In this document: positions 1 to 64,000 of the stretch, in pieces
Position numbering within the stretch: the first letter of the stretch is position 1
Layout of the letters: each line of letters opens with the position of its first letter
Assembly: GCF_000213805.1 (NCBI RefSeq)
Contig: NC_015556.1
Coordinates: 558,001 to 622,000, forward strand
From: Pseudomonas fulva 12-X
GTDB lineage: Bacteria; Pseudomonadota; Gammaproteobacteria; Pseudomonadales; Pseudomonadaceae
DNA length: 64,000 nt
Direction: 5' to 3'
The notes under the pieces: model-generated
The model's input: only the letters and a program-made list of their open reading frames with translations
What the model was told of the DNA's origin: nothing
Database searches by the model: none
Made by a program: the position numbers and the translations under genes

Positions 1-435
1 CCGCTTGAGCACGTGCACGAGGTTGGCTTCCCAGCTGTGCATGAATGGCTGGGCGCTGGCGATGGTCACTGCGTCGGCGCTGACCGCCACGGCGAGGATC
101 TTGTGGCGCTGGGCGAAGGCGTAGGACATCAGCGGGGTGACGGCCGCCGCGTCGATCTTCAGTGGGTCGATGCGCAGGTACGGCTGGCCGGCCAGCTGGG
201 CGAGCCACTGGGTCAGTGTTTCCAGATCGAGGGTGCGGCCGGGGCGCGACAAGTCCTCGAGCTGCTGGGCAGCCAGAAACTCCAGGGGGTGAAGATCGGT
301 ATTGGCGCCGCTGCGGCGGATCGCCAGGCACTGCTCGGCGCTTTCCTGAGCGATGCGGCCCTGGCCGACCAGTTCGCGCAGCAGCTCGTTGAGGTCCAGC
401 TGGCGGTCGGCGGCGGCAGGCGAAAGGCTGGACAT
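1..435 (-). CDS. GspE/PilB-family secretion ATPase, N-terminal part (gene runs off the window)
   Basis: Only the first 145 codons are present; the gene continues past the left edge. Residues about 60–145 read as a GspE/MshE N-terminal domain (IDPLKIDAAAVTPLMSYAFA, then AVAVSADAVTIASAQPF), which precedes the ATPase core in type II secretion and type IV pilus assembly ATPases. The Walker motifs lie outside the window, so ATPase activity is inferred from the family. Start ATG at 433–435. A homologous probable secretion ATPase sits at this place next to the CYTH/phosphate/argA block in P. aeruginosa, as I recall it. It is not near pilus or secretion genes here, so its machine is unknown. Confidence 0.72.
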   Translation of the reverse strand, partial: MSSLSPAAADRQLDLNELLRELVGQGRIAQESAEQCLAIRRSGANTDLHPLEFLAAQQLEDLSRPGRTLDLETLTQWLAQLAGQPYLRIDPLKIDAAAVTPLMSYAFAQRHKILAVAVSADAVTIASAQPFMHSWEANLVHVLKR

Positions 436-484
436 GCGGGCTCCTGATGGCGACGTATTCAAATAAGGCTAGCAGCATGCCTGA

Positions 485-515
485 TTGAACCGGCGCCGAC
501 TAAGCGCCGGTTCAA
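485..515 (-). terminator. 12-bp perfect hairpin after the DUF502 gene
   Basis: TTGAACCGGCGC and its exact complement are separated by 7 nt. The hairpin begins 11 bp past the stop of the DUF502 gene and lies before the start of the secretion ATPase. There is no U-run, so it may be an RNA-stabilising hairpin rather than a true intrinsic terminator. Confidence 0.45.
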
Positions 516-525
516 GGTTCGGCTA

Positions 526-1257
526 TCAGGCCTGCGGCTTGGACGGTGGCTCGTCAGCCGGCGGCAACTGCTGCGGCGTGGCTGGCGCCTCGCTTTCGCG
601 GCCATCTTCCAGGCTCTGCGCCGGCAGGGAGGGCGGCGGCGTGAGGCCCATGGACACGTAGATGCTGGTCAGCGCATCGACGCCCATGTTGGCCGGCTTC
701 ACCCATTCGGCGGGCACGTAGAGCAGGCCGCCGCCGACCGGGATCGGTGCGGTAGGCACCAGAATCGCCAGGTGCGGACGGCCTTCAAGCTCCACAGTTT
801 CCGAGGTCGGCTGCAGGGCCAGGACCGCCACGCCATCACCGCCGCCGAAGAAGCACCACACCGGGCGCATGCTGGTGATGTCGGTGTTCTTCTTGTCGAG
901 CAGGCCGACGAAGCGGTCGGCCAGGTTGTAGAAGTTGCCGATCAGCGGCGTGCGCCGCAGCGTCACGTCGATCAGCCAGCCGAGCGGGCGGCGCAGACCC
1001 AGCTTCACCGCCAGGCCCAGCGGATAGAGGCTGATCAGCAGCACCAGGGTGCCGAGCAGATAGGCCAGGTAGGGGTTGCTGGCGAACGGCGTGCCGAGGG
1101 CGGCGAACAGCCGGCCGATGGCCGTAGAAGGACCGATCAGGTTGTTGAGCAGGCTGACCAGCCAGGCCAGCACCACCATGGTCAGGGCCAGTGGCAACAG
1201 CGCCAGCAAGCCGGTCAGCCAGGTGGCGGCGATGGATTTCAGGCTGAGTTTGAACAT
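526..1257 (-). CDS. DUF502 family inner-membrane protein
   Basis: This 243-residue protein has two strong hydrophobic segments (about residues 12–40 and 62–86). A conserved soluble part follows, with RRTPLIGNFYNLADRF around residues 101–116 and the glycine/proline stretch PTAPIPVGGGLLYVP. That pattern matches the DUF502 family, which has no established function. The C-terminal 40 residues are proline/glutamate-rich and look disordered. It lies 55 bp downstream of the CYTH–CHAD gene on the same strand, so the two may be co-transcribed, although a hairpin sits between them. Confidence 0.85.
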   Translation of the reverse strand: MFKLSLKSIAATWLTGLLALLPLALTMVVLAWLVSLLNNLIGPSTAIGRLFAALGTPFASNPYLAYLLGTLVLLISLYPLGLAVKLGLRRPLGWLIDVTLRRTPLIGNFYNLADRFVGLLDKKNTDITSMRPVWCFFGGGDGVAVLALQPTSETVELEGRPHLAILVPTAPIPVGGGLLYVPAEWVKPANMGVDALTSIYVSMGLTPPPSLPAQSLEDGRESEAPATPQQLPPADEPPSKPQA

Positions 1258-1282
1258 CGAGGGGCGTCCTGTCGTCGAGCGG

Positions 1283-1305
1283 GGCAGGTGGGTGCGCCAC
1301 CTGCC
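1283..1305 (-). terminator. Hairpin between the CYTH–CHAD and DUF502 genes
   Basis: GGCAGGTGG and CCACCTGCC form a perfect 9-bp stem with a 5-nt loop, starting 7 bp past the CYTH–CHAD stop codon. There is no U-tract. It could reduce read-through into the DUF502 gene or protect the mRNA end. Confidence 0.35.
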
Positions 1306-1312
1306 GGGGTCT

Positions 1313-2683
1313 TCAGCCGTTCTTGAGCAGCGCTTTCCAGGGCTTGAGGCTCATGATGATCTGCGCCTGGGTCATGCGTGCTTCCAGTTCTTCTGGACTG
1401 AGCGGACGCTTGGCCAGTTCAGCCAGTTTGTTGAGCTCACCGAACAGGCGGTCGGTTTCGGCGATGTCGAGAGTGCCGCGGGCCAGGTGCAGCCAGAGCA
1501 GCAGGCGCTCGATACGCGGCAGCTGTTCGGCCAGGTCCTCGGGCTGCTGCTGGTAGCGCTTGAGCTGCAGGTCGCGGCCTTCCTCGGCGAAGAAGGTCGG
1601 CAGCCAGCTTTGCAGGGCGGCCGCGCCCTGGCGGTCGCCACGCTTGTTGCGGGCGCTGGTCCAGGCGCGGGTCAGCAGCCAGCGCGAGGTGCTCAGCGAG
1701 AACAGGCCCCAGCGGGTCTGCTCCAGCTCGGCGGCGAACTGGGCGGGCGCTTGCTGGCGAGCGGCGTCATCCTGCTGGCCGACCTGCACCCGTGGGCGCC
1801 AGTCTTCGAGCAGGGCGTCGAGCAACTGGCGCAGCTCGCTGGTGCTGGCCCGCGGCGCGGCCTGGCCGAGGCTGCCGAACAGGGCGCGCAGTTCGACCAG
1901 GCAGTTCAGCCAGTCGACCAGCAGGCGCCAGTGGCCGTTGTGGCGGTACTGTTCGGCCAGGCGCTGGCTGCTGCCGAGCAGGTACCAGCCGATGGCGGCA
2001 ACGGCGTCATCCAGGCTCTGCTCGGCCTCGAGCCCTGGAGTGGGCAGCTGCAGGCTGTAGCTGGCTTCGTCGAACAGGCGATAGCCGCGCTCGGCCTTGC
2101 TGATGTCGCAGGGCATCAGCGGCAGGTCGGCAGCCAGTTCGGCGGCCAGCTCCAGCAGCGCTTCGGGCTCGCCCTGGCGCAGCTCAAGTTCCAGCTCGCA
2201 GATTTCTTCCTGCTGCTTGCCGGCGATCACCTTGCCCAGGTCCAGGGCCGCTTCGATAACCACCTTGGCCTTGCCGCGGCCCCAGGCGATCTCGGCGCGC
2301 TGGCGCACGAAGTCGGTGGTGAAGATCGGCTTGAGCTGCTTCTTGTCCAGCTCGGCCAGACTGGCCGGCCAGCAGCTGTCGTCGAGCTTTTTCAGATCCA
2401 GCTTGGCCTTGCTCAGGTACCAGTCCCACTCGTTGCGCTCGGACAGCCCGGCCACGCTCTGGCCACGGCTCTTGAGGGTCTGGATGATCTGCTCGCCATC
2501 CTTGCGCAGGCGCAGAGCCACACGGGCGCTGGCCAAGTCGCGGGCCTCGGTGTCGAAGTACTGATTGAACAGCTCGCTCGTCTCCCAGCCGGCCTTGCTG
2601 CGTTTCTTCAGCAGGGGATGGGTTTGCAGGGCGGCCAGGGTTTCGCGACTGGCGCGCAGTTTGATTTCGGTTTCTTTATTCAT
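1313..2683 (-). CDS. CYTH–CHAD domain protein, probable inorganic triphosphatase
   Basis: This 456-residue protein opens with MNKETEIKLR, the ExExK signature (E4, E6, K8) of CYTH triphosphate tunnel enzymes. More CYTH charge clusters (RLRKDG) follow up to about residue 195. Residues about 215–450 form a helical, His/Arg-rich CHAD domain (RQLLDALLEDWRPRVQ). The architecture is that of E. coli YgiF, which hydrolyses inorganic triphosphate; polyphosphate binding by CHAD is family knowledge. The reading frame is open for 39 codons further upstream, but the CYTH signature fixes the start at 2683. The neighbouring DUF47/Pit phosphate genes fit a phosphate or polyphosphate theme. Confidence 0.88.
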   Translation of the reverse strand: MNKETEIKLRASRETLAALQTHPLLKKRSKAGWETSELFNQYFDTEARDLASARVALRLRKDGEQIIQTLKSRGQSVAGLSERNEWDWYLSKAKLDLKKLDDSCWPASLAELDKKQLKPIFTTDFVRQRAEIAWGRGKAKVVIEAALDLGKVIAGKQQEEICELELELRQGEPEALLELAAELAADLPLMPCDISKAERGYRLFDEASYSLQLPTPGLEAEQSLDDAVAAIGWYLLGSSQRLAEQYRHNGHWRLLVDWLNCLVELRALFGSLGQAAPRASTSELRQLLDALLEDWRPRVQVGQQDDAARQQAPAQFAAELEQTRWGLFSLSTSRWLLTRAWTSARNKRGDRQGAAALQSWLPTFFAEEGRDLQLKRYQQQPEDLAEQLPRIERLLLWLHLARGTLDIAETDRLFGELNKLAELAKRPLSPEELEARMTQAQIIMSLKPWKALLKNG

Positions 2684-2982
2684 TGCGAGGGCTCGGTGAC
2701 ACGGTGACGGCGGCGGGGGTTGCACGGTGCGAGGCGTTGCCCCGCACATCAGGCCGTACAGGGTAGAGGAAAAGCGCGGCGGATGCAGGTCGGCGCGCAT
2801 CGCTGGCGCCCGAGGCGTTCATGGCTGTTACATTCATTTCGCCATTTTTGCTGATCTTGATCGGCTTTTCGCAGGAAATAGGCTACTAAATACGACTTTA
2901 TTACCAAGCGATGACACGCGCTGGTCTGGTCTGGATGTCATCCGTATACTTGCCGCCTCTTTGACAGACAGGGGTCACCCCC

Positions 2983-3663
2983 ATGCCAAGCAATCCGTTC
3001 ATCAGCAGCCTGTTCGGCCGCTCACCGATCGGGCCGATGCAACAGCATATCGCCAAGGCTCACGAATGCGCCGCCAATCTGGTGCCATTCTTCGAGGCGG
3101 TGATGGCCGAAGACTGGGCGCGTGTCGAGCAGGTGCAACAGGCGATGGTGCGTCTGGAGAACGAGGCCGACAAGCTCAAGAAGAACGTGCGTATGCACCT
3201 CCCCAAGAGCCTGTTCCTGCCGGTGCCACGTTCCGATCTGCTGGAGCTGTTGAGCACTCAGGACAAGGTCGCCAACCGCGCCAAGGATATCGCCGGGTTG
3301 ATGCTGGGCCGGTCGATGACCATCCCCGCCGACCTGCAGCCGCTGATGCTGGCTTACGTGCAGCGCTGCGTGGACGCCAGTGCCCAGGCACTGAAAGCGA
3401 TGAAGGAGCTGGATTCGCTGCTCGAGGCCGGTTTTGCCGGTCGTGAGGCCACCCTGGTCGAGCGCATGGTCGAGGAGCTCGAGGAAATCGAGCGCGAAAC
3501 CGACCGCCAGCAGATCGAGGTGCGCCGCACCTTGTTCAAACTGGAAAAGGATCTTCCCGCAGTCGATGTGATGTTCCTCTATCGGATCATCGACTGGGTC
3601 GGAGACATTGCCGATCGCGCCGAGCGCGTGGGCAACCGACTGGAACAACTGCTGGCGCGCTGA
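2983..3663 (+). CDS. TIGR00153/DUF47 PhoU-like protein, probable regulator of the adjacent Pit transporter
   Basis: This is a 226-residue, highly charged, all-helical protein with heptad-like E/R patterns (MVEELEEIERETDRQQIEVR) and the conserved opening SPIGPMQQHIAKAHECA. This is the DUF47 family, distant relatives of PhoU that are usually encoded directly upstream of Pit-type phosphate transporters, as here (38 bp gap). The role in modulating Pit uptake is inferred from gene pairing in the family. I looked for a Pho box in the 299-bp upstream gap and did not find a convincing one. Confidence 0.88.
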   Translation: MPSNPFISSLFGRSPIGPMQQHIAKAHECAANLVPFFEAVMAEDWARVEQVQQAMVRLENEADKLKKNVRMHLPKSLFLPVPRSDLLELLSTQDKVANRAKDIAGLMLGRSMTIPADLQPLMLAYVQRCVDASAQALKAMKELDSLLEAGFAGREATLVERMVEELEEIERETDRQQIEVRRTLFKLEKDLPAVDVMFLYRIIDWVGDIADRAERVGNRLEQLLAR

Positions 3664-3701
3664 GCCGCCAGCATCCTTTCTGGGTTTACAGGTAATTCTC
3701 T

Positions 3702-4967
3702 ATGTCTCTTGTCGCGGACTACGGTTTCGTACTCCTCGTGATGGCCTGCTGCTTTGGTTTGTTCATGGCGTGGGGCGTTGGTGCCAATGATGTGTCCAAT
3801 GCCATGGGTACTTCGGTGGGTGCCAAGGCACTGACCATCAAGCAGGCGATCCTGATCGCCATGGTCTTCGAATTCTGCGGTGCCTATCTGGCCGGTGGCC
3901 AGGTCACCGAAACCATCAAGAACGGCATCGTCGATGCCTCGGTGATTCCCGCCGACATGTTCGTGCTGGGTATGATGGCCTCGTTGTTGTCGGCGGGTAC
4001 CTGGCTGCTGATCGCCTCCATCCGCGGCTGGCCGGTGTCCACCACGCACTCGATCGTTGGCGCCATCATCGGCTTCGCCTCGGTCAGCGTGTCGATCGAC
4101 GCAGTTAACTGGGGCGGCCTGGTGCCGATCGTCTCCAGCTGGGTGGTGACCCCGTTCATTTCCGGTCTGCTGGCCTTCGGTCTGTTCATGAGCGTGCAAT
4201 GGCTGATCTTCGACACCGAGGATCCGTTTCGTAACGCCAAGCGCTGGGTGCCGGTGTACATGTTCCTGACCGGCTTCATGCTGGCGCTGATGACCTTCAC
4301 CAAGGGCCTCAAGCATGTCGGCCTGAACTTCACCACCAGCCAGAGTATTCTGCTGTCGGCGGTTGTCGGCCTGCTGGTGGCCGGCCTGGGCATCCTGCTG
4401 CTGCGTCGCATCAAGCTGGACGAGGAAGCCGACAAGGACTTCCACTTCGCCAGCGTCGAGAAAGTCTTCGCCGTGCTGATGATCTTCACTGCCTGCTCCA
4501 TGGCCTTCGCCCACGGCGCCAGTGACGTCTCCAACGCCGTTGGCCCGCTGGCCGCGGTGGTCGGGGTGATCGAAGCCGGTGGCGACATGACTATCGGCGG
4601 GCAGTCCTCGGTGCCTGGCTGGGTGCTGCTGATGGGCGCCGTGGGTATCGTCATCGGCCTGGCCACCTACGGCTGGAAGGTGATCGCCACCATCGGCAAG
4701 AAGATCACCGAGCTGACCCCGAGCCGTGGTTTCGCCGCCGAGCTGGCCACTGCCGCCACCGTGGTCGCCGCTTCTGGTATCGGCCTGCCGATCTCCACCA
4801 CCCACACGCTGGTCGGCGCGGTACTGGGCATCGGCATGGCGCGAGGTATCGGCGCGCTCAACCTGGCGGTGGTCGGACGGATCTTCACCTCCTGGGTGGT
4901 GACCCTGCCGATCGGCGCGGCGCTGGCGATTATCTATCTCGAAATCTTCATGCTGATCTTCCTGTGA
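3702..4967 (+). CDS. Inorganic phosphate transporter, Pit family
   Basis: The protein has 421 residues and about ten hydrophobic segments. It has the two internal-repeat signatures of Pit/PHO4 transporters: GANDVSNAMGTSVG at residues 27–40 and HGASDVSNAVGPLAA at about 270–284. Further family marks are STTHSIVGAIIGF and ISTTHTLVGAVLG. Pit proteins import metal-phosphate complexes coupled to protons at the inner membrane. The upstream DUF47 gene is the usual partner. A soluble loop at about residues 225–260 (LDEEADKDFHFASVEKVF) separates the halves. Confidence 0.93.
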   Translation: MSLVADYGFVLLVMACCFGLFMAWGVGANDVSNAMGTSVGAKALTIKQAILIAMVFEFCGAYLAGGQVTETIKNGIVDASVIPADMFVLGMMASLLSAGTWLLIASIRGWPVSTTHSIVGAIIGFASVSVSIDAVNWGGLVPIVSSWVVTPFISGLLAFGLFMSVQWLIFDTEDPFRNAKRWVPVYMFLTGFMLALMTFTKGLKHVGLNFTTSQSILLSAVVGLLVAGLGILLLRRIKLDEEADKDFHFASVEKVFAVLMIFTACSMAFAHGASDVSNAVGPLAAVVGVIEAGGDMTIGGQSSVPGWVLLMGAVGIVIGLATYGWKVIATIGKKITELTPSRGFAAELATAATVVAASGIGLPISTTHTLVGAVLGIGMARGIGALNLAVVGRIFTSWVVTLPIGAALAIIYLEIFMLIFL

Positions 4968-5133
4968 TCGTTTGACGGTCTGCTGCGCGTCGGCAATGCA
5001 GCGTTAAAAACAGGCTCGCATAGCTCTAGCTCGCTAAACCTCGAATCATTCCGGCTGCTGGCAATTCTCTATTGGCGGTTCTCGCGGGCAACGCTTCACT
5101 CTATGATGAGGCGACCGACCCGAGAGAGCCGCC

Positions 5134-6282
5134 ATGTCATTTCTCCCCCTCAAGGATCGCTTCGCGGCGCTGATCGCCGTGCCATCGGTCAGTTGCACCC
5201 AGCCCGCTCTGGATCAATCCAACCAGCCGGTCATCGACCTGTTGGCCAACTGGCTGAGCGAACTGGGCTTTGCCTGCGAGAAGCAGCAGGTCGAGCCGGG
5301 CAAGTTCAACCTCATCGCCACCTACGGCAGTGGTCCTGGCGGCCTGGTGCTGGCCGGGCACAGTGACACCGTGCCGTTCGACGAAGCCCTGTGGCAGAGC
5401 GACCCGCTCAAGCTCACCGACACCGGTGATCGCTGGGTCGGCCTGGGCGTGTGTGACATGAAGGGGTTCTTCGCGCTGATCATCGAGGCGGTGCAGACGC
5501 TGCTCGACCAGCCGTTCAAGCAACCGCTGATCATCCTCGCCACCTGCGACGAGGAAAGCTCGATGTCCGGCGCCCGCGCGCTGGCCGAAGCCGGGCGGCC
5601 GTTGGGCCGCGCCGCGGTGATCGGCGAGCCCACCGGGCTCAAGCCGATTCGCCTGCACAAGGGCGTGATGATGGAGCGCATCGACATCCTCGGGCAGAGC
5701 GGCCATTCCTCCAATCCCGCCTTGGGCCGCAGCGCCCTGGATGCCATGCACGAGGTGATGGGCGAGCTGATGCAGCTGCGCCGCCAGTGGCAGCAGGAGT
5801 ACCGCAACCCGCAGTTCAGCGTGCCGCAGCCGACCCTCAACTTCGGTTGCATCCATGGTGGCGACAACCCCAACCGCATCTGTGGTCAGTGCTCCCTGGA
5901 GTTCGACCTGCGCCCGTTGCCGGGCATGCAGCCCGAAGCGCTGCGTGCGGCGATTCGCCAGAAGTTGCAGCCGCTGGCCGAGCGCCACGAAGTGAGCATC
6001 GACTTCGCGCCGCTGTTTCCCGCCGTGCCGCCCTACGAGCAGCCCGCCGATGCCGAGCTGGTGCGCCTGGCCGAACGGCTGACCGGGCATACTGCACAGG
6101 CGGTGGCCTTCGGCACCGAGGCGCCGTATTTGCAGCAGCTGGGCTGTGAAACCCTGGTGCTCGGCCCCGGTGACATCGACTGCGCCCACCAGCCGGGCGA
6201 GTACCTGGATACCGACCGCCTGATCCCCACGGTGCAGCTGCTGCGTCAACTGATTCAGCATTACTGCCTGAGCCCGCGCTGA
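5134..6282 (+). CDS. argE: Acetylornithine deacetylase
   Basis: This is a 382-residue M20 metallohydrolase. Metal-site motifs are visible: GHSDTVPFD at about 74–82, GVCDMKGFFA, and ATCDEESSM at 136–144 with the catalytic Glu pair E140/E141. It would remove the acetyl group from N-acetylornithine in arginine synthesis. The ArgE assignment over other M20 enzymes rests on the neighbouring argA and on overall similarity to ArgE (FDLRPLPGM, PGDIDCAHQPGEYL). The start ATG at 5134 follows GAGAGCCGCC. argA begins 118 bp downstream on the same strand. Confidence 0.92.
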   Translation: MSFLPLKDRFAALIAVPSVSCTQPALDQSNQPVIDLLANWLSELGFACEKQQVEPGKFNLIATYGSGPGGLVLAGHSDTVPFDEALWQSDPLKLTDTGDRWVGLGVCDMKGFFALIIEAVQTLLDQPFKQPLIILATCDEESSMSGARALAEAGRPLGRAAVIGEPTGLKPIRLHKGVMMERIDILGQSGHSSNPALGRSALDAMHEVMGELMQLRRQWQQEYRNPQFSVPQPTLNFGCIHGGDNPNRICGQCSLEFDLRPLPGMQPEALRAAIRQKLQPLAERHEVSIDFAPLFPAVPPYEQPADAELVRLAERLTGHTAQAVAFGTEAPYLQQLGCETLVLGPGDIDCAHQPGEYLDTDRLIPTVQLLRQLIQHYCLSPR

Positions 6283-6400
6283 CATGAGGAGCATTTCGCT
6301 GATGCCATTGCGACGACGATAACGCACCGCGCCTGCCTGCGAGGCCAGCTGCCTCGCACCCCTCGATGCTTCTTTCGTTCTCCCAAGGGTTTCGCCGCAC

Positions 6401-7699
6401 ATGTACGACTACGTCAACTGGCTCCGCCACGCTTCGCCCTACATCAACGCCCACCGCGACTGCACCTTCGTGGTTATGCTGCCGGGCGAGGGCGTCGCCC
6501 ATCCGAATTTCGGCAATATCGTCCACGACCTGGTGCTGCTGCACAGCCTCGGCGTGCGCCTGGTGCTGGTACACGGCTCGCGCCCGCAGATCGAGGCGCG
6601 CTTGGAGAGTCGCGGGCAACAGCCTATCTATCACCGCGGCTTGCGGGTAACCGACGGCACCACCCTGGAATGCGTGATCGACGCCGTCGGCCAGCTGCGC
6701 ATCGCCATCGAGGCGCGCCTGTCGATGGATATCGCCGCCTCACCGATGCAGGGCTCGCGGCTGCGGGTCAGCAGTGGTAACTACGTTACCGCGCGGCCCA
6801 TCGGCGTGGTCGATGGTGTCGACTACCACCACACTGGCGAAGTGCGGCGTATCGACCGCAAGGGCATCAACCGCCAGCTCGACGAGCGCAATATCGTGCT
6901 GCTGTCGCCGCTCGGCTATTCGCCCACCGGCGAGATCTTCAACCTGGCCTGCGAAGACGTGGCCATGCGCGCGGCCACTGACCTGGCCGCCGACAAACTG
7001 ATCCTGTTCAGCAGCCAGCAGGGCCTGCTCGACGAGGACGGCAAGCTGATCCGTGAGTTGCGCCCGCAGCAGGTGCCGGCCCACGTGCAGCGCCTGGGCA
7101 GCGACTACCAGGGCGAGCTGCTGGATGCCGCCGCCCAGGCGTGCCGAGGCGGTGTGAAACGCAGCCATATCGTCAGCTACACCGGCGACGGCTCGCTGCT
7201 CACCGAGCTGTTCACCCGCGACGGCGGCGGCACCCTGGTCGACCCCGAGCAGTTCGAGTCGTTGCGTGAGGCCGACATCAACGATGTCGGCGGGCTGATC
7301 GATTTGATCACGCCGTTGGAGGAGCAGGGCATTCTGGTGCGCCGTTCGCGGGAAGTGCTGGAGCGCGAGATCGGCCACTTCAGCATCGTCGAGCGCGACG
7401 GCATGATCATCGCCTGCGCCGCGCTCTACCCGATTGCCGATTCGAATTCTGGCGAGCTGGCGTGCCTGGCGGTCAACCCGGAGTATCGCCATGGCGGCCG
7501 TGGCGACGAACTGCTCGAACGCATCGAGGAACGCGCCCGCGCCAAGGGCATCAACACCCTGTTCGTGCTTACCACCCGCACCGCACACTGGTTCCGCGAG
7601 CGCGGCTTCGAGCCCAGCAGCGTCGACCGCCTGCCCGCCGCCCGTGCCTCGCTGTACAACTTCCAGCGCAATTCGAAGATCTTCGAAAAGAGCATCTGA
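6401..7699 (+). CDS. argA: N-acetylglutamate synthase
   Basis: This 432-residue fusion has an amino-acid-kinase-like domain (about 15–285: VLVHGSRPQIEARL, then SPTGEIFNLACEDVAMRAA) and a C-terminal GNAT acetyltransferase domain (about 290–430: ACLAVNPEYRHGGRGDELL, an acetyl-CoA-binding loop). This is the classical bacterial ArgA that commits glutamate to arginine synthesis; in the family the kinase-like domain carries the arginine feedback site. It starts MYDYVNWLRHASPYINAHRD, the usual ArgA opening. A hairpin 24 bp past the stop may end the transcript. Confidence 0.95.
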   Translation: MYDYVNWLRHASPYINAHRDCTFVVMLPGEGVAHPNFGNIVHDLVLLHSLGVRLVLVHGSRPQIEARLESRGQQPIYHRGLRVTDGTTLECVIDAVGQLRIAIEARLSMDIAASPMQGSRLRVSSGNYVTARPIGVVDGVDYHHTGEVRRIDRKGINRQLDERNIVLLSPLGYSPTGEIFNLACEDVAMRAATDLAADKLILFSSQQGLLDEDGKLIRELRPQQVPAHVQRLGSDYQGELLDAAAQACRGGVKRSHIVSYTGDGSLLTELFTRDGGGTLVDPEQFESLREADINDVGGLIDLITPLEEQGILVRRSREVLEREIGHFSIVERDGMIIACAALYPIADSNSGELACLAVNPEYRHGGRGDELLERIEERARAKGINTLFVLTTRTAHWFRERGFEPSSVDRLPAARASLYNFQRNSKIFEKSI

Positions 7700-7722
7700 T
7701 CGGTAGCCTGCCTTGAGCGCGA

Positions 7723-7755
7723 CCAAGCCTGGGATGAACGTCATCCCGGGCCTGG
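7723..7755 (+). terminator. Hairpin downstream of argA
   Basis: A 15-nt arm (7723–7737) and its near-complement (7741–7755, two mismatches) are separated by ACG. It follows the argA stop by 24 bp and could act as a terminator, but it lacks a U-run. Confidence 0.45.
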
Positions 7756-7863
7756 TTGTGCTCGTAATTCAGCAGCTCAGTGACCTTAATCGATGCCATC
7801 GGCTGGCGCGGCGGTCCATCTTGGTCAAGGCTGCAAGGACACCCTCTCGATAAAGGACCGCGC

Positions 7864-9099
7864 ATGCCCATCCGACGCTCTCCGATCACCGCCGCCCTTG
7901 CGCTCTCATTCCTGTCGTTTTCCGTGCTCGCCGCCGACCTGGCGCCCGACGCGTTACTCAAGAAAGCCCAAGCCGAACAGAAGCCCTACCTGGCTACCGT
8001 CGAGCAACTGGTCAACGTCGACACCGGCACCGGTCAGGAGCCGGGCCTGAAGACCGTCAGTGCCTTGCTGGTCGAACGACTCGAGGCGCTCGGCGCCGAG
8101 GTCAAGACCAGCCCGGCCAGCCCGTCTGCGGGCGACAACATCGTCGGTACGTTCAAGGGCACTGGCAGCAAGTCGTTTCTGCTGATGGTTCACTACGACA
8201 CCGTGTTCCTGCCGGGCACTGCCGCCAAGCGGCCGTTCAAGGTCGAGGGCGAGCGTGCCTATGGGCCCGGCGTGGCGGACGCCAAGGGTGGCGTGGCGAT
8301 GATCCTGCACTCGCTGAAGTTGCTGCAGGATGAGAAGTTCGATGGCTTCGGCACGCTGACCGTGCTGTTCAATCCGGACGAGGAAACCGGCTCCGCCGGC
8401 TCGAAGAGCATCATCGCCGAACTGGCCCGCCAGCATGACTACGTGTTCTCGTACGAGCCGCCGGACAAGGACGCCGTGACCGTCGCCACCAACGGCATCA
8501 ACGGCGTGATGCTCGAGGTCAAGGGCAAGTCCTCCCACGCGGGCTCGGCGCCGGAGGCCGGGCGCAACGCCGCCATGGAGCTGGCGCACCAGATGCTGCA
8601 GCTCAAGGACCTGGGTGATCCGGCCAAGGGCACCACGGTGAACTGGACGATGGTCAAGGCCGGCGACAAGCGCAACATCATCCCCTCGAGCGCTTCGGCC
8701 GAGGCCGACATGCGCTACTCGGACCTGAGCGAAAGCGACCGCGTGCTGGCCGACGCGCAGCGCCTGGTGCAGAAAAAGCTCATCGATGGCACCGAGGTCA
8801 CGGTGCGGCTCGAGAAGGGGCGCCCGCCGCTGGCGAAGAATGCCGCGTCCGAGCGACTGGCCAAGGACGCCCAGGCGCTCTACGCCAAGATCGACCGCAC
8901 CATCGAGCCGATCGCCATGCGCTTCGGCACCGATGCCGGCTACGCCTATGTACCGGGCAGCGACAAGCCGGCGGTGCTGGAAACCATGGGCGTAGTGGGC
9001 GCCGGTCTGCATGCCGATGACGAGTACATCGAGCTGTCGAGCATCGCGCCACGGCTGTACCTGACGGTGGCGCTGATTCGTCAGCTGTCGGCGCAGTAG
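7864..9099 (+). CDS. Exported M20-family carboxypeptidase, glutamate carboxypeptidase (CPG2)-like
   Basis: This 411-residue protein has a Sec signal peptide (MPIRRSPITAALALSFLSFS, predicted cleavage after VLA at about 23). Zinc-site motifs are VHYDTVF, GPGVADAKGG and FNPDEETGS; the last contains the catalytic Glu. The middle dimerisation domain carries GKSSHAGSAPEAGRNAAME. The pattern NIVGTFKGTG…LLMVHYDTVFLPGT resembles Pseudomonas carboxypeptidase G2, which removes C-terminal glutamate from folates. The true substrate may be another N-acyl or peptide amino acid. The frame is open 28 codons upstream, but the signal peptide fixes the start at 7864. Confidence 0.85.
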   Translation: MPIRRSPITAALALSFLSFSVLAADLAPDALLKKAQAEQKPYLATVEQLVNVDTGTGQEPGLKTVSALLVERLEALGAEVKTSPASPSAGDNIVGTFKGTGSKSFLLMVHYDTVFLPGTAAKRPFKVEGERAYGPGVADAKGGVAMILHSLKLLQDEKFDGFGTLTVLFNPDEETGSAGSKSIIAELARQHDYVFSYEPPDKDAVTVATNGINGVMLEVKGKSSHAGSAPEAGRNAAMELAHQMLQLKDLGDPAKGTTVNWTMVKAGDKRNIIPSSASAEADMRYSDLSESDRVLADAQRLVQKKLIDGTEVTVRLEKGRPPLAKNAASERLAKDAQALYAKIDRTIEPIAMRFGTDAGYAYVPGSDKPAVLETMGVVGAGLHADDEYIELSSIAPRLYLTVALIRQLSAQ

Positions 9100-9106
9100 C
9101 GTGGTG

Positions 9107-9131
9107 GCAGCGCAAGCCGGGCTTGCGCTGC
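9107..9131. terminator. Bidirectional hairpin between convergent genes
   Basis: GCAGCGCAAGC, loop CGG, and GCTTGCGCTGC form a perfect 11-bp stem in the 43-bp gap between the convergent carboxypeptidase and trmA genes. TTCTCGATCT follows on the plus side. The position favours a shared terminator. Confidence 0.6.
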
Positions 9132-9142
9132 TTCTCGATCTG

Positions 9143-10240
9143 CTAGCTGCGGCGTACCAGCAGCACACCCGACTCCATGTGATGGGTATAGGGGAACTGG
9201 TCGAACAGTGCGCAGCGCTCGATGCGGTGGGTGTCGTGCAGCTGGGCGATGTTCTGCGCCAGGGTTTCCGGGTTGCAGGAGATGTACAGGATGCGCTCGA
9301 AACGGCGGGTCAGCTCGCAGGTGTCCGGGTCCATGCCGGCGCGCGGCGGGTCGACGAACACGCTGCCGAAGTCGTAGCTCTTCAGGTCAACATCGGCCAG
9401 GCGGCGGAACGGACGAACATCATTGAGCGCTTCGGTCAGCTCCTCGGCGGACAGGCGCACCAGAGTGACGTTATCGATCTGGTTGTCGGCCAGGTTGGCC
9501 AGGGCGGCGTTGACCGAGGTCTTGCTGATCTCGGTGGCCAGCACCTTGCGCACGCGGGTGGCCAGCGGCAGGGTGAAGTTGCCGTTACCGCAATACAGCT
9601 CCAGCAGGTCGTCGTCGCGCTGGCCCAGCACATCGTAGGCCCAGCCGAGCATCTTCTGGCACACCTCGCCGTTGGGCTGAGTGAAGGCGCCCTCCGGCTG
9701 GCGGTAGCGGAAGCGGCGACCGGCGACCTGCAGTTCTTCTTCCACATACGGGCGGCCGACCACGATGCGCTTGCCCTTGGAGCGGCCGACCAGGCTCACC
9801 TGCAACTCCTCGGCGAGCTGAGTGGCGGCGGCTTCCCAGGCGTCATCGAGCGGGCGGTGGTAGCACAGGGTGATCAGCGCATCGCCGGTCAGGGTGGTCA
9901 GGAACTCGACCTGGAACAGCTTGAAGCCCAGTGCCGGGCTGGCCTGCCAGGCGGCCTTGAGGCGCGGCATCAGCTCGTTGATGCGCAGGCTGGCGATGGG
10001 GAAATCTTCGAAGAAGATCGGGCTGTGCTTGTCGCCGGCCTCGAACATCGCGTAGTGACGGTTCTCGCTGCCGGCCTCGCGCCACAGGCGGAATTCGGTA
10101 CGCAGGCGATAGTACTCGCGCGGCGACTCGAACACCTCGGGCTCAGGCGCGGCGAACGGCGTGAGCAGTTCGACCAGGCGGGCCTTCTTCTCGGCGAGTT
10201 GGGCGTCGTAGGCGGCGGGGTCGAATGCGGGACGGCTCAT
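9143..10240 (-). CDS. trmA: tRNA (uracil-54,C5)-methyltransferase
   Basis: This 365-residue protein matches TrmA in length and motifs: SAM-binding [14 protein letters not shown], catalytic-loop [13 protein letters not shown], and nucleophile Cys at about residue 322 in YISCNPETL. The C-terminal Glu sits in HHMESGVLL. TrmA makes ribothymidine at U54 of the T-loop of tRNA. There is no N-terminal TRAM domain and no Fe–S cysteine cluster, which separates it from RlmD/RumA. The gene stands alone on this strand. Confidence 0.95.
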
Positions 10241-10371
10241 CGGTCACTCGTGCGGCAGGAAAACGGGGCGCCATTGTAGCGATTCCGCTGCCGGCGTGCC
10301 GGTGTCGTCGATTATTGGTGGGGCGGGGAGCGACCAAGAGGGGGCTGGTGCAGGTTGATCGTCAACACGAC

Positions 10372-10466
10372 GTAGCCTGTGGTTGAACGAAGCGATACCC
10401 AGGATTGCCCATGGGCACACGCTGATCGAGGCCTACCCGGGTATCGCTTCGCTCAACCCGGGCTAC
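10372..10466. repeat. REP-like inverted repeat, family A, copy 1
   Basis: A left arm starting GTAGCC and containing GAACGAAGCGATACCC pairs with a right arm GGGTATCGCTTCGCTC ending GGCTAC. The same GTAGCC…GCGAAGCGA…TCGCTTCGC…GGCTAC design recurs at 34271–34343. It lies between the trmA start and the end of the permease gene and encodes nothing. Confidence 0.8.
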
Positions 10467-10475
10467 CAAGAACGT

Positions 10476-11765
10476 TTAGAACAGCGCCAGCTTGATCACG
10501 CAGAAAATCGCCAGCGCTACCAGCATCCCGTTCAGCTCGCGGAACCGCCCGGCCAGGGTCTTGGCGGCGACCCAGGTGATGAAGCCGAAGGCGATGCCGG
10601 TGGCGATGGAGTAGGTCAGTGGCATGGCCAGGGCGGTGACCACCACCGGGGCGGCGACGGTGATGTCGCTCCACTCGATCTCGGCCATGCCCGAGGCCAT
10701 CAGCACGGCGACGAACAGCAGTGCCGGGGCGGTGGCGAAGGCCGGCACGCTGCCGGCCAGCGGCGCGAAGAACAGCGCGAACAGGAACAGCACGGCAACC
10801 ACGATGGAGGTCAGGCCGGTGCGCCCGCCGGCGCTGACGCCAGCCGCCGACTCGATATAGCTGGTAGTGGTGCTGGTGCCCAGCAGCGAGCCGCCCAGGG
10901 CGGCAGTGCTGTCGGCGATCAGGGCGCGGCCCATCTTCGGCAGATGGCCGTCCTTGCGCATCAGGCCGGCCTTCTTGGCCACGGCGATCAGGGTGCCGGA
11001 GTTGTCGAACAGGTCGACGAACAGGAAGGCGAAGATCACGCTGATCAGGCTCACGTCCAGCGCGCCGGCGATATCCAGCTGCAGGAAGGTCGGCGCCAGC
11101 GATGGCGGCATCGACACCACGCCGCCGAACTGGCTGACGCCCAGCAGGATACTCAGGGTGGTGACCACCAGGATGCTGATCAGCACCGCACCGGTCACCC
11201 GCAGCGCTTCCAGGCCGATGATCAGGAAGAAACCGAGGATCGCCAGCAGCGCGGCGGGCGAGCCGAGGTTGCCGAGGCCGACCATGGTCGCCGGGTTGGC
11301 GGCGACGATGCCGGCGTTCTGCAGGGCGATCAGCGCCAGGAACAGGCCGATACCGGCGGCGATGGCCGAGCGCAGCTCCAGCGGAATGCTGTTGATGATC
11401 CACTCACGGATCTTGAAGATCGACAGCAGGAAGAACAGGCACGCCGACAGGAACACCGCGCCAAGGGCGACCTGCCAGGTGTGGCCCATGCCCAGCACCA
11501 CGGTGTAGGTGAAGAAGGCGTTGAGGCCCATGCCCGGCGCCAGGGCGATCGGGTAGTTGGCGATCAGGCCCATGACCACCGAACCGAACGCCGCGGCCAG
11601 GCAGGTGGCGACGAATACCGCACCCTTGTCCATGCCGGTCTCGCCGAGGATGCTCGGGTTGACGAACAGGATGTAGGCCATGGTCAGGAAGGTCGTGACG
11701 CCCGCGAGTATTTCGGTGCGCACGTTGGTGTTGTGTGCGTTGAGTTGGAACAGTCTTTCCAGCAT
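10476..11765 (-). CDS. NCS2-family purine permease (guanine/hypoxanthine type)
   Basis: This 429-residue protein has about 12 hydrophobic segments and the AzgA-like family marks NPSILGETGMDKGAVFVATC, ALAPGMGLNAFF and DLFDNSGTLIAVA. The last motif with TTSYIESAAGVSAGGRTG forms the nucleobase site in this NCS2 branch. Close relatives transport guanine and hypoxanthine or adenine with protons; which base cannot be told here. The frame opens 23 codons earlier, but GGAG seven bases before ATG 11765 supports MLERLFQLNAHNTNVRTEI as the start. Confidence 0.9.
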   Translation of the reverse strand: MLERLFQLNAHNTNVRTEILAGVTTFLTMAYILFVNPSILGETGMDKGAVFVATCLAAAFGSVVMGLIANYPIALAPGMGLNAFFTYTVVLGMGHTWQVALGAVFLSACLFFLLSIFKIREWIINSIPLELRSAIAAGIGLFLALIALQNAGIVAANPATMVGLGNLGSPAALLAILGFFLIIGLEALRVTGAVLISILVVTTLSILLGVSQFGGVVSMPPSLAPTFLQLDIAGALDVSLISVIFAFLFVDLFDNSGTLIAVAKKAGLMRKDGHLPKMGRALIADSTAALGGSLLGTSTTTSYIESAAGVSAGGRTGLTSIVVAVLFLFALFFAPLAGSVPAFATAPALLFVAVLMASGMAEIEWSDITVAAPVVVTALAMPLTYSIATGIAFGFITWVAAKTLAGRFRELNGMLVALAIFCVIKLALF

Positions 11766-12023
11766 GCGGAGCTCCGATGGCAGCGAACGCGCGTTGAAGT
11801 GTGCAGAGCGCAAGCAAAGCACTTCACGTGCCATTTCGCCTTGCCGATCCGCGAAAGCGCGGCATCATAGCAGCCCGCCCCAGGCCACGGCAGCCGTCTC
11901 TGTCGGCAAGTTGGCAAACGCTGGGAAACCTCCTTTACCCGGCCTTGTCTGAGCGCTCTAATATCGCCCCGCCCGGCGCCTGATGCGCCGTGAGCTGGCA
12001 CGCACAGGGAGGCTGCAACGCAC

Positions 12024-13715
12024 ATGATCATCGGAATCGACCTTGGCACCACCAACAGTCTGGTCGCCGTCTGGGACGGCGAAGCGGCGCATCTGGTGCC
12101 CAATGCCCTGGGCCGCCTGCTGACGCCCAGCGTGGTCGGCCTGGACGACCATGACCAGCTGGTGGTCGGCGATATCGCCCGCGAGCGCCTGCAGACCCAT
12201 CCGCACCTCACCGCGGCGTTGTTCAAACGGCACATGGGCAGCGCCCAGAGCACCCGCCTGGGTTCGCGCTCGTTCCGCCCGGAAGAGTTGTCGGCCATGG
12301 TGCTGCGCAGCCTCAAGGAAGATGTCGAGCGCGCCTACGGGCAGCCGGTCACCGAGGCAGTGATCAGCGTGCCGGCCTATTTCAGCGACGCCCAGCGCAA
12401 AGCCACGCGCATCGCCGGCGAGCTGGCCGGCCTGAAGGTCGAAAAGCTGATCAACGAACCCACTGCCGCGGCCCTGGCTTACGGTCTGCACCAGAAGGGC
12501 GAGGCGACCTTTCTGGTCTTCGACCTGGGCGGTGGCACCTTCGACGTGTCGGTGCTGGAGCTGTTCGAGGGCGTTATGGAGGTGCGCGCCAGTGCCGGCG
12601 ACAACTTCCTCGGCGGCGAGGACTTCGACGATGTTCTGGTCGCCCACTTCCTCGCTGCCATGGGCGGCCAGGGTCTGCCCGACCACCAGCAGCCGGCAAT
12701 CAATCAGCGCCTGCGCCGTGAGGCCCAGCGCGTGCGCCATGCCCTTGGGCAACAGCCGGAGGCGACCTTCCAGCTGCGCGAGGATGGTCGCGAATGGACG
12801 CTGCCAGTGAGCCAGGACAAGCTGCTGAGCATCTGCGAGCCGCTGCTCGAGCGCCTGCGCGCGCCCATCGAACGGGCCCTGCGCGATGCGCGCATCAAGG
12901 TCGCCGACCTCGACGAAGTGCTGCTGGTCGGTGGCACCACGCGCATGCCGCTGGTGCGCAAGCTGGTGGCCAGCCTGTTCGGGCGCTTCCCGGCCATGCA
13001 CCTGAACCCTGATGAAGTGATCGCCCAGGGCGCTGCCATCCAGGCCGCGCTCAAGGCCCGCGATGCCACGCTCGAAGAAGTGGTGCTCACCGATGTCTGC
13101 CCCTACAGCCTGGGCGTGGAGATCAGCAAGCAGGTGGGTACCCAGCAGCAGAGCGGCCATTACATGCCGATCATCGAGCGCAACTGCGTGGTGCCGGTCA
13201 GCCGCGTGCAGAGCGTGTATACCCTGCATGACAACCAGAAGCAGGTCAGCGTGCGCATCTACCAGGGCGAGAGCCGCCTGGTGGCCAACAACATCTTTCT
13301 CGGCGAGCTGGAAGTGGCCGTGCCGCCGCGCCCGGCTGGCGAAGTGTCGCTGGATATCCGCTTCACCTACGACATCAACGGCCTGCTCGAAGCCCAGGTG
13401 GACACGCCGCTGACCGGCGAAAGCCACCGCCTGGTGATCGAGAACAACCCCGGCGTGCTCAGCCCCGCGGAAATCGCCGAGCGCTTCGCCGCTCTGGAGG
13501 CGCTCAAGGTTCACCCGCGCGACCAGCAGGTCAACAGCGCCCTGATGGCGCGCCTGGAGCGGCTGTATCAGGAATGCCTGGGCGATTTGCGCGAGCACAT
13601 CGGCCAGCTCGCCGCGCATTTCGCCGCGATCCTTGAAGGCCAGGACGAGCGGCAGATCCGCGAAACGCGCGGCGAGCTCACCGCCCGCCTGGACGCCATC
13701 GAGCAGGGGTACTGA
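12024..13715 (+). CDS. hscC: Specialised Hsp70 chaperone HscC
   Basis: This 563-residue DnaK-family protein is shorter than DnaK (about 638), as expected for HscC. Nucleotide-binding motifs are [10 protein letters not shown] at 3–12 and [12 protein letters not shown] at about 167–178, with [15 protein letters not shown] near 300. A substrate-binding domain and a shortened helical lid end at EQGY with no acidic DnaK-type tail. In E. coli HscC works with membrane J-proteins of the DjlB/DjlC type. Here two such proteins follow directly (6-bp gap, then a 7-bp overlap), so the three genes look like one operon. Client proteins are unknown. Confidence 0.92.
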
Positions 13716-13721
13716 TCGCTT

Positions 13722-15242
13722 ATGAATCCCTGGACGCTGCTTGGCCTGGACGCCGACGCCGATACCCGCAGCATCAAGCGCCGCTACGCGCAGTTGCTCA
13801 AACAGCACCGCCCGGACGAGGACCCCGAAGCCTTCCAGCGCCTGCGCGAAGCCTACGAACAGGCGCTGGCCCATGCCGCCGCGCAGGATCAGCCCTGGGA
13901 CGACGCTGCCGAGCAAGTGCCGGCGCCTGAGCTAGTGGAGCCGGACGAGCCGGTTGTGGTGGCCGCCGAGCAGCCGGCACACGCGCGCATCGAGCAACTG
14001 CTGCAGGCCAGCGAGTCGCTGGACGCCGCCCTGCAGCAGGCCCGCCAGTTGGGGCTGGAGGCCGATCTGCAGCGTCATCTGCTGGCCCGTTGCGGCACGC
14101 TGGATGAACAAGGCCTGCGCATTCTGCGCTGGGGCATGCAGCACCTGCAGTGGTTGTCGCCCTGGCAGGCCGACTACCTGCCGCGCACTCAGTCCGAGGC
14201 GCTGGCCGCGCGGCTGCTGGCCCTGGAGCTGGAAGCCCTGCAGCAGCGTCTGCAGGCGGGCGAGGAGCGTGTCGTGCTGGACGCCGCCAGCACGCTGCTT
14301 ATCAGCGACTGGCTGCAGTCGTTCGACCGCCGCCTGCAGTTGCAGGACGGCATGGTGTGGATGCTCGAAGTCACCGAAGACTGGTCGGGCGGGCTGTTCG
14401 ACCGCCTGTGCAGGCTGTTCGGCTGGAACGAGGACACCGGCGAACTGCCGTGCTCCGTCGAGCGCTGGAACTGGCTGTGCTGGCGCTGCGAGCGTCACGC
14501 CGCGGGCCAGCGCGTGCAGCAACATCTGCAACTCGATTGGCCGCTGCGCGCTGAAGAACGAGCCGCCTGGCTGCTGCTCAAGCCAATGGGCGAGCGTGAG
14601 GCGCGGCAGCTGGTCGACCGCTTCGATGCTGAAGACTGGCAGGCCTGCGACGCGCTGGAGCACCTGCTCACCGAGCGCTACCCCGAGTTGCCGGAGCAGC
14701 TCGGCCTGCAGATCGACGAGGACTGGCGGCGCTGGCAACCGCGCCAGTGGACGGTGCCTGCCACCGTCTACGCCTGGCTGCTGCTGTTCACCGCCATGTT
14801 CGCCACCTCGCTGCAGGAGGCGAAGCTTTCAGTGTACCTGGAGCGCTCGGGCGGCTATCTCGGCCTGGGCTTCAAGGACCTGCTGATCAGCGTCGGCATA
14901 GTCGCCTGGATGGTGATTGTGTCGCGTGGCTGGAGCCGGCTGGCGCGTTATCTGACGCGCCTCGATGTGCCGCTGAGTCGCCTGCTGCTGCCGGCCACCT
15001 GGCGTGACGCGGGTGCCGGCATGCTGGTGCTGCGCCATGGCCTGCCGGCGGCGTTGTTCGCGCTGATCGTCACCGGCTTCGCCCCGAGCCTGGTTTCCGA
15101 CTGGGTCGTGTTCGGCGCGGCCTTGCTGCTCGAAGTGCTGTTTCTCGGTCTGGTCGGTAGCCGCCGCATGCCCTGGCCGCGCTGGTCGCTGTGGCGCACC
15201 GGCGCCTTCAAGGTCGACTACCGCAAGAAGGCCGAATGGTGA
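13722..15242 (+). CDS. Membrane-anchored J-domain-like partner of HscC (DjlB/DjlC type), first copy
   Basis: This 506-residue protein starts with a J-like helix pair (MNPWTLLGLDADADTRSIKR, then RYAQLLKQHRPDEDPEAFQR). The usual HPD tripeptide reads H29-R30-P31-D32, with an inserted Arg. A long Leu/Gln-rich soluble region follows, then about four hydrophobic segments between residues 344 and 480 (YAWLLLFTAMFATSL and FGAALLLEVLFLGLVG). It sits 6 bp after hscC. It should recruit HscC to the membrane and stimulate its ATPase, if the altered motif still works. It is paralogous to the next gene. Confidence 0.85.
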   Translation: MNPWTLLGLDADADTRSIKRRYAQLLKQHRPDEDPEAFQRLREAYEQALAHAAAQDQPWDDAAEQVPAPELVEPDEPVVVAAEQPAHARIEQLLQASESLDAALQQARQLGLEADLQRHLLARCGTLDEQGLRILRWGMQHLQWLSPWQADYLPRTQSEALAARLLALELEALQQRLQAGEERVVLDAASTLLISDWLQSFDRRLQLQDGMVWMLEVTEDWSGGLFDRLCRLFGWNEDTGELPCSVERWNWLCWRCERHAAGQRVQQHLQLDWPLRAEERAAWLLLKPMGEREARQLVDRFDAEDWQACDALEHLLTERYPELPEQLGLQIDEDWRRWQPRQWTVPATVYAWLLLFTAMFATSLQEAKLSVYLERSGGYLGLGFKDLLISVGIVAWMVIVSRGWSRLARYLTRLDVPLSRLLLPATWRDAGAGMLVLRHGLPAALFALIVTGFAPSLVSDWVVFGAALLLEVLFLGLVGSRRMPWPRWSLWRTGAFKVDYRKKAEW

Positions 15243-16984
15243 GCCCCTGGGAACTGCTAGGTCTGGACGCCGGGGCCGACACCCGCAGCATCAAGCGCCG
15301 CTACGCGCAACTGCTCAAACAGACCCGGCCGGATGAGGATCCCGAATCGTTTCAGCGGTTGCGTGAGGCCTATGAGTGGGCGTTGGATTGGGCGCAGCGT
15401 ACCCAGAACGTGGACGAACCACCTGTGGTTCACGAAAGCGTCACGCCACCGCCGTTCGGCGATGGGCAGCGCGCCTTCGCGCCGTTGACCGAAACCCAAT
15501 CGCAGGACAGTGATGAAAACGCCTGGATATGCAGCCTGCCGGACAGTTGTGCGTCGTTGGACGATGCCTTGTTCCAGGCACGCGAGGCTGGCCTGGAACA
15601 GGTTTTAGAGCTGGAGCTGCTACGCCGCAGTCAGCTGCCTGGCGAGCGGGCCATCGAGATCGTGCGCTGGGCCATGGCGCGTCTGGACTGGCTGACACCC
15701 TGGCAGGCCGATTATCTGTCGCCGCAGGTCATGGCCCAGTTGGCCGAGCGCCTGCTGGATTGCGAGTTGGCTACCCTGCAGGCCGACTTCGGGCAGATGA
15801 GCGAAGCTGAATTCATCACCCGAATCCGCGCGCTGGGCAGGCAGAAATGGCTGCGGCCGCTCGAACTCAGTCGCCGCCTTCAGCTGGCCGTGATGGCGTT
15901 GCTGGAGGCACGCGATGACTGGTCGCTATCGGCGCTCGAGTCTGCCACCGAGGTGTTTGGCTGGAGCGAGATGCTCGGCAACATGCCGTTCTCGGCAGAT
16001 CGCTGGGCAGGGCTCTCCGAGCGCGCCTTCGAATACAGCGTAGTGCAGCGCCTGCGCGAGCAGCTGAACCTCGACGTACCGGTCAGTCCCGAGCAGGCGG
16101 CCACCTGGTTTCTCCTCAAGCCGCTTGAAGACGATGTGCGACGGCGCATGGCCGAGCGATTTGGCGAGCCGGAGTGGCGGGCCTGTGAGCAACTGGATCA
16201 GCAATTGCGTAGCAGCTCGACCCTGGCCCGCTCATTCGGTGGCTATCAGAAGGATTGGCGCGACTGGAAATCGCTGTCCTGGGGGCGGTGGGCGACGATC
16301 TACGTGTGGCTGCTGACAGCCGTGGTGTTGTTTGCCAGTCAGCTTTACCTCAGTGCCAACAAACCTGAGCCAACCCTGGCCCGCGACGGCATTGCCGCGC
16401 TGGCCGCCAGCGTACTGGTCAGTGCGCTTCTCAGTGTATTCCGGCGTGTCTGGGGCCGATTGGCCAAGTTGCTCGACGCCCAGGATCGCTGGCTCAGCAG
16501 GCGCCTGGTTCCTCTGGGGCTGGCCAGTGGGCGCCACGGGCTGTTGCTCATACGGCATCTGGCGCCGCTGGCTTTTCTCAGCCTGCTGGTCAGCGGTTGG
16601 GCTCGCCAGTTGCCTGGCTGGTGGGGCCCCGGGCTGGGCCTGGCCACGGCAGTCGGTGGCTGCTGGTTTCTGGCGCGTGTTACCCAAGGCGTGCCAGCCA
16701 ACGCCTGGGTGCTGAGAATCGGTGGGCTGTTCAATCGGCATACCTGGGTGATGATGCTGGTGTGGCTGGCGCTGATCATTGGCGGCAGCATCCTGGGCGC
16801 CACCTTGGGGCCGAAGGGGCAGCGCGCCACGTCACCTGACTACAGCCATGGGTTAGAGAACCCCTGCGCTCACCCCACCGATGCCGAGCAGCAACGGTTT
16901 TGCGACGAGGCTGCGCAAATGGTCAGGAAGGCGATGGGCGATTTCGAGCGGCAGCGATCCGGTGAATCAAAGCCTCAGGGCTGA
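15236..16984 (+). CDS. Membrane-anchored J-domain-like partner of HscC, second copy with degenerate HPD
   Basis: This 582-residue paralogue of the preceding gene shares the opening SPWELLGLDAGADTRSIKRR and the PDEDPESFQRLREAYE region. The HPD site reads T30-R31-P32-D33, so the histidine is lost. Four to five hydrophobic segments lie between about 351 and 525 (WATIYVWLLTAVVLFASQ; WVMMLVWLALIIGGS). A short C-terminal tail has two cysteines (CAHPTDAEQQRFC). The ATG at 15236 overlaps the upstream stop by 7 bp, indicating translational coupling. Whether it activates HscC or only binds clients is open. Confidence 0.83.
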   Translation: MVSPWELLGLDAGADTRSIKRRYAQLLKQTRPDEDPESFQRLREAYEWALDWAQRTQNVDEPPVVHESVTPPPFGDGQRAFAPLTETQSQDSDENAWICSLPDSCASLDDALFQAREAGLEQVLELELLRRSQLPGERAIEIVRWAMARLDWLTPWQADYLSPQVMAQLAERLLDCELATLQADFGQMSEAEFITRIRALGRQKWLRPLELSRRLQLAVMALLEARDDWSLSALESATEVFGWSEMLGNMPFSADRWAGLSERAFEYSVVQRLREQLNLDVPVSPEQAATWFLLKPLEDDVRRRMAERFGEPEWRACEQLDQQLRSSSTLARSFGGYQKDWRDWKSLSWGRWATIYVWLLTAVVLFASQLYLSANKPEPTLARDGIAALAASVLVSALLSVFRRVWGRLAKLLDAQDRWLSRRLVPLGLASGRHGLLLIRHLAPLAFLSLLVSGWARQLPGWWGPGLGLATAVGGCWFLARVTQGVPANAWVLRIGGLFNRHTWVMMLVWLALIIGGSILGATLGPKGQRATSPDYSHGLENPCAHPTDAEQQRFCDEAAQMVRKAMGDFERQRSGESKPQG

Positions 16985-16987
16985 GGC

Positions 16988-18226
16988 CTAGCGCGGCTCA
17001 TCCCCCACCAACGGATCCCGAATCCGGTCGCGGCTCGATAGCGCGGGGAACAGCTTGATCCACAACAGGCTGATGCCGATGGCGCCGAAGCCGCCGATCA
17101 GTACGGCCGGTACGGTGCCGAACCAGGCGGCGCTGACGCCGGCGCGGAAGTCGCCAAGCTGGTTGGAGGCGCCGATGAACAGGCTGTTCACCGCGCCGAC
17201 CCGGCCGCGCATGTCATCGGGCGTCTGCAGTTGCACGAAGGCGCCGCGGATCACCATGCTGACCATGTCGGCGGCGCCGAGCAGCACCAGGGTCGCCAGG
17301 CTGAACCACAGCGAGGTGGACAGGCCGAAGCCGATGGTCGCCACGCCGAAGATCGCCACCGAGCCGAGAATCACCGGGCCGACGCGCCGCTCGATGGGGT
17401 GGCGCGCCAGGTAGATCGACATCAGCAACGCGCCCACCGCCGGCGCTGAGCGCAGCAGGCCCAGGCCCCACGGGCCGGTGAGCAGGATGTCCTTGGCGAA
17501 CACCGGCAGCAGGGCGGTGGCACCGCCGAGCAGCACGGCGAACATGTCCATGGAGATGGCGCCGAACACTTCCGGGCGGCTGCGGATAAAGCGGAAGCCG
17601 GCCAGCAGCGACTCCACGGAAATCTTCTGCTTCAGCGGCTTCTGTTGCGACGGCAGGCTGAGCATCATGCAGATGGCGATCAGGTACAGCACCAGTGCCG
17701 GGCCATATACCCAAGCTGGCGCCACGGCGTAGAGCACGCCGCCCAGGGCGGGGGAGACGATGGTCGCGGTCTGCATCGCCGAGCTGGAAGCGGCCACGGC
17801 GGCAGGGAACAGGCCCGGCGGCACGATGTTGGGCAGCAGCGCCTGGGTGGTCGGCATCTCGAAGGCGCGGGCGGTGCCCATCATGAAGGCGATGACGAAG
17901 ATCATCTCGCGGGTCAGGCTGCCTGTGCTGCTGCCGATCAGCAGGGTGATGGCGACGATAGCCTGGCCGCACTGGCATAGCGCGGCGACCATACGGCGGT
18001 CGAAGCGATCGGCGACGTGGCCGGTCAGCAGAATGAAGAGAATCTTGGGCAGGAATTCGACCAGGCCGACCAGGCCGAGGTCGAGCACGTTGCCGGTAAG
18101 GCTGTACATCTGCCAGCCAATGGCCACGGTGAGCATCTGGAAGCCGCTGGCGGTAAATACCCGGGCCAGCCAGAAGCGGATGAAAGGCGTGTGATGACGC
18201 AGCAGCAACTGGCCGTGGACGGACAT
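16988..18226 (-). CDS. MFS transporter, EntS-like (MFS_3) exporter family
   Basis: This 412-residue protein has 12 predicted membrane segments. It has the MFS loop signature GHVADRFDRRMVAALC at about residues 69–84 and a second-half counterpart ARHPIERRVGP. The sequence style (RFWLARVFTASGFQMLTVAIG) resembles the enterobactin-exporter/multidrug MFS_3 branch. Substrate unknown. It ends 3 bp from the convergent J-protein gene, so the two transcripts must overlap. No siderophore synthesis gene is nearby. Confidence 0.82.
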   Translation of the reverse strand: MSVHGQLLLRHHTPFIRFWLARVFTASGFQMLTVAIGWQMYSLTGNVLDLGLVGLVEFLPKILFILLTGHVADRFDRRMVAALCQCGQAIVAITLLIGSSTGSLTREMIFVIAFMMGTARAFEMPTTQALLPNIVPPGLFPAAVAASSSAMQTATIVSPALGGVLYAVAPAWVYGPALVLYLIAICMMLSLPSQQKPLKQKISVESLLAGFRFIRSRPEVFGAISMDMFAVLLGGATALLPVFAKDILLTGPWGLGLLRSAPAVGALLMSIYLARHPIERRVGPVILGSVAIFGVATIGFGLSTSLWFSLATLVLLGAADMVSMVIRGAFVQLQTPDDMRGRVGAVNSLFIGASNQLGDFRAGVSAAWFGTVPAVLIGGFGAIGISLLWIKLFPALSSRDRIRDPLVGDEPR

Positions 18227-18409
18227 AGTGATACTTAGGCGGCTAACGAAGGGCGCTCAGGTTAGCACGACCGTTGTAACATTTGGATGCAGGTTGTCTG
18301 ATGACTTCAGCTCACCAGCGCTGCGCGTGCCGTGGTGCTTGAAAGCTGTTCATTATCTTTAAGCCCAGGTTCGCCGACTTTGGTGGCTAAGTGGCGGGAG
18401 CGGCCTTTG

Positions 18410-18513
18410 GTAGGGTGGACCGGGCGCGTAGCTGACGCTTCAGCTACGCGCCCCGACCCGTCCACCGCTCTGTGATCGTAATGGTGGATGAAAAGAGCGT
18501 CATCCACCCTACG
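18410..18513. repeat. Compound REP-like element, family B, copy 1
   Basis: Outer arms GTAGGGTGGA and TCCACCCTAC enclose a hairpin with a perfect 14-bp stem (18422–18435 with 18440–18453, loop CGCT). A second hairpin pairs GGTGGATGA at 18483 with TCATCCACC at 18500. The related element at 36448–36519 has the same GTAGGRTGG ends. Confidence 0.78.
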
Positions 18514-18517
18514 TCGG

Positions 18518-18569
18518 TGTGGAAGCGCGCCATGCCCGCAATTTTTCGCGCGCATGGCGCGCTCCCACA
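18518..18569. repeat. REP-like inverted repeat, family C
   Basis: An 18-nt arm at 18518–18535 (TGTGGAAGCGCGCCATGC) pairs with 18552–18569 with one mismatch, around a 16-nt loop. The TGTGGGAGCGCGCCATG type is a familiar dispersed repeat in Pseudomonas genomes. It abuts the family B element. Confidence 0.75.
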
Positions 18570-18640
18570 AGGGATCGGCGAATGGCTGCTATTGCCTTCT
18601 AGTTGACGCTTCATGCGTATACAAGACTTCGAACAGATTC

Positions 18641-18934
18641 TTAGTGAATCAATCCACTAAGCAGCCACAAACCCAGCAACAGCCAGATCAGCCCGCCGAT
18701 CACCGAGCCGCGCATGAACGAGCGCACCGCGCTGTACAGCAGGATCAGACCCAGCAGCAGCACGGCGATGCTGAGCAGCGACGGGGTGACGCCCAGGGCG
18801 CCGGACAGGCCGTCGATAAAACTGGATACCGCGCCGGCGAGCATGCCGAACACGCCGCTCAGGGCGTCGACGATAAAGCGGATGAACGAGCCGAATGCCT
18901 CGCCCAGGGATTCGAAAAAGCCTTCTACGCGCAT
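18641..18934 (-). CDS. Small membrane protein of unknown function
   Basis: This 97-residue protein has an amphipathic first half rich in Phe, Gly and Ser (FFESLGEAFGSFIRFIVDAL). Two membrane segments follow, at about 53–72 and 77–96. The start ATG 18934 has AGGAA 8 bp upstream; an open frame 11 codons longer has no such site. I do not recognise a family. It lies downstream of the hybrid kinase genes on the same strand, about 100 bp after them. Confidence 0.6.
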   Translation of the reverse strand: MRVEGFFESLGEAFGSFIRFIVDALSGVFGMLAGAVSSFIDGLSGALGVTPSLLSIAVLLLGLILLYSAVRSFMRGSVIGGLIWLLLGLWLLSGLIH

Positions 18935-19035
18935 GCAGGGATTCCTGGAAAACGGAAAGGGCGACAAGCGCCAGGGTGCTGACTATTGAGCCGCTGCGCC
19001 CTGGCCTAGTTCCCGAATTCTGCGGATGGCGCCGT

Positions 19036-21165
19036 TCACGCGCCGAGCATGGCCTTGAGCTTGCTGGCCAGCGACTCGAAGGAGAACGGCTTGGCGATCA
19101 TGTCCATGTCCTTGCCCAGGTAGCCGTCGCGCAGCTCGGCGCCCTCGGCGTAGCCGGTGGCGAACAGCACCTTGAGGCCCGGCTGACGCTGGCGAGCGGC
19201 GTCGGCGAGCTGACGGCCGTTCATGCCCGGCAGGCCGACATCGGTAAGCAGCAGGTCGAGCGGCGCGTGCCGCTCCAGAAGACCCAGAGCGCTCTGTGCG
19301 TCACTGGCCTGGATCAGCTGGTAGCCGAGCTCTTCGAGTACCTCGATCATCAGCATGCGCACCACCTGGTCGTCCTCCACCACCAGAATCCGCTCGCCAG
19401 TGCCGCGCGGTGCGTCACGCCGGGCGTCCACCGGCTGCTCGGTGGGTGCCACGGGCAGGCGCGGCAGATAGAGGTTCAGGGTGGTGCCGCGTCCGACCTG
19501 GCTTTCCAGGTGCAGATAACCGCCGGTCTGCTTGACGAAACCGTAGACCATCGGCAACCCGAGACCGGTGCCCTGGCCGATGGGTTTGGTGGTGAAGAAG
19601 GGTTCGAAGGCGTGGCGGATGATTTCCTCCGGCATGCCACAGCCGGTGTCGCTGACCGACAGCAGCAGGTAATCGCCGGGCGGCACCTGGTAGTTGTGCG
19701 CCTCGCTTTCACCGAGCTGAGTGTTGCGGGTCTCGATGCGCAGCGTGCCGCCGTCGGGCATGGCGTCGCGGGCATTGATGGCCAGGTTGATCAGCGCGTT
19801 TTCCAGCTGGTGGCTGTCGCTGCGGGTCGGCCACAGGTCGTCGGCCAACTGGATTTCCAGGGCGATCTGCTCGCCCAGGGTGCGCACCAGCAGGTCTTCG
19901 AGGGCGCATACCAGGGTGTTGACCTGCACCGGGCGCAGGTCCAGGGACTGGCGCCGGGCAAAGGCCAGCAGGCGATGGGTCAGCGAGGCGCCGCGGTTGG
20001 CCGAGGCGATGGCGGCATCGACAAAGCGGGCCAGTTGCGGGTGATCATTGGCCGGAAGCTTGCGCTGGATCAGCTCCAGGCTGCCGAGGATGCCGGCCAG
20101 AAGATTGTTGAAGTCGTGCGCGATGCCGCCGGTGAGCTGGCCGATGGCTTCCATCTTTTGCGCCTGGCGCAGCTGCTCCTCGGCCTGGATGCGCTGCAGG
20201 ACGGCTTCGCTGACCCGTTCCTCGAGGGTCTGGGTCAGTTGGCGTAGCGCCAGTTCGGTGCGCTTGCGCTCATCGATATCCATCAGCACGCCGGGAAAAC
20301 GCAGTGGCGTGCCGTCGGCGGCCAGCTCACAACGGCCGTTGGCCTCGATCCAGCGGTAGCCGCCTTCTGGGTGCAGTACCCGGTACTCGGCGCGGTAAGC
20401 GCCGCCGCTGGCGATGGTACGTTCGATCGACGCGCGCACCGCGGGACGGTCGTCCGGGTGGATGGCGGCGGTCACCTGATCCAGTGCCATACCGCTGGCG
20501 GCCTGCTGCGGGTCGGCAGCGAAGGCGCGGGCGAAGCGCTCGTCACCGGTCACCCGGTCTTGCGGAATGTCCCACACCCAGGTGCCGAGCACCGCGCCGG
20601 CGTCGAGCGCCAGTTCGATGCGCTCCTTGGCGCTGCGCAGTTCGGCTTCGGCCTGGCTGCGCTGCTCGATGGCGACCACCTGGCTGGTGGTCTCCACCAC
20701 GATGCACATCATGCCGTGGGAGCGGCCGGTGTTATCGAGCAGCGGGTTGTAGTAGAGGTTCATCCAGGCATCTTCCTGCAGGCCTGGGCGGCGTAGCGGC
20801 AGGTAGAGGTTTTCCTGGCACATGGAACGGCCGCTCAGGCCCATGGCGATCACATGGCGGTTCCACTCGGCGATCTCCGGCCAGGCGTCTTCAGCCGGCA
20901 GGCCGAAAACTTCTGGATGACGCTGGCCAGCGAAGGCCGCGTAGGCATCGTTGTAGATCAGTACACCGTGCTCGCCGCACAGCAATACGATGGGCGTCGG
21001 CGAGGAAAGGATCAGCCGCGTGGTGCTGACCAGCACCTCTGGCCATCGCTCGATGGGGCCGAGGCTGGTGGCTGCCCAGTCGAAGCGGTGGATGAGCTCG
21101 ACCGCTTCGCCGGTCTGGCCGGCGAACAGGCAGGTCTGGGAGGGAGTATTTGGCGTCGCGGACAT
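19036..21165 (-). CDS. PAS hybrid sensor histidine kinase with C-terminal receiver
   Basis: This 709-residue, apparently cytoplasmic kinase has two PAS-like domains (about 20–150 and 165–290, the second ending [13 protein letters not shown]). A coiled linker and HisKA box follow with phospho-acceptor His at about 350 ([13 protein letters not shown]). HATPase motifs are [21 protein letters not shown] and [12 protein letters not shown] receiver at about 590–705 has its Asp in [13 protein letters not shown]. The Met at 21165 is chosen because longer starts would run into the upstream kinase gene, which ends 55 bp away. It is the last gene of a four-gene minus-strand unit that begins with the phytochrome. 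Confidence 0.88.
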
Positions 21166-21220
21166 CGATTGGGAGCCTATCCTGGCGGTTTGGCCGTTAG
21201 CGGGCCGCGGCGCGGGTGGG

Positions 21221-23611
21221 TCAGTTGGGTTTGCCGCTGGCGAAGGCGTGCTGCAGTTTTTCCGCCAGTTCGTCGCTGCGGTAGGGCTTCTGCACGATAA
21301 AAGCCTCATCGGCATCCAGCCCGCCGATCTCGGCATAGCCGGTGACGAACACCACCGGCAGCTGCGGGTAGCGGCGGCGCACCGCCTGGGCCAACTCGGC
21401 GCCGTTCATGCCCGGCATGGCGAAGTCGGCGAGTAGCAGGTCGATGTCGTCATCGAGCTTGGCCAGGGCATCGAGGCCGCTGTGGGCCTCGCGCACCTGG
21501 TAGCCGAGTGCATCGAGGGTCAGGGCGGTGACCTCGCGAACCCGCGGATCATCGTCGACCAGCAGGATGGTGCGCTGGTCACCGGGCTCGGCGACCGGCA
21601 GCGGCTGGCTGGAGACCTGCTCGTCTGCCTGCACCACGTTGCGCAGGCCCGGCAGGTAGACCTTGACCGTGGTGCCCACGCCCATCTTGGTGAGAATGCG
21701 CGCGCCGCCGCCGGACTGCTTGGCGAAGCCGAACACCTGGGCCAGGCCAAGGCCCGAGCCCTTGCCGATTTCCTTGGTGGTGAAGAACGGCTCGAATGCC
21801 TTGGCCAGTACCGCCTCGCTCATGCCGCTGCCGGAATCCTGCACCGACAGCACCACGTAGTCGCCAGGCTCCGGATCTTCCGGGCGGCTGGGCATTTCGC
21901 TGATCACCTCGTTGCTGGTGCTCAGGCGCAGGGTGCCGCCGACGCCCATGGCGTCGCGGGCATTGATCGCCAGGTTGAGGATGATCAGCTCGATCTGCGT
22001 CGGGTCGACCCGGGCGTGCCACAGGTCCGGCTCGGTGGCTGTCTCGATCAGCACGCTGCCGCCCAGGGTGCTTTTCAGCAGTTCGAGCATGCCCTGCACG
22101 GTTTCACCAAGGTTGACCGCTTCCGGCACCAGGCGCTGGCGACGTGAGAAGGCCAGCAGCTGGGCGGTCAGCTTGGCGCCGCGCTCGCCGGCATCGGTGA
22201 TGTTCTGCAGACGGCCGCGGGCCTTGTCCAGGTTGCCCTTTTCCAGGTCGCGGATCAGGAAGCTGGTGCTGGTCAGCACCACGGTCAGCAGGTTGTTGAA
22301 GTCGTGGGCGACGCCCGCGGTGAGCTGGCCGACCGCTTCCAGGCGCTGCATCTGCTGCAGGGTCGCCTCGACCCGTTCGCGCTCGGCGATCTGCTCGCGC
22401 AGCTGCTGGTTGGTGGCCGCCAGTTCCTCGACCACCGCACGCTCGTGGGTGATGTCGCGAACCGTGGCGTACAGCAGGTCGTCATCGCGCACCACGATCC
22501 ACGACAACCAGTGGTAGTCGTCGTTGGCATGGCGCATACGGTTGACGAAACGCACCGAGACGTTGTCCGAGGTCACCCGTTCGATGTGCGCGCGGGTGTC
22601 CTGCTGATCGTCGGGGTGCACCAGTTCCCAGAGCGGGCCCTGGGTGAGCTGCTGGCGCGTCCAGCCCAGGGTCTGCTCCCAGGCGGGGTTGAGGGCGCTT
22701 GAGCGCATATCGAAGCGCAACACGGCAAGCAGGTCGCGGGACAATTCCCAGTTGCGGTCACGCTCGCGGGTACGCTTCTCGACACGCTCGCCGAGCACGT
22801 CGTTGAGGCGCAGCAGTGCTTCGTTGGCCTGCTTCTGTTCGGTGATGTCGTGCAGCACGCCGAGAAAACGGGTGCACTGGCCATCGTCGAAGAACGCCTG
22901 GCCACGGGCGGAAATCCAGCGCTTGCTGCCGTTGCTCAGGGGCAGGCGGAATTCGGCCTGGAACTCGTTGCCGCTGTCGGTGGCCAGGGCCTCGTTGACC
23001 CGCTGGCGCAACTGGGCACGGTCGTCCTCGTGGCAGCGACCGAGAAACAGCGCCATGTCGACGTCAGCGTCCGGCTCCAGCTCGTAGAGGGCGCGGCAGC
23101 GTTCGTCCCAGATCAGCGTGTCGGTGGCCGGCACGTAATCCCACATGCCCATGCGCGCCGCGCCGATGGCCAGCCGGGCGCGGGCTTCGACAGTCTGCAG
23201 GGTATCTTCCACCCGGCGGCGTTCTTCGCGCTCGTTGACCTCGGCCATGGCGCGGTCGATGGCCTTGGGCAGAAACGGCAGATTCTGTTTGAGCACGTAG
23301 TCGACGGCGCCCAGGCGCATCATCTCCACCGCATGCTCTTCGCCGAACATGCCGGACAGGAAGATGAACGGCGTCTGCGGTGCCAGGCGACGCGCCACTT
23401 CCAGTGCCTGGGCGCCGGACGAGCCGGGCAGCAGGTAGTCGGAAAGAATCAGGTCGAAGCGCTCACGCTGTAATGCGCGCTCGGCGGCTTCATGGTCATA
23501 GACCAGGGTGCAGTCGACAACCAGGCCATTGCGTTCCAGTGCGAGCAGGGCCAGCTCCGCGTCATGCGGGCTGTCTTCGATGAACAGCAGTTTGAGAGGC
23601 ACAAGCGGCAT
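21221..23611 (-). CDS. Receiver–PAS–PAS–histidine kinase–receiver hybrid protein
   Basis: This 796-residue protein has receivers at both ends: REC1 at about 5–122 (Asp in LILSDYLLPGSSG) and REC2 at about 675–790 (Asp in LLLADFAMPGMNG). Between them are two PAS domains (about 150–265, ending LGVLHDITEQKQ, and about 290–395, ending YATVRDITHERA). The kinase core has His in [12 protein letters not shown] near 430 and ATP site [15 protein letters not shown]. No membrane segment is seen. The N-terminal receiver could take phosphate from the phytochrome or its partner receiver and pass it on. It lies 60 bp downstream of the single-receiver gene. Confidence 0.9.
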   Translation of the reverse strand: MPLVPLKLLFIEDSPHDAELALLALERNGLVVDCTLVYDHEAAERALQRERFDLILSDYLLPGSSGAQALEVARRLAPQTPFIFLSGMFGEEHAVEMMRLGAVDYVLKQNLPFLPKAIDRAMAEVNEREERRRVEDTLQTVEARARLAIGAARMGMWDYVPATDTLIWDERCRALYELEPDADVDMALFLGRCHEDDRAQLRQRVNEALATDSGNEFQAEFRLPLSNGSKRWISARGQAFFDDGQCTRFLGVLHDITEQKQANEALLRLNDVLGERVEKRTRERDRNWELSRDLLAVLRFDMRSSALNPAWEQTLGWTRQQLTQGPLWELVHPDDQQDTRAHIERVTSDNVSVRFVNRMRHANDDYHWLSWIVVRDDDLLYATVRDITHERAVVEELAATNQQLREQIAERERVEATLQQMQRLEAVGQLTAGVAHDFNNLLTVVLTSTSFLIRDLEKGNLDKARGRLQNITDAGERGAKLTAQLLAFSRRQRLVPEAVNLGETVQGMLELLKSTLGGSVLIETATEPDLWHARVDPTQIELIILNLAINARDAMGVGGTLRLSTSNEVISEMPSRPEDPEPGDYVVLSVQDSGSGMSEAVLAKAFEPFFTTKEIGKGSGLGLAQVFGFAKQSGGGARILTKMGVGTTVKVYLPGLRNVVQADEQVSSQPLPVAEPGDQRTILLVDDDPRVREVTALTLDALGYQVREAHSGLDALAKLDDDIDLLLADFAMPGMNGAELAQAVRRRYPQLPVVFVTGYAEIGGLDADEAFIVQKPYRSDELAEKLQHAFASGKPN

Positions 23612-23671
23612 GGAGAGGTCGTCGATTACGGTCTGTTTTAGGACTGGATAGTACGCAAGCGGTACAGGTGC

Positions 23672-24157
23672 TCAGTTGCCATCGGCTTGCTGCTCGTCGT
23701 CCTTGGTGCGGCGCTGCAGGCGCATGGAGCCGGGTGGCGGCTCGTTGAGCACGGCCCAGAACACACCCAGGTCGGAAATGGCCGAGACGAAAGCCTTGAA
23801 TTCGACCGGTTTGACTACGTAGGCGTTCACGTTCAATTCGTAGGCGCGCTGCAGATCCGGGCCCTCACGGGAGGAGGTGAGCATGACGATCGGCATGCTG
23901 CGCAGCTCGGCCGAGTCACGTACCGCCTTGAGCACTTCCAGGCCGTCTACTTTGGGCAGCTTGAGGTCGAGCATCATGATCGCCGGGTTGCCGGGCAGGC
24001 GGTCGGCGTGGTCGCCGCGGCGGAACAGGTAGTCAAGCGCCTCGGCGCCATCACGCATGACGATCACGTCGTTGGCCAACTGGCTGCGCTCCAGCGCGAT
24101 CAGAGTCAATTCCAGATCGTGTGGATTGTCTTCGACCAGCAGAATCGGTTTGAGCAT
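23672..24157 (-). CDS. Stand-alone receiver, phytochrome-associated (Rcp1-like) response regulator
   Basis: This 161-residue single-domain response regulator has acidic pair E9/D10 (LLVEDNPHDLELT), phospho-Asp in MMLDLKLPKVDG, switch Thr in VMLTSSREG and Lys in YVVKPVEF. There is no DNA-binding output. The long beta4–alpha4 region and NVNAYVVKPVEF style are typical of the small receivers paired with phytochrome kinases. It starts 16 bp after the phytochrome stop, so translation is probably coupled. It is the likely first phosphate acceptor. The last 20 residues (RRTKDDEQQADGN) are a charged tail. Confidence 0.9.
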   Translation of the reverse strand: MLKPILLVEDNPHDLELTLIALERSQLANDVIVMRDGAEALDYLFRRGDHADRLPGNPAIMMLDLKLPKVDGLEVLKAVRDSAELRSMPIVMLTSSREGPDLQRAYELNVNAYVVKPVEFKAFVSAISDLGVFWAVLNEPPPGSMRLQRRTKDDEQQADGN

Positions 24158-24173
24158 TCGTGTCCTCGTCCCG

Positions 24174-26432
24174 TTACGCAAGAACGGGGTGGTGGCGTTT
24201 GGGTAACGCGAAGTAGAAGGTGGCGCCCTGGTCGATCTTGCCCTCGGCCCAGACCCGCCCATCGTGACGCTCGATTATACGTCGTACACTGGCCAAGCCG
24301 ATGCCGGTGCCTTCGAATTCCTCCATGCGGTGCAGGCGCTGGAACACGCCGAACAGCTTGTCGACATATTCCATATTGAAGCCCACGCCGTTGTCGCGCA
24401 CAAAGACGATCACTTCATCGTCATGTTGTTCGGCACCGATGACGATTATCGCCGGGTCTCGTTCGCGGCTGTACTTGATGGCGTTGGCCAGCAGGTTGCG
24501 CAGCGCCAGGTGCAGGAAGGCGGCATCGGCCACTACCCGTGGCAGTGGCTGGATATGCCATTCCAGGTTGCGGTTCTGGTAGTCGGGCTTCATTTCCTCG
24601 CGGATCGCTTCGACCAGCGCATGCAGATTCACGTCGGTGAAACGCAGCGCCGAGCGGCCCATCTGCGAGAAACTCAGCAGGTTGTCCACCAGGGTGCCGG
24701 CGAAGCGCGCCGACTCGGTGATGTGCTCGAGAAAGCGCACCCCGCGCTCGGACAGCTTGGTGCCTTCGAAGTCCGCCAGCAGCTCGGCGTAGCCGGCGAT
24801 ATGCCGCAGCGGCGCACGCAGGTCATGGGACACGCTATAGGAGAAGGCTTCCAGTTCCTTGTTGCTCTTTTTCAGGTCGCTGGCCAGTTGGGCCATTTCC
24901 TCGGCCTTGCGCAGCACGATGCCGAGCACCGCGTTGCGCAGCTCCAGGGCGCTTTCCGGTTCCTGGGGATGCCAGGGCGTGGAAAAACCGCTGATCTCCT
25001 CCTGCCAGCGCGCGAAGCTGTTGCGCGGGCTGAGGGCGCCGCTGGCGCTGACCGCTTTCTCGGGCTTGCCGGCCCACTCGACAACGCGCTTCTGCTCCGG
25101 CTTGAACCAGATCAGGTAATGAGAGTGAATTTCCGAGATGGCCACCGCCAACAAACCGCCAATGTGTTCGCTCAGCCCGGGCAGTTCGGGGATGTCGCGG
25201 CCGACGTTATCGGTCTGGAACAGATCATCGCTCGTATGGGCTCCCAGCCACTGCACCAGGGCATTGACCTGATCACGCGGTGGCGTCTGCCCGATAAGAT
25301 CGCAATGCGAGGCGGAGATGATTGCCGCGCCGCTGGCCTTGGCGAAGTCGAGAAAGGTGTCGGGCAGTGACAATAGGCCTTCGCTGACGCTGTCACGGTC
25401 GGCCATCGACGAGAGCATCTGCACGATATGGCGGCGCAGCTGCAGCAGATGCTGGGTGCGCGAGTGGGCGATCTTCGCCTCGATCTGCAGCGACAGCATG
25501 CGGCCCAGTAGTTCGCAGGCGGTGCGGGTCTGGAAACCGACCGGGCGGGCACTGGCGTGGTGGCAGGAAATCAGCCCCCACAACCGGCCCTCGACCACGA
25601 TGGAGATCGACATCGAGGCGATGGTCTGCATGTTGCGCATGTATTGCAGGTGCACCGGCGAGACGCTGCGCAGGGTCGCGTAGCTCAGGTCCAGCGGCTT
25701 GCCGGTCAGCGGGTTACAGGCGGGGCGCAGCGGCGAGGGCTGGTAGTTGGCGTCCTCGATCACCCGGATGCGGTTGGCCACGTACAGTTGACGGGCCTGG
25801 GGTGGGATGTCCGAAGCCGGAAAGCTCAGGCCCAGATAGCTGGGGTAACCCTCGTCGAGGCATTCGGCGAGTACCAGGCCGTTGCCTTCGGGATCGAAGC
25901 TGTAGATCTTCACCCGGCCGAAGCCGGTGAGGCGCTTGACCTCGGCCACCGACAGGCGGCACAGCTCGTCGATGTCATCGGCGCCCTGCAGGTGACCGAT
26001 GAAGGTACGCACCATCGGATACAGGGTGTTGTAGGCCGTCACCACGTTGCTGGTGGGCTCGAATTCGGCGATCAGCACCTGATCGAAGCGATGCGCGACC
26101 ATGGCGGTCGGCTCGCTGCGGCGCTTGCCTTCGCGAAAGCGCACGTCGCCGATGTGAAAGGGCGTGGTGTCGTCGTCGGACAGTTGGGCGAGGCGCTCGG
26201 CCAGCACGGCGCCGTCTTCGAGCAGCTCGTCCAGGTGCATGCCCAGCAGCTGGTCAGGCTCGAGACCCAACCAATCGGCGACGTTCTCGCTCACTTGCAG
26301 CACCGTCAGCGCCTGCTCGTCGAACACCATCAGAAAACCCTGGGGCTGGATGCTGCCCGGGATATGGATGGGTTCCTTCGCGCAGTTGGCGATCGCGGTG
26401 CTCAGGTCGATGCTGGTATCACTAGACGCCAA
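24174..26432 (-). CDS. bphP: Bacteriophytochrome, biliverdin-binding red/far-red sensor histidine kinase (TTG start)
   Basis: The protein has 752 residues from TTG 26432. The PAS domain (about 12–115) holds NCAKEPIHIPGSIQPQG, whose Cys17 corresponds to the biliverdin-attaching cysteine of bacteriophytochromes. The GAF domain (about 130–300) has FPASDIPPQARQLY and SPVHLQYMRNM. A PHY domain follows to about 500. The kinase has the H-box FSYSVSHDLRAPLRHIAGY, then RDNGVGFNMEYVDKLFGVF and GTGIGLASVRRI. The frame extends 45 codons upstream, but a perfect GGAGGAG lies 6 bp before the TTG and none before ATG 26483. One change from the usual motif is QPQG instead of QPHG. No heme oxygenase gene is seen in the window. 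Confidence 0.93.
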   Translation of the reverse strand: MASSDTSIDLSTAIANCAKEPIHIPGSIQPQGFLMVFDEQALTVLQVSENVADWLGLEPDQLLGMHLDELLEDGAVLAERLAQLSDDDTTPFHIGDVRFREGKRRSEPTAMVAHRFDQVLIAEFEPTSNVVTAYNTLYPMVRTFIGHLQGADDIDELCRLSVAEVKRLTGFGRVKIYSFDPEGNGLVLAECLDEGYPSYLGLSFPASDIPPQARQLYVANRIRVIEDANYQPSPLRPACNPLTGKPLDLSYATLRSVSPVHLQYMRNMQTIASMSISIVVEGRLWGLISCHHASARPVGFQTRTACELLGRMLSLQIEAKIAHSRTQHLLQLRRHIVQMLSSMADRDSVSEGLLSLPDTFLDFAKASGAAIISASHCDLIGQTPPRDQVNALVQWLGAHTSDDLFQTDNVGRDIPELPGLSEHIGGLLAVAISEIHSHYLIWFKPEQKRVVEWAGKPEKAVSASGALSPRNSFARWQEEISGFSTPWHPQEPESALELRNAVLGIVLRKAEEMAQLASDLKKSNKELEAFSYSVSHDLRAPLRHIAGYAELLADFEGTKLSERGVRFLEHITESARFAGTLVDNLLSFSQMGRSALRFTDVNLHALVEAIREEMKPDYQNRNLEWHIQPLPRVVADAAFLHLALRNLLANAIKYSRERDPAIIVIGAEQHDDEVIVFVRDNGVGFNMEYVDKLFGVFQRLHRMEEFEGTGIGLASVRRIIERHDGRVWAEGKIDQGATFYFALPKRHHPVLA

Positions 26433-26696
26433 GATGATCTCCTCCGGTTCCAGACCGATCGACGGCGGTCTCGTGGGTGCCATGGTCTGCGATGGCGGGC
26501 GCTTTCGTCTGTGCACATTCTTGCGGCAGTCTGCACGGACTTTAGCGCCGGGTAAACCGTCATCCACGCCAACCGCCGGGCGGCAGGTCGCGAGGAACTT
26601 TGCCCGGTCGCTTGCCTCTGAATGCCGCCTGATTCAGCGTGCGATTGCAACATTGTCCAGGCATGCTGAGCGCGCTCCCCGAATCCGAGAATTTCC

Positions 26697-27632
26697 ATGA
26701 TAGCTGCCATCAAGCTGGCTTTCTCCCGCCTGCCCCTCATGCGCCCGAGAGTCTGGGCGCTGTTGTCGATCCTTCTGCTGGCGGGCTATCAGGTGCATGC
26801 GCTGCATCTGGATGACCGAGTGTATTACTGGCTGACCACGCCGGCGGCCTTGCAGAACGCACCCGGCAGCCTCACGGGGCGCGCCTATCAGGTGCAGGTC
26901 AATGCCCGGCCGGTTGCCGGTGTCAATGACAACCTGTCCGGCATCACCTATGACGATCAACGCGATCAGCTGTGGGCGGTGGTCAACAACCCGTCGGAGC
27001 TGCTGGCCATGAGCCGGGACGGTGAAGTGACGGCGCGCTACCCGCTGAGCGGCTTCAGCGATGTCGAGGACGTGACCTACCTGGGCGACGGCCAGTTGCT
27101 GTTCGTCGAGGAACGCGAGCAGCGGCTGGCCGTGGTGCCGGTGCCCAGGCAGGCTGGTGCGCTGTTTCGCGAGGATTACCGTTCGCTGACCCTGGGTATC
27201 GGCCGTGATGGCAATCAGGGCTTCGAAGGGATTGCTTATGATCGGGCCGGGGATCGGCTGTTCGTGGCCAAGGAGCATTCGCCGATTAAGCTCTACGAAG
27301 TGCGTGGCCTGAAACGCAGCGTCGAGGGCGACTTCGGCCTGAAAATCATCGACCACGACGAGTGGATTCGCGATTCGGTGTTCGCCACCGATCTTTCCGC
27401 CGCGCATTTCGACGAGCAGACCGGGCACCTGATGCTGCTCAGCGACGAGTCGAAACGAGTCATGGAACTCGATGGCAATAGCGGCAAGCTGATCGGCTAC
27501 CGAACCCTGGACAGCGATTTCGCCGGTCTCGGCAAGGCCGTGCCCCATGGCGAGGGCATGACCTTCGATGACCGCGGCAACCTGTACATCGTCAGCGAGC
27601 CCAATCTGTTCTATCGCTTCAACCGCAGTTGA
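26697..27632 (+). CDS. SdiA-regulated-type (YjiK-like) membrane-anchored beta-propeller protein
   Basis: This 311-residue protein has one N-terminal hydrophobic segment (about 18–36, VWALLSILLLAGYQVHALHL) and a periplasmic domain built of repeated blades. Examples are NLSGITYDDQRDQLWAVVNN, FSDVEDVTYLGDGQLLFVEE and GNQGFEGIAYDRAGDRLFVA. This matches the SdiA-regulated family; biochemical function is not established. The start at 26697 has no strong ribosome site, and Met15 at 26739 is an alternative. It diverges from the phytochrome operon; the 264-bp gap holds both promoters. Confidence 0.82.
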   Translation: MIAAIKLAFSRLPLMRPRVWALLSILLLAGYQVHALHLDDRVYYWLTTPAALQNAPGSLTGRAYQVQVNARPVAGVNDNLSGITYDDQRDQLWAVVNNPSELLAMSRDGEVTARYPLSGFSDVEDVTYLGDGQLLFVEEREQRLAVVPVPRQAGALFREDYRSLTLGIGRDGNQGFEGIAYDRAGDRLFVAKEHSPIKLYEVRGLKRSVEGDFGLKIIDHDEWIRDSVFATDLSAAHFDEQTGHLMLLSDESKRVMELDGNSGKLIGYRTLDSDFAGLGKAVPHGEGMTFDDRGNLYIVSEPNLFYRFNRS

Positions 27633-27644
27633 AGCCTTTATGCA

Positions 27645-28208
27645 TCAGCGCGGCGGGTACTGGCTGAGCACCCGGGCGACGGTCTCGCGCACCTCGGCCT
27701 CGCGCTGCGCGGGGTTGCCCGAGCTGTCGCGCACGATGCGTTCGTCGCTGCCGCGCCACACCAGCTTGCCATCCTTGCCATCGAACAGATCGACCTGCAC
27801 GGTCGCTACCTTGTAGTCGATGGTGCGGGTTTCGTTGTAGGCCGGGCCGCCCCAGTAAGGGCCCCAGTAACCGCCGAAACCACCACCGAAGCCGCTGCTG
27901 ACCTGCTGCTGGCGGTCATCGACGACCAGCCATACCTGCACCTTCAGATCGCCCTTGGCGCCAGCGGTGGCCGGGCGCAGGCCGCGCTGGTCGAGCTGAT
28001 CGGCCACGGCGTTGCGCAGGCGCTGCTCGGTGAGGTCGCTGCGGATGCGCGGGTCATCGGGTTTGTACTGCACCGCCGGCTCCTGCCAGCTCCAGCTGCG
28101 GTAAGCGCCGAAGTCGCGGCTGGCGTCGTAATCGCGGTTGATCTGCTGGCTCTGGCAGGCGCCGAGAAGCATCAGCAGGGGAATCAGTAGCAGAGGCAGG
28201 CGGCGCAT
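27645..28208 (-). CDS. DUF4136 lipoprotein, copy 1
   Basis: This 187-residue protein has a lipoprotein signal peptide (MRRLPLLLIPLLMLLGAC, lipid Cys at 18). The DUF4136 pattern is YDASRDFGAYRSWSW, then RLRNAVADQLDQRGLRP and KVQVWLVVDDRQQQ. A glycine/tyrosine/tryptophan-rich insert follows (GFGGGFGGYWGPYWGG), then VQVDLFDGKDGKLVWRG. AGGAG lies 7 bp before ATG 28208. It should sit at the outer or inner membrane facing the periplasm. Function of the family is unknown. It follows its paralogue by 32 bp. Confidence 0.85.
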   Translation of the reverse strand: MRRLPLLLIPLLMLLGACQSQQINRDYDASRDFGAYRSWSWQEPAVQYKPDDPRIRSDLTEQRLRNAVADQLDQRGLRPATAGAKGDLKVQVWLVVDDRQQQVSSGFGGGFGGYWGPYWGGPAYNETRTIDYKVATVQVDLFDGKDGKLVWRGSDERIVRDSSGNPAQREAEVRETVARVLSQYPPR

Positions 28209-28240
28209 CGGTTTTCTCCTGAGTCCATCGTTGATCGGGT

Positions 28241-28858
28241 TCATGCCGGCGGGTATTCGCCGAGGGCATCGCTGACTGCCTTGCGCAGCGCCTCGGCGCG
28301 TTCGGCCTGGCTGCCGCTGCTGCGCATTTCCGCCTGACCGCTCCACACCTGCTCGCCGCTGCGACCATCGAAGAAGTCGATGCGCACCACCACGACCTCC
28401 TCTTCATAGGTGCGGGTCAGCGGTACGCGGGCCCCTACGCCGACGCCGTTGCCGTAATAGCCACGGTTGCCGAAGCTGCCGTAGCCGCCTCCGTAGTAGG
28501 GATCGTAGCTATCGGCCACTTGGCGTACGCGGCGCTCCAGGCGGGTGTCGGTACGCACCTTGAGGTCCGGGGCGGCGGTGCCCTGGGCGGGGCGCAGGCC
28601 GCGCTGATCCAAGGCATTGTTGAGGGCGTCCTGCACCAGATCGGCGCTAGCCCAGGCGCTGCCGGCCGGGCGCTGTTGCCAGCCCCAGCTGCGGTAGGCG
28701 GCGTAGTCGCGCGGTGCGGCCGGGTAGGCGCTGCGATCGAAATGGTTGGAGGCGCCCGGCGGTGCCGGCGGCAGGGGCACCGAGTCGGTGGTGTACGGAT
28801 TCTGGCTCTGGCAGGCGGCCAGGGCGGCGGTGAACAGCAGCAGCGCAAAGCGTTTCAT
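28241..28858 (-). CDS. DUF4136 lipoprotein, copy 2
   Basis: This 205-residue paralogue of the downstream gene has signal peptide MKRFALLLFTAALAAC with lipid Cys at 16. Shared blocks are DYAAYRSWGWQ, NALDQRGLRPAQG, DLKVRTDTRLERR and RIDFFDGRSGEQVWSGQAE. A Gly/Tyr-rich stretch (YYGGGYGSFGNRGYYGNG) sits where copy 1 has its own Gly-rich insert. Copy 1 is not a substitute for this gene: identity outside these blocks is low, so the duplication is old. Located 39 bp after cmoM on the same strand. Confidence 0.85.
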   Translation of the reverse strand: MKRFALLLFTAALAACQSQNPYTTDSVPLPPAPPGASNHFDRSAYPAAPRDYAAYRSWGWQQRPAGSAWASADLVQDALNNALDQRGLRPAQGTAAPDLKVRTDTRLERRVRQVADSYDPYYGGGYGSFGNRGYYGNGVGVGARVPLTRTYEEEVVVVRIDFFDGRSGEQVWSGQAEMRSSGSQAERAEALRKAVSDALGEYPPA

Positions 28859-28897
28859 GGCGTCTCTCCTGGCGAGCGGGGGCTGGCACAGCAGGGT

Positions 28898-29647
28898 TCA
28901 GCGTGGCCGGCAGATCCAGTGCAGGTAGCGTCCCAGGCCAGCGAAGGCCGGATGGCGACGGTGCGCCAGCTCCATTTCCAGCAAATCGGCGAGCTGCGCC
29001 TTGGCCTGGAAGTCTCGGGGCATGTAGTCGTGGAACACCCGTACGCCGCTCCTGTGTTCGACCTGCCAGTTGGCGGCAAGTTGCGATTCCAGCTCCCGCG
29101 GGTCGAGGGGCCGCTGGGGCGTCAGGCTTTGCTTCTCGCCGGCGAATTCGTCCTTGCGCAGTTTGCGCAGGTGGCCCTTGAGCAGGTTGCGGTAGATCAG
29201 CGCGTCCTTGTTGTAGAACGCCAGGGACAGCCAGCCATCGGTGGCGGTCAGACCATGTAGGGCCGGAAGGATGGCGGCCGGCTCGGCCAGCCATTCGAGC
29301 ACCGCGTGGCAGATGACCAGATCGAAGGGCGCCGCGAAACGCCCCGACAACTCCTGCCAGGGCGCGTGAATGAAGGTCGCATCCACGCCGGCTTCGGCGA
29401 AACGCTCACGGGCGCCGGCGAGCATGGGCTCGGCGGGCTCGGCCAGGGTGACCTCGTGGCCACGCTCGGCCAGCCACAGTGCCATATGGCCCAGGCCTGC
29501 GCCGACATCGAGCACCCGCAGTGGCCGCTCGGGCAAGGCTTCGGCGAGGTCGGCCTGCAATACGGCGAGGCGGATCGCGCCCTTGGCGCCGCCATAGATC
29601 TTCTCGGCGAAGCGGGTAGCCAGTTCATCGAAGTGCCGGTCGCTCAT
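28898..29647 (-). CDS. cmoM: tRNA 5-carboxymethoxyuridine methyltransferase
   Basis: This 249-residue class I SAM methyltransferase has motif I VLDVGAGLGHMALWLAE, motif II VTLAEPAEPML and motif IV DLVICHAVLEWL. The body (LSLAFYNKDALIYRNLLKGH and ESGVRVFHDY-like SGVRVFHDYMPRD) matches CmoM (formerly SmtA), which methylates cmo5U34 in tRNA. The start ATG 29647 overlaps the upstream stop in TGATG, so it is translated together with the MazG-like gene. A longer open frame upstream is the shadow of that gene. Confidence 0.85.
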   Translation of the reverse strand: MSDRHFDELATRFAEKIYGGAKGAIRLAVLQADLAEALPERPLRVLDVGAGLGHMALWLAERGHEVTLAEPAEPMLAGARERFAEAGVDATFIHAPWQELSGRFAAPFDLVICHAVLEWLAEPAAILPALHGLTATDGWLSLAFYNKDALIYRNLLKGHLRKLRKDEFAGEKQSLTPQRPLDPRELESQLAANWQVEHRSGVRVFHDYMPRDFQAKAQLADLLEMELAHRRHPAFAGLGRYLHWICRPR

Positions 29648-29949
29648 CAGGCGAACCGCCGTTCGCTGTCGGCCAGCTTGGCGCGTACCACCTGGTCCAT
29701 GTCCAGACCCAGTTCGCTGCACAGCAGCAGAAGGTAGAGCACCACGTCGCCGATTTCCTGGCCGGCGTGTTCGAGCTGATCCGCCGGCAGGTTGCGCGAC
29801 TGCTCTTCGCTGAGCCACTGGAAGATTTCCACCAGCTCGGCCATTTCCACGCTGGCGGCCATGGCCAGGTTTTTCGGGGCATGGAATTGGCGCCAGTCGT
29901 TGCGATCACGAATGGCGTGCAGGCGGGCGGTGAGTTCGGCGATGTTCAT
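29647..29949 (-). CDS. MazG-like nucleotide pyrophosphohydrolase
   Basis: This 100-residue all-helical protein has the metal-binding pattern of MazG/dCTPase folds: EMAELVEIFQWLSEEQ (EMAE) and EIGDVVLYLLLL (EIGD). Relatives hydrolyse (d)NTPs or damaged nucleotides to the monophosphate and pyrophosphate. The exact substrate is not evident. It is the first gene of a pair with cmoM (TGATG junction). Confidence 0.85.
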   Translation of the reverse strand: MNIAELTARLHAIRDRNDWRQFHAPKNLAMAASVEMAELVEIFQWLSEEQSRNLPADQLEHAGQEIGDVVLYLLLLCSELGLDMDQVVRAKLADSERRFA

Positions 29950-30030
29950 GGGGCGTCTCGGAGGCAGAGGCCGCCTATTCTTTCATGCCGCAGCGAACCT
30001 CGTCCAAAGACGCGCGAAACGGGCGTTGGC

Positions 30031-30882
30031 CTAGATGACCTGCCAGTTGCCGGCCATATGCGGCGTATCGTCCTTACCTCGTAGGTCGAACTGGCCCTCG
30101 GCTGCCGGCAGGCTGGCGCGCATGCGCAGGTCGCTCGGCAGCAGCACCGGCTTCTGGAAGCGCACCTCGACACTGTAGCCCGAGGCCGGCAGGTGATTCT
30201 GCAGCGCCGCCAAGGCGCGGGCCTTGTTCCACAACCCGTGGGCGATGGCGCGGGGGAAGCCGAACAGTTTGGCGCTCAGGGGCGACAGGTGGATGGGGTT
30301 GTAGTCGCCGGACACCCGCGCATAGCGGCGGCCGATATTCGCGGGCGCCTGCCAGCTGTCCAGTTCATCCATCGGCAGGCTGGGCGGCTCGCTGCGGCCG
30401 ATGGTCGGCCCGTCGAGTTTGACGCCGCGGCAGAGGATGCGGCTGTCACCCTCCCAGAGCAGGCCGAGCTGATCCTCGAGTCGGGTGATCACGCTGAACA
30501 CCGCGCCCTTGTCGTGGGGGGCCAGGTTGCTGGCCTCCACGCTCAGGGTGAAGGGGCCGAGGCCAGCCAGCTGACGCACCACGCGAATGCGGTTTTCCAG
30601 ATGCACCAGGCCCAGCGCCGGGAAGGGGAAGTCCGGCTCGGTGAGCAGCTTCATCTGCAGGGTGAAGGCCAGCACGTGGGGGTAGGTGGCGGGCAGGCGG
30701 GCATCGTCGATGAAGCCGCACAGCTGGCGATAGCGCGCCAGGTGATTGGCGTCGACGCTCACCGGGCAGCGCAGCCCGCGGTGCGGCAGCACCTTGCCGG
30801 TTATGCCACGGCGCGTGGCCGCACGCAGGAGCTGGCCGGGCAGTGCCGGTGGGGTGTGCAGATCGAGCCATTCGGTTGCCAT
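30031..30882 (-). CDS. MaoC-type hot-dog dehydratase
   Basis: This 283-residue double hot-dog protein has a C-terminal MaoC domain from about residue 175. It holds the hydratase motif YARVSGDYNPIHLSPLSAKL (Asp/His pair) and RAIAHGLWNKARAL. The N-terminal half is a decayed hot-dog, as in other two-domain hydratases. It would hydrate a 2-enoyl-CoA or ACP. The nearby FabG4-type reductase and thiolase suggest one beta-oxidation-like or acyl-chain module, although the three are on different transcripts. ATG 30882 is the first Met of the conserved protein; the 87 extra upstream codons cross the regulatory gap and the araC start. Confidence 0.82.
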   Translation of the reverse strand: MATEWLDLHTPPALPGQLLRAATRRGITGKVLPHRGLRCPVSVDANHLARYRQLCGFIDDARLPATYPHVLAFTLQMKLLTEPDFPFPALGLVHLENRIRVVRQLAGLGPFTLSVEASNLAPHDKGAVFSVITRLEDQLGLLWEGDSRILCRGVKLDGPTIGRSEPPSLPMDELDSWQAPANIGRRYARVSGDYNPIHLSPLSAKLFGFPRAIAHGLWNKARALAALQNHLPASGYSVEVRFQKPVLLPSDLRMRASLPAAEGQFDLRGKDDTPHMAGNWQVI

Positions 30883-31058
30883 CGTGCGCTCCGGTGCAAG
30901 GTGAGGTTCTGCGTACTCTCGTCGAGATTTACGACATTGGCCAGTGTCCATTGGTGCCCGTGGCGCAAACGATTGCCAGCGCCATGGGCGCGCCCTGCAA
31001 AATCCGCCTACGCTCAGGTGGAATCGGCGCGGCCATCCACTCATGCAAGGAATGCAGC

Positions 31059-31484
31059 ATGCCCAACCTAAATAAACAAGGCAGCATCGCGCCCCCGGTC
31101 GCTGTACTGACGGGCTTTCTTTGCCTGCGCACCTCGGTTCCACAACCAGGCAGGCATCGACAAACCGACCTCGTGGAGCGGGTGAGTCGGGTGATCGAGG
31201 AGTTGCTGATCGACGGCGCGACCCTGGAACAGGTCGCCGCGCGGCTGGATATGTCCGCCCGGCGCCTGCGCGAGCAACTGGCCCAGGCCAGCGTGCGCTT
31301 CAACGACTTGCTCGGCGATTGTCGCTGCAGCCTGGCCAAGCGCTTGCTGGTGGAGACCGAAGAGCGCATCGAATGGATCGCCGAGCGCACCGGCTTCTCC
31401 GAACCAAGCACCTTCTGCCGTGCCTTCAAACGCTGGGTCGGCGAGACGCCGGCGGCGTTCCGGCGTCGTGGCCGTGCGGCTTGA
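31059..31484 (+). CDS. Small AraC-type transcriptional regulator (DNA-binding domain only)
   Basis: This 141-residue protein is essentially an AraC/XylS double helix-turn-helix domain (about 45–138): TLEQVAARLDMSARRLREQL, then WIAERTGFSEPSTFCRAFKR and WVGETPAAFRRRG. It lacks the usual N-terminal sensor domain; only about 40 residues precede the helices. AAGGA lies about 8 bp before ATG 31059. It diverges from maoC and converges, stop to stop, on the FabG4-type gene. It may control either neighbour. It could be a natural half-size regulator or a trimmed AraC. Confidence 0.8.
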   Translation: MPNLNKQGSIAPPVAVLTGFLCLRTSVPQPGRHRQTDLVERVSRVIEELLIDGATLEQVAARLDMSARRLREQLAQASVRFNDLLGDCRCSLAKRLLVETEERIEWIAERTGFSEPSTFCRAFKRWVGETPAAFRRRGRAA

Positions 31485-32840
31485 TCAGGCGCCCAGCAGG
31501 CTCTGCCCGCAAACCCGCAATACCTGGCCGCTGACCGCGCCCGAGCCGGGCTGGGCGAACCAGGCCACCGCTTCGGCGACATCCTGAGGCAGGCCGCCCT
31601 GGTTCATCGAATTCATGCGTCGCCCAGCCTCACGGATGGTGAAGGGAATGGCTGCGGTCATGCTCGTTTCGATAAAGCCGGGCGCTACTGCGTTGATACT
31701 GATGCCGCGCGGCGCCAGTTTCGGTGCCCAGCTCTGGGCCAAGCCGATCAGCCCGGCCTTGCTGGTCGCGTAGTTGGTCTGGCCGACGTTGCCGGCGATG
31801 CCGCTGAGCGAGGCGATCAGCACCACGCGGCCGTTGTCGCGCAGGGCGCCGGCGTCCAGCAGCGCAGCGGTGAGTTGCTGCGGGGCGCGCAGATTGACGT
31901 CGATCACCGACTCCCACAGCTCTTCGCTCATTTTCGCCAGGGTCTTGTCGCGGGTGATGCCGGCGTTGTGCACGACGATATCCACGCCGTCCGGCAGCGC
32001 CTCGACCAGCTTGCTCGGCGCATCGTCGGCGCAGATATCCAGGGCCAGGCTGCGCCCGCCGAGGCGCGACGCCAGGGCATCGAGGGCGTCCTTGGCCGGC
32101 GGCACGTCCAACAGCAGCACCTCGGCGCCGTCACGAGCCAGGGTTTCGGCAATGGCGGCGCCGATGCCGCGGCTGGCACCGGTGACCAGGGCGGTCTTGC
32201 CGGCCAGTGGGCGCGTCCAGTCGGCGACCTGCTGCGCGCAAGGCTGCAGGCGCAGCACCTGGGCCGAGATGTAGGCGCTCTTGGGTGAGAGCAGAAAGCG
32301 CAGTGCGCCTTCGAGCTGGCTTTCGGCGCCCGGATCGACGTGCAGCAGCTGCACGGTGCCGCCACGGCGGATTTCCTTGGCCAGGGAGCGGGTGAATCCT
32401 TCCAGGGCGCGTTGCACGCTGCAGGCCTGTGGATCGTCCAGGGAGTCCGGCGCACGGCCGAGCACCACCACATGGGGGCAACGCTCGAGGTTCTTCAGCG
32501 CCGGCTGGAAGAACTGGCGCAGGGTGTCGAGTTCCTCGAAGCGGCTCAGGCTGCTGGCATCGAACACCAGGCCCTTGAGCTTGGGGCCGTGCTCGGCGGT
32601 CCAGCGCGACAGGCCGAACTGCTCGTCGCGGGGCGCGAACAGCTCGTCGGTCAGGCGGTTGGCGAAGCCCGCCACCGCGGCGGCCAGGTCGCCCTCGCCG
32701 CCGATCAGCAGGGCGCCTTCCAGAGGTCGGTTGCGACCCGCTACCCAACGGTCCAGAGGCAGCGGCGCGGGCAGGCCGAGCGCGCCGACCAGGCGGCGGC
32801 CAGCCGGCGTATTGGCGAAGTTGAGGTAGCGATCGGACAT
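31485..32840 (-). CDS. FabG4-type (high-molecular-weight) 3-oxoacyl reductase
   Basis: The protein has 451 residues. An N-terminal flavodoxin-like domain (1–205) lacks a cofactor motif. A C-terminal short-chain dehydrogenase domain has TGASRGIGAAIAETLARDG (NAD(P) loop), HNAGITRDKTLAKM, catalytic Ser in LIASLSGIAGNVGQTNY and YATSKAGLIGLAQ (YxxxK). This is the FabG4 layout of mycobacteria and pseudomonads, reducing 3-oxoacyl-CoA or ACP. Divergent from the thiolase, whose start is 149 bp away. Confidence 0.9.
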   Translation of the reverse strand: MSDRYLNFANTPAGRRLVGALGLPAPLPLDRWVAGRNRPLEGALLIGGEGDLAAAVAGFANRLTDELFAPRDEQFGLSRWTAEHGPKLKGLVFDASSLSRFEELDTLRQFFQPALKNLERCPHVVVLGRAPDSLDDPQACSVQRALEGFTRSLAKEIRRGGTVQLLHVDPGAESQLEGALRFLLSPKSAYISAQVLRLQPCAQQVADWTRPLAGKTALVTGASRGIGAAIAETLARDGAEVLLLDVPPAKDALDALASRLGGRSLALDICADDAPSKLVEALPDGVDIVVHNAGITRDKTLAKMSEELWESVIDVNLRAPQQLTAALLDAGALRDNGRVVLIASLSGIAGNVGQTNYATSKAGLIGLAQSWAPKLAPRGISINAVAPGFIETSMTAAIPFTIREAGRRMNSMNQGGLPQDVAEAVAWFAQPGSGAVSGQVLRVCGQSLLGA

Positions 32841-32989
32841 GGAACGGACTCCAGAGGGTCAACTCAAAGTGGTTGACCACTGTACGCTATCGCTCGTTTC
32901 ATGCATCGACAGCCGCCCAATGACCGGCCCTCAAGTCGGTGAATCGGCATCCTGATGTGTCGCAAACCATTACCCGCAAGGAGCCGTCC

Positions 32990-34267
32990 ATGAGCCTGCC
33001 GCGCCGGGTCGCCATCGTTGGTGGCAACCGCATTCCTTTCGCTCGTTCCAATAGTGCTTACGCCACCGCCAGCAACCAGGCCATGCTCACCAGCGCCCTG
33101 GAGGGGCTGGTCGAGCGCTACAACCTGCATGGCGAGCGCCTTGGCGAGGTGGTGGCCGGCGCCGTGCTCAAGCACTCGCGGGATTTCAACCTGACCCGCG
33201 AATGCGTGCTTGGCTCGCGCCTGGCACCGCAAACCCCCGCCTATGATCTGCAGCAGGCCTGTGGCACCGGACTGGAGGCCGCCCTGCTGGTGGCCAACAA
33301 GATCGCCTTGGGGCAGATCGAATGCGGTATCGCCGGCGGCGTGGATACCACTTCAGATGCGCCGATCGGCGTCAACGAAGGCCTGCGCAAGATCCTGTTA
33401 CAAGCCAACCGCGCCAAGAGTACCGGCGACAAGCTTAAAACCCTGCTGCAGATCCGCCCGCGGCACCTGGCGCCGTCGCTGCCGCGCAATGGCGAGCCGC
33501 GCACCGGCCTGTCCATGGGCCAGCACTGCGAGCTGATGGCGCAGCACTGGGCCATTCCCCGTGACGAACAGGACCTGCTGGCCGTGGAAAGCCATCGTAA
33601 GCTGGCTGCCGCTTACGCCGAGGGCTGGCAGGACGATCTGATGACGCCGTTCCTGGGCCTGACCCGCGACCAGAACCTGCGCCCCGATATCGACCTGACC
33701 AAACTGGCGACCCTCAAGCCGGTATTCGAGAAAGGCCAGCGTGGCACCCTGACCGCTGCCAACTCCACGCCCCTGACCGACGGGGCTTCACTGGTGCTGC
33801 TCGCTAGCGAGGAGTGGGCCAAGGCCCGCGGCCTGCCGATTCTTGCCTACTGGCGGGACGGCGAGGCGGCGGCTGTGGATTTCGTCAAAGGCCACGAAGG
33901 GCTGCTGATGGCGCCGGTGTATGCCGTACCCCGGTTGCTGGCGCGCAACGGCCTGACCCTGCAGGATTTCGACTACTACGAAATCCACGAGGCCTTCGCC
34001 GCACAGGTGCTGTGCACCCTCAAGGCCTGGGAAGACGTCGACTATTGCCGCGAGCGCCTTGGCCTGGCGCAGCCGTTGGGCAGCATCGACCGCACCAAAC
34101 TCAACGTCAAAGGCAGCTCCCTGGCGGCCGGTCACCCGTTCGCCGCGACGGGCGGGCGTATCGTCGCCAACCTGGCCAAGCTGCTGTCGGTGGCGGGTAA
34201 GGGGCGCGGCCTGATTTCCATCTGCGCCGCGGGCGGGCAGGGCGTGACGGCGATTCTGGAACGCTGA
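32990..34267 (+). CDS. Acetyl-CoA C-acyltransferase (FadI-like thiolase)
   Basis: This 425-residue thiolase has active-site Cys in DLQQACGTGLEAALL (about 88), His in EIHEAFAAQVL, GSSLAAGHPFAATGGR and the C-terminal Cys in ISICAAGGQGV. It catalyses reversible thiolytic cleavage or condensation of 3-oxoacyl-CoA. AAGGAG 6 bp before ATG 32990 fixes the start. It diverges from the FabG4-type reductase, with which it probably shares regulation. A family A repeat follows the stop at once. Confidence 0.9.
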   Translation: MSLPRRVAIVGGNRIPFARSNSAYATASNQAMLTSALEGLVERYNLHGERLGEVVAGAVLKHSRDFNLTRECVLGSRLAPQTPAYDLQQACGTGLEAALLVANKIALGQIECGIAGGVDTTSDAPIGVNEGLRKILLQANRAKSTGDKLKTLLQIRPRHLAPSLPRNGEPRTGLSMGQHCELMAQHWAIPRDEQDLLAVESHRKLAAAYAEGWQDDLMTPFLGLTRDQNLRPDIDLTKLATLKPVFEKGQRGTLTAANSTPLTDGASLVLLASEEWAKARGLPILAYWRDGEAAAVDFVKGHEGLLMAPVYAVPRLLARNGLTLQDFDYYEIHEAFAAQVLCTLKAWEDVDYCRERLGLAQPLGSIDRTKLNVKGSSLAAGHPFAATGGRIVANLAKLLSVAGKGRGLISICAAGGQGVTAILER

Positions 34268-34270
34268 TTT

Positions 34271-34343
34271 GTAGCCTGGGTCGAGCGAAGCGACACCCGG
34301 GATTGCGGCCCCGGATATCGCTTCGCTCGACCCATTGGGCTAC
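34271..34343. repeat. REP-like inverted repeat, family A, copy 2
   Basis: GTAGCCTGGGTCGAGCGAAG at the left pairs with CGCTTCGCTCGACCCA…GGGCTAC at the right. It fills the gap between the convergent thiolase and ada genes. In this position it may also serve as a terminator. Same family as 10372–10466. Confidence 0.82.
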
Positions 34344-35377
34344 GGGTTTTTCACTTCACCAGCTTCGGCCTTCAGTAGCGCCGCCTTGCGCGCCACGCCC
34401 CAGCGGTAGCCGCCCAGGCTGCCGTCGGCGGCGGTCACCCGGTGGCAGGGTACCAACAGGCCCAGCGGATTGCTGGCGCAGGCGCGGGCGATGGCTCGCG
34501 GGTGGCTGGCGAGTTCGGCAGCCAGTTGCCCATAGGTGCGCGTCTGCCCGACGGGAATAGCGCGCAGGGCCTGCCAGACGCGCTGTTGAAAGGCCGTGCC
34601 GCGTAGATCCAGCGGCAGCTGCGCGGCGCGTTCGGGCTCGCTCAGCTGCTGCAGCACTTCGCTTAACCAGCCCTGCAACTGCCCGTCATCGGCCTTGAAG
34701 CTGGCAGCCGGGAAGCGCTGGCGCAGCTCCACTTCCACTGCCGCCGGCGAGTCGCCGAACAGCAGGGCGCACGGGCCATTTTCGCTGCCGGCCAGCAGCA
34801 GGTAGCCGAGCGGGCAGGGCACCACGGCCACGCGCAGCGTCTCGCCCTTGGAACCCTGGCGCCGCTTTGCCAGAGCTACGCCGTCGGTTTGCTCATAGAG
34901 GCTGCGGGTGTTGCTGTAGCCGGTGTCCAGCGCGGCGTCGAGCACCGACCGAGCGCCCGGCAGAATGGCGGCCAGGCGTTCACGCTGCCGGGCGCTGGCC
35001 CAGGCCTTGGGCGTCATCCCGGTGCGTGCCTTGAAAGCCCGGGCCAGGTGCGAAGCGGACAAGCCGATGCGTGCAGCCAGTGCATCGAGGGTAGGTGGTT
35101 TGTCAGCCTCGTCGAGCAACCGGCAGGCGGCGGTCACCAGCGCGTCGAGCTGTTCTGCGGGGCTTGTGCCCTGGGGCGTGCAGCGCTTGCAGGGCCGGTA
35201 TCCCGCCGCTTCGGCCTGCGCCGGGCCAGCATGGAAGCTGACGTTGTCACGGCGTGGTCGACGCGCCGGGCAGCTGGGCCGGCAATAGATCCCAGTCGAG
35301 CGCACGGCGAAGACGAATTGGCCGTCCTGCGTGGCATCTCGCTTGCACACGGCTTGCCAGCGGCGTTCTTCGCACAT
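34340..35377 (-). CDS. ada: Ada: methylphosphotriester/O6-methylguanine DNA repair protein and activator
   Basis: The protein has 345 residues in three parts. The zinc domain has TGIYCRPSCPARRPRR and YRPCKRCTP, including the methyl-accepting Cys. An AraC-type helix-turn-helix follows (ALAARIGLSASHLARAFKAR). The C-terminal O6-alkylguanine transferase has LLVPCHRVTAADGSLGGYRW with the acceptor Cys in PCHR. It repairs alkylated DNA and, once methylated, activates the ada response. Two Met codons compete; AGGAG is 6 bp before ATG 35377 but touches the one at 35383, so 35377 is chosen. Monocistronic here, with no alkB neighbour. Confidence 0.93.
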   Translation of the reverse strand: MCEERRWQAVCKRDATQDGQFVFAVRSTGIYCRPSCPARRPRRDNVSFHAGPAQAEAAGYRPCKRCTPQGTSPAEQLDALVTAACRLLDEADKPPTLDALAARIGLSASHLARAFKARTGMTPKAWASARQRERLAAILPGARSVLDAALDTGYSNTRSLYEQTDGVALAKRRQGSKGETLRVAVVPCPLGYLLLAGSENGPCALLFGDSPAAVEVELRQRFPAASFKADDGQLQGWLSEVLQQLSEPERAAQLPLDLRGTAFQQRVWQALRAIPVGQTRTYGQLAAELASHPRAIARACASNPLGLLVPCHRVTAADGSLGGYRWGVARKAALLKAEAGEVKNP

Positions 35378-35549
35378 GTTCATCTCCTGTAACGGTATCC
35401 GGATTGTCGGCATCGGCCGGCGCAGGCGCCAGTGCCAATCACGCTTTCAAACCTGAACGGTCGATGCATTTCCCCCATGGGCTGGGCGCTGCCCCAGGAT
35501 TGCCGTATAAAAGGGCCGCATAGCCCACCGAGGACCCGAATAAAAGCTG

Positions 35550-36437
35550 ATGAAGACGCCAAAACGCATTGAGCCCCTGGTCGAGGACGGCCTGGTGGAC
35601 GAGGTGATTCGCCCTTTGATGAGCGGCAAGGAAGCAGCGGTCTACGTGGTGCGTTGCGGTTCCGAGTTGCGTTGCGCCAAGGTCTACAAGGAGGCCAACA
35701 AGCGCGGCTTCCGCCAGGCTGCCGAGTATCAGGAAGGCCGCAAGGTGCGCAACAGTCGCGACGCCCGGGCCATGGCCAAGGGCTCCAAGTACGGGCGCAA
35801 GAACCAGGAAGATAACTGGCAAAACGCCGAAGTCGCCGCGCTGTTTCGCCTGGCCAATGCCGGCGTGCGGGTGCCCAAACCCTACGACTTTCTCGACGGC
35901 GTGCTGCTGATGGAGCTGGTCACCGATGGCGAAGGCGATGTGGCGCCGCGCCTCAATGACGTCGACCTGCACCCCGAGGATGCCCGCGAATTCCATGCTT
36001 TCATGATCGAGGAGATCGTGAAGATGCTGTGTGCCGGCCTGGTGCACGGCGACCTGTCGGAGTTCAACGTGCTGCTCGGCCCGGACGGCCCGGTGATCAT
36101 CGATCTGCCCCAGGCGGTGGATGCAGCGGGCAACAACCACGCCTTCAAGATGCTCGAGCGCGACGTCGGCAACATGGCCGCCTACTTCGGCCAGTTCGCC
36201 CCGGAACTCAAGTACAGCAAGTACGCCAAGGAAATGTGGGCGCTCTATGAAGAAGGCAAGCTAACGCCACAAAGCGTGCTCACCGGCGAATTCAAGGACC
36301 CGGAAGACGAAGCCGACGTCGACGCGGTGATGCGCGAGATCAAGGCCGCCCTGGCCGACGAAGCCCGCCGCCAGGCTGCGCTGAATGCCGAAGACGAACC
36401 CAAGGATCGCGAGCCGCCACCGCCGTGGGAGCGGTGA
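35550..36437 (+). CDS. RIO-family serine protein kinase
   Basis: This 295-residue protein has Lys/Gly loop MSGKEAAVYVVRCGS, the RIO1 signature KVYKEANKRGFRQAAEYQEG, catalytic loop LVHGDLSEFNVLL and metal-binding VIIDLPQAVDA. RIO kinases act as ATPases or kinases; the bacterial members have no agreed target. Its C-terminal 40 residues are acidic and basic (DEPKDREPPPPWER). An AT-rich TATAAAA at about 35505 could be a -10 region. Confidence 0.88.
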   Translation: MKTPKRIEPLVEDGLVDEVIRPLMSGKEAAVYVVRCGSELRCAKVYKEANKRGFRQAAEYQEGRKVRNSRDARAMAKGSKYGRKNQEDNWQNAEVAALFRLANAGVRVPKPYDFLDGVLLMELVTDGEGDVAPRLNDVDLHPEDAREFHAFMIEEIVKMLCAGLVHGDLSEFNVLLGPDGPVIIDLPQAVDAAGNNHAFKMLERDVGNMAAYFGQFAPELKYSKYAKEMWALYEEGKLTPQSVLTGEFKDPEDEADVDAVMREIKAALADEARRQAALNAEDEPKDREPPPPWER

Positions 36438-36447
36438 GCTGATAGTG

Positions 36448-36519
36448 CCGTAGGATGGGTGAAACCCATCGATATCGACATTGATGGGTTTCACCTACGC
36501 GGCCCGACCCATCCTACGG
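36448..36519. repeat. Compound REP-like element, family B, copy 2
   Basis: Outer arms CCGTAGGATGGGT and ACCCATCCTACGG are a perfect 13-bp inverted repeat. Nested inside are GTGAAACCCATC and GATGGGTTTCAC. It follows the RIO kinase stop by 10 bp. Confidence 0.8.
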
Positions 36520-36697
36520 CTGGAATGCGTTTATCCGGGTCATCAGAATTCACCCTCGAAGCCATGTTGCCCGCCCCGAAATGGTGAGCTTCGGGGATGC
36601 CTGCCTCATTCTGGTTCGAATTTCGCGCCTGCCACGGTTAACCACTAAACCCCACCATGCCAGATCCCATGCGCGCTTCAGGGATATTCCATTCTGT

Positions 36698-36713
36698 TGG
36701 CACACTCCCTGCT
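36698..36713 (+). promoter_or_regulatory. Sigma-54-type promoter of the nitrite reductase operon
   Basis: TGGCACACTCCCTGCT fits the -24/-12 consensus TGGCACG-N4-TTGCW with the GG and GC pairs exactly at the required spacing and two deviations. RNA would start near 36724. NtrC-dependent sigma-54 control of nitrate/nitrite assimilation is known in pseudomonads and relatives. I did not find an unambiguous NtrC site. Confidence 0.7.
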
Positions 36714-36745
36714 ATCTCACTTCTGCACCCATCATCGATGGGGCC

Positions 36746-36838
36746 GGTGAGCAGGCCGTGACCTGATGCTCACCTCACATAACCGAATCCAAGGCAAAGA
36801 CGCCTGAAGCTGACAACAGCTCCAGGCGTCTTTTTTTT
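36746..36838 (+). promoter_or_regulatory. nirB leader with attenuator (candidate ANTAR/NasT-responsive antitermination site)
   Basis: Hairpin 1 (36746–36774): GGTGAG and CAGG pair with CCTG and CTCACC around the six-base loop CCGTGA. Hairpin 2 (36799–36830): GACGCCTG pairs with CAGGCGTC, then one A·C mismatch, then AGCTG with CAGCT, loop ACAA, followed at once by eight T (36831–36838). Hairpin 2 is a strong intrinsic terminator 119 bp before the nirB start codon. Paired hairpins ending in a terminator are the usual target of NasR/NasT ANTAR antiterminators in nitrate operons; that role here is inference. Confidence 0.75.
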
Positions 36839-36957
36839 GTGGCCTGCCATCCCTGGCGGCCACCCTTCGGGTCGTCGCAAGCGACGCCAAAAATTTTTCC
36901 GGAAAATTTTTTGCGTTGCAGAAAACCGTGTTTAGCGCAGCAGACAGAGGGCAGGCT

Positions 36958-39516
36958 ATGAATTCCATCGTCACATCGATCAAGCGCGAGACCCTGATCG
37001 TCATCGGCAACGGCATGGTCGGCCACCACTGTATCGAGCAGTTGATCGCCAGCGGCGCGCTGCACCGTTATCAGGTGCACGTCTACGGCGAAGAGCCGCA
37101 GCGAGCCTATGACCGCGTGCACCTGTCCGAATACTTCTCCGGCAAGGACGCCGAAGCCCTGGCCCTCGGCGAGGCCGATCTCTATGCCCGCAACGGCGTG
37201 CACCTGCACCTCGGTGAGCCGGTGCTGGAGATCGACCGGCAGAAGCGCGAAGTGGTCACCAGCCAGGGGCGTCGTGGCTACGACCGCCTGGTGCTGGCCA
37301 CCGGGTCCTATCCGTTCGTTCCGCCGATCCCCGGCGCCGAAGGCAACTCGCGTCTGGTTTACCGAACCCTGGACGACCTCGACGGCATTCGCGCCGCTGC
37401 TGCGGGCGCACGTCGCGGCGTGGTGGTCGGCGGTGGCTTGCTCGGCCTGGAGGCGGCCAATGCGCTTAAATCCCTTGGCCTGGAAGCTCATGTGGTGGAG
37501 TTCGCGCCACGCCTGATGCCGGTACAGCTGGATGTCGACGGTGGCGACGCACTGCGGGCGCGTATCGAGGCGTTGGGCGTGGGCGTGCATCTGTCACGCG
37601 CCACCCAGGAAATCGTCATCGGTGAGGAATACGCCTACCGTATGAATTTCAATGACGGTGAGTATCTGGAGACCGACCTGATCGTGTTCTCCGCCGGCAT
37701 TCGCCCCCAGGACGCCCTGGGCCGCGCCGCCGGCCTGGACATCGCCCCGCGCGGCGGCGTGGTGGTCGACAACGACTGCCGCAGCAGCGACCCCTTTATT
37801 TATGCCATCGGCGAATGCGCGTCCTGGAACGGCACGGTATTCGGCCTGGTGGCGCCCGGCTACAGCATGGCTCGCGCCGTGGCCGCGCAACTGGCCGGTG
37901 AGCCCCATGAACCGTTCACCGGCGCCGACATGTCGACCAAGCTCAAGCTGCTCGGCGTCGACGTCGGCTCCATCGGCGATGCCCACGGGGCCACGCCGGG
38001 CGCCAAGAGCTACCGCTTCATCGACGAAGCCAACGCCAGCTACCGCCGCCTGGTGGTATCGGCGGATGGCCAGCGGGTCATCGGCGCGGTGCTGGTCGGC
38101 GACAACAGCTATTACGACACCCTGCTGCAGTACGCTCAGAACGGCATCAAGCTGCCGGCCGATCCGTCGAGCCTGATCCTGCCGTTGTCCGACGGTGCGC
38201 CGACCCTGGGCGCCGATGCGTTGCCGGATACCGCGACCATCTGCTCCTGCCACAACGTCAGCAAGGGTGCGGTGTGCTGCCAGGTCGACGCGGGCATCAC
38301 CGACCTCGGCGAGCTCAAGGCCATCACCAAGGCCGGCAGCGGCTGCGGCGGCTGTAGCGCGCTGCTCAAGCAGGTCTTCGAGCACGAGTTGAGCGCCCGC
38401 GGCGTGGCGGTCGACAAGAGCCTCTGCGAGCACTTCGCCCACACCCGCCAGGAGCTGTACGCCATCGTCCGTGTGGAAGGCGTGCTCAGCTTCGAGGAGT
38501 TGCTTGCCAAGCATGGCCGCGGCCACACCGGCTGCGACATCTGCAAGCCGGCGGTGGGCTCGATCCTCGCCTCGTGCTGGAACCAGCCGATCACCGACCC
38601 GGCGCTGATTCCGCTGCAGGACACCAACGACACCTTCATGGCCAACATGCAGAAGAACGGTACCTATTCGGTGGTGCCGCGCATTCCCGGCGGCGAGATC
38701 ACCCCGGACGGCCTGCTGGCCATCGGCGCCGTGGCGAAGAAATACGACCTCTACACCAAGATCACCGGCGGCCAGCGCATCGACCTGTTTGGCGCGCAGC
38801 TGCACGAACTGCCGGACATCTGGGGCGAATTGATCGCCGCCGGCTTCGAAACCGGCCACGCCTACGGCAAGTCGCTGCGCACCGTGAAGTCCTGCGTGGG
38901 CAGCACCTGGTGCCGCTACGGCGTACAGGACAGTGTTGGCATGGCGCTGCGCCTGGAGGACCGCTACAAGGGCCTGCGCGCGCCGCACAAGATCAAGTTC
39001 GCGGTCAGCGGCTGCACCCGCGAGTGCGCCGAAGCGCAGAGCAAGGACATCGGCGTGATCGCCACCGACAAGGGCTGGAACCTCTACGTGTGCGGCAACG
39101 GCGGCATGCGCCCGCGGCACGCCGAGCTTTTCGCCACCGACCTGGACGACGAGGCGCTGATCCGCACCATCGACCGCGTGCTGATGTTCTACATCCGCAC
39201 TGCCGACAAGCTGCAGCGCACCTCGGTATGGCGCGAGTCGCTGGAGGGCGGCCTGGATTACCTCAAGGCGGTGATCCTCGACGACAGCCTGGGCCTGGCC
39301 GCCGAGCTGGAGGCGCAGATGCAACTGGTGGTCGACCGCTACGAATGCGAATGGGCGGGCGCCCTCAAGGACCCGGAGAAGCTCAAGCGCTTCCGCACCT
39401 TCGTCAACGACCGGCGCGCCGACCCGGACATCCATTTCGTCAAAGAGCGCGGTCAGCGCCGCCCCATTACCGCCAGTGAGTTACATCTGATTCCCGTTAC
39501 CGAGGAGGTGCTCTGA
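36958..39516 (+). CDS. nirB: Assimilatory NAD(P)H nitrite reductase, large subunit
   Basis: This 852-residue flavo-siroheme enzyme has an FAD/NAD domain (about 12–300: VIGNGMVGHHCIEQL, VVGGGLLGLEAANAL). Two BFD-like [2Fe–2S] regions follow (CSCHNVSKGAVCC and GCGGCSALLK; GHTGCDICKPAVGS). The siroheme/[4Fe–4S] domain has C646 and C652 (CVGSTWCRYG) and C686 and C690 (CTRECAEAQ). It reduces nitrite to ammonium in the cytoplasm with NirD. A TTG-started longer frame is ignored because AGAGGGCAGG precedes ATG 36958. Its stop overlaps the nirD start (TGATG). Confidence 0.95.
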   Translation: MNSIVTSIKRETLIVIGNGMVGHHCIEQLIASGALHRYQVHVYGEEPQRAYDRVHLSEYFSGKDAEALALGEADLYARNGVHLHLGEPVLEIDRQKREVVTSQGRRGYDRLVLATGSYPFVPPIPGAEGNSRLVYRTLDDLDGIRAAAAGARRGVVVGGGLLGLEAANALKSLGLEAHVVEFAPRLMPVQLDVDGGDALRARIEALGVGVHLSRATQEIVIGEEYAYRMNFNDGEYLETDLIVFSAGIRPQDALGRAAGLDIAPRGGVVVDNDCRSSDPFIYAIGECASWNGTVFGLVAPGYSMARAVAAQLAGEPHEPFTGADMSTKLKLLGVDVGSIGDAHGATPGAKSYRFIDEANASYRRLVVSADGQRVIGAVLVGDNSYYDTLLQYAQNGIKLPADPSSLILPLSDGAPTLGADALPDTATICSCHNVSKGAVCCQVDAGITDLGELKAITKAGSGCGGCSALLKQVFEHELSARGVAVDKSLCEHFAHTRQELYAIVRVEGVLSFEELLAKHGRGHTGCDICKPAVGSILASCWNQPITDPALIPLQDTNDTFMANMQKNGTYSVVPRIPGGEITPDGLLAIGAVAKKYDLYTKITGGQRIDLFGAQLHELPDIWGELIAAGFETGHAYGKSLRTVKSCVGSTWCRYGVQDSVGMALRLEDRYKGLRAPHKIKFAVSGCTRECAEAQSKDIGVIATDKGWNLYVCGNGGMRPRHAELFATDLDDEALIRTIDRVLMFYIRTADKLQRTSVWRESLEGGLDYLKAVILDDSLGLAAELEAQMQLVVDRYECEWAGALKDPEKLKRFRTFVNDRRADPDIHFVKERGQRRPITASELHLIPVTEEVL

Positions 39517-39896
39517 TGAGCCAGCCCAACGCCGTGCGTGCCCAATCGCTTCCCGCCACCGAATGGCAACCGCTGTGCCGCAGCGTCGACCTGGTCGCCA
39601 ACTCCGGCGTGGTGGCCTGGCTCGACGGGGCGCAGATCGCCCTGTTCCATCTGCCCGACAGCGAAGCCGGCGAGCAGCTGTTCGCCGTGGAGAACCGCGA
39701 CCCGAAATCCGGCGCCAACGTGATCGGCCGCGGCCTGATCGGCCAGATCAAGGGCGACCTGGTGATCGCCTCGCCGCTCTACAAGCAGCATTTTCGCCTG
39801 CGTGACGGCACCTGCCTGGAGTACCCGGAGCAGCGCCTGCGCGTGTGGCCGGTGCGCCTCAATGGCGACACCGTGGAAATCGGCCTGGCGGCCTGA
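39516..39896 (+). CDS. nirD: Nitrite reductase, small subunit
   Basis: This 126-residue Rieske-like NirD protein has the fold marks NSGVVAWLDGAQIALFHL and LVIASPLYKQHFRLRDGTCL. It lacks the Cys/His ligands of true Rieske proteins, as NirD of the NirBD type does. It overlaps nirB by one base in TGATG and has GAGGAGG just upstream, so the two are coupled. Confidence 0.93.
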   Translation: MSQPNAVRAQSLPATEWQPLCRSVDLVANSGVVAWLDGAQIALFHLPDSEAGEQLFAVENRDPKSGANVIGRGLIGQIKGDLVIASPLYKQHFRLRDGTCLEYPEQRLRVWPVRLNGDTVEIGLAA

Positions 39897-39965
39897 GCGT
39901 GTCTGGCGGCTGGTTACCCGTCGCCGTTTTTTCAACCTGTCTGGTTCATTTGAGAGAGCGTCAGC

Positions 39966-40778
39966 ATGTCCTACCTGGTTCCTGCCGAATTCGTCACCAA
40001 GATGGTGGATGCCGGTGAGTCGAAGATCTTCATGTCGACCCGCGATACCCTGATCCGCGCCTTCATGGCCGGTGCCATCCTGTCCCTGGCGGCAGTATTC
40101 GCCATCGCCGTGAGCGTCGGCACCGGCTCGCCGTTGCTCGGCGCCGTGCTGTTCCCGGTCGGCTTCGTGATGCTTTACCTGATGGGCTTCGACCTGCTCA
40201 CCGGGGTATTCATGCTCACCCCGCTGGCGCTGCTCGACCGTCGCCCGGGCGTCACCGTGGGCGGTATCCTGCGCAACTGGGGCCTGGTGTTTCTCGGCAA
40301 CTTCGCCGGTGCCCTGACCGTGGCCTTCATGATGGCCTTCGTGTTCACCTACGGCTTTTCCAAGGACCCTGGGCTGATCGGCGAAAAGATCTCGCACATC
40401 GGCGAGGACCGCACCCTGGGCTATGCCGAGTATGGCGCGGCGGGCTGGGCGACCATCTTCCTGCGTGGCGTGCTGTGCAACTGGATGGTGTCGATGGGCG
40501 TGGTCGGCGCGATGATCTCCACCACCGTCAGCGGCAAGACCATCGCCATGTGGATGCCCATCATGCTGTTCTTCTTCATGGGCTTCGAGCACTCGGTGGT
40601 GAACATGTTCCTGTTCCCCTCGGGCATCATCCTGGGCGGCGATTTCTCGGTGATGGACTACATGATCTGGAACGAGATCCCCACTGCGCTGGGCAATCTG
40701 GTCGGCGGCCTGGCCTTCACCGGCCTGACGCTGTACACCACCCACGTGAAGACCGGCGCCAAGCGCAGCTACAACTGA
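39966..40778 (+). CDS. Formate/nitrite-family channel, probable nitrite transporter NirC-like
   Basis: This 270-residue protein has six membrane segments and the FNT signatures FMAGAILSLAAVFAI, LLTGVFMLTPLALLDRR, NFAGALTVAFMMAF and RGVLCNWMVSMGV. FNT pentamers conduct nitrite, formate or hydrosulfide. Between nirD and the kinase fusion, nitrite is the likely substrate. The position suggests the same operon (69 bp after nirD). Confidence 0.88.
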   Translation: MSYLVPAEFVTKMVDAGESKIFMSTRDTLIRAFMAGAILSLAAVFAIAVSVGTGSPLLGAVLFPVGFVMLYLMGFDLLTGVFMLTPLALLDRRPGVTVGGILRNWGLVFLGNFAGALTVAFMMAFVFTYGFSKDPGLIGEKISHIGEDRTLGYAEYGAAGWATIFLRGVLCNWMVSMGVVGAMISTTVSGKTIAMWMPIMLFFFMGFEHSVVNMFLFPSGIILGGDFSVMDYMIWNEIPTALGNLVGGLAFTGLTLYTTHVKTGAKRSYN

Positions 40779-40779
40779 G

Positions 40780-42531
40780 ATGGCCGTTGCCGAACACCTG
40801 TGGACGGGCAGGAAGAACCAGCTGCAGGTCAGCGTCGGCCAGTATTCGGACAAGGGCCGCAAGCCGCGCAACCAGGATTTCCATGGCCTGTGCGTGCCCC
40901 GCGAGCCGCAACTGAGCAGCAAGGGCATCGCCATCGCCCTGGCCGACGGCATCAGCAGTAGCGACGTCAGCCATATTGCCAGTGAAACGGCGGTGGCGGC
41001 GTTTCTCTCCGACTACTTCAGCACCAGCGACGCCTGGTCGGTGAAGACCTCGGTGACCCGCGTACTCAGCGCCACCAACGCCTGGCTGCACGCCCAGACG
41101 CGGCGCGGCCAGCATCGTTACGACATGGACCGCGGTTACGTGTGCACCTTCAGCGCCGTGGTGCTCAAGTCCACCACGGCGCACCTGTTCCATGTCGGCG
41201 ATACGCGCATCTATCGCCTGCGCGGCGTCGATCTGGAACCGATGACCCGCGATCATCGCCTGTGGGTCGGCGAGGGCAAGAGTTACCTGAGCCGCGCCCT
41301 GGGCATCGGGCCGCAACTGGAAATCGACTACCAGGCTCTGGCCGTGGAGGCCGGTGACCTGTTCCTGCTGGCCACCGACGGCGTCTATGAATTCGTCGAG
41401 GCGCGCGCCATGCAGCGCTGCATCGGCGAGCACGCCGGCGACCTGCAACAGGCCGCCCAGGCCATCGTCGAGCAGGCCCTGGCCAATGGCAGCGACGACA
41501 ACCTGACCCTGCAGCTGGTGCGCGTCGACGGCCTGCCGCGTGCCGAGGCCGACGAGTTGCAGCACAAGCTCGGCGAGCTGCCATGCCCGCCCGTGCTGGA
41601 GGCGCGTCAGTCGTTCGATGGCTACCGCATCGTCCGCCCGCTGCACGTCAGCGCCCGCAGCCACGTGTACCTGGCCACCGACGAAGGCAGCGGCGCCACC
41701 GTGGTGCTCAAGACCCCGGCGCTGGACCTGCAGCACGATGCCGGCTACCTCGAGCGCTTTCTCATGGAGGAGTGGATCGCCCGGCGCATCGACAGCCCCC
41801 ATGTGCTCAAGGCCTGTGCACCGACGCGCAAGCGCAACTATCTGTATGCGGTCAGCGAGTTCATCGAGGGCCAGACCCTGGCGCAGTGGATGATCGACCA
41901 CCCCACACCCGAGCTGGAAACCGTGCGCGGCATCGTCGAGCAGATCGCCCGCGGCCTGCGCGCCTTCCATCGCCTGGAAATGCTGCATCAGGACCTGCGC
42001 CCGGCCAACCTGATGATCGACGCCACCGGCACGGTGAAGATCATCGACTTCGGTGCCACTCGCGTGGCCGGATTGCAGGAGGTCGACAGCCGGCAAGGGG
42101 ATGAGCCGATCCTCGGCACCGCCCAATACAGCGCGCCGGAGTACTGGCTGGGCGAACCCGGTACGGTGCGCTCGGACGTATTCTCCCTGGCGGTGATCGC
42201 CTACCAGATGCTCGGTGGCCGGCTGCCCTACGGCGCCGGCATGGCGCGGGCGCGCACCCGCAGTGCCCAGGGCCGGTTACGCTACGCGCCCATCGCTCAA
42301 GGACGAGCGCTGCCGCTGTGGTTGGACGACGTGCTGCGCAAGGCCTGCCACCCGAACCCGCTCAAGCGCTACGCCGACCCGGACGAATTCGCCCATGCGC
42401 TGCGCCACCCCGGCCCGGCATTGCTCAACCCTGGCCGGGTGCCGCTGCTGGAGCGTAATCCGCTGCTGTTCTGGCAGCTCGGCTGCCTGGTATTGGGCTT
42501 GATGGTGGTGGTGTTGCTGGCGCGCCAGTGA
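40780..42531 (+). CDS. Fused PP2C phosphatase – Ser/Thr protein kinase with C-terminal membrane anchor
   Basis: This 583-residue protein has a PP2C domain at about 12–245 (KPRNQDFHG, ALADGISSSDVSH, LATDGVYEFVE, GSDDNLTLQLV, all metal-site aspartates present). A kinase domain spans about 275–530: ATVVLKTPALD with the ATP-binding Lys, MLHQDLRPANLMID (HQD instead of HRD), KIIDFGATRVAG and SAPEYWLGE. One membrane helix at about 560–580 ends the protein. It starts 1 bp after the FNT stop, so it belongs to the nitrite operon. A similar kinase gene sits beside the nitrite genes in P. aeruginosa, as I recall. Its substrate is unknown. Confidence 0.9.
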   Translation: MAVAEHLWTGRKNQLQVSVGQYSDKGRKPRNQDFHGLCVPREPQLSSKGIAIALADGISSSDVSHIASETAVAAFLSDYFSTSDAWSVKTSVTRVLSATNAWLHAQTRRGQHRYDMDRGYVCTFSAVVLKSTTAHLFHVGDTRIYRLRGVDLEPMTRDHRLWVGEGKSYLSRALGIGPQLEIDYQALAVEAGDLFLLATDGVYEFVEARAMQRCIGEHAGDLQQAAQAIVEQALANGSDDNLTLQLVRVDGLPRAEADELQHKLGELPCPPVLEARQSFDGYRIVRPLHVSARSHVYLATDEGSGATVVLKTPALDLQHDAGYLERFLMEEWIARRIDSPHVLKACAPTRKRNYLYAVSEFIEGQTLAQWMIDHPTPELETVRGIVEQIARGLRAFHRLEMLHQDLRPANLMIDATGTVKIIDFGATRVAGLQEVDSRQGDEPILGTAQYSAPEYWLGEPGTVRSDVFSLAVIAYQMLGGRLPYGAGMARARTRSAQGRLRYAPIAQGRALPLWLDDVLRKACHPNPLKRYADPDEFAHALRHPGPALLNPGRVPLLERNPLLFWQLGCLVLGLMVVVLLARQ

Positions 42532-42738
42532 GGCCATGTCGGATGGCGCCGGGCGATCGCAATGGATCATCTTATAGAGGCGCCGGTTCACCCGGAATTC
42601 ACTCGCCTGATTCGCCGCCAGCTCCCGATTTCAGGGCGCTTCAGGAATGTAACAGTGAAGAAATAATTTGTCGTAAATTGTCATATTCGCCGTCATGGCA
42701 AAAGCACAGAATGCGCTTTCTGTTCAGCCATAAAGTGC

Positions 42739-43503
42739 GTGATCGTGGACTATATCCTGCAATTGACGAGCGACCCCGCTGCCTGGGTCGCCCTGGCCAC
42801 CCTGGTGGTCATGGAAGTGGTACTGGGCATCGACAACCTGATTTTCATCTCCATCCTTACCAACAAGCTGCCCGAGCATCAGCGTGCCAAGGCTCGCCGC
42901 CTGGGTATCGGCGCGGCGCTGATCCTGCGCCTGGCCCTGCTGGGCACCGTGGCGTGGATCGTCAAGCTGGTCGACCCGGTGATCGAGCTGTTCGGCCAGG
43001 CGTTTTCCTGGAAGGACATCATCCTGATCGCCGGCGGCCTGTTCCTGCTGTGGAAGGCCACCAAGGAAATCCACCACGCCGTCGACCCCGAGCCCGAGGG
43101 CGACATGTTCGTCGGCCGCGCCGCCACCGTCGGCTTCGGCGCGGTGATCGTGCAGATCCTGCTGCTCGACCTGGTGTTCTCGGTGGACAGCATCATCACC
43201 GCGGTGGGCATGACGCCCCACGTGCCGATCATGGTGGTCGCGGTGATCGCCGCCGTGACCGTGATGCTGCTGGCGGCCGACCCGCTGGCGCGCTTCATCA
43301 ACAACAACCCGACCGTGGTGATGCTGGCGCTGGGCTTCCTGATCATGATCGGCATGACGCTGATCGCCGAAGGCTTCGGTGCCCATGTGCCGAAGGGCTA
43401 CCTGTACGCGGCGATGGCCTTCTCGGCGGTCATCGAAGGCCTGAACATGCTGTCGCGCCGCGCCAAGCGCAAGGCCGCCGCGCAAGGCAAGACGCCCTCC
43501 TGA
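42739..43503 (+). CDS. TerC-family integral membrane protein (GTG start)
   Basis: This 254-residue protein has about seven membrane segments and both TerC acidic motifs: [14 protein letters not shown] at about 28–41 and [16 protein letters not shown] near 150. TerC/Alx relatives handle manganese or protect against metal and tellurite stress; tellurite genes are not nearby. The start is GTG 42739, because an upstream ATG at 42695 meets a stop in its frame and no in-frame ATG precedes the first helix. I found no yybP–ykoY riboswitch signature in the 207-bp gap upstream. Confidence 0.85.
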
Positions 43504-43867
43504 TACCAACCCCATGCGCCTGCTTTTTTACAGGCGCATGGGATGATATTCGTTATTCCCCTTCCGCTCAGCTCGCTGCCATAACCGTTCGGTTTTCAGG
43601 TGGTGGCGCTGTGCTACCTTTTTCGTCAGGCTTGGCTTTTGCATCGGTGTGACTCTGCGTTGCCGAGGCCGAGGCGCTGGAGTGTGACCGCCGTCACCAA
43701 TCTCCACTCTGCTGAGCGGCCTGGTCGTCGTTTGGCCTGTCGCGGCAGGTCAGGCGCGGGTCTATGGATTAGAATCCGTCCTATTGTTGGCGTCGAAAAG
43801 CTGGCAGCCAGGCTGCCCGCCGCGCCCCTATTGAGCCGAGAGCGCCGTCGCGCGTGAGGAGCGAGAG
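43504..43867 (+). other. 364-bp intergenic region between terC-like and PilJ-domain genes
   Basis: It begins with a strong hairpin (43511–43542). The middle shows no gene and no repeat seen elsewhere in the window. Near the end, TGGCAGCCAGGCTGCC at 43802–43817 has GG and GC at sigma-54 spacing but is also an inverted repeat. Confidence 0.55.
43511..43542 (+). terminator. Hairpin after the TerC gene
   Basis: CCCATGCGCCTG and CAGGCGCATGGG form a perfect 12-bp stem with an 8-nt loop containing six T. It starts 7 bp past the stop. The T-run is in the loop rather than after the stem, so termination strength is uncertain. Confidence 0.55.
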
Positions 43868-44641
43868 TTGATCAAACGTTGCATGCAGGCTCTGGTATTG
43901 AGCCTTGGCCTTGTCAGTCTCGCCAGCTGGGCGGAAATGGCGCCGCTGGAGGCCATGAACATGGCCGGTCTGCAGCGCAGCCTTGGGCAGATCATGGCCA
44001 AGGACTACATGATGATCGGCTCCGACGTGAAGGTCGATGATGCCACCAAGCAGCTCAACACCAGCGTCGCGCTGTTCGAGGATCATCACGCCAAGCTCAA
44101 GGCGCACCCGACCAACAGCGAAGTGCAGGCCGCTCTGGCTCAGGTCGAAGTGATCTGGACGGCCTACCGCCCTATGGTCACCGCCAAACCGGACAAGGCC
44201 CAGGCACCCGCCGTGCTGGCCAAGGCCGAGGAACTGGTCAAGCAGACCCAGCACGTCACCGACCTGTTCGAGAAGCACAACGGCGACGCCGCTTCCCATT
44301 CGATCAACCGCAGCGGCTGGAACCGCGTGCTGACCCAGCGCACCGCGATGTTCTACATGGCCCGTGCCTGGGGCGTGCAAGCGCCGAATCTGGATGCCAA
44401 CTTCGATGCTTCGGTGAAGGAGTTCGATGCCATCATGAAGGAGCTGCAGGCCGCCGGTGCGCCCAACGAGGAAATCGCCGCCGCCCTGCGCAAGACCGAC
44501 GCGCGCTGGCAGTTCGCGACCAAGGCCTTCGCCTCCAAGGAGTTCGTGCCGACCATCGTGGCGGTGAACGCCGAGTCGATGTTCCGCCAGCTCAACGAAA
44601 TGACCCGCCTGTATGCCGGCCTCAAGGGCGACCAGCTCTAA
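43868..44641 (+). CDS. Exported PilJ-type sensor-domain protein (TTG start)
   Basis: This 257-residue protein has a signal peptide ending near SLASWA (about 22) and two helical modules. The first contains MNMAGLQRSLGQIMAKDYMM, like the P-box (NxAGxQRM) of PilJ/NarX sensor domains. The second contains SGWNRVLTQRTAMFYMARAW. No membrane anchor or output domain follows, so it is a free periplasmic sensor-like domain. PilJ domains of some chemoreceptors bind nitrate, which fits the nearby nitrite operon. The TTG start at 43868 has GAGGA 7 bp upstream; ATG 43883 is the alternative. Confidence 0.75.
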   Translation: MIKRCMQALVLSLGLVSLASWAEMAPLEAMNMAGLQRSLGQIMAKDYMMIGSDVKVDDATKQLNTSVALFEDHHAKLKAHPTNSEVQAALAQVEVIWTAYRPMVTAKPDKAQAPAVLAKAEELVKQTQHVTDLFEKHNGDAASHSINRSGWNRVLTQRTAMFYMARAWGVQAPNLDANFDASVKEFDAIMKELQAAGAPNEEIAAALRKTDARWQFATKAFASKEFVPTIVAVNAESMFRQLNEMTRLYAGLKGDQL

Positions 44642-44652
44642 GGTCTGGCGCA

Positions 44653-44672
44653 GCGCCAGCTTCGGCTGGCGC
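44653..44672. terminator. UUCG-tetraloop hairpin between convergent genes
   Basis: GCGCCAGC, loop TTCG, GCTGGCGC sits in the 39-bp gap between the PilJ-domain gene and the chemoreceptor gene. The stable tetraloop and position favour a bidirectional terminator, although the following CATCAGTTTC is only weakly T-rich. Confidence 0.6.
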
Positions 44673-44680
44673 CATCAGTT

Positions 44681-46336
44681 TCACAGGCGGAAGCGGGCGA
44701 TGTTCTGCCTGAGGGCCTCGCTGGTGCGTGCCAGGCTTTCGCTTTCCTGCTGGGCGTGCTGAAAGGCCGCGGCGGACTGTTCGGTGCTGTCGCGCATCGA
44801 CACCACACCACGGCTGATTTCCTCGGCCACCGCGCTCTGCTGCTCGGCGGCCGTGGCGATCTGCTGGTTCATACCGTTGATGCGCTCGATCATGGCGACG
44901 ATCCGCGCCACCGCTTCACCCGCTTCCGATACGCCTGACACCGACTGCGTGCTTGAACGCTGGCAGCGCTCCATGTAGTTGGCTGTCTCGTCGGCAATCG
45001 CCTGCAGGCTGGCGATCAGCGCCTCGATCTCGGCGGTGGCCTCCTGGGTACGGCGCGCCAGATTGCGCACTTCATCGGCCACCACGGCGAAGCCGCGTCC
45101 CGCCTCACCGGCACGGGCGGCTTCGATGGCGGCGTTGAGGGCCAGCAGGTTGGTCTGGTCAGCCACCGACTTGATGACGTCGAGCACGCTGCCGATGTTG
45201 TTGCTTTCGGTCTTCAACCGCGCCATCGCTTCACTGGAATTGTCGATCACCGTGGCCAGTTCGCTGATCAGGTTCACCGCCTGGCCGGCCTTGTGCTGGC
45301 TCTGCAGCGCGGCCTCATCGGCTTCGTTGGCGGCCTGTGCGGCAGACTCGGCGTTGCGCGCTACGTCCTGAACCGTCGCGGCCATTTCGTGTACGGCGGT
45401 GACGATGTGCTCCACCTCGCGCTGAGCCTGGGCGACGCTTTCGGCATTGCGCAGGCTCGATTCGCTCAGCTCCTGGCTGGAATGGGCAACGGTGCGCGAG
45501 GAGTTGTCGATGCCCTGGGTGACTTCGCGCAGGTTCAGCTGCATGCGTTGCAGGGCGGAAAGCACGCTGTTTTCGGCGCTGTTCACCGCCTGCTCCATGG
45601 CACGCAGGTCGCCTTCGGCGACGCGTTGGGCAATCTGGTTGAGGTCATTGGGTTCTGCGCCGAGCGAGCGCAGCAGGTGGCGGCTGATCAGGTGGCCGAG
45701 CACCGCAGCGAGAACGAAGCTCAGCGCGGTGATGACCAGCAGGATGGTGCGCTGCCTTTGCGAGTGGGCTTCGTTGGCGCTGACGCGCTGCTCGGCCACC
45801 TTGGTGGTATGGATCAGGTACTGGTCGATGACATCGGTCAACTCATGCAGCAGCGGTGTGCATTGCTCGCTGACCATTTTCAACGCCTCGGTGTCCTCGC
45901 CCTTGAACAGGTGCTCGGCAATGGTATGAGCTACAGGGCTGTAGCGCCCCTCGACCTCTTCGATGCGCGCCAGCATTTCGCGGCCGGTGGATGAAACGTC
46001 CGAATGCGTGACCATGGCCTGATGCAAGGCCTTGAGGCTGTCATCCACGTCCTTTTCCCGCGCTTCGATGGCGCCGCGTTTCGCCTCACGCTCCCCTGGT
46101 GCGGTGTTGAGCGCCAGGTTGCGCAGCTCGATGGCACGATCTTTCACTGCGTCGCTGACCTTGCTGGCCAGCCGGGTGCGAGCTTCTACACCGTTAATAT
46201 AGGCCGAGAACTCGCGGTCGGCGGTGCTGAGGTTGTAAAGGGCGACGCCGGCGATCAGCAGCATCAGCGCCAGCAGGCTGACGTAGCTTGCATACAGCAG
46301 GCTGCGGGTGGAAAGACGAAGGGTGGAGGGCGACAT
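44681..46336 (-). CDS. Methyl-accepting chemotaxis protein with four-helix-bundle sensor
   Basis: This 551-residue receptor has a membrane helix at about 14–36, a periplasmic four-helix bundle at about 40–190 and a second membrane helix at about 195–215. A HAMP region and a long signalling coiled coil follow, with the hairpin tip [20 protein letters not shown]. The C-terminus (RQNIARFRL) lacks a CheR-binding pentapeptide. AGGT precedes ATG 46336 at 9 bp; a 15-codon longer start is possible. Ligand unknown. It faces the PilJ-domain protein gene across a terminator. Confidence 0.9.
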
Positions 46337-46594
46337 AGCGATACCTGCTGAGCCAGTGGACGATCCATTGTTCAAGTGCACACACGAGCGGCGGCCTGCT
46401 TGGCGTGGCGGGATACGGGCTTGTCATTTCCGATCCTGGCAAACCGTGCATTCCAGGCGCTTATGCTGTGGCCGGCGTTGCAGGCTCGCTCGTGCGCTGC
46501 AGCGCCCGATTTCCGGGCGGCTGCTTCGCAATCGAGTCTAGAACAGGTGTCGAGTCTGCGCCTTGGGATACAGGCGCCGTATCTGGTGCTTTTT

Positions 46595-47587
46595 CTAGCG
46601 CTCCGCCCCCGGCGGATGGCCGAAATGCGCCCGATAGGCATGGCTGAAATTCGCCGGGCTGTTGTAGCCCAGGCGATAGGCGATCTGCGCCACCTGCCAT
46701 TTGCGCTGGCGCAGCAGCGTGCGGGCCAGTTCCATGCGCTGCTGGCGCACGTACTGCAGCATCGATTGGCCGAACACCTGGCCGAAGGCGCGGCGCAGGG
46801 TGGTTTCGCCGACGCCCAGCTGTAGCGCCAGCGCCTGGCTGCCCGGCGGCTGTTCCAGGCTGGCGTCGAGCAGGCGGCGTGCTTCGAAGGCCAGGTCGCG
46901 CTGGCCACGTACCGGCTGCGGCGCGCTGCTCGCACGGCCCTTGAAGTGCGCGGCCAGTTCCACCAACACCGCGAGGCTCAGGCTTTCCTGATGCAGGCGC
47001 TCCAGGGTGCCGTGATACGGCGATTGATACAGGCGCTGCAGCAAACCACCCAGAGCCTTGCAGTGCTGCAGCTCGCTGAAGCGGATGCCGTCGTCGAGCA
47101 GGCCGAGCAGCGGTTGCAGGTCGGGGTCTTCCTCGGCCAGTTCATGCAGGTAGTCGCCGGCGATGCGCAGGCCGGCCATGCGTGCGTGGCTGCCGGCCGG
47201 CAGCTGGTCGATGGCTTCCATGGTTTCGCTGACGCCGAGCATGTGCGGCATCCCGGGTGTGTAGCGGTGCAGATGCCCGTCCACACGATGCTCCCAGCCG
47301 CCGTCGAGCACCTGGACGATGCACAGGCTGCCCGGCAGCACCTTGTGGATGCGCAGGGGCTCGGGAAACTGCAGGTCGCAATCGAAATACTGCAGATGCG
47401 GGCGCACGGTGCGGGCACGGTAATGCCCGATGGCGCTGCCCATCACCCGCGGGGTGCTGGCGTCGAACACGCCCGCCTTGGCCAGGGCGGCTGGCTGTTC
47501 GAAGCAGAATTGCGTATCCAGGTAGGGGGTCCAGCGTTGCATCACAGAGGGTGCATCCTTGGGGTGGCGGTTGACACACTTTGACAT
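46595..47587 (-). CDS. AraC-family transcriptional regulator
   Basis: This 330-residue protein has an N-terminal sensor domain of PchR-like style (GSLCIVQVLDGGWEHRVDG) and C-terminal AraC helices: ALALQLGVGETTLRRAFGQV and VAQIAYRLGYNSPANFSHAY, then FGHPPG. Iron or siderophore regulators of this branch share that C-terminus, but no siderophore genes adjoin it. Start uncertain between 47587 and Met16 at 47542; neither has a strong ribosome site. It is divergent from the small exported protein gene. Confidence 0.82.
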   Translation of the reverse strand: MSKCVNRHPKDAPSVMQRWTPYLDTQFCFEQPAALAKAGVFDASTPRVMGSAIGHYRARTVRPHLQYFDCDLQFPEPLRIHKVLPGSLCIVQVLDGGWEHRVDGHLHRYTPGMPHMLGVSETMEAIDQLPAGSHARMAGLRIAGDYLHELAEEDPDLQPLLGLLDDGIRFSELQHCKALGGLLQRLYQSPYHGTLERLHQESLSLAVLVELAAHFKGRASSAPQPVRGQRDLAFEARRLLDASLEQPPGSQALALQLGVGETTLRRAFGQVFGQSMLQYVRQQRMELARTLLRQRKWQVAQIAYRLGYNSPANFSHAYRAHFGHPPGAER

Positions 47588-47715
47588 CTTACTGGGATCG
47601 ATCTTCGACCGTCAGTCGTTGTGATCGAGCGATTTATTGTTGTGCGCCGCGGCAGCGCGGCTAGGCATGCTGCATCACGTTGCGTTGAATGGCCGATTTC
47701 AACGGGAGTGGATGC

Positions 47716-48144
47716 ATGACGATTTTCGCAAGAAGTACCGCATTGCTGGCCATGCTGCTGGCACTTGCCAGTGGCTTGGTGCAGGCCGAAGAGCGCCCGG
47801 AGGTGGCGCCCAAGGTGGTGGCGTTTTCCGGCGAGCAGGGCGTAAAGGTGTGGACGCTGCGCATCGGTGCGCGCAGCGAAAACCAGGCCCTGGTACAGGT
47901 CGAGGGCGTGGACCACGACTGGGACATGCGCATCCAGCGCATGGATGTGGAAAAGAACGCCGATGACACGCGCTACAGCACCCAGGTCGATGGCAAGAAG
48001 TTCGTGGTGTTGCTGGTGCGCAACGGCTGGGGCGAGCTGTACCTGCCCGGTGAAGCCAAGCCGATGATGGTTGGCTACGACAACGGCCTGTCGGAGCAGG
48101 GCAATGCCCAGGCGTTTCTGACCGACTACCTGCAGGCCAAGTAA
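47716..48144 (+). CDS. Small exported protein of unknown function
   Basis: This 142-residue protein has a Sec signal peptide (ARSTALLAMLLALASGLVQA, cleavage near 24). The mature domain is beta-rich (KVWTLRIGARSENQALVQVE; KKFVVLLVRNGWGELYLPG). GGGAG lies 7 bp before ATG 47716. I do not recognise the family. Confidence 0.7.
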   Translation: MTIFARSTALLAMLLALASGLVQAEERPEVAPKVVAFSGEQGVKVWTLRIGARSENQALVQVEGVDHDWDMRIQRMDVEKNADDTRYSTQVDGKKFVVLLVRNGWGELYLPGEAKPMMVGYDNGLSEQGNAQAFLTDYLQAK

Positions 48145-48264
48145 GGAGTAGACGGCAGAGTATTGAGCGGACGGCTGATTGTTGTGAGCTCCAGCCGCCG
48201 CGCTGCCCAGCCCGTCTGCCGGGCCGGATAATCCGCGCATCATGTCGATGCGAGGATTTTTCCG

Positions 48265-48906
48265 ATGAACCAACCCCAGTCACCGCGCTTCTCCGATGAC
48301 GGTGTCGTGTACCCGCGTGGCGCTCAGCGCGACGCCGTGATCGCCGAACTCAACCAGGTCATCGAACGGGTGCCCGAGCAGATGGAGTTCACCAACACCA
48401 AGCGCTACTGGGTGCTCGGCCCGGTGCTGACCCTGGGCGCGCTGGGCATCCTCTGGAGCGGCTTCAGTTTCGGCAAGACAGGGCTGATCATTTGCGGTGG
48501 CTTCATGACGCTGGTGTTCATGTTGCTCACCTGGCAGCACCGCAATGCCGGCCGCGAAGTGTTCATGCGCCTGACCCGCCGCGAGCTGCATCACACCGCG
48601 CTCAGTGGGCCCGTCGACCTGACCAAGGTGGTCGACGTTTTCGTCAAGGACGAAGGCCTGCTGACCCTGCAGAAACTGACCCTGAGCGACACCGCCTCGC
48701 TGCCGACCCACCGCCCGGTGTCGGTGCTGTTCGGCAACCAGGCGATGGCGCTGAAAAAGCCTCAGCCCCATGTGCGCATCCATTCCGCCGGCGTTGCCAC
48801 GGGCGGCAGCAAGCTCGATATCGATGACCTGCACGCCCTGCTGACCGCCTACGTGCAGGCTGCCCTGGCCCAGCAACAGCTCGATGCCCTGAAACAGCAT
48901 GGATGA
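48265..48906 (+). CDS. Unknown membrane protein, first of a tandem pair
   Basis: This 213-residue protein has two adjacent membrane segments (about 49–64 and 70–88: YWVLGPVLTLGALGILWSGF and LIICGGFMTLVFMLLTW). A cytoplasmic-type domain follows (EVFMRLTRRELHHTALSG), ending LDIDDLHALLTAYVQAALAQ. The same end motif closes the next gene (LDIEELTDLLYAYLQAAQAR), so the two are paralogues. The layout recalls small PH-like membrane proteins, but I cannot assign a family. The next ATG overlaps its stop by 8 bp. Confidence 0.7.
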   Translation: MNQPQSPRFSDDGVVYPRGAQRDAVIAELNQVIERVPEQMEFTNTKRYWVLGPVLTLGALGILWSGFSFGKTGLIICGGFMTLVFMLLTWQHRNAGREVFMRLTRRELHHTALSGPVDLTKVVDVFVKDEGLLTLQKLTLSDTASLPTHRPVSVLFGNQAMALKKPQPHVRIHSAGVATGGSKLDIDDLHALLTAYVQAALAQQQLDALKQHG

Positions 48907-49567
48907 TGCCAGCCGCGCGGCGCTGCTGAGCGAGCTGCAGGCCCAGGCCGACGGCCCGCAGCAGCGTCACGAAATCCACGAGCGTGCTTCCGGGCAGGCG
49001 CTGTGCAGCGCCCTGGGAGCCGCGGCACTGCTGTTCGTCGGCGGCTGGCTGGTCAGCTTGCCGAGCCTCATCCACCTGCGTTCGGCGCAGTGGCTGTGCT
49101 GGATACCGGGTGCCCTGCTGCTCGCGGCGGGGCTGGCGCTGCTCGCCGGTGCCGAGGCATTCAGCCGCCGTAATGGCCGCCGGGTGATGCTGCTGACCGC
49201 CGACGGCGTGCAGTTCGCCAACGCCCGCGAGGTTACGCCCTGGGAATGCTTCGATGCCTTCGAGATCGAGCAGCGGCACCTGAGCCTGGCGCTGGTGTTC
49301 TCGGTGATGGCCGGCCAGCGCGTGCAGGGGCTCTCGCCGCCGTGCTTCAAGTCCCTGGCTGCGCCGGATGCACGCCCGGTCGCCGCCGGCATGCGCCTGC
49401 GGCTCTGGCTGTTCAACCCGATGCTCGACGGCCACCGTCTGGATATCGAGGAACTGACCGACCTGCTCTATGCCTACCTGCAGGCGGCCCAGGCGCGGCG
49501 TACGTTGGGCAAGCTGTTCCCGGAAGCTCAGCGCTTCTCGGCGGTGCGCCACAGCACCGGCCAGTAG
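48899..49567 (+). CDS. Unknown membrane protein, second of a tandem pair
   Basis: This 222-residue protein has two membrane segments (about 38–56 and 66–84: ALLFVGGWLVSLPSLIHL and IPGALLLAAGLALLAGAEAF). A soluble domain follows (RRVMLLTADGVQFANAREVT, PWECFDAFEIEQRHL) with the C-terminal motif shared with the upstream paralogue. It overlaps that gene by 8 bp. Its 3' end overlaps the convergent DUF1176 gene by 40 bp. Confidence 0.7.
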   Translation: MDDASRAALLSELQAQADGPQQRHEIHERASGQALCSALGAAALLFVGGWLVSLPSLIHLRSAQWLCWIPGALLLAAGLALLAGAEAFSRRNGRRVMLLTADGVQFANAREVTPWECFDAFEIEQRHLSLALVFSVMAGQRVQGLSPPCFKSLAAPDARPVAAGMRLRLWLFNPMLDGHRLDIEELTDLLYAYLQAAQARRTLGKLFPEAQRFSAVRHSTGQ

Positions 49568-50580
49568 GTCGAGTCCAGGCCGAGGCAGGTACCCAGCATG
49601 GTCGCGTGAACCGGTACGAAGCCCTTGCCGTCGTAGCGCCATCGCTGGGTAATACCGCAGCCGCCCATGCCCATGGCCAGGGTGAAGCTGCTCAGCTCAC
49701 CGCTGGCCGGGTCGAACTCGACGCTGCCGCTGGGTGGCAAGTCCTCGAAGACCGGAATTTCCGGGATGCTCGCCTGGCGCGCCTGCTGGGGCTGATCGAA
49801 CGGCGCCTGGTACAGGCTGTAATTGCAGTTGTAGGCGCCGCAGCCGGTCTTGAGGATGACCAGCGCCTCGCGGTCACTGAGTGCGAAGGCCTGGCCCTCG
49901 GGTAGCTCATCCTCATACATCTCGGGCTGCCAGTCGCTGCGCATCGCCTCGCGCACCGCGGCCAGCGAGCGCTTGCTGTCGGCCTCGCTCAGTGGCTTGG
50001 GGGCTTGCCAGGTTGGCACCGGCGGCGCGGCCGGGGCGGGCGGCACGCTGCTCGCCGGGTTGTTGCCCTTGCGCAGCAGCGCCGTGGTGGTGCCCAGGCG
50101 GCCCTGCACCGAATCCATCAGCAGCAGGGCGGCGCTCATGCCGCTGAGCGAGGTCACCGCCTCGCCTTCCTCGGTCGGCAATACCAGGCGCTGGCCATTG
50201 CGCAGCTCGGCGATCAGAGCCTGGGCATCGCTGCCCTCGATGCTGTAAACCTCCGGCACCGAACCCTCGGTCAGCTTGCCCGGCTGCAGCTTCACCTGCA
50301 GCGGCTTGCCATCGAGCAGCGGCTGGCCGCTGGCCTTGTTGTAGCTGAACAGGCCGACATGCAGCGCACCTTCGGGGCCGGCTTCACGGCTCACGCTCAG
50401 GCTCCATGTAGGCAGCTTCTGCACGTCTTCTTCGGTGGCGTTGGACAGCGCCGTGCACTGGCGTGTGTTGTCACAGGCCACCAGCCAGTCCTTGAGGTTG
50501 CTGTACAGCGGCACCTGCTCGGCGGCGCCGGCGTTAGCGGCGGCCAAGGCGACGAGCAGGGCGAGAGAGCGACGAATCAT
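49528..50580 (-). CDS. DUF1176 exported protein
   Basis: This 350-residue protein has a signal peptide (MIRRSLALLVALAAANAGAA). DUF1176 features are YSNLKDWLVACDNTRQCTAL, then LKTGCGAYNCNYSLYQA and AMGMGGCGITQRWRYDGKGF. Paired cysteines (CDNTRQC; CGAYNC; CG…CLG) suggest periplasmic disulfides. A proline-rich linker (SSVPPAPAAPPVPTW) splits two halves. Function unknown. It converges on the membrane-protein pair with overlapping 3' ends. Confidence 0.82.
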   Translation of the reverse strand: MIRRSLALLVALAAANAGAAEQVPLYSNLKDWLVACDNTRQCTALSNATEEDVQKLPTWSLSVSREAGPEGALHVGLFSYNKASGQPLLDGKPLQVKLQPGKLTEGSVPEVYSIEGSDAQALIAELRNGQRLVLPTEEGEAVTSLSGMSAALLLMDSVQGRLGTTTALLRKGNNPASSVPPAPAAPPVPTWQAPKPLSEADSKRSLAAVREAMRSDWQPEMYEDELPEGQAFALSDREALVILKTGCGAYNCNYSLYQAPFDQPQQARQASIPEIPVFEDLPPSGSVEFDPASGELSSFTLAMGMGGCGITQRWRYDGKGFVPVHATMLGTCLGLDSTYWPVLWRTAEKR

Positions 50581-50686
50581 GGGCGAACCTGCGCAGGGAA
50601 AAGTGCCATTAGGGCAGGTTTGAGTGGCGGCGCCTAGCGGCTGGCTGCCGCGCACAACAGACGGGGCGTGCCGCACATCTTCGGGC

Positions 50687-52096
50687 TCAGAACGAGGCGA
50701 TGATTCGCCCCAGGATTTGCATTGCCTGTTCGCTCTGGGCGGTCCACGGGTGGCCGTGATTGAGCCGCGCGCAATGGCCGAAACCGCGGGTGGCCGAGAA
50801 GATCGGCCCTGGCGCCAGGCTGATGCCCTGGGCCAGCGCCAGGCGAAACAGCTGCAGGGCGTCGACCCGCTCGGCGAACTCGAACCACAGGAAGTAGCCG
50901 CCGCTTGGCCTCGTTACTCGCGTGTCTGCCGGGAAGTGCCGGGCGGCCGAGGCGAGCATCGAGCCCTGCTGGCTTTCCAGCTGGTGGCGCAGCTTGCGTA
51001 GATGGCGGTCGTAGCCGCCGTGCTGCAGGTAATCGGCCAGCGCCGCCTGGGCGGGCACTGACGGTGAAATGGTGGTCATCAGCTTCAGCCGGGCGATGCG
51101 CTGGGCATGGCGCCCGCCCGCCACCCAGCCGACCCGGTACCCCGGCGCCAGGCATTTGGAAAATGAACCGCAATGCATCACCAGGCCCTCGCGGTCGAAG
51201 CTCTTCACCGGTTTCGGCGGCTGGGCGCCGTAGTGCAGTTCGGCGTACACGTCGTCTTCGATCAACGGCACCTGGTGGCGCTGCAGCAGTTCGTAGAGCG
51301 CGGCCTTCTTGGCGTCGCTCATGCTCGCGCCGAGCGGGTTCTGCAGGCTGCTCATGAACCAGCAGGCCTTGATCGGCAAGCGCTGCAGGCTGTCGGCCAG
51401 GCTGTCCAGATCGATGCCTTCACGCGGGTGCACGGGAATTTCCACGGCCTTGAGCTTGAGCCGCTCCAGCACCTGCAGGGTGGCGTAGAACGCCGGGCTT
51501 TCGATGGCCACCAGGTCGCCCGGTTCGGTTACCGACTGCAGGCACAGGTTGAGCGCTTCCATGGCGCCGTTGGTGATCACCAGCTCTTCGAGGGGCAGGC
51601 GCACGCCGCTGAGCATGTAGCGCAGGGCGATCTGCCGGCGCAGGTCCGGGTTGCCCTCGGTCATGTCGGCGATCACCGCGTGACTCGGCATGTCGCGCAC
51701 GCTCTGCGCCATGGAGCGGGCCAGGCGCGGCAGTGGAAACAGCTCCGGGCTGGGGAACGCCGAGCCGAACGGCACGGTGTGCGGATCCTTCAGCGAGCCG
51801 AGTACCGAGAACACCAGCTCACTGACGTCCACCTCGGTGGCCTGGGCGGCGCCCGCACGCAACTGCGGCTCGTGCAGCGGGCGCCTGGCATGCTCGCGCA
51901 CGAAGTAACCGGAGCGCGCACGGGCCTGGATTAGCCCGCGGTCTTCGAGCAGGTAATAGGCCTGGAAGACGGTCGAGGCGCTGACGCCATAAGTGCGGCT
52001 GGCGTGACGCACCGACGGCACCTTCTCACCGGGTGCCAGCAGGCCGGTGCGGATCAGGGCAGCGATTTCATCGGCGAGTTTCTCGTAGCGTTTCAT
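50687..52096 (-). CDS. MocR-type GntR regulator with aminotransferase-like domain
   Basis: This 469-residue protein has an N-terminal GntR winged helix (about 1–70: KVPSVRHASRTYGVSASTVF, YLLEDRGLIQARARSGYFVR) joined to a fold-type I PLP domain. PLP marks are TNGAMEALNLCLQ, ENPLGASM-like LQNPLGAS, IEDDVYAELHYG and the Schiff-base Lys in GSFSKCLAPGYRVGW. MocR regulators sense amino acids or B6 vitamers. It is divergent from cysI, and three ATATCAGAT sites lie in the gap; control of itself and/or cysI is a fair guess. Confidence 0.88.
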   Translation of the reverse strand: MKRYEKLADEIAALIRTGLLAPGEKVPSVRHASRTYGVSASTVFQAYYLLEDRGLIQARARSGYFVREHARRPLHEPQLRAGAAQATEVDVSELVFSVLGSLKDPHTVPFGSAFPSPELFPLPRLARSMAQSVRDMPSHAVIADMTEGNPDLRRQIALRYMLSGVRLPLEELVITNGAMEALNLCLQSVTEPGDLVAIESPAFYATLQVLERLKLKAVEIPVHPREGIDLDSLADSLQRLPIKACWFMSSLQNPLGASMSDAKKAALYELLQRHQVPLIEDDVYAELHYGAQPPKPVKSFDREGLVMHCGSFSKCLAPGYRVGWVAGGRHAQRIARLKLMTTISPSVPAQAALADYLQHGGYDRHLRKLRHQLESQQGSMLASAARHFPADTRVTRPSGGYFLWFEFAERVDALQLFRLALAQGISLAPGPIFSATRGFGHCARLNHGHPWTAQSEQAMQILGRIIASF

Positions 52097-52148
52097 GGTG
52101 TACCCGATGCGCAGGGATGTGGGCGTGTCACGCCAGCGCGACGCCCAA

Positions 52149-52283
52149 GGATGTTACAGAAGATATCAGATATGGAAATCGATGGATGTTACATATCAGA
52201 TGCAATGCCGCTTACCGCCTTCCCCGTGGCCAACCTGTTCAGTTGGATGGGCTGAACAGGATGTTTGGAGAATCATCTGATAT
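52149..52283. promoter_or_regulatory. Repeated operator-like sites between the MocR gene and cysI
   Basis: ATATCAGAT occurs at 52163–52171 and 52193–52201, exactly 30 bp apart, and inverted (ATCTGATAT) at 52275–52283. GGATGTTACA precedes each of the first two copies (52149–52158; 52184–52193). Direct repeats at helical-turn spacing are typical of MocR binding sites. The A/T-rich sites contrast with the GC-rich surroundings. Confidence 0.6.
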
Positions 52284-52378
52284 GGTTTTTTGTGAATTAT
52301 CTGAGGCTGTTTTGCTTTTACCTGCTTGCCCATAGTGGCGGCCCTGTCTGCCGCGTTCCATGGCGCAAGGGGCCTGTC

Positions 52379-54049
52379 ATGTATCACTACGACGAGTACG
52401 ACCACGCGCTGGTGCGCGAGCGGGTCGCGCAGTTTCGCGATCAGGTGCAGCGACGCCTCAGTGGCGAGCTGAGCGAGGAGGAGTTCCTGCCGCTACGCCT
52501 GCAGAACGGCCTGTACCTGCAGAAGCACGCCTACATGCTGCGGGTGGCGATTCCCTACGGCACGCTGTCGGCCCGCCAGCTGCGCACCCTGGCGTCCATC
52601 GCCCGTGACTATGACCGCGATTACGGCCACTTCACCACGCGCCAGAACATCCAGTTCAACTGGATCGAGCTGGAGCAGGTGCCGGATATTCTCGAACGCC
52701 TGGCCGCGGTGGAGATGCACGCCATCCAGACCTCGGGCAACTGCGTGCGCAACATCACCACCGAAGCCTTCGCGGGCGTGGCGGCCGATGAGTTGCTCGA
52801 CCCGCGGCCGCTGGCCGAGATCCTCCGGCAGTGGTCGACGGTCAACCCGGAATTCCTGTTCCTGCCGCGCAAATTCAAGATCGCCCTGTGCGCCGCCAGA
52901 GAGGATCGCGCCGCGGTACCGATGCACGACGTCGGCCTGTATCTGTACCGCGATGCCGCCGGTGAGCTGCTGGCGCGGGTGATGGTCGGCGGCGGCCTGG
53001 GACGCACACCGATCCTCAGCCAGGTGATTCGCGATGGTCTGCCGTGGCGCCATTTGCTGTCTTACGTCGAAGCGATTCTGCGGGTCTATAACCGCCATGG
53101 CCGGCGTGACAACAAGTACAAGGCGCGCATCAAGATTTTGGTCAAGGCGCTGGGCATCGAGGCCTTCGCCAGGGAAGTCGAGGCCGAGTGGCAGCACATC
53201 AAGGACGGCCCTGCCGAGCTGACCGATGCCGAATACCAGCGCGTCGCCGCCACCTTCGCGCCGCCGCCCTACGCGGCGCTGTCGGATACCGATCTGGATT
53301 TCGGCACCGCGCTGGCCGGCGATGCCGCCTTCGCCCGCTGGGTGTCGCGCAACGTGCAGCCGCACAAGGTGCCGGGCTACGCCAGCGTGGTGCTGTCGAC
53401 CAAACCAGGTGCCAGCCTGCCGCCGGGCGACGTGACTTCAGCGCAGATGCTTGCCGTCGCCGAGCTGGCCGAGCGCTACGGCTTCGGCGAAATCCGCGTG
53501 GCTCATGAACAGAATCTGGTACTACCCGACATACGCAAGGCCGACCTGCACGCGCTCTGGCAACAGGCGCTGGAGATCGGTCTGGGCAGCGCCAATATCG
53601 GCCTGCTCACCGATGTGATCGCCTGCCCAGGCGGCGATTACTGCGCCCTGGCCAATGCCAAATCGATCCCCATCGCCCAGGCCATCCAGCAGCGTTTCGA
53701 GGATGCCGAGGCGTTGCACGCCCTGGGCGATATCAGCCTGAACATCTCCGGCTGCATGAATGCCTGCGGCCACCACCACATTGGCAACATCGGCATTCTC
53801 GGCGTCGACAAGAACGGCAGCGAGTGGTACCAGGTGACCATCGGCGGCGCCCAGGGCAAGGCCAGCGCACTGGGCAAGGTGATCGGCCCTTCGTTCAGCG
53901 CCGCCGAGGTGCCGGACGTCATCGAGCGCCTGGTCGAGACCTTCGACGAGCAGCGCCAGGGTAACGAACGGTTCATCGACACCGTGCAGCGCGTCGGCAT
54001 CGAGCCGTTCAAGGCGCGGGTGTATAACCAGGCGGAGGCGCCGGCATGA
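52379..54049 (+). CDS. cysI: Sulfite reductase hemoprotein (CysI type)
   Basis: This 556-residue siroheme/[4Fe–4S] reductase has cluster ligands C416 and C422 (CPGGDYC) and C459 and C463 (CMNACGHHH). Siroheme-binding stretches are HFTTRQNIQFNWIE and TSGNCVRNITTE. With DUF934 directly downstream it is the usual Pseudomonas assimilatory sulfite reductase; a nitrite reductase is less likely because nirBD is present. The open frame extends 38 codons upstream, but AAGGGG 6 bp before ATG 52379 fixes the start. The DUF934 gene overlaps its stop by 4 bp. Confidence 0.9.
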   Translation: MYHYDEYDHALVRERVAQFRDQVQRRLSGELSEEEFLPLRLQNGLYLQKHAYMLRVAIPYGTLSARQLRTLASIARDYDRDYGHFTTRQNIQFNWIELEQVPDILERLAAVEMHAIQTSGNCVRNITTEAFAGVAADELLDPRPLAEILRQWSTVNPEFLFLPRKFKIALCAAREDRAAVPMHDVGLYLYRDAAGELLARVMVGGGLGRTPILSQVIRDGLPWRHLLSYVEAILRVYNRHGRRDNKYKARIKILVKALGIEAFAREVEAEWQHIKDGPAELTDAEYQRVAATFAPPPYAALSDTDLDFGTALAGDAAFARWVSRNVQPHKVPGYASVVLSTKPGASLPPGDVTSAQMLAVAELAERYGFGEIRVAHEQNLVLPDIRKADLHALWQQALEIGLGSANIGLLTDVIACPGGDYCALANAKSIPIAQAIQQRFEDAEALHALGDISLNISGCMNACGHHHIGNIGILGVDKNGSEWYQVTIGGAQGKASALGKVIGPSFSAAEVPDVIERLVETFDEQRQGNERFIDTVQRVGIEPFKARVYNQAEAPA

Positions 54050-54546
54050 ACAACCTGATCAGCCTGCGCGAAGGCGAGCCACGCATCGTTAACGACGACC
54101 CCTGGGTGCTATCCCGTGATGGCGAAATCACGGAGCAGGGGCCGTTGATTCTACCGTTGGCGCACTGGTGCGAGCGGCAGGAGGCTGGCGGGCAAACCCG
54201 CTGCGACGGCCTGCTGCTGAACCCCGACGACGAGCCCCTGGAGCTGCAGCCCTGGCTCGCCGTTTTGCCGCTGATCGCTATCGACTTCCCCAGCTTTCGC
54301 GACGGCCGCGGCTACAGCCAGGCCTACCTGCTGCGCACTCGCCTGGGCTGGCGCGGCGAGCTGCGCGCGGTCGGCGACGTACTGCGCGACCAGCTCGCCC
54401 ACATGCGCCAGTGCGGTTTCGACAGCTTCGCGGTGCGCGAGGACAAGTCCGTGCACGACGCCCTCAAGGGCCTGGCCGGCATGAGCGTGCAGTACGGCCG
54501 TTCGGTCATCGAGCCACGGCCGCTGTTCCGTCGCCGATCCCTCTGA
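54046..54546 (+). CDS. DUF934 protein, sulfite reductase accessory
   Basis: This 166-residue protein has the DUF934 core AVLPLIAIDFPSFRDGRGYS, QAYLLRTRLGWRGELRAVGD, VLRDQLAHMRQCGFDSFAVR. The family is nearly always paired with cysI and is thought to help sulfite reduction; its chemistry is not established. ATG 54046 overlaps the cysI stop (ATGA). Confidence 0.88.
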   Translation: MNNLISLREGEPRIVNDDPWVLSRDGEITEQGPLILPLAHWCERQEAGGQTRCDGLLLNPDDEPLELQPWLAVLPLIAIDFPSFRDGRGYSQAYLLRTRLGWRGELRAVGDVLRDQLAHMRQCGFDSFAVREDKSVHDALKGLAGMSVQYGRSVIEPRPLFRRRSL

Positions 54547-54598
54547 TTCTCACTGACCCAAGGAGCCCGCGCGCCGCCAGCCGGCGCCGTATCGACAC

Positions 54599-56554
54599 AT
54601 GCTCGGAAAACTCACTCTCGACGCCATACCCCTGCACGAGCCCATCCTCGTCGTCACCATGATCATGGTGGCGCTCGGCGGCCTGGGCCTGTTCGCCGCG
54701 CTGACCTACTTCAAAAAGTGGGTCTGGCTGTGGCGCGAATGGCTGACCTCGGTCGACCACAAGAAGATCGGCGTGATGTACGTGATCGTCGCCCTGATCA
54801 TGCTGCTGCGCGGCTTCGCCGACGCCATCATGATGCGCACCCAGCTGGCCGTGGCCACCGGCGGCGCCGAGGGTTACCTGCCGCCCCATCACTACGACCA
54901 GATCTTCACCGCCCACGGCGTAATCATGATCTTCTTCGTCGCCACGCCCCTGGTGGTCGGGCTGATGAACATCGTCACGCCGCTGCAGATCGGCGCCCGC
55001 GACGTGGCCTTTCCGCTGCTCAACTCGCTGAGCTTCTGGCTGTTCGTCGGCGGCGTGCTGCTGACCAACATCTCGCTGTTCGTCGGCGAGTTCGCCATGA
55101 CCGGTTGGGTCGCCTATCCGCCGCTGTCGGGCATCGAGTACAGCCCGGGCGTCGGCGTCGACTACTTCATCTGGAGCCTGCAGCTCTCGGGCCTCGGCAC
55201 GCTGCTCACCGGGGTCAACTTCCTGGTCACCATCCTCAAGATGCGCGCGCCGGGCATGGGCCTGTTCCAGATGCCGATCTTCACCTGGACCATCCTGTGC
55301 ACCAGCGTGATCATCTGCGCGGCGTTCCCGATCCTCACCGTGGCCCTGGCGATGCTGACGCTGGACCGCTACCTGGATTTCCACCTGTTCACCAACACCG
55401 CCGGCGGCAGCCCGATGATGTACGTGAACCTGGTGTGGGCCTGGGGCCACCCCGAGGTTTACCTGTTGATATTGCCGGCCTTCGGGGTGTTCTCCGAAGT
55501 CACCGCGACCTTCGCCCGCAAGCGTCTGTTCGGCTATCACTCGATGGTCTGGGCCACCGTGGCGATCACCCTGCTGTCGTTCGTGGTGTGGCTGCACCAC
55601 TTCTTCACCATGGGCTCGGGGGCGAGCGTCAACGCCTTCTTCGGCATCATGACCATGATCATCGCGGTGCCCACCGGGGTGAAGATCTTCACCTGGCTGT
55701 TCACCATGTACCGCGGCCGCCTGGAGTTCACCACGCCGGTGCTGTGGACCCTGGGCTTCATCATCACCTTCTCCATCGGCGGCATGACCGGCGTGCTGCT
55801 GGCCGTGCCAGGTGCGGACTTCCTGTTGCACAACAGCCTGTTCCTGGTCGCCCATTTCCATAACGTGATCATCGGCGGCGCGGTGTTCGGCTACATGGCG
55901 GGCATCACCTACTGGTTCCCGAAGGTGTTCGGTTTCCGGCTGCACGAAGGCTGGGGCAAGGCATCGTTCTGGTTGTGGATCGTCGGTTTCTACCTGGCCT
56001 TCATGCCGCTCTACATCCTGGGCTTCATGGGCATGACCCGGCGCCTGAACACCACCACCAATCCCGAGTGGGAACCGTACCTGTACGTGGCCGTGGTCGG
56101 CGCCGTGCTGATCGGTCTGGGCATTCTGTGCACGCTGATCCAGATCGCCGTGTCGATCATCAAGCGCAAGGAACTGGCCGACCACACCGGTGACCCATGG
56201 AATGCCCGCACCCTGGAATGGTCGACCTCGTCGCCACCGCCGTTCTACAACTTCGCCGTCACCCCGCGCGGCGACCGCGTCGACGAATTTCACGAGCAGA
56301 AGCGCGATGGCCGCCAACCCGCACCGAGCAAATTCCGTCCCATCCATATGCCGCGCAACACCGGCATCGGCCTGATCGCCTCGGCGTTCATGACCCTGAT
56401 GTGCTTCGCGCTGATCTGGCACATCTGGTGGCTGGTGGGTGTGACCTTCATCGTCAGCATCGCCTGCTTCATCGTGCGCAGCTATGACGAAGACACCGAC
56501 TACTACGTGCAGCCGGAGGAGATTGCGCGGATCGAGGCGGCGGGAAAGGGCTGA
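54599..56554 (+). CDS. cyoB: Cytochrome bo3-type quinol oxidase subunit I, encoded without its partners
   Basis: This 651-residue protein aligns position by position with E. coli CyoB as I remember it. CuB/heme ligands and the Tyr cross-link site are H284, E286 and Y288 (WGHPEVY), H333 and H334 (LHH), H419 and H421 (HFH). The quinol-site residues R71, D75, H98 and Q101 are present, so it should oxidise quinol rather than cytochrome c. About 15 membrane helices are seen. cyoA, cyoC, cyoD and cyoE are absent from both sides. It lies 52 bp after DUF934 on the same strand and may be read with cysI. A copy inside a complete cyo operon may exist elsewhere. Confidence 0.9.
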
Positions 56555-56604
56555 GTGACTATTGCCGGTGTTTCAACTGCACCTGAGCTGCACTTTGGCT
56601 GAGG

Positions 56605-56638
56605 CAAAAAAAGAGCGGGACCTTCAATCCCGCTCTTT
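56605..56638 (-). terminator. Intrinsic terminator of the TonB receptor gene (bidirectional)
   Basis: AAAGAGCGGGA (56610–56620) and TCCCGCTCTTT (56628–56638) form an 11-bp stem with a 7-nt loop. The plus-strand run of seven A at 56606–56612 gives a U-tract for minus-strand transcripts ending after the TonB receptor gene. It can also stop cyoB transcripts, with a weaker TTTG tail. Confidence 0.85.
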
Positions 56639-56664
56639 GTTCGGCAATCAGCGAATTTAGCGGT

Positions 56665-58929
56665 TCAGAAATCGATCGTCGCGCTGACCGAGAGCGTACG
56701 TGGCTCGCCGAGCGTCAGGTAGTTGGAGCCCGGATAGCCACCCGTGGATGCCCAGTAGTCGCGGCCCGTGACGTTATCCAGGCGCGCTCGCAAAGTCACG
56801 TCGCGCTCGTCGAGCTTGAAGCCATAACGTGCGCCGATATCCAGCCGGGTCCACGATGGAATCTCAAGGCTGTTGGCGTTGTTGGTGTACTGGCTGTCGG
56901 TGTAAGTCACGCGGCTGTTGAGCGACAGGCCGTTGAAGCCCGGTACGTCCCACTCACCCCCAATATTGGCCTGGATTTTTGGCACGCCGATCGGCTCGTT
57001 GCCGTCGTTTGCTCCATCCTGGGTCTTGGTCAGCTTTGCATCCAACAGCGTGAGACCGCCCAACAGGCGGACACCTTGAGTAGGTTCGCCGAATACCGAG
57101 AGTTCGATGCCGCGGTTACGCTGTTCGCCACCCTCCTTGAAGGTCCTGTCTTCGACGGTACTGAAGGGCTTTTCAGTCTGGAATAGCGCAATGCTTCCTC
57201 CTACGAAGCCACCATCGTATTTCAGACCGAGTTCAGTCTGCTTGGACACATAGGGTGCCAGCGACGCGTTAGGGTTGCGAAGGGCAACAATTGAACCATC
57301 AGATAGCGTAGTGGTTCGTCCGGCGATTTCGCCCGCCGTCAGACCTTCGATGTAATTCCCATAAACGGACACTTGTTCGTTCAATTGGTAAACGATGCCC
57401 GCAACAGGTGTGGTCTCGTACTTCTTATATTTCGAAGTTCGATTGCCGCTGTCGTAGTCGTATCCCGTCACGTCCAATCCCTGGCGGCGAGCACCTAGGG
57501 TAACCAGCAACCGGTTATCGAAAAAGCCAAGTGTGTCGGCTATCGCCAAGCTCTGCGTATGGGTGCGCGCGGTGATGTTGGGGTCTGACATCGAGCCGCC
57601 AAAGTTGATGTTTTCCGGTTTGGCAGTGTCGTAAGGGTTATAGATGCTTCCAGCGAATGGGTTGTCGTAATCACTCGCTGCATAGGCGTTGCGATCCTTG
57701 GTGTCGTACATGGCTCCTGAAACCACCCATTCGTGGGATACCGGCCCGGTCTGTAGGTTGAAGCGCATGCCAACTTCGCCAGTGGTGACGGTTTCCTCCC
57801 GGTAGTTATCGAAGCGGTAAGCGGATGTCACGCCGGCCGCGTTCGATGACGGGTTAGCCAATACGTTCTTTTCCTCGCCCTTGCGCATGCCCGCGGCTGC
57901 CCAAGTGGTGACGGCGTCAGACAGGTCATATTCTGCACGGAAGGTGCCGAACGTCTGTTTCTCTTTCGAGTAGGTCCAGGATTGTCCGTAGTTGTCCTTG
58001 GCGTCCGGGGCGCTGGGGATGCCGCCGGTGGGTGTGACGCTCGGCTGTGGTCGGTCTATGAAGTGGTATTGATGGCCGACATCGGCAGACAGGCGCAGGC
58101 GATCACCCTGGTAATCGAGCCCCAGAGAAAACATGTCCAGGGTACGATCTTGATCCTTTACCGACGTCTCGCCATCGCGTTTAGCCATGTTCAAACGCAC
58201 GCCAAAGCGGTCTTCCTCGCCAAAGCGGCGAGCGACATCTGCGCTGACGGTGCCGAAGCCGTTTGTCTCTGCGCCGACGGTCAGCCGGGTGAGAGGATCG
58301 TTTGGCGCGCGCTTGGGCAGGATGTTGATTGCGCCACCGATGCCGGTGCCGCCGGGCGCGGCACCGTTCAGAAAGGCGTTGGCGCCGCGGAATACCTCGA
58401 CGCGCTCGATGAACTCGGACGCCACGTATTGGCGGGGCAAGAGGCCGTACAAGCCGTTGTAGGAAATATCATCTGAATAGAGCGGGAAGCCTCGTACGAC
58501 ATAAAGCTCCTGGAAGTTGCCGAAGCCGCGAGCGATTCGCACGGATGGATCGTTTTGCAGGATGTCCGCCACGCTGTGCGCCTGCTGATCCTGGATCAGC
58601 TGATTGGTATAGGACGTGGAGGTGAAGGGCGTCTCCATGTAGTCCTTGTTGCCAAGAATTCCCACTCGACCGCCGCGAGCGACCTGGCCGCCCTCGTATT
58701 CGGGCACCAGGCCTTCGCGCGATGCATCGGCGCTGGCGGAAATGGCCGTTTCCTCGAGCTCCAGTGCGTTTTCCGACACTCCATCGGCTTCAGCTGACTG
58801 TGCTTCCTGCGGGGAAATTTCTAGCGAGGTTTGCGCGTAAACCGCTGCCGAAGAAAAGCTGGCCGCGAAGCACACAGGCAGCCACAGGGAAGTCAGTACG
58901 GTTTTGGTTGGTGCACGATGGATAGACAT
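56665..58929 (-). CDS. TonB-dependent siderophore receptor
   Basis: This 754-residue outer-membrane receptor has a signal peptide to about residue 32 (VYA|QTS), then a short region with ELEETAISAS that may be the TonB box. A plug domain follows (VADILQNDPSVRIARGFGNF, VRGFPLYSDDISYNGLYGLL, ERVEVFRGANAFLNGAAPGG). The 22-stranded barrel ends in the typical aromatic terminus LSVSATIDF. It imports a ferric siderophore, type unknown. AGGA 6 bp before ATG 58929 fixes the start. Codon use looks less GC-rich than its neighbours, and a Fur box lies upstream, so the gene may be acquired and iron-regulated. Confidence 0.92.
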   Translation of the reverse strand: MSIHRAPTKTVLTSLWLPVCFAASFSSAAVYAQTSLEISPQEAQSAEADGVSENALELEETAISASADASREGLVPEYEGGQVARGGRVGILGNKDYMETPFTSTSYTNQLIQDQQAHSVADILQNDPSVRIARGFGNFQELYVVRGFPLYSDDISYNGLYGLLPRQYVASEFIERVEVFRGANAFLNGAAPGGTGIGGAINILPKRAPNDPLTRLTVGAETNGFGTVSADVARRFGEEDRFGVRLNMAKRDGETSVKDQDRTLDMFSLGLDYQGDRLRLSADVGHQYHFIDRPQPSVTPTGGIPSAPDAKDNYGQSWTYSKEKQTFGTFRAEYDLSDAVTTWAAAGMRKGEEKNVLANPSSNAAGVTSAYRFDNYREETVTTGEVGMRFNLQTGPVSHEWVVSGAMYDTKDRNAYAASDYDNPFAGSIYNPYDTAKPENINFGGSMSDPNITARTHTQSLAIADTLGFFDNRLLVTLGARRQGLDVTGYDYDSGNRTSKYKKYETTPVAGIVYQLNEQVSVYGNYIEGLTAGEIAGRTTTLSDGSIVALRNPNASLAPYVSKQTELGLKYDGGFVGGSIALFQTEKPFSTVEDRTFKEGGEQRNRGIELSVFGEPTQGVRLLGGLTLLDAKLTKTQDGANDGNEPIGVPKIQANIGGEWDVPGFNGLSLNSRVTYTDSQYTNNANSLEIPSWTRLDIGARYGFKLDERDVTLRARLDNVTGRDYWASTGGYPGSNYLTLGEPRTLSVSATIDF

Positions 58930-58987
58930 GAGCAATCCTGCTGATCGCATGATCGAAGGGAATAGGGTCGGTAAAGATAGAGGTATG

Positions 58988-59006
58988 GCAAATAATAATC
59001 TATATC
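58988..59006 (-). promoter_or_regulatory. Fur box upstream of the TonB receptor
   Basis: GCAAATAATAATCTATATC matches the 19-bp Fur consensus GATAATGATAATCATTATC at 14 positions. It lies 59 bp before the receptor start in an A/T-rich stretch, where the promoter should be. Confidence 0.72.
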
Positions 59007-59103
59007 ATCTTTACGCTTTATAGATATAGAGGCTCCGGAGCGCTTGATTGCTACCGCTGCGCGATCCGGCAGCCACACAGTCTCCTTTCGCGATCACTAA
59101 TTT

Positions 59104-59982
59104 TCACTTCAAGAACCCAAGCAGGTGCTCGACCACGAAGTCGGGTGCCTCTTCGGGTATGTAGTGTCCGCATGGGGCGATCACGCCCGTCACGTTGTCG
59201 GCCACCTCGCGGACCATGCTCTCCATCATGCTGCCCAGTGCCGCCTCGCCGCCTATGGCCAGCACCGGCATCTTCAGGCGTGCGCGCGCATGCTCGTGGT
59301 TTTGCGCCATGCTCTCGAACAGCGCCCGGTAGTAAGCGGCTGCAGCGCGCCAGCCACCCGGTGCGCTATAGCAGCGCATGTATTCGGCCAGTGCCTGGGG
59401 TTCGAGCCAGCCGCTGCCCGCGCCCTTGGCGTGGAAGAGCCAGCTGAGAAAGGCGTGTTCGCGGCCGCTGATCAGTGTTTCGGGCAGGTCCGGTTGGGCG
59501 AGGAAATAGAAATGCCAGTTCTTGCTGATGCGCATTGGTTCGAAGGCGTACATCTGCGCTGGCGCGAAACCGGGCACGGTGGCGTCCAGCAGGGCCATTC
59601 GGTGCACCTGTTGCGGGAACAGGCTGGCGTAGGCATAGCCGATCCACACGCCCACATCGTGGCCCACGAAGTCGAAGCGCTCCCAACCCAGGGCCTGGGT
59701 CAGTTCCTGCAGGCGCCTGGCCACGCTGTCGGTGTCATAGCCGCCGTAGGGTTTGTCCGAGTCGCCGAGGCCTGGTGGGTCCACGGCGACCACCGTGTAG
59801 TGTTCGGCGAACGCCAGCATGGTCTTGCGCCAGGCGTACCAGGTCTGCGGCCAGCCGGGTACCAGCAGGATAGGTGTGCCTTGGCCGCCGATCACGTAAT
59901 GCAGGCGCTCGCCCGCAGCGCCTTGCATACGGTGCTCGAAGATCGCAGCGAAGGCTGTTTCATCGCGGGTCGTGTGGTTCAT
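59104..59982 (-). CDS. Alpha/beta hydrolase, epoxide hydrolase-like
   Basis: This 292-residue protein has oxyanion-region LVPGWPQTWYAWRK, nucleophile Asp in FVGHDVGVWIGYAYA (Asp rather than Ser, as in epoxide hydrolases and dehalogenases) and His in VIAPCGHYIPEEAPDFV. A cap domain lies at about 140–220. The substrate is unknown. ATG 59982 is preferred over 60012; neither has a strong ribosome site. It is divergent from the LysR regulator, the likely controller. Confidence 0.85.
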   Translation of the reverse strand: MNHTTRDETAFAAIFEHRMQGAAGERLHYVIGGQGTPILLVPGWPQTWYAWRKTMLAFAEHYTVVAVDPPGLGDSDKPYGGYDTDSVARRLQELTQALGWERFDFVGHDVGVWIGYAYASLFPQQVHRMALLDATVPGFAPAQMYAFEPMRISKNWHFYFLAQPDLPETLISGREHAFLSWLFHAKGAGSGWLEPQALAEYMRCYSAPGGWRAAAAYYRALFESMAQNHEHARARLKMPVLAIGGEAALGSMMESMVREVADNVTGVIAPCGHYIPEEAPDFVVEHLLGFLK

Positions 59983-60053
59983 GGTCAATTTCTCGTGGTG
60001 TTGTATACCCATTCTAGGGCGCAGCGCTCACCAGAAAATTGGCTGTGGCGTAA

Positions 60054-60077
60054 CATCACTCATAACGGTAGGTGATG
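60054..60077. promoter_or_regulatory. Inverted repeat in the hydrolase–lysR divergent promoter
   Basis: CATCAC (60054–60059) and GTGATG (60072–60077) face each other across 12 bp, just before the lysR start. It could be the LysR operator and would make the regulator autoregulated. Confidence 0.4.
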
Positions 60078-60078
60078 A

Positions 60079-61008
60079 ATGAGCGAAAAAATGATGGATC
60101 TGGATCTCAAGACATTGGGCATCTTTGTCGAGGTGGCTGAGCGCAAGAGTTTCGTGCGGGCGGCCGAGGCGCTGGGTATTACTCAGGCCGGAGTGAGCAA
60201 TGCCATCAAACGCCTGGAAGCCCAGGTGGACACGGCACTGCTGGTGCGCACCACGCGAAGCGTCAATCTGACGGTCGATGGCGAGGCGTTCTTCCATCGT
60301 TGCCGGCAGGTGCTCGCCGATCTCAACGACGCCAGGTTGGTGCTATGCCGTGCTGGGCGACAGCCGACGGGCACTCTGCGACTCAGCCTGCCGGTGTCCT
60401 TCGGACGCAACCGGGTGGTGCCGCTGCTGGGCGAGTTTCAGGCGCGTTATCCACAAGTCGATCTGGCTGTCTCGATCACCGATCGCTACGTCAATCTGGT
60501 GGACGAGGGCATGGACGTGGCCATTCGATTCGGCCCGCTGGAAGACTCCAGCCTGATCGCCCGGCCGCTGCTTCAGGTGCGCCGTCGTGTGGTGGGCGCA
60601 CCCGCCTACTTCGCCAGGCACGGTGTGCCCGAATCGCCTGACGACCTGACACGGCACAACTGCCTGGCGCTGACCTATCACGAAACCGGGCGCTCACGTG
60701 CCTGGGCTTTTAAGGAGGCGGATGAACCGCGTGCTTCTCAGCCCAGAGGCTCGTTGACCTTCAACGATGGCCTGGCCCTGCATACCGCGGTGTTGGCAGG
60801 CTTCGGCCTGGGGCAGATTCACGACTATCACGTGAGGCGGGAAATAGACACCGGCCAGTTGGTGCCGGTTCTCGATGCCTGGGAGCCAGCCGCGGATGTA
60901 ATTTACATCGTCTATCCGCAGTCTCGGCACCTGTCGCCGAGGGTTCGCGCTTTCGTCGATTTCATGGTCGAGGCGCTGGCCAGCGAGCGCGAGTCCTCGG
61001 CGATGTGA
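60079..61008 (+). CDS. LysR-family transcriptional regulator
   Basis: This 309-residue protein has an N-terminal winged helix (FVEVAERKSFVRAAEALGIT, QAGVSNAIKRLEAQVDTALL, VRTTRSVNLTVDGEAFF). The substrate-binding domain has GTLRLSLPVSFGRNRVVPLL and VNLVDEGMDVAIRFGPLEDS, as in the DhcR/PA-type subfamily that controls neighbouring catabolic genes. It is divergent from the alpha/beta hydrolase (96 bp gap). Nearby Met codons (Met5, Met6) are alternative starts. Confidence 0.9.
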   Translation: MSEKMMDLDLKTLGIFVEVAERKSFVRAAEALGITQAGVSNAIKRLEAQVDTALLVRTTRSVNLTVDGEAFFHRCRQVLADLNDARLVLCRAGRQPTGTLRLSLPVSFGRNRVVPLLGEFQARYPQVDLAVSITDRYVNLVDEGMDVAIRFGPLEDSSLIARPLLQVRRRVVGAPAYFARHGVPESPDDLTRHNCLALTYHETGRSRAWAFKEADEPRASQPRGSLTFNDGLALHTAVLAGFGLGQIHDYHVRREIDTGQLVPVLDAWEPAADVIYIVYPQSRHLSPRVRAFVDFMVEALASERESSAM

Positions 61009-61098
61009 TCCGGTAGCGAGCGCTGCGGTGATCCTAGCGGCTATGCTTAGGGGGCTGTTCTCTGCCATCCCGGCACCGCCCGACTCCAGGCCACGCCT

Positions 61099-61860
61099 TT
61101 GAAGCTTTCGCGTCTGATCCTTGCGCTGCTCTGCCTGCTGCTTGGCGCCTTCGCCCGGGCCGAGCCCTATCGGATCGTCACCGAGGAATGGGCGCCCTAC
61201 AACTATCAGCAGGGCGACCAGCTGACCGGCATGGCCACGGATATCGTGCGGGCCATCATGACGCTGACCGGCGACGGCTTTGACATCACCGTGGTGCCGA
61301 GCATGCGCAGCTCCCTGGTGCTGATGAACCACCCCAACACCATCATGTATTCGATGTTCCGCACGCCGGAGCGCGAGCCGCTGTACAAGTGGGTGGGGCC
61401 GATCGCCGAGGAGTCGATCTACCCCTATCAGCTGGCGGGCGCGGCGACGCCGGTGAACTCAATCGAGCAATTGCGCCAGGCGCCGCAGATCACCACGCGT
61501 CATGCCGGGCTCATCCCCCAGGTGCTCGAGGCCCAGGGCTTCACCAATCTCGACAAGAGCGCGACCAGCAGTCAGCAGCTCTACCGCATGCTGCTGGCCG
61601 GGCGCACCGGCCTGATCATCGGTGATACCGATGCCGGCGTGGCCTACTACAGCGCCCAGCTGGGCATCGATCCGGGCACGCTGCGGCGAGTACCGGTCGC
61701 GCTGTATCGCTCGGCGCTGTATATCGCCTTCAGCAAGGACAGCGACGACGCCAAGGTCGCCGCCTGGGCCACGGCCCTCGATCAACTACGCGCCAGTGGC
61801 GAGCTGGCGCGTATTCAGCAGCGCTACGCGCGGCCGATGGCGTATGATCGGCTACCTTGA
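61099..61860 (+). CDS. Periplasmic solute-binding protein (family 3, TTG start)
   Basis: This 253-residue protein has a signal peptide (LSRLILALLCLLLGAFARA, cleavage near 21). An amino-acid-type binding domain follows: EPYRIVTEEWAPYNYQQGDQ, GMATDIVRAIMTLTG, FRTPEREPLYKWVGPI and ALDQLRASGELARIQQRYA. No ABC permease or ATPase is adjacent, so it may work with a distant transporter or as a sensor for the downstream kinase. TTG 61099 is the first codon that keeps the whole signal peptide. Confidence 0.82.
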   Translation: MKLSRLILALLCLLLGAFARAEPYRIVTEEWAPYNYQQGDQLTGMATDIVRAIMTLTGDGFDITVVPSMRSSLVLMNHPNTIMYSMFRTPEREPLYKWVGPIAEESIYPYQLAGAATPVNSIEQLRQAPQITTRHAGLIPQVLEAQGFTNLDKSATSSQQLYRMLLAGRTGLIIGDTDAGVAYYSAQLGIDPGTLRRVPVALYRSALYIAFSKDSDDAKVAAWATALDQLRASGELARIQQRYARPMAYDRLP

Positions 61861-61977
61861 AGGGTCGGCAGAGCGACCCTGTCGATAGAGGTGGAACTGC
61901 CCGCGCGCCATCGCACTCTGTATCCGGCGCAGCCTGCCCTGGCCACATCCAGCCCCGAGCGCTGTCGTTCAACTGCA

Positions 61978-64000
61978 ATGGATATGAATGCGGGCCCTAT
62001 GGAACAACGAGCGTTTCTGATCGGCGGCGGTGAAACCGGTGCCCTGATCCGTGATCACGACTGGACGAGCAGCCCGCTGGGTACGCCCGATACCTGGCCG
62101 CAGGCGCTGTGCAGCGCGCTCGAGCTGATGCTCAATTCCCCGGAAAGCATGTACCTGGTCTGGGGGCCGGAACTGACCTTCTTCTATAACGATGCCTACC
62201 GGCCGATCTTTGGGCCGCGCCTGCCGGGTGCCCTCGGGCAGCCGCTGCCCGTATTGTGGGATGACGCCTGGGAAGCGGTGCGCGCGCCGCTGATGCAGGC
62301 CATGCAGGGCCAGGCCGTGCGCTTTGTCGATGTGCCCATCGAGATGGCGCGCCATGGCGAGCCGGAGCAGACCTGGTGGAGCTATTCCTTCTCGCCGCTG
62401 CGTGATGATGCCGGGCAGATCGCCGGCGCGCTGTGCTACACCCGCGAGACCACCGAACACGTCAAGGCCGCCCAGGCGCTGCGCGACAGCGAGCAGCACC
62501 TGGACGCTCTGGTGCGCTCGTCCTCCGAGGTGCGCTTTTATATCAGTGCCGACTGGAGCCAGTTGCACGAGCTCAATGGCGGCAACTTCATCCCCGATAC
62601 GCAGACCACCAACAGTAACTGGCTGGATGAATACATTCCCGCCGATGCCCGCGACATGGTGCGGGCAGAAATCGACCGGGCCATCGCCACCGGCATCTAC
62701 CACATCGAGCACCCGGTCAACCGGGTCGACGGCACCATCGGCTGGGCCCACGTGCGTGCGGTGCCGCTGTTCGCTGCCGATGGCACCGTCACCAGCTGGC
62801 TGGGCGCGGCGTCCGACATCAGCGCCCGCAAGGAGGCCGAGGCCGCGCTCAAGGCCAGCGAGGCGCAGCTGCGCGAACTCAACGCCACCCTCGAGCAGCA
62901 GGTGGCCGAGCGCACCGCCAAGCTGCGCCTGTTCCATGACGTGATCGAGGCCAACGCGGTGCCGATCTGCATCTTCGATCACGAGTGCCGCCAGATCGCC
63001 TTCAACCAGGCCCACGCCCGTGCCATGCAGGAGCTCTTCGGGGTGACGCTGGCCGGCGGCGATGTGTTGCCCGAGCAGCTTCCCGAGCAGCAAGGCCTTG
63101 GCATACGCGGTTATATGCAGCGCGCGTTGAGCGGCGAGACCTTCCGCATCGCTGCCCAGTACGGCCTGCCCAATGGTGAGCAGCGCCACTACGACCTAGC
63201 TTACACGCCGCTGCGCGATACCGATGGGCAGGTGGTCGGCGCCTTCCATTTCGCCCACGACATCACCGAGCAGCTGCGCGCGCAGCAGGAGCTGGAACGG
63301 ACCCAGTCGGCGCTGCGCCAGGCGCAGAAGCTCGAAGCGGTCGGCCAGCTCACCGGCGGTGTGGCCCACGACTTCAACAACCTGCTCACCGTCATCCGCT
63401 CCTCCAGCAACCTGCTCAAGCGGCCCGACCTGCCGGAAGAGCGGCGGCTGCGTTACCTGGAGGCGATTTCCGATACGGTCGACCGCGCCGCGCGGCTGAC
63501 CGGCCAGCTGCTGTCCTTCGCCCGGCGCCAGACCTTGAACCCTGAGGTGTTTGCGGTGGGGCAAAGCCTGCAGGCCCTGACCGACATGCTGGCGACCCTC
63601 AACGGCACCTGCATCGAACTGCTCCTCGATCTACCCGAGCAGCCGTGCCACGTGTACGCCGATACCAACCAGTTCGATACGGCCGTGGTCAACCTGGCGC
63701 TCAATGCCCGTGACGCGCTCAACGGCGAGGGGCGCATCCGCATTCGTGTCGAGCCCTGTGCGCAGATTCCGGCCAGTCGCCTGGGCGCTGCGGTCGATGG
63801 CGAGTTCGTTGCCGTGTCCATCGCCGACAACGGCACCGGCATCGAGCCGGCGCACCTGGAGGCGATCTTCGACCCGTTCTTCACCACCAAGGAAGTGGGC
63901 AAGGGCACCGGCCTGGGGCTGTCCCAGGTGTTCGGCTTCGCCAAGCAGTCGGGCGGCGAGATCGTGGTCGACAGCGTGCTGGGCGAGGGCACCACTTTCA
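61978..64000 (+). CDS. PAS sensor histidine kinase, truncated by the window end
   Basis: 674 codons are present; the gene continues past the right edge. Three PAS-like segments: about 15–170 ([32 protein letters not shown]), about 180–295 (ending [13 protein letters not shown]) and about 320–440 (ending [13 protein letters not shown]). The HisKA box has His in [19 protein letters not shown] and the ATPase has [14 protein letters not shown] and [18 protein letters not shown]. The first PAS resembles that of the 19036–21165 kinase, so a C-terminal receiver is likely beyond the edge. Start uncertain among ATG 61978, 61984 and 61999. No membrane segment is visible. Confidence 0.87.

Follow-up and report, generated by a model that had tools for sequence, protein, structure and literature searches.

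A bacteriophytochrome locus of Pseudomonas fulva 12-X with a conserved three-gene core and a lineage-specific fourth kinase gene

Organization of the locus

The window, a 64,000-nucleotide stretch of the Pseudomonas fulva 12-X genome (558001-622000), contains four minus-strand genes lying head to tail: bphP (24174..26432), for a class A bacteriophytochrome histidine kinase; a stand-alone receiver of the BRR/Rcp1 type (23672..24157); HY1 (21221..23611), a REC-PAS-PAS-HisKA-HATPase-REC hybrid kinase; and HY2 (19036..21165), a PAS-PAS-HisKA-HATPase-REC hybrid kinase. The gaps between them are 16, 60 and 55 bp, and the close spacing that had been reported from the bare sequence is confirmed in its coordinates and distances. 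Pfam domain calls agree with the original prediction both in the tally, three kinase cores and four receivers to one bilin (light) input, and in that the four genes encode neither a DNA-binding nor a cyclic-di-GMP output. The border is marked by a divergent gene of the SdiA-regulated family (PF06977; 26697..27632, plus strand), a synteny marker also present in 11/11 other straminea-group loci and in loci L097 and L098. A consensus promoter scan gave no sites, which against a shuffle mean of 1.0 carries no information, and an Rfam scan gave no matches.

The phytochrome

The start of bphP is a TTG, with a GGAGG ribosome-binding site (26441..26445, minus strand) 8 nt 5′ of it. Relatives support this start: of the 11 other straminea-group loci inspected, 10 (all but L094) show a TTG at the same place, preceded by a GGAG-type site; in L097 and L098 the position is occupied by GTG. 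A longer frame, from a GTG at 26567, is unlikely to be the one used.

The product has what is expected of a biliverdin-binding bacteriophytochrome kinase: PAS-GAF-PHY architecture (Pfam PAS_2, GAF and PHY), an N-terminal Cys, the DIP Asp, a PRxSF tongue, and intact HisKA and HATPase domains with H-box and N-box. The biliverdin Cys, DIP Asp, PRxSF Arg, GAF His, H-box His and N-box Asn are all invariant (80/80 aligned rows). So are an Asp at H+1 and an Ala at H+4, the pattern of Agp1 as read against PMC8292422. With 324.9 bits against a curated cut-off of 1040, the protein is not filed in the NCBIfam bacteriophytochrome equivalog family NF041576. A second phytochrome was considered and discarded, the whole genome having one PHY match.

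The stand-alone receiver and HY1

Among solved chains the receiver is nearest to 5ic5 (‘Candidate response regulator, CheY’; E 5.6e-68), which we take to be RtBRR of Ramlibacter, and then to 5brj (E 1.6e-56). Its acidic Asp, phospho-Asp, Thr and Lys are invariant in 80/80 rows. A side observation is that its first helix is almost invariant in ten rows inspected.

HY1 has its two Response_reg domains enclosing the PAS domains and the HisKA-HATPase core. The first, REC1, matches the receiver of LvrB (8vc9) over query residues 7-135 with E 7e-42. For the kinase core the structural matches are 5idj (‘Histidine kinase’) and 5idm (CckA). The phosphotransfer residues are invariant or close to it: the REC1 Asp, H-box His and N-box Asn in 81/81 rows, and the REC2 Asp in 79/81, the other two being gapped there. 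The residue at H+4 is Asn, a bifunctional pattern, in 81/81 rows. An N-terminal receiver homologous to that of LvrB with its phosphorylation site intact is the mark of a Rec-controlled kinase, of which LvrB is the structural prototype according to PMC13269768. HY1 nevertheless differs from LvrB in having a C-terminal receiver and in the two PAS domains that separate its first REC from its kinase core, where the minimal Rec-DHp-CA type has one helix from REC to DHp. HY1 is thus LvrB-like in its input and yet outside the minimal type. A LOV-type second light input was rejected, as a LOV motif pattern gave no matches in HY1 or HY2. A class-wide search with HY1 returned one of 369 genomes, the window's own, in a procedure that scored just two candidates per listed genome and leaves the range of HY1 unbounded.

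A conserved core and two phytochrome classes

The order bphP-receiver-HY1 is found in 40/40 loci examined in the genus with bphP as query, and in 79/80 named loci with HY1 as query, three Chitinibacteraceae loci among them, a recurrence that puts it beyond chance. What had been proposed as a four-gene phosphorelay is instead a conserved three-gene module to which a lineage-specific kinase, HY2, is appended.

Only 4/40 genus loci of class A include a heme oxygenase gene, versus 56/60 rows of the bphO-linked class, whose phytochromes are some 33-39% identical to that of class A. The statement in the original prediction that most Pseudomonas bphP genes adjoin bphO accordingly holds for the latter class and fails, within the genus, for the class present here, so that absence of bphO beside the window's bphP is ordinary. 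The comparison separates two classes of Pseudomonas phytochrome that are easily lumped.

That absence, and the consequent expectation that biliverdin comes from another locus, are both borne out. A Pfam scan of ten flanking ORFs revealed no heme oxygenase, and the genome-wide search that had been suggested (three whole-genome searches) located a single gene, G000:C1:1599837-1600379, outside the window and about 1 Mb from the bphP operon, where it overlaps the end of a gacS-type gene. A hidden second copy was discarded, a profile for divergent heme oxygenases having matched just the gacS-linked gene in G000, G147 and G001 while recovering, as positive controls, the module heme oxygenase in four genomes (E <1e-67). 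For each of three heme oxygenases queried, NCBIfam gave no family. With no other heme oxygenase in the genome, the gacS-linked gene is the candidate source of biliverdin, and on gene content it must be the supplier if any source exists.

A fourth gene in the heme oxygenase slot

HY2 follows HY1 in the window and in 10/80 named loci, and was seen solely in the P. straminea group; on the BphP tree it is a single gain. The slot it occupies is that of a divergent heme oxygenase in 44/80 named loci, and none of the 80 has both. The listed rows of a 149-genome draw from the genus contain no full-length match to HY2 above 49% outside G000, G147 and G001. The ancestor of the straminea group added HY2 to the conserved core, in the place held by heme oxygenase in other lineages. 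Origin as a recent copy of HY1 was rejected, identity between the two being 40% over 478 aligned kinase-receiver positions, versus 43-59% between HY2 and hybrids elsewhere (rows listed).

That HY2 is an unrelated hybrid kinase which shares just the transcript, the light pathway being the three-gene core alone, is a real possibility even if the balance is somewhat against it. Its limitation to one clade is in keeping with such a passenger, as is the finding that inspection of the neighbors of 17 loci with its nearest relatives revealed no recurrent signaling gene. Against it, HY2 lies close behind HY1 wherever it occurs, with a spacing of 55 bp in the window and of roughly 64-220 bp in each of the 10 named clade loci, and among seven receivers compared the HY2 receiver and HY1 REC2 are mutually closest (41%). 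Separately, one neighbor does recur in 11 of those 17 loci, a UvrA-like ABC protein as judged by eye.

A candidate path from light to HptB

According to PMC6932827, most phytochrome kinases of non-photosynthetic bacteria have no known targets, and here the conserved core points to a concrete candidate path, from phytochrome to Rec-controlled kinase to one Hpt protein. In the reading somewhat favored here, the operon is a red/far-red light sensor of class A (P. syringae BphP2/Ramlibacter BphP1 type), and its core would work as follows. Biliverdin would be bound by the N-terminal Cys of BphP, which would be a light-modulated kinase with, given its H+1 Asp and H+4 Ala, little phosphatase activity. 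BphP would phosphorylate both the stand-alone receiver and HY1 REC1, although identity between these two is just 29%, which makes a kinase common to them a guess. Depending on the phosphorylation of REC1, HY1 would act as kinase or as phosphatase, in the manner of LvrB. The sole short Hpt protein, of the HptB type, would exchange phosphate with the C-terminal receivers of both hybrids. Light would thereby enter the HptB-HsbR-HsbA partner switch affecting flagella, RpoS and biofilm, and at this HptB node HY2 would add a further PAS input, one that does not sense light. We infer the order of the relay, which goes beyond what sequence can show.

The HptB step taken by itself is tentative and rather doubtful. 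HptB is chosen as the sole short Hpt protein: the search for an orphan Hpt that had been called for yielded 12 matches in the genome, one alone of which is in a short frame (158 aa). Its gene, set between fliJ and fliK, is flanked by the latter and by STAS (HsbA-like) and REC-SpoIIE-HATPase (HsbR-like) genes, the names HptB, HsbR and HsbA being given by domain and gene order rather than by direct comparison with the P. aeruginosa sequences. Hybrid kinases can alternatively use Hpt domains within other proteins, or none.

A different output deserves consideration, namely that AlgB is the true target of the phytochrome, as in P. aeruginosa, with the neighboring receiver and hybrids acting as modulators or phosphate sinks. 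The genome has a KinB_sensor match with an adjoining REC-Sigma54-Fis protein that is AlgB by position, NCBIfam equivalogs all being below cut-off, and these are present while the bphO-linked phytochrome is absent; moreover, PMC6932827 reports phosphorylation of AlgB orthologs from several classes by the BphP of P. aeruginosa. Nonetheless the class A phytochrome is distant from the bphO-linked rows (the 33-39% given above) and its gene is linked to a receiver of its own in 79/80 loci, and AlgB as output is judged unlikely. In the same source, none of the bphP-containing bacteria considered has BphR together with AlgB. A BphR-like receiver beside bphP and an AlgB-type gene in one genome is then a combination absent from that set, and the BphR-or-AlgB rule drawn there yields no prediction for it.

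Turning from outputs to transcription, it is very improbable that each gene has its own promoter and the close packing is incidental, since, though gaps of 55-60 bp are space enough for promoters, the bphP-receiver-HY1 order is so widely kept, out to the Chitinibacteraceae, and a scan (a weak test) found terminator-like sites in none of the three gaps.

An extension of the preferred HptB path to pigment supply is a long shot. The light operon of the straminea group would have given up its gene for pigment synthesis and taken on another integrating kinase in exchange; with the sole heme oxygenase translationally coupled to gacS, the level of functional phytochrome would follow the Gac system, while the output would meet the HptB-HsbR anti-sigma switch. 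If true, the Gac/HptB lifestyle network would be connected to light sensing at two points, the supply of chromophore and the output of phosphate.

Relation to known systems

The closest parallel is the putative operon of Ramlibacter tataouinensis, described in PMC6848086 as heme oxygenase (HmuO), BphP1, a CheY-type receiver (BRR) and an atypical hybrid kinase (BHK), with a kinase mutant whose phenotype is like that of phytochrome mutants. The order phytochrome kinase, BRR-type receiver, REC-containing hybrid is the same here, RtBHK being matched by its description; the Ramlibacter operon, however, includes a heme oxygenase, while that of P. fulva has none and has HY2 in addition. In P. syringae, the second phytochrome, BphP2, likewise adjoins a stand-alone REC gene (PSYR2385/2384, PMC2222644 Table 2), a likeness to B728a in gene arrangement. 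The BphO-BphP(1)-AlgB systems of P. aeruginosa and P. syringae (PMC6932827, PMC11316798) also involve a biliverdin histidine-kinase phytochrome, and have their counterparts of KinB and AlgB in this genome. Their arrangement, with bphO directly upstream and an operon devoid of a receiver gene, nevertheless differs from that found here, where the divergent SdiA-regulated family gene is upstream of bphP.

The proposed feeding of a Rec-controlled kinase by another kinase is paralleled by Leptospira LvrA-LvrB-LvrC (PMC13269768); in LvrC, as in the proposed HsbR output, a receiver is linked to a domain of the anti-sigma type. The Hpt, REC-SpoIIE-HATPase and STAS genes of the P. aeruginosa HptB-HsbR-HsbA system (PMC6482189) are also here; the inputs to HptB named in that study are PA1611, SagS and ErcS′, and a phytochrome operon is not among them. 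On the comparisons made, the three-gene phytochrome set appears to be of a known kind, and what appears new is the addition of HY2 in the P. straminea group. The full core together with a heme oxygenase, and without HY2, is present in two loci (L151, L152) of P. viridiflava, a member of the P. syringae group.

The predicted operon and its conservation

The phytochrome gene set is genuine and conserved, and most of it is of a familiar kind; what is new is an added kinase, HY2, a slot shared between HY2 and heme oxygenase, and a gacS-coupled enzyme for biliverdin. All four genes lie on the minus strand: bphP (26432-24174, from a TTG start at 26432 behind GGAGG), a stand-alone receiver gene (24157-23672) 16 bp later, the REC-PAS-PAS-HK-REC hybrid kinase HY1 (23611-21221) after 60 bp, and the PAS-PAS-HK-REC hybrid kinase HY2 (21165-19036) after a further 55 bp. 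These coordinates bear out the head-to-tail order and spacing of the original prediction, and the Pfam domains agree with its domain make-up. Of 11 other P. straminea-group loci displayed, 10 have a readable TTG at the matching position. The genome, a single contig of 4,920,769 bases, has one PHY match, and the closest named locus on the phytochrome tree is that of P. straminea (95%), in a scan that may pass over records of the window itself or of its very close kin. Just past the end of HY2 lies a 108-aa open reading frame on its strand (18641-18967, minus strand) with long hydrophobic stretches and no Pfam match. Elsewhere in the window (12024-16984, plus strand) an Hsp70-type gene stands ahead of two proteins whose DnaJ matches are weak, falling slightly below the Pfam cut-off.

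The order bphP-receiver-HY1 is present in 79 of 80 named loci, these being the best 80 of 440 relatives by an HY1 scan of genome contigs and thus biased to window-like loci. The sole exception, in Pseudomonas mangiferae, has HY1 with phytochrome and receiver absent within 18 kb. Residues that serve bilin binding, photoconversion and phosphotransfer do not vary in any of 80 phytochromes or 80 receivers compared; the HY1 set of 81 departs from this only in two gapped tails, in seven proteins with Ser instead of Thr at one REC2 site, and in three single changes at the REC1 acidic pocket or switch residue.

Two phytochrome classes in the genus

The window's phytochrome is matched in 96 of 149 genus genomes (E 1e-60), and identities split into 43 matches at 60% or above (class A, 40 genomes) and others at 39% or below. 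For the latter, a heme oxygenase is immediately upstream on the same strand in 56 of 60, the 60 coming from 56 genomes that lack class A; by this bphO linkage they are assigned to the BphP1 class of P. aeruginosa and P. syringae. Of the 43 class A matches, 40 were fetched with flanks (all save the window's own, G120:C95 and G146:C47), and receiver and HY1 follow bphP in every one, though in one genome (G054, locus L074) the HY1 match reaches residue 406 only. Because a heme oxygenase is behind HY1 in only four of the 40 (L045, L074, L081 and L082), being without bphO is the usual state of a class A locus in this genus. The expectation that most Pseudomonas bphP genes adjoin bphO thus holds for the other class but not for the window's own. 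In G023 there are three class A loci (L053, L069 and L078), and a single 180 kb contig carries two of these.

The slot behind HY1

Within the best 80 of 440, a heme oxygenase is found no more than 400 bp behind HY1 in 45 loci, 44 on the same strand (one at 166 bp) and one, L167, on the opposite strand. HY2 occupies that place in 10, and neither does in 23, a count that includes L155, with its heme oxygenase 572 bp off, and some loci, e.g. L163, that are short of sequence; in L093 the contig ends behind HY1. HY2 and heme oxygenase occur together in none of the 80. The heme oxygenases here are divergent, the three tested being under the Pfam cut-off or without any score, but a 28-sequence profile matches the solved enzymes 1sk7 (E 6e-16) and 1j77 (E 2e-15), with an invariant His at the aligned place of theirs. 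The 80-sequence phytochrome tree, built by a quick method under LG+G4, places HY2 as a single gain with support of 100 and requires seven changes of the heme oxygenase state. HY2 may either have displaced heme oxygenase or have arrived after its loss. Among the matches listed from the 149 genomes, HY2 is found at 89-94% in G147 and G001 besides the window's own genome; other full-length matches are at most 49%, and shorter kinase-receiver matches reach 59%. In P. flavescens, the kinase and receiver matches of HY2 are set apart by about 260 additional bases (L095:12232-12496).

Putative biliverdin supply

That biliverdin comes from another locus was upheld by a whole-genome search, which gave a single heme oxygenase gene (fetched locus L011:8820-9440, minus strand). 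If the ATG at L011:9440 is used, it starts 17 bases inside the 3′ end of a gacS-type gene (L011:9424-12288, minus strand; sCache_4-HAMP-HisKA-HATPase-REC-Hpt), whose top NCBIfam model, at 832 bits over nearly the whole length and so below the cut-off of 890, is BarA, the enterobacterial GacS. The linkage is present in all three clade genomes examined (L011, L086, L087) and in none of 20 other heme oxygenase loci hand-picked from the genus list. In the window's genome, G147 and G001 the divergent heme oxygenase profile finds nothing beyond the gacS-linked gene; as a control, it recovers the operon-type divergent enzyme in G133, G054, G013 and G028. Each of the 40 class A genomes has a heme oxygenase: Pfam finds one in 38, and the divergent enzyme is present in G028 and G133, which lack a Pfam match.

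The gacS-linked enzyme scores higher with 1j77 'HemO' (175.8 bits), the Neisseria enzyme, than with 1sk7 'pa-HO' (128.9 bits), which is P. aeruginosa PigA. It differs from PigA in residue at four positions that we assume to be those setting PigA's unusual beta/delta cleavage, a literature search having given no confirmation of the positions; such residues would favor the IXalpha isomer, as phytochromes need. Relatives of this enzyme (61-74%) are present in L189, L190, L191 and L198 behind a large HlyD and M50-peptidase-like protein, whose M50 match misses the Pfam cut-off at two of these loci. Both loci scanned, L189 and L190, also have another HlyD-type gene ahead of it. That setting looks export-like.

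Proposed signal flow and output

The phytochrome carries H+1 Asp and H+4 Ala in 80 of 80, the pair of Agp1, for which PMC8292422 describes kinase activity and a reduced phosphatase activity. In HY1 the pair is H+1 Asp and H+4 Asn in 81 of 81, and the first HY1 receiver matches that of LvrB (E 7e-42), for which PMC13269768 has receiver phosphorylation freeing the catalytic domains. BphP would phosphorylate the stand-alone receiver and HY1 REC1, and via REC1 would switch HY1. HY1 REC2 and the HY2 receiver, 41% identical and mutually closest among seven receivers compared, would feed one common node. The main functional precedent is the Ramlibacter operon, where, according to PMC6848086, the hybrid kinase mutant resembles the phytochrome mutants. 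A literature search, with most subscription papers outside its reach, found no paper on the straminea-group operon.

Alternatively, AlgB, the target of the BphP1 class (PMC6932827 and PMC11316798), could be the true phytochrome target, KinB and an AlgB-type gene being in the genome (G000:C1:220000-228000, L084) even with the bphO-linked phytochrome absent. Possession of KinB and the AlgB-type gene with a receiver-linked phytochrome only is a combination absent from the set of PMC6932827.

For a common node fed by both hybrid kinases, the search for an Hpt protein advocated at the outset gave 12 Pfam matches, only one within a short frame, the others being sorted by frame length. HptB is a candidate for the node, selected solely as that one short Hpt; in P. 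aeruginosa, the HptB node directs the choice of flagella or biofilm by way of FlgM, HsbD and RpoS (PMC6482189). The short gene sits between a REC-SpoIIE-HATPase gene (HsbR-like) and fliK, and a 101-aa STAS gene (HsbA-like) precedes the HsbR-like gene.
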